A DNA stretch of 26,473 bases from a virus, in the IMG/VR virus record IMGVR_UViG_3300020437_000405, positions 1 through 26,473 of that record; one strand, 5' to 3'. Of this stretch, positions 1 through 26,473 are shown in pieces. Numbering within the stretch: position 1 is the stretch's first letter; every line of letters begins with the position of its first letter. Below the pieces are notes generated by a model. The model saw only the letters and a list, made by a program, of their open reading frames with translations. It was not told the origin of the DNA and did no database searches. A program made the translations under genes and the position numbers.

Positions 1-795
1 ACAAAAACAGTTGGCCTTTTAAGGTCATTTTTTTTGGATAAAGGTTTTGAAGAAGTACATACTCAAAACAGATTAAGTATATTGGCGGCTTGTGAAGATC
101 CGTTCAATGTAGCAACATACAATTATGCAGGCCAAGTCTGGCCCCTTCCCCAAACAGGCCAAATGTGGTTAGAACACGAATTACTCTCAAAGCCCGATGC
201 AAAGGGCTTTTTTTGTGTCTCCACGTCCTATAGACAAGAACCAAATGCAATTCCAGGTAGACACGATATAATCTTCCCTATGTTTGAATTTGAATTTCCA
301 GGTGGATATGATGATTTGAAAAAGATGGAATATGAATTATGTGAATACTTAGAATTCCCTAAACCAGAAGAAAGAACATATGCAGACTGGCAAAAACATT
401 TTGGTCTAGATGCAATGACAGAAATGGAAGCCGAACACGAAACTAAAATGTTTGAAGAATTCGGTGCTACAATGATTACAGACTTTCCTGAAATGACATC
501 TCCGTTCTGGAATATGAGTAGACACGAAGGTGGTGCTACAAGTAAGAAGATAGATGTTATCTTAGGAGGTATGGAAACAATAGGTTCCGCGGAACGTTCT
601 TGTGATAAAGAAATGATGCGTGATACTTTTCACACAATCACAAATGGTGAATATTCAGAATTGCTTTATAAACTATTCTCTAAAGAAAGAGTAGAGGCAG
701 AATTAGAAAAGTTCTTAGAATTCGATTTCTTCCCAAGAGTTGGTGGTGGAATCGGTATGACAAGAATGATTTCTGCTTTAGATAAAAATTCGTAA
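1..795 (+). CDS. Asparaginyl/aspartyl-type class II tRNA synthetase, C-terminal part (5' end outside window)
   Basis: The reading frame is open from base 1, so the gene begins outside the window; 264 residues are visible. It shows the class II synthetase fold in order: a motif-1-like stretch (LRSFFLDKGFEEVHT, bases 16-60), motif 2 with its ATP-binding arginine (YRQE at 229-240, then GRHD and an acidic EFEF strand), a DVILGGMETIGSAER segment that matches the GGSQRE region of AsnRS/AspRS, and motif 3 (GGGIGMTR, 742-765). The motif-3 residue before the Arg is Thr, where AsxRS usually has Asp/Glu. By family it should activate Asn (or Asp) and charge tRNA in the cytoplasm; an asparagine-synthetase-like derivative is possible. 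A tRNA with an Asn anticodon lies 12 bases downstream on the same strand, which favours AsnRS. An N-terminal anticodon-binding domain cannot be judged here. Confidence 0.75.
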   Translation, partial: TKTVGLLRSFFLDKGFEEVHTQNRLSILAACEDPFNVATYNYAGQVWPLPQTGQMWLEHELLSKPDAKGFFCVSTSYRQEPNAIPGRHDIIFPMFEFEFPGGYDDLKKMEYELCEYLEFPKPEERTYADWQKHFGLDAMTEMEAEHETKMFEEFGATMITDFPEMTSPFWNMSRHEGGATSKKIDVILGGMETIGSAERSCDKEMMRDTFHTITNGEYSELLYKLFSKERVEAELEKFLEFDFFPRVGGGIGMTRMISALDKNS

Positions 796-807
796 TATAC
801 TTGCTAG

Positions 808-895
808 TTTAGGGTGATGGAATTGGTAGACATAGCGGACTGTTTATCCGTTGTAACATAGTTACGTGGAGGTTCGAATCCTCCCCCTAAAGCCA
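808..895 (+). tRNA. tRNA with GUU (Asn) anticodon on a Leu-like class II body, CCA encoded
   Basis: A full cloverleaf can be drawn. Acceptor stem is TTTAGGG (808-814) with CCCTAAA (885-891), discriminator G892 and encoded CCA (893-895). D arm is ATG/CAT with loop GAATTGGTAGA, as in many tRNA-Leu. Anticodon stem is GCGGA/TCCGT (one G-T pair) with loop CTGTTTA (840-846), giving anticodon GTT at 842-844. The variable arm is long: GTAAC-ATA-GTTAC (853-865). T arm is GGAGG-TTCGAAT-CCTCC. The body is Leu/Ser-type, but anticodon and G73 are those of tRNA-Asn; base 37 is T where a purine is almost universal. It follows the AsxRS-like gene by 12 bases and is probably co-transcribed with it. Confidence 0.85.
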
Positions 896-896
896 A

Positions 897-1218
897 GTAT
901 CTGAAATGAAATGGGAGAGAGGGTTGAAAATAAATGAAAATGAAAGTGAGTTTTTATATGGTATTTTCAACCCTCAACTTTACAGTTATGTGTAAAGTTA
1001 AAAATATAGCAAAGTAGGAGGGACTTGGTTTCACCCCCAACCCCTCGACTCAGATACCATTCTAAATCCAGGGAACCTAGTTCCGCTCGGTAGAGCGATG
1101 TGACCCTCGGTCGCTAGACTTTGAGCCTGGGTACCACCCCTAACTAGTCATCTTCGACCGTCTGGTAACAGCCTCTTCGATGCACTACAATATAAAGTTT
1201 ATAACTCTTTATATGCTA
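897..1218 (-). ncRNA. Structured RNA of unknown family, convergent with the tRNA
   Basis: No convincing ORF lies here, yet a strong minus-strand promoter (1226-1254) points into it. Pairings visible: GTATCTGA (897-904) with TCAGATAC (1050-1057); a 13-bp helix of 919-931 with 963-975; an 8-bp hairpin 976-983/992-999; local hairpins 1072-1084, 1085-1096 and 1100-1114; and mutually crossing long-range helices 1068-1072/1126-1130, 1077-1082/1142-1147 and 1108-1113/1155-1160. On the minus strand it shares GTACCCAG...GCTC and GAACTAGG, in the same order, with the tmRNA at 3650-3952, but has no CCA end or tag frame that I can find. It lacks the conserved RNase P GAGGAAAGTCC block. Ends are estimates: the 5' end from the promoter, the 3' end from the closing helix. 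Confidence 0.55.
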
Positions 1219-1225
1219 TGTTACT

Positions 1226-1254
1226 AATATAGCAAATTTGATTCGGTTTGTCAA
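1226..1254 (-). promoter_or_regulatory. Sigma-70-type promoter for the 897-1218 RNA
   Basis: On the minus strand TTGACA (1254-1249) and TATATT (1231-1226) are 17 bases apart. It lies just downstream of the FkbM gene's stop and drives the structured RNA, the same arrangement as the tmRNA promoter at 3959-3987. Confidence 0.8.
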
Positions 1255-1262
1255 CACCTTTT

Positions 1263-1982
1263 TTAATTTTTTTTGAAATAAATTACTTCTACCCAATCTG
1301 TACGACCATTCATAGGGTTTTTGCTAACGTGAGCAATATCAAAAAGTTCGAAACCCAAGGGAATCAGGGTTTTTTCTAAATCATAGAAAGAACAACTTTT
1401 CTTGTACAAGTCATAGAAATTAAGTTCAGTTAGTATAATTCTTGTATTTTTAAGCGAATCTATACCGTTCTCTAATATCTCTGGTTCGGCTCCTTGAGCA
1501 TCCATTTTGATTATATCTATATGTTGTATATTGTGTTCTTTTGTGAAACTATCTAAAGTTCTTACATTTACTTGTATTTTACTAGATTCTAAGAAATCTT
1601 TATGACCAGGTTCTGGTCTGTTTACTGCAATACTATCTCTGCTATTTTCATTAAGTTCATAGAAACTGCTTAACATTGGTTGATGTTTGCTTACATTAAA
1701 CTCTTGTGTTCCGTCTTTTGAACCAAGTGCTATATTATAAGTATGTACTGATTTCCAAAAGTCTGACCAAAACGTGAGTTTTTCATATGCGTCTGGTAAA
1801 GGTTCGAAACTATGTATTGTAGACTTAGGCCAAACTTTCTTTAGTTTCTCTATTGTTTGTCCTATATTTGCGCCAATATCAAATATTACCGGGCTATCCG
1901 TTCCAACCAAATTTTGTATAACTTTATCTTGATTAAAAGTATCTAAGTAATCTTTTGTTCGTTGATTGCTATCTTTATACAT
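1263..1982 (-). CDS. FkbM-family SAM-dependent methyltransferase
   Basis: 239 residues. The SAM-binding motif I is VIFDIGANIGQT (about residues 32-43), followed by HSFEPLPDAYEKL, the acidic strand-2 region. A later IDIIKMDAQGAEPEIL segment matches the FkbM signature (usually KIDVEGAE). The family O-methylates sugars, polyketides and other small molecules; in phages such genes often accompany glycan-modifying enzymes. Its ATG overlaps the stop of the upstream oxygenase gene by one base (TAATG), so translation is probably coupled. It is the last gene of the 3300-1263 run. The substrate cannot be told from sequence; a glycan target is inference from the epimerase and glycosyltransferase elsewhere in the window. 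Confidence 0.85.
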   Translation of the reverse strand: MYKDSNQRTKDYLDTFNQDKVIQNLVGTDSPVIFDIGANIGQTIEKLKKVWPKSTIHSFEPLPDAYEKLTFWSDFWKSVHTYNIALGSKDGTQEFNVSKHQPMLSSFYELNENSRDSIAVNRPEPGHKDFLESSKIQVNVRTLDSFTKEHNIQHIDIIKMDAQGAEPEILENGIDSLKNTRIILTELNFYDLYKKSCSFYDLEKTLIPLGFELFDIAHVSKNPMNGRTDWVEVIYFKKN

Positions 1983-2527
1983 TATACGATTACTGACCTA
2001 TCTCTCCAAGTTTCATCAACATAATTTACGATAATACTAACTCTATCATTTAACAGTGGTTTTAGTCCGTGCAATTCTGTTCCTGTATTAGCGAAAAACC
2101 AACCTGAGTTCTTTTTAGCAGGTGTATTTGTTTTCATAAAACTTGTACTTGTATCTGTATCTGATAGATATATTTGTAATGTAAATAGTTTTGCTTTATC
2201 GTCAAAATGATTATGTAACCAACTTCCTTTAGCATCTTTACAAAGTTCAATTCTTGTACCTAATTTAGTAAAGTCTTTTCCACATTCATCACTAAATTTT
2301 TGTTTAACATAATTGCTATCAAAAAATATACATACTTCTTTAAATGCAGGATAGTCATAATGGTTCATCCAAATTCGTTTTCCAGTCTTATCAGTTCTCA
2401 TACCAGCCATTGGTACATATGGTAAATGTTCTGATTGTTTTAAAATTTCGTCTGCCAACTTACCTTCTAAGAATACCTCATCTACTGTCCAGACAGGATA
2501 TCCAAAGTCTTTCTTTTCAAAATTCAT
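1982..2527 (-). CDS. 2-oxoglutarate/Fe(II)-dependent oxygenase-like protein
   Basis: 181 residues from the ATG at 2527, which follows GGGAG by 8 bases and overlaps the upstream stop as ATGA. Candidate iron ligands are His107 and Asp109 (HNHFDD) and the distal His153 (ELHGLKP), with Arg162 (DRVSIIVNY) placed to hold 2-oxoglutarate. The H-x-D...H...R order and spacing fit the double-stranded beta-helix oxygenases of the prolyl-hydroxylase/PiuC type, which are frequent in marine T4-like phages. The substrate, whether protein or small molecule, is unknown. It sits between an unknown protein and an FkbM methyltransferase in one overlapping gene run. The fold is fairly sure; the activity is inferred. 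Confidence 0.75.
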   Translation of the reverse strand: MNFEKKDFGYPVWTVDEVFLEGKLADEILKQSEHLPYVPMAGMRTDKTGKRIWMNHYDYPAFKEVCIFFDSNYVKQKFSDECGKDFTKLGTRIELCKDAKGSWLHNHFDDKAKLFTLQIYLSDTDTSTSFMKTNTPAKKNSGWFFANTGTELHGLKPLLNDRVSIIVNYVDETWRDRSVIV

Positions 2528-3300
2528 AGTGTTAACTCCCAACTACCTTTATTTCTTTCTAGTACTTTTCTACCGTCTACTGTCACAACTTCTTTTTCTT
2601 TTTTATACGTTCTTGGAGGATTATATAATCTAGGATCTGCTAGTTCATCAGGTATTGGATTTTTACCTAAAAGTTCTCTATACATTACTCCATCTTTATT
2701 ACCAGATAATTTATGAATTTGTCTTGGACTATTATCTATGCCCGTATGCCCAAACAAATATCTTTTTTCTTTAACATCAATAAATGTTTCATCTGGTGTG
2801 ATGATATTTATATGTTTAAAATCATCTTGTACTTTTCCATTTGTATAATCAAATATTATACAATCAACATCTTCTTTGTAAACATTACCAAATAATAATC
2901 TAGTATATCCTGGATGTAATGCAAAATTACTGTTTCCAAAATAATGAAAACAAAGAGGATCTAATATTGGATATCCTGCTCTGAAAGTTTCAAGTATAAA
3001 ATCAAATGCATTGATTTTAACACTACGGTCAGCACCTACTTCATTGCTTTTTACTATATCTGATTTTCTGAAAAGTTTGTCTACTTGTTTTTGCAGTTCA
3101 AATGACACGTAATTATCATAATCACTAGTTCTTAATAAATCATTAACTACTGTACTAATTGGTGCTTTATATACAAAAGTTTTAGTTTTAGAAACATCAT
3201 CTGCTTGTTTAGTCAAAGTAAGAAAGTTAACCCAACCTTCTAGTGGAAGACTACTATATTCTCTGCCCCAACTAAGACCTATGTACTTCTGCTTAATCAT
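2524..3300 (-). CDS. Protein of unknown function, 258 aa
   Basis: I do not recognise this family. It is a soluble-looking protein with no signal peptide or membrane segment, rich in aromatic and charged residues. A central block ([20 protein letters not shown], then [13 protein letters not shown]) looks like a conserved core, and the C-terminus is Lys/Glu-rich. Its ATG lies inside the end of the ferredoxin gene (8-base overlap) and its stop overlaps the start of the oxygenase gene as ATGA, so the three genes are translated as a chain. That makes a joint role with the ferredoxin or oxygenase possible, but there is no direct evidence. Confidence 0.75.
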
Positions 3301-3631
3301 ATTCGTCTAGTAAATTTTCTTTACTTTCCGCATATCCTTTTGATGGATTCATTGCATCTGCATTTGGTAGTGGGTCTTTTTGTTCAGTAATTACAGGCCA
3401 TTCTTCTGACCATTTCTTATTGATATCGTAAAGTCTTTGTGTGAATTTTGGGGAAGTATCAGGAATGATTGCATCTGCTGGACATTCTGGTTCACATACT
3501 CCACAATCGATGCATTCATCTGGATTGATAACAAGCATATTATCACCTTCGTAGAAACAATCTACGGGACATACCTCAACACAATCTGTGTATTTACATT
3601 TGATACAATCCTGTGTTACTACATATGTCAT
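3293..3631 (-). CDS. fdxA: 7Fe ferredoxin (FdxA type)
   Basis: 112 residues from the ATG at 3631; the upstream in-frame TTG is a poor alternative. Cysteines 9, 12, 17, 21 and 25 ([17 protein letters not shown]) and 40, 43, 46 and 50 ([12 protein letters not shown]) form the two cluster-binding arrays of bacterial [3Fe-4S][4Fe-4S] ferredoxins. A C-terminal tail of about 60 residues matches the long FdxA type common in alphaproteobacteria. It carries low-potential electrons in the cytoplasm; its partner is unknown. It lies directly downstream of the tmRNA with no separate promoter visible, so it may be read from the tmRNA promoter past a weak 3' hairpin. It is a likely host-derived auxiliary metabolic gene and one of four iron-sulfur genes here. 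Confidence 0.93.
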
Positions 3632-3649
3632 CAATCACCCGAAATAAAA

Positions 3650-3952
3650 GTGCAACTAGTTCTGTTGCCAGGTCAGTTGCCAACCCCGAATGATTAAGCC
3701 GCTAAGGCTAAATCTTCATTTGCAAAATTATCGTTTGCATTTATAGTTTTTGACCGAATAACGTAGGTCACCACGGATAACTCCACTTCGCTTTCATACC
3801 TGTCGATCCTAGTTCGGCCCCGCCGAAACGCACTGAGTTTAAATAACAATAGTCAAGCCTTCTACAACCTCTATGACTCAATGTATTTTGGTGGAGCCGC
3901 TGGGTACTGCCCCCAGGTCCAGTATATGTCTACGTTGCTTCAACGTTAACAT
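3650..3952 (-). ncRNA. ssrA: Circularly permuted two-piece tmRNA
   Basis: Read on the minus strand, the acceptor piece comes first and ends with CGGCTCC-ACCA (3899-3889), preceded by a T-arm-like CTGGG-GGCAGTA-CCCAG. After about 67 bases the coding piece starts with GGGGCCG (3821-3815), which pairs with CGGCTCC over 7 bp including one G-T. It then reads GAACTAGGATCGACAGG, typical of a tmRNA 5' end, the tag frame (3738-3694), and a 3' hairpin GCAACT/AGTTGC (3680-3675 with 3657-3652) enclosing CTGGCAACAGAAC. This permuted order is the alphaproteobacterial two-piece type. With SmpB it rescues stalled ribosomes and tags nascent chains. Transcript ends are estimates. The next gene, fdxA, starts 19 bases downstream. 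Confidence 0.92.
3694..3738 (-). other. tmRNA tag-peptide frame: ANDNFANEDLALAA
   Basis: The resume codon GCA at 3738-3736 is followed by codons for NDNFANEDLALAA and the stop TAA (3696-3694). The ANDNF start and ALAA end match alphaproteobacterial degradation tags recognised by ClpXP. The frame is intact, so the RNA looks functional rather than decayed. Confidence 0.92.
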
Positions 3953-3958
3953 ACTATA

Positions 3959-3987
3959 TTTATACACTATAGCAACGTGTTTGTCAA
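3959..3987 (-). promoter_or_regulatory. Sigma-70-type promoter of the tmRNA
   Basis: Minus-strand TTGACA (3987-3982) and TATAAA (3964-3959) have a 17-base spacer. The expected start near 3952 fits the 5' arm of the acceptor piece, where a hairpin (ACGTT...AACGT within AGTATGT...ACATATACT) begins. Confidence 0.82.
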
Positions 3988-3991
3988 CAAA

Positions 3992-4339
3992 TTAAAATGT
4001 AATTTTTAATCCTACAGTTGACTCAGTTCTGACAAATTCTGTATCAAAGTCATTCTTTATATACAAAGTTGCTTGGTCAGATAATGAATGACTAAAGTTC
4101 AACATTGTTTTGTTCAGAGCAATAAAATCTTGACCTGATTTGTCAATGTCCCATAACCCACCTGCTGAAATATCAATTCCTGCCAATGATTTAGTTCCCA
4201 TTAGTTCGCCAGTGTTTGCATTGGCTTCTGTTTGTCTCTCAAGAGTTAATGCCCAAGAGATATCGTTTGTTTCTTCTGCCACTACGGCACCAGAAAAGAA
4301 GACTGCTACTAGCAGTCCGATTATGCTTATTTTTTTCAT
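3992..4339 (-). CDS. Small exported protein with signal peptide, possible outer-membrane protein
   Basis: 115 residues. The N-terminus is a classic Sec signal peptide: KK, then the hydrophobic IIGLLVAVFFSGA, then VVA with probable cleavage before EE (residue 22). The mature part is short, without Cys, with alternating polar/hydrophobic stretches (LYIKNDFDTEF, STVGLKITF). It ends in Phe, as outer-membrane beta-barrel proteins do, though about 94 residues is small for a barrel; a barrel fragment or oligomer is conceivable. It has a strong ribosome binding site (AAGGAGG, 5-base spacing), a perfect promoter and a 5' hairpin, so high early expression is expected. Altering the infected cell's surface or blocking superinfection is a plausible role, but that is inference. 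Confidence 0.75.
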   Translation of the reverse strand: MKKISIIGLLVAVFFSGAVVAEETNDISWALTLERQTEANANTGELMGTKSLAGIDISAGGLWDIDKSGQDFIALNKTMLNFSHSLSDQATLYIKNDFDTEFVRTESTVGLKITF

Positions 4340-4352
4340 AAGTTCCTCCTTA

Positions 4353-4376
4353 TCGCTTGTTTAAAGTACCAAGCGA
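4353..4376 (-). promoter_or_regulatory. 5'-terminal mRNA hairpin of the exported-protein gene
   Basis: TCGCTTG (4376-4370 on the minus strand) pairs with CAAGCGA (4359-4353), 7 bp with a 10-base loop. It lies at the expected transcript start and just before the ribosome binding site, a position typical of mRNA-stabilising 5' hairpins. Confidence 0.6.
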
Positions 4377-4380
4377 GTTG

Positions 4381-4409
4381 ATTATAGCATAGGTTGTATT
4401 TGATGTCAA
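4381..4409 (-). promoter_or_regulatory. Perfect sigma-70 consensus promoter
   Basis: Minus-strand TTGACA (4409-4404), a 17-base spacer and TATAAT (4386-4381): all twelve consensus bases match. It drives the exported-protein gene 3992-4339, and the -35 box overlaps the 3' end of the preceding gene. Confidence 0.88.
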
Positions 4410-4663
4410 ATCAAAATGTCTATTGATTTTCCGTCGGGTATCTGCGATATTTTATTTACAAATTTTCCATTCCTATCGTAGATTTCAAGTAGAGCCTCCT
4501 GTACTCTATCTTGTCTTTCATTGTATGCCTTTAAGGCATCGTTTGAAACTTGTTTGATTTTATTGTGGTACTCTATTGTCCTCTGTTTATTTATATAATA
4601 TTCGTGTAAACGTTCTTGTTGTATAATCATATTAAGATTATGATTTGTTATGCTAGAAGTCAT
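4406..4663 (-). CDS. Small phage protein of unknown function, helical
   Basis: 85 residues from the ATG at 4663, chosen over 4675 because only the former has a GGA-type site in front. I recognise no domain. The middle (IIQQERLHEYY to QVSNDALKAYNERQDRVQEALL) is charged and probably a long helix or coiled coil; no membrane segment or Cys. It overlaps the end of the upstream gene by 11 bases, in a chain of five overlapping small genes (5486 down to 4406). Confidence 0.6.
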   Translation of the reverse strand: MTSSITNHNLNMIIQQERLHEYYINKQRTIEYHNKIKQVSNDALKAYNERQDRVQEALLEIYDRNGKFVNKISQIPDGKSIDILI

Positions 4664-4838
4664 ATTCAATTCCATTTATAGTATAGGTTTTTCCATTGAA
4701 ACCTTTATCCATCTTTTCTTTATCAGTAAGTTTATCACCATCTATTCTTTGTCTGTGATTAAACTTCTTTTTAATTTCTTTCTTTTCTTCTTGCTTTTCT
4801 TCTTTCTTAAAAATCTTAAAAATATTACCCACTGACAT
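4653..4838 (-). CDS. Small lysine-rich phage protein of unknown function
   Basis: 61 residues from the ATG at 4838, which has GGAG five bases upstream; a longer in-frame start at 4865 has no such site. The N-terminus (MSVGNIFKIFKK) is amphipathic, followed by a very Lys/Glu-rich block and a C-terminal KTYTINGIEYDF that looks like a beta hairpin. No family recognised. It overlaps both neighbours. Confidence 0.6.
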   Translation of the reverse strand: MSVGNIFKIFKKEEKQEEKKEIKKKFNHRQRIDGDKLTDKEKMDKGFNGKTYTINGIEYDF

Positions 4839-5052
4839 AAGGACTCCCATCTTTAAATTTTGCATAAAAGTTTTTTTGTGCGTGTAATCTACCTAACACT
4901 TCTTGTATCTCAATCATTTCTTGTTTTAATTGTGGAGAAGTTTCGCCTTGTGCTATAGCCATTCCCCTACGTCCTGCTTTGGCTCGTAGTGCGTGTTCAA
5001 TGATTTCTACATCACGTATTGATAACTTAAATGTCGTATTAGGTTTCGTCAT
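4825..5052 (-). CDS. Conserved small phage protein
   Basis: 75 residues from the ATG at 5052, preceded by GGTGG; the ATG at 5064 sits too close to its AGGA. The pattern FKLSIRDVEIIEHALR, then a helical QEMIEIQEVLGRLHAQKNFY, resembles short proteins I recall from marine T4-like phages, with no assigned function. It is helical, without Cys or membrane segment. It overlaps the genes on both sides, as part of one translational chain. Confidence 0.65.
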   Translation of the reverse strand: MTKPNTTFKLSIRDVEIIEHALRAKAGRRGMAIAQGETSPQLKQEMIEIQEVLGRLHAQKNFYAKFKDGSPYVSG

Positions 5053-5296
5053 TTTGGCCACCATTATCCTGTATCATTTTCTTCTCCATTTCTTCTCTGA
5101 TATCTAATACTTTTTCTTCTGAGATGATTTTGATTATTGTTTCTGTAAGGTCTTTTTCTCTACGTAGCCAGTAGAGTTTTTCTTCGATTGCTTTTAGTTC
5201 TCTTTCGTAATATGCTATTTCTTTTTCTTTGCGTTTGCTTTGGTCTAAAAATTCTGATAGCAATATAAGTCTTGGTGTTTTATCATTCTTTTCCAA
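5039..5296 (-). CDS. Conserved small coiled-coil phage protein
   Basis: 85 residues. The segment KRKEKEIAYYERELKAIEEKLYWLRREKDLTETIIKII is split here as KRKEKEIAYYEREL and KAIEEKLYWLRREKD and reads as a continuous coiled coil; an EEKVLDI-type segment follows. Similar short proteins occur in marine T4-like phages, often next to the preceding family, as here. No enzymatic motif. It overlaps the upstream gene by 14 bases and the downstream reading frame by about 14. Confidence 0.62.
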   Translation of the reverse strand: MEKNDKTPRLILLSEFLDQSKRKEKEIAYYERELKAIEEKLYWLRREKDLTETIIKIISEEKVLDIREEMEKKMIQDNGGQNDET

Positions 5297-5486
5297 TTAG
5301 GGCCTCGTATGCTTCTTCAAATCCTTCTTCGTAAATATCTAAACACCCTGATTCATTATTCCATAATCTTCTAAAATATGAATCGTGCATTTTGATTATT
5401 TCTTCTTCGCTCCAAATATGACACCCTAAATGGCCCTTTACGAGCCAAAAGAGTCTGTATGCTTCTTTCCTGAATTCGTCAGTCAT
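5283..5486 (-). CDS. Small phage protein of unknown function, 67 aa
   Basis: 67 residues, acidic, rich in aromatics (FRKEAYRLFWLVKGHLGC, YFRRLWNNESGC, YEEGFEEAYEAL). Two Cys and several His are present but form no recognisable metal site. No family recognised. It starts the chain of overlapping small genes running to 4406; the next gene upstream (5515-5676) is separated by 28 bases. Confidence 0.6.
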   Translation of the reverse strand: MTDEFRKEAYRLFWLVKGHLGCHIWSEEEIIKMHDSYFRRLWNNESGCLDIYEEGFEEAYEALIGKE

Positions 5487-5514
5487 CAGGGTGCCATTAT
5501 CCCTTAGTTAGTGT

Positions 5515-5676
5515 TTACTCTGATTTCCAGATAGTCCAGGCTCCCCAAGCGATAGCCAATCCTGCCGCTATTTTTGCCAATGGTGCCATAAATAAAATCA
5601 TAAGACCTAAGGCGATACATACTGCACCGTCCCAAGTTGTTCTTTCTTTACTTCTGTCTTTAATCCATTTAATCAT
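5515..5676 (-). CDS. Small membrane protein, 53 aa
   Basis: Read directly from the sequence: ATG at 5676 with AAGGAG seven bases upstream, stop at 5517-5515. The protein begins MIKWIKDRSKERTTWDG, then two hydrophobic stretches (AVCIALGLMILFMAPL and AKIAAGLAIAWGAWTIW) that could form one or two membrane helices, ending KSE. Small proteins with the same KDR.KERTTWDG start are frequent in marine T4-like phages; their function is unknown. A hairpin (AGGGA/TCCCT, 5691-5706) lies just upstream of the binding site and a late-promoter motif at 5711-5717. Confidence 0.75.
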   Translation of the reverse strand: MIKWIKDRSKERTTWDGAVCIALGLMILFMAPLAKIAAGLAIAWGAWTIWKSE

Positions 5677-5710
5677 AGTATTCTCCTTTCAGGGAGTTGT
5701 TTCCCTCTAA

Positions 5711-5717
5711 TATTTAT
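5711..5717 (-). promoter_or_regulatory. T4-late-type promoter motif (ATAAATA)
   Basis: Minus-strand ATAAATA lies about 35 bases upstream of the 53-aa membrane-protein gene. It matches the core of the T4 late promoter (TATAAATA) seen before many genes here. Confidence 0.45.
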
Positions 5718-5741
5718 GTGTATTGTTTACTAGTTTGTGAG

Positions 5742-6641
5742 TTAAACTACGTAGTTTTCTAATAATTTTGCTAGTTCTATGTGCGATTCTCTTGAATAAT
5801 GACCGTCTGGCCTACCTTCATCATCTAAGTATGGTGATAAATGTACTCTATCTTTTGGTCTTTTGTCTATACCTTTTTCTAGTGCTTTTTTGTTTAAGTA
5901 TTCTTCTATTGTGTTACATCCTGTTTTTGCTCTTAACTTTTTCAAATTCAGATAGTTTATAATTGTGATATCATTATCGATGTTGTCCATATATGATTCA
6001 AAATCACCTGTGATACTTCCTATATATTCACTTGCTACAAACCCTATACCATCTCCAAATTTATATCTGTGTCTGTGTTTTCTTAATCTATAATCTGTTA
6101 TATCGTATGCACTAAAAACAAAATTTTTTAATTTTTTTAGATAAAAATAATCTTGTAATTTTCTTTTAAATAAAAAATAATCATAGTGTAAAGTTATATC
6201 GTTTTTAATAATAGTATAATAGTCATCTAAAAATTTTCTGTTATCATTAAATGGTCCAAAATTATATCCAAAAGATTGTGACCTATATGTTTTCATTCTT
6301 TTATCATAATCAAAATAAGAACCTCTCTGAGGATCTCCTATACTGAATAAAACAAATATATTTTCATTGGGATTTAAATCTACATATCTTCTCATAATAT
6401 GATATAACCAGTCATTTGATATTCCTGGACTACCAAGATTTACTGTCTTTTTAAAATATTTTGATAGAAAATGAGTATAGCAATTATTATTACAATTCTC
6501 TACCCAAGTTTTTCTACCTCTAAAATTATGAAGATGTCCATTTATTGGATCTTCTTTATTATGAGGTGGAACAGTTCCTTGACCGAAAGTAAAACTATCG
6601 CCTAAACTAAGTAAAGTGTATTCTTTGAGATTAATTGTCAT
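5742..6641 (-). CDS. SGNH/GDSL-type hydrolase
   Basis: 299 residues. Block I with the catalytic Ser is LLSLGDSFTFGQG (residues 11-23). NLGSPGISNDW (about 68-78) supplies the Gly and Asn of blocks II/III, and a C-terminal DGHYSRESH (about 279-287) holds the Asp-x-His pair of block V. These enzymes are esterases, often deacetylating or deacylating sugars. Related proteins occur in marine T4-like phages. No signal peptide, so it acts in the cell or in the virion. The ATG overlaps the end of the deformylase gene by 11 bases. The local region is unusually AT-rich and rich in Tyr, Asp, Asn and Lys. Substrate unknown; glycan modification is inference. Confidence 0.8.
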   Translation of the reverse strand: MTINLKEYTLLSLGDSFTFGQGTVPPHNKEDPINGHLHNFRGRKTWVENCNNNCYTHFLSKYFKKTVNLGSPGISNDWLYHIMRRYVDLNPNENIFVLFSIGDPQRGSYFDYDKRMKTYRSQSFGYNFGPFNDNRKFLDDYYTIIKNDITLHYDYFLFKRKLQDYFYLKKLKNFVFSAYDITDYRLRKHRHRYKFGDGIGFVASEYIGSITGDFESYMDNIDNDITIINYLNLKKLRAKTGCNTIEEYLNKKALEKGIDKRPKDRVHLSPYLDDEGRPDGHYSRESHIELAKLLENYVV

Positions 6642-7155
6642 TCTGAGTATGAGCCTGTAGATTCTTTATTTTTTCTCTACGTAATGCATTCGCTTTTTGC
6701 CATACACTTGTTTTAACTCTTTTGTCAAAAGTCATACCATCTAAATGGTCTGTTTCGTGTTGTACTGCTTGTGCCCAAACTCCTGTGAATAATCTAGTAT
6801 CTGTTTCGCCTTTTAGATTAGTAAATGTACAATGTACTTCATTAAATCTTTCTACTTGCATTTCTAAGTGAGGAAAACTTAAACAACCTTCTTGAAACAA
6901 TTCTAATTTTGCAGTTTGTGTTCTTTCCCAACTTGGATTTATACATACAACATAACCTGTACTTTCGTGTCCTATAACAAATATTCTTTCCATTACACCA
7001 AGTTGTGGTGCCGCCAATCCAATACCATCGTGCTTTTTCATAACCATAATCATATTATAAACTAGGTCTTCTGTATTTTTTGTTATTTTATGTTTATTGT
7101 GGACTATAGTTCTTAGTCTTTTGTCATCTTCTGGTATAAGTTCATATTTCATCAT
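6631..7155 (-). CDS. def: Peptide deformylase
   Basis: 174 residues with all three deformylase motifs: GIGLAAPQLG (44-53), EGCLSFP with metal-ligand Cys91 (89-95), and QHETDHLDG with His133, Glu134 and His137 (132-140). It removes the formyl group from new proteins' N-terminal Met, using Fe(II). Unlike the short phage enzymes described from cyanophages, this one keeps about 30 residues after motif 3, including a helix (VWQKANALRREKIKNL). It lies 8 bases downstream of sufE. A TATAAATA late-promoter motif (7168-7161) overlaps the sufE stop and ends only 5 bases before this ATG (two consecutive ATGs), so a late transcript starting there would be nearly leaderless. Confidence 0.95.
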   Translation of the reverse strand: MMKYELIPEDDKRLRTIVHNKHKITKNTEDLVYNMIMVMKKHDGIGLAAPQLGVMERIFVIGHESTGYVVCINPSWERTQTAKLELFQEGCLSFPHLEMQVERFNEVHCTFTNLKGETDTRLFTGVWAQAVQHETDHLDGMTFDKRVKTSVWQKANALRREKIKNLQAHTQNDN

Positions 7156-7160
7156 AAGTC

Positions 7161-7168
7161 TATTTATA
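7161..7168 (-). promoter_or_regulatory. T4-late promoter motif TATAAATA before the deformylase gene
   Basis: Exact TATAAATA on the minus strand, overlapping the sufE stop codon and ending 5 bases before the first deformylase ATG. It could be chance in AT-rich DNA, but it matches the motif before other genes here. Confidence 0.45.
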
Positions 7169-7559
7169 ACCTCTGTATTTTAGATATAATTGTCCCTATT
7201 AGACTACTCAATCCATTTCGTCTTTGAGGAGTTATTAATTGTTGTATTCCTAACTTTTGAAAATCTTCTTCTGTTATTTTCTTTGCATCTGCAATACTTT
7301 GATTTGAAAAGCAATCACAAACAATACTAGTAATACCTTTAGTAATCATTGCATCACTATCATAATATACTTGCACTTGCTCATCTACTACACCTACTTC
7401 TACCCATATTTTACTTAAACAACCACCTATAAGTCTATCATCACTTCTAAGTTCGTAAGGCAAAGTAGTCTTATTTCTTGCTAGTTCAACCAGGTAAGTA
7501 AGGCGTTCAGTACCGTCGCCCATCATACTTAGGTTTTCTGCCCATTCTTCTATCTTCAT
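7164..7559 (-). CDS. sufE: SufE-like cysteine desulfurase activator
   Basis: 131 residues from the ATG at 7559, which overlaps the upstream stop (TGATG). SufE family features: LIGGCLSKIWVEV carries the sulfur-accepting Cys47 (E. coli C51 in GCQSQVW), and a C-terminal QRRNGLSSLIGTI matches the family's SRSNGL...I end. SufE takes persulfide sulfur from SufS and passes it to the SufBCD scaffold, where SufB receives it. Length is normal (E. coli 138). SufB itself is encoded at 14674-16110; SufS, SufC and SufD are not in this window, so the phage protein would have to work with host enzymes or with genes elsewhere. It sits in the operon with YggX and the deformylase. Confidence 0.9.
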   Translation of the reverse strand: MKIEEWAENLSMMGDGTERLTYLVELARNKTTLPYELRSDDRLIGGCLSKIWVEVGVVDEQVQVYYDSDAMITKGITSIVCDCFSNQSIADAKKITEEDFQKLGIQQLITPQRRNGLSSLIGTIISKIQRL

Positions 7560-7867
7560 CACACACCAAAATATAGTTTAACTAATCCCATTGCTAATAA
7601 AGTAGTCAATGTGCCATTTAATAATATTAATGCTCTATCGTGCCAAAGCATACCTACCCAGAACCATCCGGCAGTTCCAAAGATACTGAACCACATATCA
7701 TATTCGTGTAATCCTATACTTCTATAAACTACTGCCATCAAAATTAAAAAACTTGACATCCACTTTACATACCAAGACAAATCACCTTTAGGAGTGACTT
7801 TCTTAAATACTCTAGTAGAGTTTAGTTCTTTAATCTTCTCGTCTAATTTTTTGTACACTTCGTTCAT
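7559..7867 (-). CDS. Small membrane protein, 102 aa
   Basis: 102 residues: a charged N-terminal 30, then three likely membrane segments (WYVKWMSSFLILMAVVY, WFSIFGTAGWFWVGML, and LILLNGTLTTLLAMGLV). The sequence GTAGWFWVGMLWHDRALILLNG between the second and third segments (IFGTAGWFWVGMLW plus HDRALILLNG) resembles small inner-membrane proteins, possibly DUF6552, that I recall from marine bacteria and phages; no function is assigned. It overlaps the 47-aa gene upstream by 38 bases and sufE downstream by one base. Confidence 0.7.
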   Translation of the reverse strand: MNEVYKKLDEKIKELNSTRVFKKVTPKGDLSWYVKWMSSFLILMAVVYRSIGLHEYDMWFSIFGTAGWFWVGMLWHDRALILLNGTLTTLLAMGLVKLYFGV

Positions 7868-7973
7868 CTAATTGTTTTCTTTCATATTCAAATGCTTTAG
7901 ATAATATAACCCAAAACACTATTGTCACGACCATTCCGCATCCTAACAATCCTAATCCTGATATTATTGTCAT
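7830..7973 (-). CDS. Small membrane protein, 47 aa
   Basis: Read directly: ATG at 7973 overlaps the epimerase stop as ATGA, a strong sign of coupled translation; stop at 7832-7830. The protein is MTIISGLGLLGCGMVVTIVF and onward: one membrane helix (about residues 3-24), then a charged tail KAFEYERKQLDERSVQKIRRED. The tail codons overlap the start of the next gene by 38 bases in another frame, which is long for a phage overlap, so either this ORF or that start could be off. Confidence 0.5.
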   Translation of the reverse strand: MTIISGLGLLGCGMVVTIVFWVILSKAFEYERKQLDERSVQKIRRED

Positions 7974-8881
7974 TTTAGTATTTCTTTAAATGTTGCTCTT
8001 ATTCCTTCTTTTTGATTTACTTCGGGTGCCCAACCTAAAAGTTTTCTTGCCTTTGATATATCTGCTAAAGTATCGATAGCATATCCTCTTGGTTGATTCA
8101 AGTTTACTGTTTTCACATCTGGTTTAAATTCTCTGATAATATCTACTACTTCATTTACAGATATATTTTCACCACTACCAAGATTAAAGATTTCATTCTT
8201 TACTTTTGATTCTAAACTTGTGATAATCCCAGAAACTACATCATTCACGTGTATATAATCTCTCTTAAAGTGACCATCACCGTGTATAGTTAATGCTTTA
8301 TCTTCTTTAGCAAGTCTGGCAAACTTACCAATCATTAGACCGCCCTCATTATCACTTGGTTGATTTACTGAGTAAACTGTAAAGAAACGCAAGATATTAT
8401 AATTCAAATCAAACATATTCTTATATTGTTTACAAAGATGTTCACCAAATAATTTTGTCATTGCATAATAGTTTAATGGATCAGGTTTATGATATGGTTT
8501 ATGTGGAGTAGGATTATTTCCATACACTGAACTACTACTTGCAAAAATAAATTTAGATACACCAACTGCCGATGCGGCTGTTAGTATATTTCTTGTACCA
8601 ACAACATTATCGTCAAAGTATGCATCTGGATTAACGAAACTTTCTGGTATACGAGGTTTACCGCCAAGATGAACTACGTAATCTTGATTGGCACAAGCCA
8701 TCACGCATCTTGCGGCGTTTTGTAAATCACCTTGTATGTATCTTACGCCTTTGTTAAATAACTGATAATCTTTTTTATCAAGTACAGTAACACCGTAACC
8801 AAATTCTAATAACTGATTAACTAACTCGACACCTATATATCCTGCGCCTCCAGTTACTAAAACGTTACCTTTTAATTTCAT
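7970..8881 (-). CDS. NAD-dependent sugar-nucleotide epimerase/dehydratase (extended SDR)
   Basis: 303 residues. The Rossmann motif is VLVTGGAGYIGVELV (residues 8-22) with Asp35 after the second strand (VTVLDKK) favouring NAD. SSSVYG is followed by the catalytic YYAMTK (Tyr-x3-Lys), and RFFTVYSVNQPSDNEGG matches the family's substrate-side RY.NVYGP region. Members convert UDP- or dTDP-sugars (4-epimerases, 4,6-dehydratases). In phages they usually feed lipopolysaccharide or capsule changes or glycosylation of phage parts; a glycosyltransferase gene lies at 10695-11516. The gene overlaps the thioesterase gene upstream by 17 bases and the 47-aa gene downstream by 4. The exact sugar cannot be told. 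Confidence 0.88.
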   Translation of the reverse strand: MKLKGNVLVTGGAGYIGVELVNQLLEFGYGVTVLDKKDYQLFNKGVRYIQGDLQNAARCVMACANQDYVVHLGGKPRIPESFVNPDAYFDDNVVGTRNILTAASAVGVSKFIFASSSSVYGNNPTPHKPYHKPDPLNYYAMTKLFGEHLCKQYKNMFDLNYNILRFFTVYSVNQPSDNEGGLMIGKFARLAKEDKALTIHGDGHFKRDYIHVNDVVSGIITSLESKVKNEIFNLGSGENISVNEVVDIIREFKPDVKTVNLNQPRGYAIDTLADISKARKLLGWAPEVNQKEGIRATFKEILK

Positions 8882-9263
8882 ACATTTCCTCTTTCGTCAA
8901 CCTATGTATCTTTCTTGTTTCTCTACTAATCACAGTAAAACTAAATGTTCCTCTGAGACAATCTCTCCATTCACTATCTTTATTATCTCTTACCATCATC
9001 TTAATTCTTACATCTATTCTTGCAGGAGTTACTTCTCCTACTTCTGCAAAAACTTCAACAAACCCATACGCATACGCAGGGCTGAGAAATTTAAAATCAG
9101 CATTATTAGTTGCAACCATTAAGTCTGGTCTATGTAGCAAAAACTTTTCATTACAGAAAGTATATCCTGCCACATCTGCATATTCAAATAGTTCTGCACC
9201 TCTTACTGTACCATTACTATTTAGTTTATCACCACTGAGATGAGTTTTGACAAAGAGTTCCAT
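8865..9263 (-). CDS. Hotdog-fold acyl-CoA thioesterase-like protein
   Basis: 132 residues. NSNGTVRGAELFEYADVAGY (about 16-35) matches the 4HBT hotdog pattern N..G.v.g..l.e..D.A, where the Asn/Gly loop and the acidic residue on the central helix (Glu/Asp) form the active site. The rest is alternating beta strands (FVEVFAEVGEVTPARIDVRIKMMV, written as FVEVFAEVGEV and TPARIDVRIKMMV; CLRGTFSFTVISR). The C-terminal helix is basic. Such enzymes hydrolyse acyl-CoA or acyl-ACP thioesters. Its start has AAGGA eight bases upstream. It lies between yggX and the epimerase in the same run of genes. The biological substrate is unknown; fatty-acid or acyl-sugar metabolism is speculation. Confidence 0.72.
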   Translation of the reverse strand: MELFVKTHLSGDKLNSNGTVRGAELFEYADVAGYTFCNEKFLLHRPDLMVATNNADFKFLSPAYAYGFVEVFAEVGEVTPARIDVRIKMMVRDNKDSEWRDCLRGTFSFTVISRETRKIHRLTKEEMYEIKR

Positions 9264-9274
9264 TAATACTTTCC

Positions 9275-9565
9275 TTAATCAAATTTAGGTACTGGAGGGG
9301 TGTATGCTGAAGGCATTGCTAATTCACCAGGTTGAAATAAGAAAACTTCTCTTTTTTCTGCTAAGAATTTTCTAGCATCTGCATTCATCAAATTTAGTCT
9401 ATTCTCGTTGATAAGAATTGTTTGAAAATTCAACCATTCGTGCCAAGCATCTGCCGAGATATTCTCTAATATTCTTTTTCCTTCCTCTCCTGGAAAGGGT
9501 GCTTTATCAAGTGCAGGCATTTCTTTTCCGTACTTTGCACATTTGACTACTTTGAATTCTGACAT
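9275..9565 (-). CDS. yggX: YggX-like Fe(II)-trafficking / Fe-S protecting protein
   Basis: 96 residues. The core matches YggX closely: a Cys near the start (Cys9, E. coli Cys7), PFPGEEGKRILENISADAW (E. coli YPGELGKRIYNEISKEAW), W..FQTILINENRLNLMNADARKFL (E. coli W..[22 protein letters not shown]), and FLF. Family length is about 90. YggX supports repair and protection of oxidant-labile iron-sulfur clusters and possibly iron delivery, in the cytoplasm. A good site AAGGAG precedes the ATG. It is the second gene behind the 9735-9763 promoter, in the same run as sufE, so iron-sulfur genes are probably expressed together. Acquisition from a host is likely. Confidence 0.92.
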   Translation of the reverse strand: MSEFKVVKCAKYGKEMPALDKAPFPGEEGKRILENISADAWHEWLNFQTILINENRLNLMNADARKFLAEKREVFLFQPGELAMPSAYTPPVPKFD

Positions 9566-9574
9566 ATTTTCTCC

Positions 9575-9712
9575 TTAGTAACTAGCCATTATTACAAAAA
9601 CAATGAAACCAATAAACCCTGCTATCAAAATATGATTACCTAAATTCAACCAACTTGAGTTGATAGCATTAGTTTTATCTTTTGGATCTATTATTTTTTG
9701 TTTCCAATTCAT
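9575..9712 (-). CDS. Small membrane protein, 45 aa
   Basis: 45 residues from the ATG at 9712, which has TAGGAG seven bases upstream; the longer in-frame start at 9763 lies inside the promoter and is rejected. N-terminal MNWKQKIIDPKDKTNAINSS is followed by one membrane helix (ILIAGFIGFIVFVIMA) ending SY. No family recognised. It is the first gene after the promoter at 9735-9763. Confidence 0.65.
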   Translation of the reverse strand: MNWKQKIIDPKDKTNAINSSWLNLGNHILIAGFIGFIVFVIMASY

Positions 9713-9734
9713 ATATTCTCCTACTGTTCTATCT

Positions 9735-9763
9735 ATAATATCATATTCGAAAGACAAAATCAA
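9735..9763 (-). promoter_or_regulatory. Sigma-70-type promoter for the yggX-sufE-def run
   Basis: Minus-strand TTGATT (9763-9758), a 17-base spacer and TATTAT (9740-9735). The expected start near 9728 leaves a 16-base leader before the 45-aa gene. No other clear sigma-70 promoter is seen until 5742, so it may serve about nine genes. Confidence 0.6.
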
Positions 9764-9878
9764 TAGTTAATTTAGGTATGTTCTATCGTTATACATTGTA
9801 TGACTTAGCCTTGCATTTTCCACATACCGGGATTGTCGAAAAAAGACAGTATTTCTGACGTTTTTCAGTCATATTTAG

Positions 9879-9886
9879 TATAAATA
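9879..9886 (+). promoter_or_regulatory. T4-late promoter TATAAATA for the plus-strand cassette
   Basis: Exact TATAAATA on the plus strand, about 155 bases upstream of the first cassette gene. It is the only such motif that I find placed for plus-strand transcription in the window. Confidence 0.65.
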
Positions 9887-9892
9887 AAAGTG

Positions 9893-10036
9893 GACGCAAT
9901 TTGCTAAACTTCTCCAAAGTTTACATTGTGTTGGCGACAGGGAAAGACCGTGGCATAACCCATGCCTTACAAGAGCGGCGCCGGGAGAGACCGGGGTATT
10001 GCTATCCTTAAGCATCTACATTTTAGAGAACGGAGT
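9893..10036 (+). ncRNA. Structured 5' leader of the plus-strand cassette
   Basis: About 145 non-coding bases with several hairpins: AAACTT/AAGTTT (around 9904-9922), GGCAT-AACCC-ATGCC (around 9951-9965) and CCGG-GAGAGA-CCGG (around 9986-9999), plus a GC-rich GAGCGGCGCC block in otherwise AT-rich DNA. It ends at the GGAG ribosome site of the first gene. It may be a riboswitch or protein-binding leader; I could not match it to the glycine, glutamine, SAM, fluoride or guanidine classes I know. Confidence 0.45.
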
Positions 10037-10041
10037 TAAGA

Positions 10042-10212
10042 ATGGTAACGAATTTTTTCGATGCCCTACTAAACTTCTTTATGGATAACCATAAGGTTAG
10101 CCACAGGGAGTATATGGTCTGGGCAAAAACAGAATATAAAAAAGATTGGAAATATGCTTACGAGCAAATGTGCTTAACAGGTAAAGCACCAACATACTAT
10201 AAAGAAAACTAA
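10042..10212 (+). CDS. Small phage protein, 56 aa
   Basis: Read directly: ATG after CGGAGTTAAG, stop TAA at 10210-10212. The protein starts MVTNFFDALLNFFMDNHKVS and continues with REYMVWAKTEYKKDWKYAYE, ending APTYYKEN. It is helical and rich in aromatic and basic residues, without membrane segment. No family recognised. First gene of the plus-strand cassette, 14 bases before the next. Confidence 0.65.
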   Translation: MVTNFFDALLNFFMDNHKVSHREYMVWAKTEYKKDWKYAYEQMCLTGKAPTYYKEN

Positions 10213-10226
10213 TAGGAGAACTAATA

Positions 10227-10388
10227 ATGAACTTTATTAAAAAATTATTTACGTTTAAATGGGGTTGGGAAAGAAAAGACCCTATTGAAGTATATCTATC
10301 TAATTCAGTAGATTTGGTTGATTTAGAACAGAGACAAAAAAGAATTACTTACGGAACAATTAACCCAAATCTGAGAGGGTGGGTTTAA
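10227..10388 (+). CDS. Small phage protein, 53 aa (DUF3563-like)
   Basis: Read directly: ATG at 10227 with AGGAG eight bases upstream. The segment EVYLSNSVDLVDLEQRQKRI has the YL..AvDL.DLE.R pattern of the short DUF3563 family of proteobacteria and their phages, whose function is unknown. N-terminus MNFIKKLFTFKWGW is basic and aromatic. Ends 3 bases before the next start. Confidence 0.7.
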   Translation: MNFIKKLFTFKWGWERKDPIEVYLSNSVDLVDLEQRQKRITYGTINPNLRGWV

Positions 10389-10391
10389 TTT

Positions 10392-10514
10392 ATGTATAAA
10401 AGACTTGTATCGTGGTTTGAACATATTGGCCGTATGAGAGCGGCAAGTGAATTAGCAAGACAAGGCTATCACAAAGAAGCCAAACATTTAATGTGTGGCA
10501 AGGAGGTTGCCTAA
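10392..10514 (+). CDS. Small phage protein, 40 aa
   Basis: Read directly: ATG at 10392, stop at 10512-10514. The sequence MYKRLVSWFEHIGRMRAASE and LARQGYHKEAKHLMCGKEVA is a basic helical peptide. Its RAASELARQGYHKEAKHL part resembles short proteins and DUF1127-like ends in alphaproteobacteria (R..LA.lG). No separate strong binding site; it follows the DUF3563-like gene by 3 bases, so translational coupling is likely. Confidence 0.6.
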   Translation: MYKRLVSWFEHIGRMRAASELARQGYHKEAKHLMCGKEVA

Positions 10515-10641
10515 GTTCGTCAGAATTTTGGCAGTCTTTTTAACGACAACTATTTTAATTTCAGATGATGTCGGTAGAGGCATCCTCGATAAAAAAAGTA
10601 AACGAAAAGAGGAAGTGAATTATGTGGCCTTACACAGATGA
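10507..10641 (+). CDS. Possible very small protein with hydrophobic N-terminus
   Basis: A 44-codon frame from TTG at 10507 (or GTG at 10495) to TGA at 10639-10641. The product would read PKFVRILAVFLTTTILISDD then a charged tail KKSKRKEEVNY. The hydrophobic stretch looks like a signal or membrane helix. AAGGAGG directly abuts the TTG, which is too close for normal initiation, and the frame overlaps both neighbours, so this is tentative. Confidence 0.3.
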   Translation: MPKFVRILAVFLTTTILISDDVGRGILDKKSKRKEEVNYVALHR

Positions 10642-10669
10642 AGAACTTAAATTTATAAACGGTGAGTAA
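10622..10669 (+). CDS. Micro-protein MWPYTDEELKFINGE
   Basis: Fifteen codons from ATG at 10622 to TAA at 10667-10669, with GAGGAAG eight bases upstream. MWPYT/F..EE starts recur in short proteins of marine phages and alphaproteobacteria as I recall them. It is the last frame before the terminator. Confidence 0.5.
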   Translation: MWPYTDEELKFINGE

Positions 10670-10674
10670 TAAAG

Positions 10675-10700
10675 AGCCGGCTTAGGTCGGCTTTTTATTT
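10675..10700 (+). terminator. Rho-independent terminator of the plus-strand cassette
   Basis: AGCCGGC (10675-10681), loop TTAG, GTCGGCT (10686-10692), then TTTTATTT. It starts 5 bases after the last cassette stop and overlaps the 3' end of the convergent glycosyltransferase gene. Confidence 0.85.
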
Positions 10701-11516
10701 GTTATAAAAGATTCTGTTTATATTTCCTTTAAAATGAAAATGTCCGATATGGTCTAGATTAACAAGAGGGTCTAGCCAAACCTCACCACCAATAGCCTGC
10801 CATCTTCTACAGAATGCGTAGTCTTCACTTAAATATCTCTTAGTTTCTTTTTCGTGCATTACATCAAAAAACAAATAAGTCCACTTTGCAAAGTTTTCAT
10901 CTAAATTTAAATCATTTTCAAAATATAAATCAGGATATGCAGTAATCATTCTTTCAAATACTGAACGTTTGATTAACATAAAACCTGTGGCCGCATCACG
11001 TAATTTTACTAAACCATCTTTTACTTTCAATGTTCTTTTATTTGTTTCTTCTTCTATATCCCAATCAAAGTTTAATGCATAATTAGAACCTGCCTCTTTT
11101 AGTTCTTCTATATTTTTTGCTTTACCTTGCATAACTTTTCTTTCGATACCACGCCAATCTAAATCTTTCTTTGGATAACCTCCAATGATGATATCTTTGT
11201 CGTGTTGTAACATATGTAAAATATCAAGTGCATCAAAATTTATATCTGCATCAATAAACATCAAATGAGTTGCTTTTGGATTTGCCATCATATAAGCAAC
11301 CATATGACATCTTGCTCTTGATACTAAAGATTCGTTTGCTGATGTTGTAATTGAATATGGAATTTCGTGTTTAGTAAACATCATATGTGCTTTACTCCAA
11401 CTACGAAAATAAGGTTCGCTTATTTGACCTCCGTAACAAGGCGTACAATAATGTACGTGTGTTGTTTTTAAAAAGTCTAAATCAATGTCTTTTCTGTAAT
11501 CTAAAAATGTATCCAC
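10695..11516 (-). CDS. Glycosyltransferase, GT-A fold
   Basis: 273 residues from a GTG at 11516 with AGGTG upstream. The metal/nucleotide-sugar motif DAD lies in HLMFIDADINF (residues 84-94), preceded by the NESLVSRARCHMVAYMM helix and followed by DIIIGGYPKKDLDW, a pattern of the Anp1-like/GT2-type transferases common in marine T4-like phages. A C-terminal SEDYAFCRRWQAIGGEVWLDP carries the ED-x-x-F and R-W features of GT-A catalytic centres. It should transfer a sugar from a nucleotide donor, perhaps to phage DNA, virion protein or host glycan; the acceptor is unknown. It is convergent with the plus-strand cassette. Its upstream region has both a sigma-70-like and a late promoter motif. Confidence 0.82.
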   Translation of the reverse strand: MDTFLDYRKDIDLDFLKTTHVHYCTPCYGGQISEPYFRSWSKAHMMFTKHEIPYSITTSANESLVSRARCHMVAYMMANPKATHLMFIDADINFDALDILHMLQHDKDIIIGGYPKKDLDWRGIERKVMQGKAKNIEELKEAGSNYALNFDWDIEEETNKRTLKVKDGLVKLRDAATGFMLIKRSVFERMITAYPDLYFENDLNLDENFAKWTYLFFDVMHEKETKRYLSEDYAFCRRWQAIGGEVWLDPLVNLDHIGHFHFKGNINRIFYNK

Positions 11517-11539
11517 TAGTCACCTATATTCTTTCTATA

Positions 11540-11568
11540 AGAATACAGTATTTATTCGTCAATGTCAA
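11540..11568 (-). promoter_or_regulatory. Composite promoter: sigma-70-like plus late motif
   Basis: Minus-strand TTGACA (11568-11563), a 17-base spacer and TATTCT (11545-11540) make a moderate sigma-70 promoter. Within the spacer lies AATAAATAC (11556-11548), a late-type motif. The glycosyltransferase gene could thus be read both early and late. Confidence 0.5.
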
Positions 11569-11571
11569 TGA

Positions 11572-12264
11572 TTATTTTGGATCGTAAGTTTTCGTATTTG
11601 CTTGAATCCATTGTCTAGCAACACGTTTTGTTGGCGGTTGAACTAAGAATTTATCAATCGCTCTATCTACTTTAGCAAAGTTCTTTTGTCTATTTGGATC
11701 TTCTAGTCCACCTGAGTTATCAACAACATAGAAGTTTGGAGCACCAAACATTTGTTGAAATTTCATAATATTGTCTTGTACCTGTTTCCACATATCTTTT
11801 ACCATATCTTCTGGTACACTTCTATCTCTTTTCTCATTTCTTTGTAATGCAACATCTAAACTAGTATTAACAAAAAGCATCATACTATCATAACCTAGAT
11901 TTTCAAGACGTTCTTTAATCTTACCAATTTTCATAACATCTTTACCAGTGCCATCAATAACAACACCAAGTTTTCCGTCTAAGAAAATATCTTTTCTTTT
12001 AATTGTAAGAGTTTTTGCTTTTTCTCGTCTTTCTTGTCCTGCATCACTGCCAACATTATCTGGAGTCATTTCGATACCGTCTTTGTTCATAATAAGTTCA
12101 AAGACTTGGTCTGAGTTTACCATTTTTAAACCAGTACCTTTAAGCATTTTATCAGCAACAAATGACTTGCCAGAACCAGGTCCGCCTGCCATAAACACTG
12201 CTTTAAAAATGTGAGGGTCGTTTATACCTTCTTCTACTGATTTAATGATTTCTTCTACACGCAT
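11572..12264 (-). CDS. P-loop kinase, zeta-toxin-like fold
   Basis: 230 residues. Walker A is AGGPGSGKSF (26-35), with the MVNSDQVFE strand (about 49-57) and GVVIDGTGKD (Walker-B-like) after it. An EKRDRSVPEDMVKDMWKQVQ region holds lid-type arginines. This layout matches the zeta-toxin/AAA_33 kinases that phosphorylate nucleotides or UDP-sugars; homologs are common beside structural genes of T4-like marine phages. No antitoxin-like partner lies next to it, so a toxin-antitoxin role is not supported. Late-type motif at 12282-12289. The substrate is unknown. Confidence 0.8.
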   Translation of the reverse strand: MRVEEIIKSVEEGINDPHIFKAVFMAGGPGSGKSFVADKMLKGTGLKMVNSDQVFELIMNKDGIEMTPDNVGSDAGQERREKAKTLTIKRKDIFLDGKLGVVIDGTGKDVMKIGKIKERLENLGYDSMMLFVNTSLDVALQRNEKRDRSVPEDMVKDMWKQVQDNIMKFQQMFGAPNFYVVDNSGGLEDPNRQKNFAKVDRAIDKFLVQPPTKRVARQWIQANTKTYDPK

Positions 12265-12281
12265 TTTTTAACTCCTAATTG

Positions 12282-12289
12282 TATTTATC
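12282..12289 (-). promoter_or_regulatory. T4-late-type promoter motif (GATAAATA)
   Basis: GATAAATA on the minus strand, 18 bases upstream of the P-loop kinase ATG and just inside or beside the stop of the preceding gene. Confidence 0.6.
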
Positions 12290-12292
12290 AAT

Positions 12293-14032
12293 TTAGTCAG
12301 TATAAAACACGTTTTCATCTATTGAATTCCAACTACTTCTTGCTTGTTGTAGTTCTCTTGTTACACGTGATATTAGTCTTTGAGTATGTGGTCCAACTTT
12401 ACTGTTAAACAATGCCATCTTCTCATCTTCTCTTGTTTGAATTCTTAGTTTGTTTCCTTCAGATTCATAAACTAATTGAGAGTTTGCACTTTTTAATTCA
12501 GCCGTAACCGCAGTTTCATTATCTGTAAGTTGTTCAGATAATATAATCGCTTGTTTCTTTAAATCTTCTGTAGAGAATGTACCAAATGTTACTGAACGAT
12601 TTATTGTAACTTTTAAAGATTTTATATCTCTTTTTAATGCTAATAAATCATTTGAAAAAGTACCTTGCCATTGTCTCCAAGCATCACTTGAAATTGTTGT
12701 AGTTGTTTTTGGTGGCGTAGTATCTGATGAAGATGGTGCAGAACCTGTATTATTTCCTGTAGTAATAGCAGTACCACCTACTGCATCTTTTAATGCCTCA
12801 AATGTATCGCCAAATATACCTGCAATTTCTCCAAATAAATTATGAAGATATGCATCTAATGGTTGATGTTTCTTGCCTGTTTGTGTAAATGGAGACTGTG
12901 GGACTCCAGGTGCTTGTGAAGCCTCTCGTTTTGCTTGATCCATAGTTTTAATAACTGTATCAGCATCCGCTCTAGTATCAACAGTTGTAGGAATTTTATT
13001 TCCTGTATCTAATGGAGTATTTAATTTTGATACTGCATTCTTCATATCTTGACTTCCTGTATTCAAGATAACTGCAATTTGACAAGGGTCTAATGCGGCC
13101 GCCGCCATTGCTAATGCTAATGCCTTACTTGCCAATTCTGCCGCAAGATTTAATAATTTTTCTGCCTCTTTTGCAATTTGATTTGTTATATCAGCAATAG
13201 CATTTATGGCCTTGCCTACTAAACTGCCAATCTCTCCTAATGCTCCACTGATTGCATTTGTTACTTGTCCTATTGCATTTACTACTGCATTGATAACATC
13301 ACCTATAACCCCACCAGCACCATTGATAGCATTTGTAATATCTGTTATCAATCCAGATACTCCTGTTTGTTGCAAAAACCCATTTAGTTTTTCCATTGCA
13401 GTATCAATGAAATCCATAGTACCATCAAACGCACCACTTAGTATTCCCATTATCTCATTAAAAAAAGAACAACTTTCTCTTTGTTCACCAAATTGTTCAT
13501 TCATACCTGATAATGCACTTGCATCTGATAATGTTTGAGGTAAATTATTCATTTGACCAGCAGTATGATTTTTTAAAGAATTAAACATTGCAATACCCAA
13601 TGCCGCCAGTCCGCCAATTTTAATTACTTTTTCTAAATCTACACCTGTTGCCTCTAATATACCTGCAAATATGGCCGCTTTTTCTAATGTAGAAAAACTT
13701 CCTAATGCACCTGCCATACCTGCTATGGTTGCCAATGTAGGATTTAATGCAAAATTTTGTATAATACCTAAACTATTATCTGCACGTGCAGTATATGGAT
13801 TGCTAAAATTATTTGCCGCCAATTCACTTGCGATAGTTGATAATGCTGATTGTCTATTGAATTGTTCTTGTTGTGCTAACAGAGCCGCCTGTTGAGCAGG
13901 TGTTAGACCTAATGATGCAGTTGAATCATAGAATTGTGAAGGTGTTAAATTCGTATTAGAGAAAGTATAAGCACCACCTCCTGCGTTACGAAATTCTTGA
14001 TACAGCCTTTCTAATTCTGCTTCACTTGCCAT
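12293..14032 (-). CDS. Large Ala/Ile-rich phage structural protein
   Basis: 579 residues. The N-terminal 90 are polar with Gln/Ala stretches. A central region (about 95-330) is rich in Ala, Ile, Gly and Val with repeating NAI/NQI-type helices (TDITNAINGAGG, DVINAVVNAIGQV, GKAINAIADITNQI), like a long amphipathic helical bundle or membrane-interacting core. The C-terminal third is Thr/Ser-rich and then helical. It starts 4 bases after the PAAR gene's stop. Position next to PAAR and a fibre gene points to a tail, baseplate or ejected virion protein. I do not recognise a named family; tape-measure length (T4 gp29, 590 aa) is similar, but the composition is not decisive. Confidence 0.75.
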   Translation of the reverse strand: MASEAELERLYQEFRNAGGGAYTFSNTNLTPSQFYDSTASLGLTPAQQAALLAQQEQFNRQSALSTIASELAANNFSNPYTARADNSLGIIQNFALNPTLATIAGMAGALGSFSTLEKAAIFAGILEATGVDLEKVIKIGGLAALGIAMFNSLKNHTAGQMNNLPQTLSDASALSGMNEQFGEQRESCSFFNEIMGILSGAFDGTMDFIDTAMEKLNGFLQQTGVSGLITDITNAINGAGGVIGDVINAVVNAIGQVTNAISGALGEIGSLVGKAINAIADITNQIAKEAEKLLNLAAELASKALALAMAAAALDPCQIAVILNTGSQDMKNAVSKLNTPLDTGNKIPTTVDTRADADTVIKTMDQAKREASQAPGVPQSPFTQTGKKHQPLDAYLHNLFGEIAGIFGDTFEALKDAVGGTAITTGNNTGSAPSSSDTTPPKTTTTISSDAWRQWQGTFSNDLLALKRDIKSLKVTINRSVTFGTFSTEDLKKQAIILSEQLTDNETAVTAELKSANSQLVYESEGNKLRIQTREDEKMALFNSKVGPHTQRLISRVTRELQQARSSWNSIDENVFYTD

Positions 14033-14036
14033 TGTG

Positions 14037-14327
14037 TTATCCGTTGGTGATTACATTTGATGAACCACTAGCAACTGCAATACCACAACTAAACTTGTCA
14101 CCTAATCTACCTAATGGTAATCCATTAACAAATACATTTGGTGATCCTTGTGATAATGGTGTAGTATGAGGTACACATAAAATAAAACCGTGAGGTGTGT
14201 TTTTATCTGTAACTCTGAATGCAGGCAAATTGTTTATAAAAACATTATTTGATCCTGCACTGCATTGTCCAGGCCCACAAGGAGAGTGTGCAGTTGTACT
14301 ATCTGTAGTTCTAGCAGTTAAAGGCAT
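14037..14327 (-). CDS. PAAR-domain spike-tip protein
   Basis: 96 residues with the PAAR pattern: repeated HSPCGPGQCSAGSNNVFINNLPAFRVTD, read as HSPCGPGQCSAGS and NNVFINNLPAFRVTD, then PHG..LC..H...LSQGSPNVFVNGLPLGRLGD and FSCGIAVASGSSNVITNG. The recurring G-S-x-N-V-x-x-N-x-L-P units and paired Cys/His match the zinc-binding cone that sharpens the membrane-piercing spike of contractile tails (T4 gp5.4). Its ATG overlaps the stop of the Sm-like gene by one base. Length is typical. It supports a myovirus. Confidence 0.9.
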   Translation of the reverse strand: MPLTARTTDSTTAHSPCGPGQCSAGSNNVFINNLPAFRVTDKNTPHGFILCVPHTTPLSQGSPNVFVNGLPLGRLGDKFSCGIAVASGSSNVITNG

Positions 14328-14635
14328 TATGTAATCAATCCTTTTTTCTCTGGTGCAATCACGCCTGCAGTTGCGGCCGTGTATGCTTTTGTTGTTTCTG
14401 AGTTTGTTTTTAAAACTGAAACTATCTTATCTGCGTGTAAAACAACTTCGTTTTCACTATCACCAGTAACTGTAAATGGTTGAAATGAAATTTTCTGACC
14501 ATACATTAATGTTAATGGTTTTTTAATAATAAAATAATCTCCACTTTCACTAACAAACTTACCTAGTAATTCTTGTCCACCAGTCAAAACAAGTGTAACA
14601 ATATCACCTTCTTCGTATCGTTTTTCTTTTAACAT
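14327..14635 (-). CDS. Small protein with Sm/Hfq-like fold
   Basis: 102 residues. The N-terminal half (EEGDIVTLVLTGGQELLGKFVSE, as EEGDIVTLVLT and GGQELLGKFVSE, then DYFIIKKP) follows the Sm1 pattern: a helix-free start, V.L..G....G....... then a strand ending in a basic residue; a second strand pair is VVLHADKIVSVL. Small Sm-like proteins of this type occur near baseplate genes of marine T4-like phages. Whether it binds RNA or is a virion part is unknown. It lies between sufB and the PAAR gene, with its own late motif (14647-14653). Confidence 0.6.
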   Translation of the reverse strand: MLKEKRYEEGDIVTLVLTGGQELLGKFVSESGDYFIIKKPLTLMYGQKISFQPFTVTGDSENEVVLHADKIVSVLKTNSETTKAYTAATAGVIAPEKKGLIT

Positions 14636-14646
14636 CCTTCTTCCCG

Positions 14647-14653
14647 TATTTAT
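14647..14653 (-). promoter_or_regulatory. T4-late-type promoter motif (ATAAATA)
   Basis: Minus-strand ATAAATAC 12 bases before the Sm-like ATG; a second copy GATAAATA (14678-14671) overlaps the sufB stop. Confidence 0.55.
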
Positions 14654-14673
14654 ATTGTTTATTATGTACGTAT

Positions 14674-16110
14674 TTATCCCACTGAGCCTTCAAGTGTTAC
14701 TTCTAATAACTTATTAGCCTCAACTGCGAATTCCATAGGTAATCTTTGGATAACATCTTTTACAAAGCCATTAACAATTAAGTTAGTTGCTTGTTCTTCA
14801 TCTAAACCACGACTTCTACAATAAAATATCATTGCATCTGATACTCTTGACGTTGTTGCCTCGTGATTTATAGATGCTCCAGCACCTTCGTTTTCTATGT
14901 AAGGTATTGTAATGGCCGCACATTTATCGCCAATTAACATACTATCACATTGTGTAAAATTTGTAGATTTACTATTACCTGCTCGTCTATTTAATTTGAC
15001 TTTTCCTCTATATGTTTGTTTGCCATATTTTGCAGAAATGCCTTTTGATATTATTGTTGAAGATGTATTTTTACCCAAGTGTATCATTTTAGTACCTGTA
15101 TCAGCCTGTTGTCTTCCAGTTGATATTGCTACACTATAAAATTCTCCTTGAGACTCATCACCTTTTAATATACAACTTGGATACTTCCAAGTCAATGCAG
15201 ATCCTGTTTCAACTTGAGTCCAAGTTACTCTACTTTTGTATCCTTTACACATTGCTCTTTTAGTAACAAAATTGTAAACTCCACCTTTTCCTGTTTCAGG
15301 ATCACCTGGATACCAATTTTGTACAGTTGAATATTTTACTTCCGCTCTATCTTTTGCTACAATTTCAACACAGGCCGCGTGTAATTGATTTTCATCTCTA
15401 GCAGGTGCAGTACATCCTTCAAGATATGATACATAACTATCGTCTTCTGCAACAATTAATGTTCTTTCAAACTGTCCTGTGTTTGCTTGATTAATTCTAA
15501 AATATGTTGAAAGTTCCATTGGACATCTTACGCCTTTTGGAATATAACAAAAAGATCCATCTGTAAATACTGCTGAATTTAAACAAGCAAAATAATTATC
15601 AGTAATTGGTATTACTGAACCAAGATATTTTTTTACTAACTCAGGATGTTCTTGTACTGCCTCACCAAATGAGCAAAATATAATACCTTGCTTTGATAAT
15701 TCTTCTTTAAATGTTGTTGCAACTGAAACACTATCAAATACGGCATCTACAGCCACACCTGCCAAAGCCGCTTGTTCTTGTGTTGGTATACCTAATTTTT
15801 CAAATGTTGCTAATACTTCTGGATCAACTTCATCTATAGAATTAAGTTTAGGCTTTGGTGTAGAATAATATGATATAGCCTGATAATCTATTGGTTCAAT
15901 ATCTAATTCAGACCATTTAGGTTCTTCCATTTTAAGCCATCTATTATATGCCTTAAGTCTCCAGTCTAATAACCACTGTGGTTCTTTTTTAAACTGTGAT
16001 ATTTTTGTTACCACATCTTCGTTTAACCCAGGTGGTAATGTATAGGCTTCGACTTCTGTAACAAAACCTTGTTCATATCTTTTTTCTAAATGTTTATCTA
16101 TTGCTTCCAT
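14674..16110 (-). CDS. sufB: SufB, iron-sulfur cluster scaffold subunit
   Basis: 478 residues, full length (E. coli 495). Recognisable SufB blocks: [28 protein letters not shown] with the conserved Cys, then QLHAACVE; a TVQNWYPGD region; and [11 protein letters not shown] with Cys397 (E. coli C405, the sulfur-accepting site) followed by HEATTSR (His416-Glu417) and the [10 protein letters not shown]...EGSVG end. So the active-site residues are intact. SufB with SufC and SufD builds Fe-S clusters, taking sulfur from SufS-SufE; a SufE is encoded at 7164-7559. It sits between tail-type genes rather than with other suf genes, has a late-type motif just upstream and no clear ribosome binding site. 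SufC and SufD are not in the window. Host-derived auxiliary gene. Confidence 0.97.
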
Positions 16111-16115
16111 TATAT

Positions 16116-16122
16116 ATATTTA
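16116..16122 (-). promoter_or_regulatory. T4-late-type promoter motif before sufB
   Basis: Minus-strand ATAAATA ends 5 bases before the sufB ATG (TATAT between). If used as a T4-type late promoter the transcript would start at or next to the ATG, that is leaderless; no Shine-Dalgarno is visible in that gap. Confidence 0.45.
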
Positions 16123-16563
16123 TTACCTACTATATTTCAGTGTAGTTATGATATCATTTGTATCATACTTTTTAAGAATATCCAAGTCTTTTTTTACGTT
16201 GTTATAGCTACATAATTTGTTATCTGGTCTATTCAATATGTATCCTTCACTGTATGCAACTAAAAACATATCACCAAAATATAAATCATGTACTAACCAT
16301 AACTGATTATCTTTTTTGGGCTGTGCATGATGTAATGTGTAGAAACATGCAAGACCATTACCACTTCTAGTATAATACCCTTCGCTTATATATTCCCATA
16401 TATCGGGCCAAGTAGTCATGTCATCAAAATTAAATCCATGGACTGCCGGATTTAATCTGGCTAACCAATTTACTAATTCTTGAAGTTGCTTTTGAGAGTA
16501 TTCTTTTTGTAAGTTTAATCTAAGTTGACGCCACTCATAAAGCAAAGTTGCTTTATCATGCAT
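16123..16563 (-). CDS. Protein of unknown function, 146 aa
   Basis: 146 residues, soluble, Trp/Tyr/His-rich. The N-terminal half is helical (LLYEWRQLRLNLQKEYSQKQ, LQELVNWLARLNP), the second half strand-rich (LACFYTLHHAQ, QLWLVHDLYFGDMFLVAYSEGY). No family recognised. It starts immediately after the tail-fibre gene's stop (TAA-ATG) and ends 12 bases before sufB. It could be a fibre-associated protein such as a chaperone, by position only. Confidence 0.65.
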   Translation of the reverse strand: MHDKATLLYEWRQLRLNLQKEYSQKQLQELVNWLARLNPAVHGFNFDDMTTWPDIWEYISEGYYTRSGNGLACFYTLHHAQPKKDNQLWLVHDLYFGDMFLVAYSEGYILNRPDNKLCSYNNVKKDLDILKKYDTNDIITTLKYSR

Positions 16564-17655
16564 TTACATTGTCCATCGTTTAACAGTATAACTTATTTCT
16601 GTAGTAAAACCTGCATCTTGTGTATAATTAAATTTAACATTATCACCATCAATCGCTGATGTAAATTCTATATTAGAAAATTCATCTACATCTGCCGTAT
16701 TGTTTGTATTGATGTCTTGCCAAATTTCAGTATTATCATCTGTAAGTTTAACTTGAGTTATACCTTGAGGGACTCCGTTGATAACTTTGATTGTTCCTAC
16801 ACGAACAAAAGTAGCCGTAGTACCTACTTGCTTTAAAGAATAATCAATAAAGAAAGTAGTACATATATTTTTATCATATGATAAAAACGTTCCAGTAGTC
16901 CCAGATAATTCTTTTTTATATAGACTTGAACGTAAACCTGTAGATGTATCTAATGATTGAAGATGTTGGTCTGTAAACATTTGATTAAATGTATTTTCTG
17001 TTACTACTTCTACGTTCTTTCTTGCTCTACCAAATAAACTTGCTATAAATTCATTTGTACCACTTACACTTATTGCTTTTACAGGTTCTATAGTTCCTGT
17101 TGTCGTAGTGTCAAAGTAATATTCATCTTCATCTGATACAGTTTCACTATAAAAACCTGATGGTGCATATTCTGATTGTTCTGAGACTTTTGCCGTAACT
17201 GTTGTTGTGTTATTTACTGTGTCGATTGTTGAAGTTAGAATTTCGCCTTCAGCAAATTTTTCCCAAGTTTGATTTGGTGCAGGTGTTGCCTCTTTATATT
17301 GACAAAGTGTTTCACCTAAATTAAAATTTACTTGTCCATCAAAAACTAGTGTTTGAGTAAAATAGTGCATTGCACCTAATACTGCATTTATATCTGTTAC
17401 ATTTCTAATTACAAGGTCTTCGTCTACTGTTAATCCAGGTTCTGGATTATCGGCTGAATTTAACCAAGATTGAATTACTGCTTGTGCGTTTGCAAACGGG
17501 TCAAATTGAATTTCGTTAACTGCATCATCAATACCTACAAACAATTGGTTAGTATCATTTGTAAATCCTAACTCTCCTGTTTCTAGTGTATCTGCACTTA
17601 CGTCTTTTCTTAAACCACGTCTTAGTAAAATTTTAACATTATTAGTTGTGGACAT
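16564..17655 (-). CDS. Tail-fibre-like protein with Mtd-type N-terminus
   Basis: 363 residues. The first 40 (VKILLRRGLRKDVSADTLET, then GELGFTNDTNQLFVG) match the N-terminal repeat of major-tropism-determinant-like fibres (I.lRRGt......l..GElgy..dt..lfiG), which joins many phage fibres to the baseplate. The remainder is Thr/Asn/Val-rich beta sequence without Cys-rich or enzymatic motifs. It should be a tail-fibre or receptor-binding protein. It has AGGAG six bases before the ATG and a late motif at 17679-17686. No variable repeat or reverse transcriptase is seen in the window, so a diversity-generating system is not supported. Confidence 0.78.
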   Translation of the reverse strand: MSTTNNVKILLRRGLRKDVSADTLETGELGFTNDTNQLFVGIDDAVNEIQFDPFANAQAVIQSWLNSADNPEPGLTVDEDLVIRNVTDINAVLGAMHYFTQTLVFDGQVNFNLGETLCQYKEATPAPNQTWEKFAEGEILTSTIDTVNNTTTVTAKVSEQSEYAPSGFYSETVSDEDEYYFDTTTTGTIEPVKAISVSGTNEFIASLFGRARKNVEVVTENTFNQMFTDQHLQSLDTSTGLRSSLYKKELSGTTGTFLSYDKNICTTFFIDYSLKQVGTTATFVRVGTIKVINGVPQGITQVKLTDDNTEIWQDINTNNTADVDEFSNIEFTSAIDGDNVKFNYTQDAGFTTEISYTVKRWTM

Positions 17656-17671
17656 TTAAAACTCCTAAATT

Positions 17672-18361
17672 CTACTTGTATTTATCAAAATACTCTTGAA
17701 CCTTGCCTGCCCAATCAAGACTAAACTTATCAAATTCGTCATTCTCTACGACAAATTCTTGATAATTACCCATATTGTCTGATTCTTTATCCCAACCAAT
17801 CATCATAATTACAGTAGTTTTTATATCAGTTCCATAAACTTCATTATGTGCGGCCGCATATGCCGAGCCTTGTAAGAAGTAATCTGAAATCCATTCTTTC
17901 TTTTTTGGTTTACGTGACGTTTTAAAATCTATAATAGCTGGTTTACCTTTCCATACTCCAACACAATCTGTAGTTCCTGCATATAAACCAGGATAATACA
18001 AAGGAACTTCTGTACCCCAAACTTCATCTACATTTGATAATCCTTTTTCAATCACAATATCAGATAATTCTTTTGCCATTTGATGAATAAGATTTGTTCC
18101 ACCAGGTCTGTTTTCTTCAAGTATATACTTTTCAATATGTAAGTGAACTTGAGTTCCTATTCCTGTGGCAAGTTTAGTAATACGATTAGCCTCTTCATCG
18201 CCTACTCGTTTTCTCCATTCGTACAGTGATGTTTTATCTTTAAGAGCATCTAATACAGTAGTTACACTAGGCAAAGGTTTGCCATTAGGTGTTTGATAAT
18301 GTCGAACACCATCTACTTCAACTCTTTTTAGGGGGTCATACTTGTATCGTTCTTTGAGCAT
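17672..18361 (-). CDS. PD-(D/E)XK nuclease, RecB/Cas4-like
   Basis: 229 residues. PLPSVTTVLDALKDK and GTQVHLHIEKYI (H at about 86) lead to the catalytic core GTTDCVGVWKGKPAIIDFKTSRKPKKK: Asp of TDC, Asp-Phe-Lys of IDFKTS (motif II/III), then YFLQGSAYAAA with the motif-IV Gln/Tyr. This order is that of the RecB-type exonuclease domain (PDDEXK_1), present in T4-like marine phages. It probably acts in DNA degradation, recombination or repair. It has its own sigma-70 promoter (18371-18399) placed so close that the leader would be about 3 bases, with no ribosome binding site. Confidence 0.82.
   Translation of the reverse strand: MLKERYKYDPLKRVEVDGVRHYQTPNGKPLPSVTTVLDALKDKTSLYEWRKRVGDEEANRITKLATGIGTQVHLHIEKYILEENRPGGTNLIHQMAKELSDIVIEKGLSNVDEVWGTEVPLYYPGLYAGTTDCVGVWKGKPAIIDFKTSRKPKKKEWISDYFLQGSAYAAAHNEVYGTDIKTTVIMMIGWDKESDNMGNYQEFVVENDEFDKFSLDWAGKVQEYFDKYK
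17679..17686 (-). promoter_or_regulatory. T4-late-type promoter motif (GATAAATA)
   Basis: Inside the last codons of the nuclease gene, 24 bases upstream of the tail-fibre ATG. Confidence 0.6.
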
Positions 18362-18370
18362 AGTACATCT

Positions 18371-18399
18371 ATTATACTACATTTTCAAAGAGATTACAA
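18371..18399 (-). promoter_or_regulatory. Sigma-70-type promoter of the nuclease gene
   Basis: Minus-strand TTGTAA (18399-18394), 17-base spacer, perfect TATAAT (18376-18371). The expected start is about 3 bases before the ATG at 18361. Confidence 0.65.
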
Positions 18400-18407
18400 G
18401 AGTAAAA

Positions 18408-18848
18408 TTACATATTTTGATTGATTTCTTCAATCATTGATGCTTTTGTTTTTCTTCTATCTAATGCAAGACCTAAGTTTTCTTCTGCCCATTCATCTAA
18501 TTCTTTTTTAGTCATGGACTCAAAATCTGGTCTTGATGCTAATGGGACTGACTTTTCTGCCTCTTGAATTGCTACTTCTGGTTTTGTTTCTACTACGACT
18601 TCTGTAGTTGTAATTACCTCAGTAAGTTCTGCATTATTTACTTTAGATTTTACGTTTTCTTTTTCTGCAACTTTTGCCATAAATTCACGATGTCTTTTAG
18701 CATTCAAAATTTCTTGACGTAATTCTTTTCTTGCAGGTGTTAATCCTTCTAAACCATTTGCTCTTTGCTTTTCAGATTCAATTATAGCTTTCGCTTTAGC
18801 ATCTTTTTTTGAAACAATATTTGTATTGCCTTTAATTATTAACGCCAT
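18408..18848 (-). CDS. Phage protein with SAP/HeH-like C-terminal motif
   Basis: 146 residues. The N-terminal half is helical and basic, the middle Val/Glu/Thr-rich linker. The last 35 residues (MTKKELDEWAEENLGLALDR, RKTKASMIEEINQ) follow the helix-extended-helix pattern of SAP/HeH domains (t..eL...a...gi.....ktK..Li..i), which bind nucleic acids and are found in phage structural and terminase-related proteins. The function is not clear. Its ATG overlaps the upstream gene's stop by one base. Confidence 0.65.
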   Translation of the reverse strand: MALIIKGNTNIVSKKDAKAKAIIESEKQRANGLEGLTPARKELRQEILNAKRHREFMAKVAEKENVKSKVNNAELTEVITTTEVVVETKPEVAIQEAEKSVPLASRPDFESMTKKELDEWAEENLGLALDRRKTKASMIEEINQNM

Positions 18849-19174
18849 TATTTTATCCTCTTCTGTGCAGTTTTTATAGCAAGTTTAGAAACTTTCTCTT
18901 TATCTTTTTCTGCATCTTGGCCTTGAGAGGATGGGGCTCCTTTCAAGTCAATAGTGTCTAGAGTAACTTTGCTGATATACTTGCTATTGGCTAACATGTC
19001 AACTAAACTTTCTGGAGTAACACTGTAGCCCATATCATTTAGTTCGTCTACCATCATATCGGTACCTACAGTACCAATATCATTTGCTTTCAAGCGAACA
19101 AGATACGCATTCAAGTCATTGCGTAGTTGTGCTTGATAATTCTTGTCTTCATTTAAAAGACTAGTTAACTTCAT
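18848..19174 (-). CDS. Phage protein of unknown function, 108 aa
   Basis: 108 residues; N-terminal MKLTSLLNEDKNYQAQLRND is helical, the middle (TDMMVDELNDMGYSVTPESLVDMLA, as TDMMVDELNDMGY and SVTPESLVDMLA) looks like a small helical domain, and the C-terminus is Lys-rich. No family recognised. It starts 2 bases after the next gene upstream ends and overlaps the SAP-like gene by one base. Confidence 0.65.
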   Translation of the reverse strand: MKLTSLLNEDKNYQAQLRNDLNAYLVRLKANDIGTVGTDMMVDELNDMGYSVTPESLVDMLANSKYISKVTLDTIDLKGAPSSQGQDAEKDKEKVSKLAIKTAQKRIK

Positions 19175-19176
19175 TT

Positions 19177-20028
19177 TTAGTCTCTTTTTGAACGACCAAG
19201 TGGCTCATCTACTTCACCAGAAGATGCCTCATCTCCGCCTGATAAATCAGCTTCAATGTCATCTTTCATATCATCTTCCATATCACCACCAATTTCAGTT
19301 GTTGCTGGTTCCATATCTGATGCCGGTGCTTCACCTGAAAGAACTAGAGCCGCACTATTTACTGCATCTTTTGTTGAACGTGCAGAGTCTAAAAGACCTG
19401 CAATCGCTTGGTCAACACTAGATTTAAATTGTTCAGCTTGTTCTGGTCCATGTGTATAAGCCATTTCATCTGCAAGTGGACCTAATTGGTCATTTTGAAT
19501 CTTACCTAATTTCTCAACAACGTCTTGTAGTTCATCAACGATACCACGTGCCGCCATTGTGATTTCTGCCTCAGCCGCATCACCTTCTAATAGTTTGTTT
19601 AACTGGTCTAAAAGTGATTCTTCTAAATTTTCTTCTTTAGGAGCCTCGACTGATTTCTCTTCCACTTTTTTAGTTTCTTTTTCCATCTCTGGTTCCTTTG
19701 TTTCATTTTTTGCTTCGGCTTTCTTGGCGTGAACAGCCTTACGTTGTGCGTCTGACACATACTTGTGTTTTCCGCCTTCGTTCACTTCGTTTTCATTGTG
19801 TGCTTTTAATAATGCTTTGATAGTTTCAAGCATAAGCATAGTTTCAACATATGAACGATCCTGAAAGTCTGGATTCATATCACGCTTTTTTGCTTCCAGT
19901 TTTGCTTTCGCCTCACGTAGAGTATCGATATCACCTTCGATTTCATAATCGAAATTTCTTTTCAAAAACTCATTTAAACGTGACGATACTGCTATCGTAT
20001 CTGTTTTAAAAAAATTTGTACTTCTCAT
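19177..20028 (-). CDS. Acidic phage protein of unknown function, 283 aa
   Basis: 283 residues. N-terminal FFKTDTIAVSSRLNEFLKRN and a helical stretch to residue 80, then a highly charged Glu/Lys linker (about 95-140), a helical middle (ARGIVDELQDVVEKLGKIQN, LADEMAYTHGPEQAEQF), and an extremely acidic Asp/Glu/Gly tail ending GRSKRD. The acidic tail and linker are typical of virion-assembly or scaffold-like proteins, but no family is recognised. A late motif lies at 20064-20071. Confidence 0.65.
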   Translation of the reverse strand: MRSTNFFKTDTIAVSSRLNEFLKRNFDYEIEGDIDTLREAKAKLEAKKRDMNPDFQDRSYVETMLMLETIKALLKAHNENEVNEGGKHKYVSDAQRKAVHAKKAEAKNETKEPEMEKETKKVEEKSVEAPKEENLEESLLDQLNKLLEGDAAEAEITMAARGIVDELQDVVEKLGKIQNDQLGPLADEMAYTHGPEQAEQFKSSVDQAIAGLLDSARSTKDAVNSAALVLSGEAPASDMEPATTEIGGDMEDDMKDDIEADLSGGDEASSGEVDEPLGRSKRD

Positions 20029-20063
20029 GGTTATTGCCCCATTACATAATAGTTTATACTATG

Positions 20064-20071
20064 TATTTATC
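20064..20071 (-). promoter_or_regulatory. T4-late-type promoter motif (GATAAATA)
   Basis: GATAAATAC on the minus strand, about 36 bases before the ATG at 20028. Confidence 0.6.
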
Positions 20072-20093
20072 TTTTTGGATTAAATTCGTGGAT

Positions 20094-20717
20094 TTAATTT
20101 TTCTCTGATTCGAAAATCTTAGAAATCTGCGATTTTGCCTGTTTGGCTTCTGACTTAGAACGACTAAAACGAGCCTCAGCGATATCCATTTTATGTAAAT
20201 CACCACGTTTTTTAGCAACTTTGTATGAATGTTTGTGTTGTAAAGCATCGTAATAATACTTTTCAAATATTGCATTTGCGGAAATTACCTTAGTAATATC
20301 TTCTGAATTGATTTTCTTACCCTTATTGAGATGTTTAACGATTACATATGCAGTCTCATAAAGACGAATACTTTCAAAAAGAGTATCTTGTGTTCTACTG
20401 TCTTTAATATCATATGCCTCATCAGATGTTTTCTCAACTGAATAATAACCTACTTGAATACCTTTTTCGGTTTTTTTGGCCTCGTTAATAGTTGTAGCAA
20501 CTTTCTGTGCAACGTTAGATGTTGCATTTTGAAAGTTTTTCATAATATTTTCCATAGCCTTAATATCTGCTTTTTTAACGCCTGGAGTAATATCTACGTT
20601 ATCGTTACCCTGTACCTGGTTATTAGATGCCTCTGATATCAAACCACTCTTATCGCCTGACATTGCTCTAAGAATGTTCGCCATTGAATCTACATCTTTT
20701 TTGCTTGGTGCCGTCAT
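20094..20717 (-). CDS. Phage protein of unknown function, 207 aa
   Basis: 207 residues, mostly helical. N-terminal MANILRAMSGDKSGLISEAS, a repeat-like VDSMANILRAM and IKAMENIMKNF, then a YYSVEK..DEAYDIKDSR strand region and a basic helical C-terminus (EKYYYDALQHKHSYKVAKKR, RFSRSKSEAKQAKSQI). Strong site CGGAGG precedes the start. Similar proteins are, as I recall, conserved in marine T4-like phages without function. It is followed by genes with late motifs. Confidence 0.65.
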   Translation of the reverse strand: MTAPSKKDVDSMANILRAMSGDKSGLISEASNNQVQGNDNVDITPGVKKADIKAMENIMKNFQNATSNVAQKVATTINEAKKTEKGIQVGYYSVEKTSDEAYDIKDSRTQDTLFESIRLYETAYVIVKHLNKGKKINSEDITKVISANAIFEKYYYDALQHKHSYKVAKKRGDLHKMDIAEARFSRSKSEAKQAKSQISKIFESEKN

Positions 20718-20728
20718 AAAGTCCTCCG

Positions 20729-20923
20729 TTATACTGTCCTATACCCTCTTAAAGATGGCATAAGAACACCTTTGTGTGATAGTCTATTTGCAATTACCTG
20801 TTCTCTTTCAGTTAATTGAGTTTCATTTACGTATTCGTTTTCTGAGAAATACTTCATAATTAAATCATTTTCTTCCTCAGTAACCATAACGTATAATCCA
20901 CCTAATACTTCTTTTAATCTCAT
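20729..20923 (-). CDS. Small phage protein, 64 aa
   Basis: 64 residues: MRLKEVLGGLYVMVTEEEND, LIMKYFSENEYVNETQLTER and EQVIANRLSHKGVLMPSLRG. The second half reads like a winged-helix-type segment (lte.e..va..L..kGvl), a possible small DNA-binding protein, but too short to be sure. It lies 11 bases upstream of the 207-aa gene and is preceded by GGGGTAG. Confidence 0.6.
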   Translation of the reverse strand: MRLKEVLGGLYVMVTEEENDLIMKYFSENEYVNETQLTEREQVIANRLSHKGVLMPSLRGYRTV

Positions 20924-20935
20924 ATACTACCCCTA

Positions 20936-21808
20936 TTACTTATTAAGTTTATTTAATAAGTTTCTAAATTGTGTTGCAGTTTTTGGATCTGCCGCTAACT
21001 GGTCAACGCTGGCCGCTTGTTGAGCCATTGCCTTACGCTGAATTGGTGTTAATGGTTTACCTTGTCCTGCTTTATCTAGTGCATCAGCCGCCTGTTGTGC
21101 AGTTGCTCCGCCTAAATTCTTTTTACCTAAACGCATCATTGCTTGTGCTTTTTTAGTTTTATTCTGTGGAGTCGTTTCTTGACCTTGTTGAGCGCCTGCT
21201 TGTGCTTGTGCGCCTCTCATTTCACCTGGTGTCATTGTACCTTGTGTTCCACCTTGACTATATTCATTAACTGGATAATACTTGTCTAATATTTTCCAGT
21301 ATTCATCATAATCATAAATCTTATCGTCAACTTCTACGTCCATTGGATACGCATCAAAATGTTTTTTGTGGTCATCAACATAATCTTTAATATCCGCCGC
21401 AACCTTTTTTTCGTCTTCATTTACTTCTTCAATTTCTTCACCAATAAATTTAACTGGTACTGAAATTGTAGCACCTGACTCAGGATCTAAAATAACCATA
21501 CGTTCTTCACCTGGTGTATCGTTCTTGTAGTCACCGCTTACTTTTTTAAATTCTTCTTTAGAAATATGTACAAGTTTTCCATCATACTTGTACTCTGTTT
21601 CTTCAAGTCCAAGCCCAAGAATATCTCTTGCTTTTTCCATTTCTGTATTTCTAACTGCTTTCGATAGTTCAATGTAATCACGAAAGTTTAAAGTTTTTAA
21701 TCTATCACGAACAACTTCTTCTTTCTCACCAACTAAATCGGCAATATCTGCAATCTTATCAGAAATATCTTCGTTCATTGAATTCATAATATCTTTTTTT
21801 AATTCCAT
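20936..21808 (-). CDS. Phage protein of unknown function, 290 aa
   Basis: 290 residues. The N-terminal 70 are helical (DISDKIADIADLVGEKEEVV, RDRLKTLNFRDYIELSKAV), the middle is acidic with a strand-rich KYDGKLVHISKEEFKKV...MVILDPESGATISVPVKF section, and the C-terminal 90 are Gln/Ala/Gly-rich (TQGTMTPGEMRGAQAQAG onward) ending in a helical Lys/Asn tail. Good site AGAGGAG before the ATG. No family recognised; modular low-complexity C-terminus suggests a virion or assembly protein. Confidence 0.65.
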   Translation of the reverse strand: MELKKDIMNSMNEDISDKIADIADLVGEKEEVVRDRLKTLNFRDYIELSKAVRNTEMEKARDILGLGLEETEYKYDGKLVHISKEEFKKVSGDYKNDTPGEERMVILDPESGATISVPVKFIGEEIEEVNEDEKKVAADIKDYVDDHKKHFDAYPMDVEVDDKIYDYDEYWKILDKYYPVNEYSQGGTQGTMTPGEMRGAQAQAGAQQGQETTPQNKTKKAQAMMRLGKKNLGGATAQQAADALDKAGQGKPLTPIQRKAMAQQAASVDQLAADPKTATQFRNLLNKLNK

Positions 21809-21822
21809 TGCTCTATCTCCTC

Positions 21823-22101
21823 TTATCGTTTGTTCAACGTTTTCAAACGTCTACTTGCTGGATTCATTCTTCTAGTCATAGCAGACTTTCTTTTTAATCT
21901 AGCACCCATTTTTGCTTTTGTTCTAGCAAGAGTAAATCTTTTTTTAATATCTACTGGTTTAAAACAAGCACTTGGGTTAGATACTGTTTTACCTTTTAGA
22001 CGACCTGATGAACAACGATATTTACGTACAACTTGTCTGCCCTTACGAGCATAAACCAGTTTGGCTTCGTATACATCATCTGTTACTTCATTTAATAACA
22101 T
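21823..22101 (-). CDS. Very basic small phage protein, 92 aa
   Basis: 92 residues from the ATG at 22101, which has GGAGG five bases upstream and overlaps the upstream stop (TAATG); a longer in-frame start at 22170 is rejected. After the acidic MLLNEVTDDVYEAK the protein is rich in Arg/Lys: RKYRCSSGRLKGKTVSNPSA, CFKPVDIKKRFTLARTKAKM, RRMNPASRRLKTLNKR. The two Cys and the KYRC..G..KGK.V..P..C.KP.d.kK pattern recur in T4-like phage proteins as I recall them. A nucleic-acid-binding or virion role is likely; unproven. Confidence 0.7.
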   Translation of the reverse strand: MLLNEVTDDVYEAKLVYARKGRQVVRKYRCSSGRLKGKTVSNPSACFKPVDIKKRFTLARTKAKMGARLKRKSAMTRRMNPASRRLKTLNKR

Positions 22102-22349
22102 TATAGTCCTCCAAAGACTGATGTAAGTAATGCAAGTAACATAGTTCCAAATAGAGTTGAAGTTGCCCAAATGATTATTTTCTTTAATTCGCCTAATCCT
22201 TCTTTAGTATCAGACGCATTCTTTTCAATTAGACCTTCTAATCTATTAATACTTGTATCTAAATTTTTATATCTTTCGTGGCAAACTGCTACGTGAGTTT
22301 CTAAACTCTCTGTTTCTAGTGCCGCCAATTTTGCATCTATATCTGACAT
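22101..22349 (-). CDS. XhlA/holin-associated-like membrane protein
   Basis: 82 residues: a coiled coil (about 1-58, ALETESLETHVAVCHERYKN, LDTSINRLEGLIEKNASD) followed by one C-terminal membrane helix (IIIWATSTLFGTMLLALLTSVF). This layout, with charged coil then single tail helix near the end, is that of XhlA-like lysis-accessory proteins, but also of other phage membrane proteins. No endolysin is adjacent. Late motif at 22389-22396. The assignment is by architecture only. Confidence 0.6.
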   Translation of the reverse strand: MSDIDAKLAALETESLETHVAVCHERYKNLDTSINRLEGLIEKNASDTKEGLGELKKIIIWATSTLFGTMLLALLTSVFGGL

Positions 22350-22388
22350 AAAAAATAACTCCTACTTGAGATTAAATCCCATTGTTTG

Positions 22389-22396
22389 TATTTATC
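22389..22396 (-). promoter_or_regulatory. T4-late-type promoter motif (GATAAATA)
   Basis: GATAAATAC on the minus strand, 40 bases before the XhlA-like ATG and just after the terminator of the preceding gene, a consistent transcription-unit boundary. Confidence 0.65.
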
Positions 22397-22436
22397 ATTG
22401 TTAGGTCCAAAGGTTATCTATGAATAGAAAAGAAAA

Positions 22437-22460
22437 GACGGAGAAATTGCTCTCTCCGCC
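22437..22460 (-). terminator. Rho-independent terminator after the 130-aa gene
   Basis: On the minus strand GGCGGAGA (22460-22453) pairs with TCTCCGTC (22444-22437), followed by TTTTCTTTTC. It starts 22 bases after the stop of the 22482-22874 gene. Confidence 0.85.
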
Positions 22461-22481
22461 TTGAAATTTAATAGAAATTGT

Positions 22482-22874
22482 TTATAGAATGTCAGACATT
22501 ACAAATTCGATGTTTGTACCTTCTTGAAGTACAGTATTTTCGATTTGTACGCCTTCAAATAGTTCTTTTAGAACTGAAACGTTGTCTCCGTTTCTTTCAA
22601 AAACTCTTGGATGCTCTACTGCAAACTTAAATAACATACCAGGACCAGTCATTGATGGTGCTAGACCGTCTAATGTAACTGACAAAGGGTTATTCATAAC
22701 AATAGGTTGTGCTACCAAAGAGATTAAGTTCACAACATCATCAAAATTTTGTTGTGACTGTTCTGCAACATTTCCTGTAGCAGTCATATCTAATTGTTTT
22801 ACATAAATCGTATAGAAATTTATGTTCCCTGTTAGATTTTCTCCTGCCGATGCCGCGCCGTGTATCTTTGCCAT
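22482..22874 (-). CDS. Small structural-type protein, paralog A (130 aa)
   Basis: 130 residues. The start MAKIHGAASAGENLTGNINF closely matches the neighbour at 23004-23267 (MAKVHETYSAGQFLTGNLNH), so the two are paralogs; this one is longer. The rest is beta-rich (YTIYVKQLDMTATGN, NTVLQEGTNIEFVMSD), with a helical AEQSQQNFDDVVNLISLVAQ. It has its own late motif (22906-22913), a good GGAG site and its own terminator, so strong late expression is likely, as for an abundant virion protein. No named family recognised. Confidence 0.72.
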   Translation of the reverse strand: MAKIHGAASAGENLTGNINFYTIYVKQLDMTATGNVAEQSQQNFDDVVNLISLVAQPIVMNNPLSVTLDGLAPSMTGPGMLFKFAVEHPRVFERNGDNVSVLKELFEGVQIENTVLQEGTNIEFVMSDIL

Positions 22875-22905
22875 AAGTTTACTCCAATATGCTTTATATT
22901 ACTTA

Positions 22906-22913
22906 TATTTATC
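22906..22913 (-). promoter_or_regulatory. T4-late-type promoter motif (GATAAATA)
   Basis: GATAAATATAAG on the minus strand, 31 bases before the ATG at 22874 and just after the preceding terminator. Confidence 0.65.
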
Positions 22914-22928
22914 TTTGTATATAATAAA

Positions 22929-22957
22929 AAAAGACCCGATTAAAAACCGGGCCTTTT
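22929..22957 (-). terminator. Strong rho-independent terminator after the 87-aa gene
   Basis: On the minus strand AAAAGGCCCG (22957-22948) pairs with CGGGTCTTTT (22938-22929), 10 bp with one G-T, loop of 9, then further Ts. The 3' UTR before it also holds GGAC-GTTA-GTCC and CAC...GTG hairpins (22962-22992). Confidence 0.9.
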
Positions 22958-23003
22958 AATACACGCAAAGTGTGGGGTTGGACTAACGTCCAGGGGGGTA
23001 AAA

Positions 23004-23267
23004 TTAGTAAGCGAAATCCGCCACTGAGAAGTCTGCTCCTAGAGCCGCGTCTAGACCAGCGGCATCCCAAGCGCCGTTGTTTTCTACTGCAATTCTTACA
23101 TCGTTACCATCGATTGCACCAACAAGAACAACTGTTGCTCTTGTGCCAGCACCTTCAATGATTGCTTTTAGGTCAGATGAAGCCATACCAGTTTTTGTCA
23201 CTGTGAAGTGATTTAAGTTACCAGTAAGGAATTGACCTGCTGAATATGTTTCGTGTACTTTTGCCAT
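23004..23267 (-). CDS. Small structural-type protein, paralog B (87 aa)
   Basis: 87 residues. MAKVHETYSAGQFLTGNLNH matches the start of the 130-aa neighbour; then FTVTKTGMASSDLKAIIEGA, VLVGAIDGNDVRIAVENNGA and ADFSVADFAY, alternating strand and helix. It uses a good AGGAG site, a late motif (23323-23330) and a strong terminator. The codons look G/C-richer at third positions than neighbours, which may reflect high expression. Likely an abundant small virion protein; family not recognised. Confidence 0.72.
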   Translation of the reverse strand: MAKVHETYSAGQFLTGNLNHFTVTKTGMASSDLKAIIEGAGTRATVVLVGAIDGNDVRIAVENNGAWDAAGLDAALGADFSVADFAY

Positions 23268-23322
23268 TTTAGTTCTCCTAAATGAATTTATTTGAGCATA
23301 TAATTATATCGCTCTATGCTTT

Positions 23323-23330
23323 TATTTATC
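23323..23330 (-). promoter_or_regulatory. T4-late-type promoter motif (GATAAATA)
   Basis: GATAAATAAAAG on the minus strand, 55 bases before the ATG at 23267; the extended match resembles the plus-strand late promoter TATAAATAAAAG at 9879-9890. Confidence 0.65.
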
Positions 23331-23352
23331 ATTTTTTGAGGAAAAATGGGCC

Positions 23353-24117
23353 TTATTTACCACGATTTTGGTATTTATTTCCTAATGTACGACCTGTTTG
23401 ATATGTAGTCTTACCTAGAGCCTTACCTGCTTTACGGGCACCGTATATAACAGCCGCGGCCGCCGCCGTTTTAGTTATTGGATTGTTCCAAATGCTCTTT
23501 TTAGTATCTTTTTCATCGTTAACTATGTAGTTTCCACGTTTTTGAAACGATTTTAGAGCAGGCATTAGTTCACTACGCATTGCTTTTGCACGTGTATATT
23601 GCATCATTCTTGTAGTAACTAGTGCTTTTTGATTTTGATTTAGATTATCCCAATCTGCTACCAATCTTCTCATAGACCTTAACATACTATCTTGTATATT
23701 TAAGTCACGTTGAAATCTTAATAACATTCTTTGTTCAAATCCTGCGTCTGATTTACTTGAACCAATATGATTTAGATATCTTAGTACGTCTTGTCTTTTT
23801 ATATTGATACGACTAATTGCAATCTTATCTCTTTCGTCATCTAAATCTTGTTGTTTACCCATCATACGATTTAGTGTTGCATATAAATCTGTACCACTCA
23901 TTCTAAAGTAATCAAAATTACGATATTGCATTGTTCTATTAGCATAATCTTTTGCCAATGGAGCAAATTCATAATCTTTATTAAACATATTTAAAATCAT
24001 AAAATATGCAAATGTTAATTCTGCCGCATCATCTACGTTTAACTTACTTTGATTTTGTCTTGTTCTGAATAATCTGCTTTCAGTTAAATCAGGTATTAAT
24101 TTTAATTTACTTTCCAT
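23353..24117 (-). CDS. Phage protein of unknown function, 254 aa
   Basis: 254 residues, largely helical and basic. N-terminal LIPDLTESRLFRTRQNQSKL, then AAELTFAYFMILNMF, YANRTMQYRNFDYFRMSGTD and a long Arg-rich helical section (QRMLLRFQRDLNIQDSMLRS). Near the C-terminus an Ala-rich short hydrophobic stretch (TKTAAAAAVIYGARKAGKAL) could touch a membrane. No family recognised. It overlaps the gene upstream by 11 bases. Possibly a virion-internal protein, by composition. Confidence 0.65.
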   Translation of the reverse strand: MESKLKLIPDLTESRLFRTRQNQSKLNVDDAAELTFAYFMILNMFNKDYEFAPLAKDYANRTMQYRNFDYFRMSGTDLYATLNRMMGKQQDLDDERDKIAISRINIKRQDVLRYLNHIGSSKSDAGFEQRMLLRFQRDLNIQDSMLRSMRRLVADWDNLNQNQKALVTTRMMQYTRAKAMRSELMPALKSFQKRGNYIVNDEKDTKKSIWNNPITKTAAAAAVIYGARKAGKALGKTTYQTGRTLGNKYQNRGK

Positions 24118-24322
24118 TTTTCATCTCTTTTAAACGTTCCGCAATATCTAAAATTTTATCACTTGCATATGTTTTACAACATCTTGGAGCCACTGCGTGA
24201 ACAACTAAAGCCGCAGTTGCAACCTGAAGTTCGAATGCAATTCCTAATGCGAAACGGGCGTGTTCAAACGGACCCATTCCTGATTCTTTTAGATGTGCTT
24301 TGCATTCTTTACTTAACATCAT
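24107..24322 (-). CDS. Small membrane protein, DUF6356-like
   Basis: 71 residues from the ATG at 24322, with AAAGGA five bases upstream overlapping the stop of the preceding gene; the longer frame from 24349 is rejected. LSKECKAHLKESGMGPFEHA is followed by RFALGIAFELQVATAALVVH (one or two membrane helices), then AVAPRCCKTYASDKILDI. The pattern H..E....Y..H..FAl.........a...H...P....TtASd.I is, as I recall it, that of DUF6356 proteins from marine alphaproteobacteria and phages. Function unknown. Confidence 0.65.
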   Translation of the reverse strand: MMLSKECKAHLKESGMGPFEHARFALGIAFELQVATAALVVHAVAPRCCKTYASDKILDIAERLKEMKNGK

Positions 24323-24323
24323 A

Positions 24324-25667
24324 TTAATCCTTTGCAAAGTTGGCCGCACTGAATTCTAATCTATCGACTATTTTCATTGCTCTGCCTATTTGATCCACAA
24401 TTACGAAACCTTCAGGGTCTGTTACTTTAAAAGAACCGTCTGGTTGCTCTATAAAACTATCTATTGCTTTTATGTTCTTCATTTTTCTCTGAAACATCAT
24501 CTTAACTGCCTCAGATTTTAAATATGCACGATACATATCAGCAATATTTTTCTTATTGTTATTTATAATTTGTTCAACTTCTGCTTTAGCCTGTAATTTA
24601 GCCTGACCTGCTTTTCCTTCAGGTCCTGTTTTTAATTTTGCTACTGCATCGTCAAATTTATTTTGTAATTTTACTAAAAAGTCATTTGCAAATTTATCTG
24701 CATCTTGTTCTAATGCTTGTCCATTTCTAATTGGTAAGTTTGCGTGTGCTTTTATTTCGTGAACTAGTTCTAGTCCACCAATCTTCTGATTAATTGCTTT
24801 GAAAGTATCTTCATCAACTGACATTGCACTTAATTCTTTTATCGCTGAACGTATCTTTGCACTATTTTCTTTTGATAACTGTACTTGACCAGATACGTCT
24901 TTAATTCTTGCATCTGTAAACCAAACTTTTGATGATGGTCTTAGTTCACTTGCATCAAATCCAAATTTTGCTTTCATTTCTTCCATACTATTGCCTTCAT
25001 AACTTGTATGGAATACAATACCTAACTCTGCCGCCATCATTGCTTTAGCAGTATCACTATCAGCAGGTACAACATAACTAATTGTATTTGGTTTAAATGC
25101 AATATGTGGTTTACCTTCAATATTAACTTGTTTTAAATCACCCTTAGTGAATAATAAATCACCTTGTAATACATTTGCAATACCTAAGTCTTTTAAATGT
25201 TCTAATGATGCATTTAATTTACTACGTAACCCTGCTTTACTTACAGGCTCATCATTCTTAGTTGTATCAGGATGATTTGTTTCAATATCTTCTGGAGATT
25301 TGTTTAATTTTGCCTTCTGAGCAAATACACCTTTAGTACCTACAAAGAATTTTCCATCTTCTGGATCTGTGCCAGCAAATACAGCCGGAGCACCATCCCA
25401 TTTAGTAGTAATTGCATCACCACCGCCTTGTCCATCAAGTGTATTTAAAAGAGTTGAGAAAGAATTTACAATACGTTTTATACCTTCATTGCCTTGTATA
25501 AACACAAGTTCTTCTGCGTGGTCTAAATGTGTATTCTTATCTTCTGAGATTTCATTATCTAAAAGATTTTTCATCTTTTTGTGAAAGCCTACTTGTTTTA
25601 AACGTGGCTTTCTTGGACCTCTAAATCTACGTTCTCTACCTTTACCTATAATATCTCTTATCTTCAT
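24324..25667 (-). CDS. KxDG-motif nucleotidyltransferase/ligase-like protein (DUF6267-like)
   Basis: 447 residues. Around residue 89, TTKWDGAPAVFAG gives the KxDG motif I of covalent nucleotidyltransferases (DNA/RNA ligases, capping enzymes), with Lys89 as candidate nucleophile. A GKFFVGTKGVF strand follows at about 105-115, then NVLQGDLLFTKG, which could be motif III, and HIAFKPNTISYVVP and GIVFHTSYEG. A helical region (about 280-400) may be an added domain. Proteins of this sort are widespread in T4-like marine phages and carry no established activity (DUF6267, from memory). The N-terminus is very basic. It overlaps the 73-aa gene upstream by 4 bases (ATGA). Confidence 0.7.
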   Translation of the reverse strand: MKIRDIIGKGRERRFRGPRKPRLKQVGFHKKMKNLLDNEISEDKNTHLDHAEELVFIQGNEGIKRIVNSFSTLLNTLDGQGGGDAITTKWDGAPAVFAGTDPEDGKFFVGTKGVFAQKAKLNKSPEDIETNHPDTTKNDEPVSKAGLRSKLNASLEHLKDLGIANVLQGDLLFTKGDLKQVNIEGKPHIAFKPNTISYVVPADSDTAKAMMAAELGIVFHTSYEGNSMEEMKAKFGFDASELRPSSKVWFTDARIKDVSGQVQLSKENSAKIRSAIKELSAMSVDEDTFKAINQKIGGLELVHEIKAHANLPIRNGQALEQDADKFANDFLVKLQNKFDDAVAKLKTGPEGKAGQAKLQAKAEVEQIINNNKKNIADMYRAYLKSEAVKMMFQRKMKNIKAIDSFIEQPDGSFKVTDPEGFVIVDQIGRAMKIVDRLEFSAANFAKD

Positions 25668-25885
25668 TTATTTCCTCCAAAAGGAGTTTCACCAGTTAAA
25701 TGTGGCTTTGCAAACCAAAGTCTAAACCATTCATCTGTTCCTGGTTGAATGTTATGTTTCTTTTGAAGTTTTGATTTCTCTGTACCTGTATAAGAAATAT
25801 TTTCTTGAGCAGGTTCTTTTGGAGCATATGGTTTATATATGCCTGCAAGTTTTCTTAGATTGTCTAATTGTTGCTCTAGTGTCAT
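25664..25885 (-). CDS. Small phage protein, 73 aa
   Basis: 73 residues: MTLEQQLDNLRKLAGIYKPY, KEPAQENISYTG, KLQKKHNIQPGTDEWFRLWF, ending HLTGETPFGGNK. The GTDEWFRLWFAKPHLTGE end is aromatic and looks conserved; KLAG in the N-terminus is common in short phage peptides. No function known. It overlaps both neighbours by 4 bases (ATGA), so all three are translationally coupled. Confidence 0.65.
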   Translation of the reverse strand: MTLEQQLDNLRKLAGIYKPYAPKEPAQENISYTGTEKSKLQKKHNIQPGTDEWFRLWFAKPHLTGETPFGGNK

Positions 25886-26133
25886 TTCTTATTCGCCTTG
25901 GCTGAATTGATCCCACGTTTGAACTTTCTAGGATCGCCAGAGCGAATACTATTGACTAATCGTTTTGTTAAGTCAGATGCCGTTTCTTCATCAAACTCTC
26001 GATTTATAAATTCGATAAGATTGATTGCTCCAGAAATCAAGTTCTCGCCTTTTTGTTCTACGAATCTTTCTCTTTCATTTGAATATGCTAAAGAGTTTAA
26101 TTCTTCAAAAAGACTTTTACGTGGTTTACTCAT
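25882..26133 (-). CDS. Small helical phage protein, 83 aa
   Basis: 83 residues from the ATG at 26133, which has CGGAG seven bases upstream; the frame from 26163 lies within the late motif. MSKPRKSLFEELNSLAYSNE, LISGAINLIEFINREFDEET and ASDLTKRLVNSIRSGDPRKF form helices; the tail is Lys-rich. Similar short proteins are, as I recall, conserved in marine T4-like phages without function. Confidence 0.65.
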   Translation of the reverse strand: MSKPRKSLFEELNSLAYSNERERFVEQKGENLISGAINLIEFINREFDEETASDLTKRLVNSIRSGDPRKFKRGINSAKANKK

Positions 26134-26153
26134 TGATAATCTCCGTTCTTCTG

Positions 26154-26161
26154 TATTTATC
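26154..26161 (-). promoter_or_regulatory. T4-late-type promoter motif (GATAAATA)
   Basis: GATAAATACAG on the minus strand, 20 bases before the ATG at 26133, next to the helicase stop. Confidence 0.6.
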
Positions 26162-26165
26162 AATT

Positions 26166-26473
26166 TTACTCAAGAAATGAACGTGATTTGGATCTGACCA
26201 TATCTCTTAAATTCTGTGCGGCGTCTGTTTTTTCTTGTTTTTCTTCGGTTTCTTCATTGACAACTGTTTTCTTTTTCAATGTATCCATTATATTTAATGC
26301 ACTTGAAATTTGTTGACCATCGCCATCATCGTGTCCGTCAACATCATCTTCGATTTTTAGACTATCTCTATCAAATGATAATGTAATTTTAGACCCTACA
26401 CCACTAGATGAACGTGTTTTAAGAAGTTGTAACTGATAATGTCCACGTTCCCGCATCTGTTGACTTGTAAAGA
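26166..26473 (-). CDS. Replicative helicase (gp41/DnaB-like), C-terminal end (5' part outside window)
   Basis: The frame is open to the right edge (codons reading LTSQQ before the first Met), so only about 102 C-terminal residues are visible. MRERGHYQLQLLKTRSSSGV and GSKITLSFDRDSLKIED resemble the last strand pair of DnaB-family helicases, where a basic (arginine-finger-like) K.R...G..v.l.fd....i pattern closes the RecA fold. The tail is acidic and variable (DDVDGHDDGDGQQIS). In T4-like phages gp41 unwinds DNA at the fork. No Walker motif is in view, so the call rests on the C-terminus alone. Confidence 0.55.
   Translation of the reverse strand, partial: FTSQQMRERGHYQLQLLKTRSSSGVGSKITLSFDRDSLKIEDDVDGHDDGDGQQISSALNIMDTLKKKTVVNEETEEKQEKTDAAQNLRDMVRSKSRSFLE

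Follow-up and report, generated by a model that had tools for sequence, protein, structure and literature searches.

DNA ligases, RNA ligases and mRNA capping enzymes make up the covalent nucleotidyltransferase superfamily. The phage protein family DUF6267 (PF19782, phrog_455, T4-GC71), to which the protein described here belongs and to which the catalogues give no function, is very probably a further member, as judged from its invariant motifs and its predicted fold. Its closest described counterpart in structure is the nick-sealing RNA ligase of Naegleria gruberi (PDB 5cot, 6vt series), the top structural match of both our models. The two would share a lysine nucleophile in the same fold, but they are only about 10% identical, and we know of no helical insert in the Naegleria enzyme comparable to the one that DUF6267 carries between motifs IIIa and IV. 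T4 Rnl1 (gp63) resembles DUF6267 in motif I (T-K-x-D-G), in motif IV (E-G-[FY]-V) and in the 13-residue spacing between motifs IV and V, whereas DUF6267 has no match to PF09511, lacks the second lysine of motif V and gives no significant hhalign alignment with Rnl1. T4 RNA ligase 2 and TbREL1 (PF09414) have the same core fold (Z about 7), but DUF6267 does not match PF09414.

A second group of described systems concerns the phage head. The T4 internal head proteins IPI-IPIII and Alt bear an N-terminal targeting peptide with L/I-x-E, like many leaders of DUF6267 proteins. Their mature parts are unrelated to DUF6267, which is a candidate for packaging. According to PMC9026906, the T4 protease gp21 cleaves after L/I-X-E, and a stretch of ten IPIII residues is enough for head targeting. 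Alt is an enzyme that uses nucleotides and is delivered together with the DNA (PMC9503650).

A DUF6267 gene and its family in phages

The window, by which we mean the whole stretch of DNA analysed, is a virus record of 26.5 kb. At 24324-25667, on the minus strand, an ORF with an ATG start encodes 447 aa and is a genuine gene. GGAGG stands just 5' of this ATG, and the start codon overlaps the stop of the preceding ORF by 4 nt. The protein, a predicted covalent nucleotidyltransferase by its fold, matches PF19782 over nearly its full length (E 1.1e-91, 308 bits vs a curated cut-off of 27) and phrog_455 with E 4.1e-85. DUF6267 was the sole Pfam family matched at E up to 1, and NCBIfam returned only a spurious AdeR match far under its cut-off. 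PHROGs labels phrog_455 as of unknown function, the Pfam label likewise assigns none, and annotated cyanophage genomes list the gene as a hypothetical protein of the "T4-GC 71" cluster. We found no mention of DUF6267, PF19782 or T4-GC 71 in the open-access literature, a search with most subscription papers outside its scope, nor, in the portions of that literature available, a description of the family as a nucleotidyltransferase. The initial annotation had called the gene a possible unrecognised nucleotidyltransferase with a KWDG motif; for the libraries used, "unrecognised" holds.

By tblastn, DUF6267 occurs in 465 of 50,697 phage records. Names with Synechococcus, Prochlorococcus or Cyanophage account for 450 of them, and the remainder include phages of Pelagibacter, Methylophilales, Vibrio, Pseudoalteromonas and Stenotrophomonas.

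The end of the window holds the C-terminal end of a gp41/DnaB-type replicative helicase (26166..26471, minus strand; tblastn to phage DnaB-like helicases, first 40 aa). Between it and DUF6267 lies a gene for a 93-aa protein (25882..26163, minus strand) that matches phrog_11854 (E 5e-17), a family labelled virion structural protein. A contig that we call L001 encodes a protein 100% identical to the DUF6267 protein of the window, and there the gene follows a complete copy of the DnaB/gp41-type helicase (4102-5502; DnaB_C 2.4e-18). Upstream of this helicase, L001 (376-3647) carries genes for a primase-type protein (Toprim_2, DNAG_N), a Clp protease and a PRPP synthetase (PF13793, 1.1e-52).

Several other genes of the window were recognised. 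A DUF6356 protein (24107-24349, minus strand) is encoded directly 3' of DUF6267 and overlaps its end. A SufB/SufD core-domain protein (14674-16110, minus strand; PF01458, E 3e-74) is a phage-encoded iron-sulphur cluster assembly protein. There are also a class II aminoacyl-tRNA synthetase-like domain of 253 aa (34-795, plus strand; PF00152, E 4e-14) and, all on the minus strand, a peptide deformylase (6631-7155; PF01327, E 3e-35), a nucleotide-sugar epimerase (7970-8881; PF01370), an FkbM methyltransferase (1263-1982; PF05050) and a weak match, 3.5e-5 and below cut-off, to Mtd_N, the N-terminal domain of the major tropism determinant (16564-17655).

Invariant residues follow the order of the ligase motifs

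Conservation was measured on 264 distinct trimmed sequences derived from 347 ORFs among the matches listed; 31 of the loci come from genome contigs, with titles mostly of metagenome bins, and were taken as probable phage contigs. Motif names and residue roles are those in use for ligases. The three stretches that had first drawn attention to the protein are present in its translation: TTKWDGAPA at residues 87-95 with K89, GKFFVGTKGVF at 105-115 and LQGDLLFTKG at 167-176.

Motif I corresponds to K89-W-D91 (25395..25403, minus strand) within T-K-W-D-G-A-P, and the invariance of K89 makes it the predicted nucleophile. K89, D91, G92, P94, K112 and D170 are each found in 264 of 264 distinct homologues among the matches listed, so that the likeness to motif I is more than chance. 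The initial annotation had likened the three stretches, in this order, to motifs I and III. Of the last two, only LQGDLLF is the motif III equivalent, Q168-G-D170 (25158..25166, minus strand), on a modelled strand at 166-174; an Asp stands where Glu is usual, and the Gly before D170 is replaced by Ala in 70 of 264 rows among the matches listed. GKFFVGTKGVF forms a strand (107-110) followed by the invariant K112 and is not motif III. The segment F191-x-P-N-x-I-x-Y198 (25074..25097, minus strand) is motif IIIa-like, an assignment made from position alone; its P193, N194 and Y198 are again present in 264 of 264 distinct homologues among the matches listed. H220-T221 is also invariant in these homologues, among the matches listed.

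Toward the C-terminus, E419-G-F-V422 (24402..24413, minus strand) is assigned as motif IV from its invariance and its register with IEGYV of a T4-Rnl1-type sequence. K432 (24372..24374, minus strand), 13 residues past E419, is taken as the motif V lysine and falls on the first Lys of the Rnl1-type F-K-I-K. Among the matches listed, 258 rows extend this far, and every one of them has E419, G420, V422 and K432; the other 6 are gapped here. The spacing from the motif IV Glu to the motif V Lys is 13 residues in the window protein and in the T4-Rnl1-type sequence, and 11 in the short form of the family. Motif V of the window protein reads K432-I-V-D-R, so that the first Lys is invariant and the second Lys of the Rnl1 K-I-K is absent. 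The invariant points thus follow one another as motifs I, III, IIIa, IV and V do. Conservation of Lys89 and Asp91, and the existence of a Glu in motif IV and of a Lys in motif V, had been named as the checks to make, and the counts above bear out all four.

It could be argued that DUF6267 is a catalytically dead fold, serving as a structural or nucleic-acid-binding head protein, given its possible head targeting and a neighbour whose PHROG family is labelled virion structural. We consider this very improbable, since a dead enzyme would need none of the putative catalytic residues and none of them varies in the 258 to 264 rows that cover it among the matches listed.

The predicted fold is that of covalent nucleotidyltransferases

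The AlphaFold model of the window protein has a pLDDT of 84.4 and a pTM of 0.80. In a Foldseek search this long model retrieved mostly unrelated, chiefly helical proteins (CorA, Rad50); ligases took ranks 6, 25, 27 and 33 among the best 50. Since the search was swamped by such proteins, a short natural form was modelled, of 303 aa and identical to that of cyanophage Syn30 (pLDDT 90.2, pTM 0.86). With the short model, Foldseek ranks 1-22 are all ligases or capping enzymes by title, each with a weak E-value of at least 0.1; E-values against the PDB exceed 0.001 throughout for both models.

VIA-align against the PDB placed covalent nucleotidyltransferases in 41 of the best 50 rows for the long model, the other 9 being DnaK chains matched over about 70 residues of helices, and in 50 of the best 50 rows for the short model. 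The Naegleria RNA ligase leads the best 50 rows of the long model (Z 8.9, 3.6 A over 183 residues), with TbREL1 (Z 7.5, 5.0 A over 199), T4 Rnl1 (Z 7.5, 3.8 A over 167) and T4 Rnl2 (Z 7.1, 4.0 A over 177) also present. For the short model the Naegleria enzyme (Z 8.6, 3.8 A over 175 residues) and T4 Rnl1 (Z 8.2, 3.5 A over 155 residues) are best called tied, with TbREL1 at 7.0, Rnl2 at 6.7 and DNA ligases at 6.1 or less among the best 50 rows. By the tool's own note, a Z of 8-9 barely exceeds the values of models that have no clear match. The argument for the superfamily is therefore built on the uniform lists of the short form together with the invariant motifs, the Z-values by themselves being modest. 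The nucleotidyltransferase core, sought by structure prediction and by comparison with T4 Rnl1 and Rnl2, is present in both models.

The most conspicuous part is a helical insert, at about residues 266-396 (24480..24872, minus strand) from its modelled secondary structure, which is shorter in the 303-aa forms. The "extra helical domain" of the initial annotation is this insert, which separates the motif IIIa region from motif IV and is not an appended domain.

Relation to known ligase families

The window protein has no profile match to PF09511, PF09414, PF01068 or PF01653 in Pfam, and because none of those profiles matches we do not class DUF6267 as Rnl1, Rnl2, NAD+-dependent or ATP-dependent DNA ligase. 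Searches of PDB sequences by phmmer with the window protein and by hmmsearch with a 40-row profile gave no relevant match. With hhalign, DUF6267 against alignments of Rnl2, Rnl1 and DNA ligase was not significant, with a probability of 1.9% or less. Of ten comparisons, the one with Rnl1 scored highest for each of the two DUF6267 alignments (25.2 and 25.4), and the runners-up at 20.8 and 23.3 were neighbour-gene controls. hhalign itself set E419 and K432 on the IEGYV and FKIK of the Rnl1-type row, within that same non-significant alignment (1.9%). Among known ligases, Rnl1 against Rnl2 reached 16.9% and Rnl2 against DNA ligase just 0.2%; as the latter is a known pair, this test has little power.

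The ligase content of 17 phage records picked for carrying DUF6267, with T4 as a control, was surveyed for the four families. PF01068, the ATP-dependent DNA ligase, is found in 3 of the 17 (S-CRM01, DLP6 and G007), and PF01653, PF09414 and PF09511 in none, while the T4 control has three of the four families. In 14 of the 17 records DUF6267 is thus the sole recognised gene of the ligase fold within the four families tested. Seven of the 17 are IMG/VR records and possibly incomplete; of the ten that have names, 8 show none of the four families. A missing DNA ligase was considered as the chief explanation of the family and dropped, as three of the 17 records have both DUF6267 and a DNA ligase.

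These data bear on the proposal that, in marine T4-like phages without T4 gene 30, DUF6267 serves as the DNA ligase of replication or repair. The gene follows the gp41-type helicase at a distance of a few genes in L001, S-PM2, S-SM1, P-HM1, S-CRM01, HTVC008M and Melnitz, and 14 of 17 records are without PF01068 or PF01653, as this proposal would have it. However, the PF01068 ligase of S-CRM01, DLP6 and G007 coexists with DUF6267, the fold scores of the short model prefer RNA ligases (best Z 8.6 vs 6.1), and a head-targeting leader would be odd on a replication enzyme. We regard this role as improbable.

Linkage to a HIGH nucleotidyltransferase and a P-loop kinase

Clustering of 1,383 neighbouring ORFs, of which 146 were chosen and 97 scanned with Pfam, gave 10 families among the matches listed, led by DnaB_C, Radical_SAM and a KaiC-type ATPase (3 members each), then AAA_25 and CTP_transf_like (2 each). 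Partner genes were surveyed in 18 phage records, the 17 chosen for DUF6267 plus T4. A match to CTP_transf_like, the HIGH nucleotidyltransferase, with E of 0.001 or less is present in 17 of 17 DUF6267 records and absent from T4. It exceeds the curated cut-off in 16, with that of S-CRM01, annotated as a cytidyltransferase, below; in record G001 it is the HIGH copy near DUF6267 that falls below the curated cut-off. The two genes are at most 7 kb apart or fused in 15 of 17 records, against a mean of 1.9 records and a maximum of 9 in 20,000 trials of random placement; they are farther apart in G003 (57 kb) and G007 (30 kb). The 17 records are not independent, because the phages are related.

In S-PM2 record LN828717 HIGH and DUF6267 form one protein of 591 aa, and in the older S-PM2 record (H100) the same match is split in two pieces under two annotated genes. 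The PHROG 455 profile covers both domains, and a 599-aa "cytidyltransferase-like domain" protein of an uncultured phage also matches the model. NMN/NaMN adenylyltransferases come closest to the HIGH domain (TIGR00482, 8e-8, far below equivalog cut-offs; PDB 1kam, 0.0012), and T4-GC190 is the cyanophage version of its gene. No HIGH gene was found in the DNA of the window or in the 51 closest loci (L001-L051), so that the linkage is observed for the family and not in the sequence available for this phage. The short DUF6267 genes of L246, L251, L254, L283, L261 and L292 stop at NW*, and the next bases still read NEK(V) as in their relatives; this early stop probably reflects overlap of the next gene, the cytidylyltransferase, with the end of DUF6267.

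The window does contain a P-loop kinase (Zeta-toxin, AAA_33 or PNK-like) at 11572..12264 on the minus strand (PF06414, 4e-14; PF13671, 4e-12). Related kinases occur in 9 of 360 loci among the matches listed and in 4 of the 18 records, in three of these four within 7 kb of DUF6267 and in Melnitz 51 kb off. HTVC008M gp129, a homologue 41% identical to the window kinase, neighbours DUF6267. In G001 (9349-10599) a HIGH nucleotidyltransferase and a P-loop kinase share one frame of 760 aa, which recalls the NadR arrangement.

These partners raise the possibility that DUF6267 is a nucleotidylating enzyme other than a ligase. It would share a pathway with the HIGH enzyme and the kinase, and its NMP would go to a protein or a small molecule, by AMPylation, capping-like chemistry or cofactor chemistry. 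In one version NAD+ would be the AMP donor, and the HIGH enzyme would turn the freed NMN back into NAD+. The kinship of the HIGH enzyme with nicotinate/nicotinamide-nucleotide adenylyltransferases and its closeness in 15 of 17 records fit this idea, as do the kinase near DUF6267 in some phages, joined to HIGH in the G001 frame, and the PRPP synthetase upstream in L001. On the other side, RNA ligases are the closest folds, the NAD+-ligase family gives no match, the HIGH enzyme lies far below the equivalog cut-offs and the window has no HIGH gene that we could find. We think such a reaction rather unlikely, and favour, with some reserve, polynucleotide end-joining or end-activation as the reaction of DUF6267.

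A conserved L/I-x-E site in the N-terminal leader

The first 42 residues of the window protein form a basic leader (25542..25667, minus strand), with a pLDDT below 50 at residues 1-3 and 8-41. Its last three residues, I40-S41-E42, are a candidate site for the prohead protease, and the conserved K44-N-x-H comes shortly after them. For the family, 4 ORFs lacking the H-x-x-H anchor were set aside, as were 8 that have no ATG within 70 codons; 335 leaders among the matches listed were reduced to 69 whose first 40 aa are less than 80% identical, 61 of them of at least 8 aa and 8 shorter. [LI]xE is present in 51 of the 61 non-redundant leaders of at least 8 aa among the matches listed, against 17.0 +/- 3.2 in composition shuffles, which reached at most 28 in 2,000. 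In 39 of the 61, again among the matches listed, the gap from Glu to anchor is 1 or 4 residues. Seven of the 10 leaders without [LI]xE belong to short cyanophage forms, for which the start codon is not firmly placed (the S-SM1 record annotates the longer form). These short forms start at or near MPNKHLEH, without an L/I-x-E leader; outside them, most members among the matches listed have one. Of the 8 leaderless members, 7 are not short MPNKHLEH-type forms, among the matches listed.

Many DUF6267 leaders resemble MKFTEYLTEATKEGKN or MKFTQFLTEAKEGKN, close to the MKTYQEFIAEA start of T4 ipII and ipIII. A strict MKxFxxFLxE-like start of about 10 residues was found in 18 of 41 representatives vs 33 of 913 other ORFs of the same loci (Fisher p 4.5e-14), a value that is descriptive only because the pattern was chosen post hoc, having been written after the leaders had been inspected. 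The window leader, long and basic, falls outside this strict pattern. Some neighbour proteins of other families also bear a targeting-like leader. An unknown gene just upstream of DUF6267 (L358 3929-4987, L359 3920-5005) has such a leader too (MLSFTGYSNLSEA, MQGFKTFLSEA). T4-GC190 of S-SM1 starts MKKFSAFLNEA, and this "citidylyltransferase" was detected in purified S-SM1 virions according to PMC3037559. In the accessible parts of the virion literature T4-GC190 is named among virion proteins and T4-GC71 (DUF6267) is not.

The leader tests speak for a conserved site and not for packaging as such, as shuffles leave shared ancestry in. We find it moderately likely that the leader-bearing forms are packaged in the head. 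A possibility to which we give less weight is that the leader is a conserved N-terminal arm and that the protein works solely in the infected cell. This would agree with the lack of a leader in the short cyanophage forms and in 7 further members among the matches listed, and with the 42-aa leader of the window, longer and more basic than those of T4; the ancestry left in by shuffling and the strict pattern set after viewing the leaders weigh in the same direction. It accords less well with a pattern that is the same as in T4 ipII and ipIII, with a gap between Glu and anchor of 1 or 4 in 39 of 61 leaders among the matches listed, or with the sharing of the pattern by some neighbours of other families, T4-GC190, with such a start, having been found in virions.

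Discussion

Our results suggest that DUF6267 is, in all likelihood, a new family of covalent (lysyl-NMP) nucleotidyltransferases, probably joining or activating RNA or DNA ends and often packaged in the phage head. In the mechanism that we propose, K89 would attack the alpha-phosphate of a nucleotide donor, our guess being ATP as the most likely one, and form a K89-NMP adduct, while D91, D170, E419 and K432 would hold the nucleotide and the metal. The NMP would then be handed to an acceptor, which we suppose to be a 5'-phosphate end, most likely of RNA (or DNA), and this end would thereby be activated or joined. Binding of the acceptor may fall to the helical insert. Forms with an L/I-x-E leader could be targeted to the prohead, where a gp21-type protease would cut the leader off, and the packaged protein would enter the next host cell along with the DNA.

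It is tempting, if tentative, to propose that marine T4-like phages carry a head-packaged kit composed of DUF6267, the NMNAT-like HIGH enzyme and sometimes the P-loop kinase. Targeted in the T4 style and injected, such a kit might repair or modify nucleic-acid ends, or rewire NAD+ or nucleotide use, early in infection.

In summary, if the assignment of DUF6267 is true, a family present in 465 of 50,697 phage records gains a testable catalytic mechanism. If the protein is packaged, a covalent nucleotidyltransferase would join the set of enzymes that phage heads are believed to deliver, and DUF6267 would give context to the "citidylyltransferase" of cyanophage virions.
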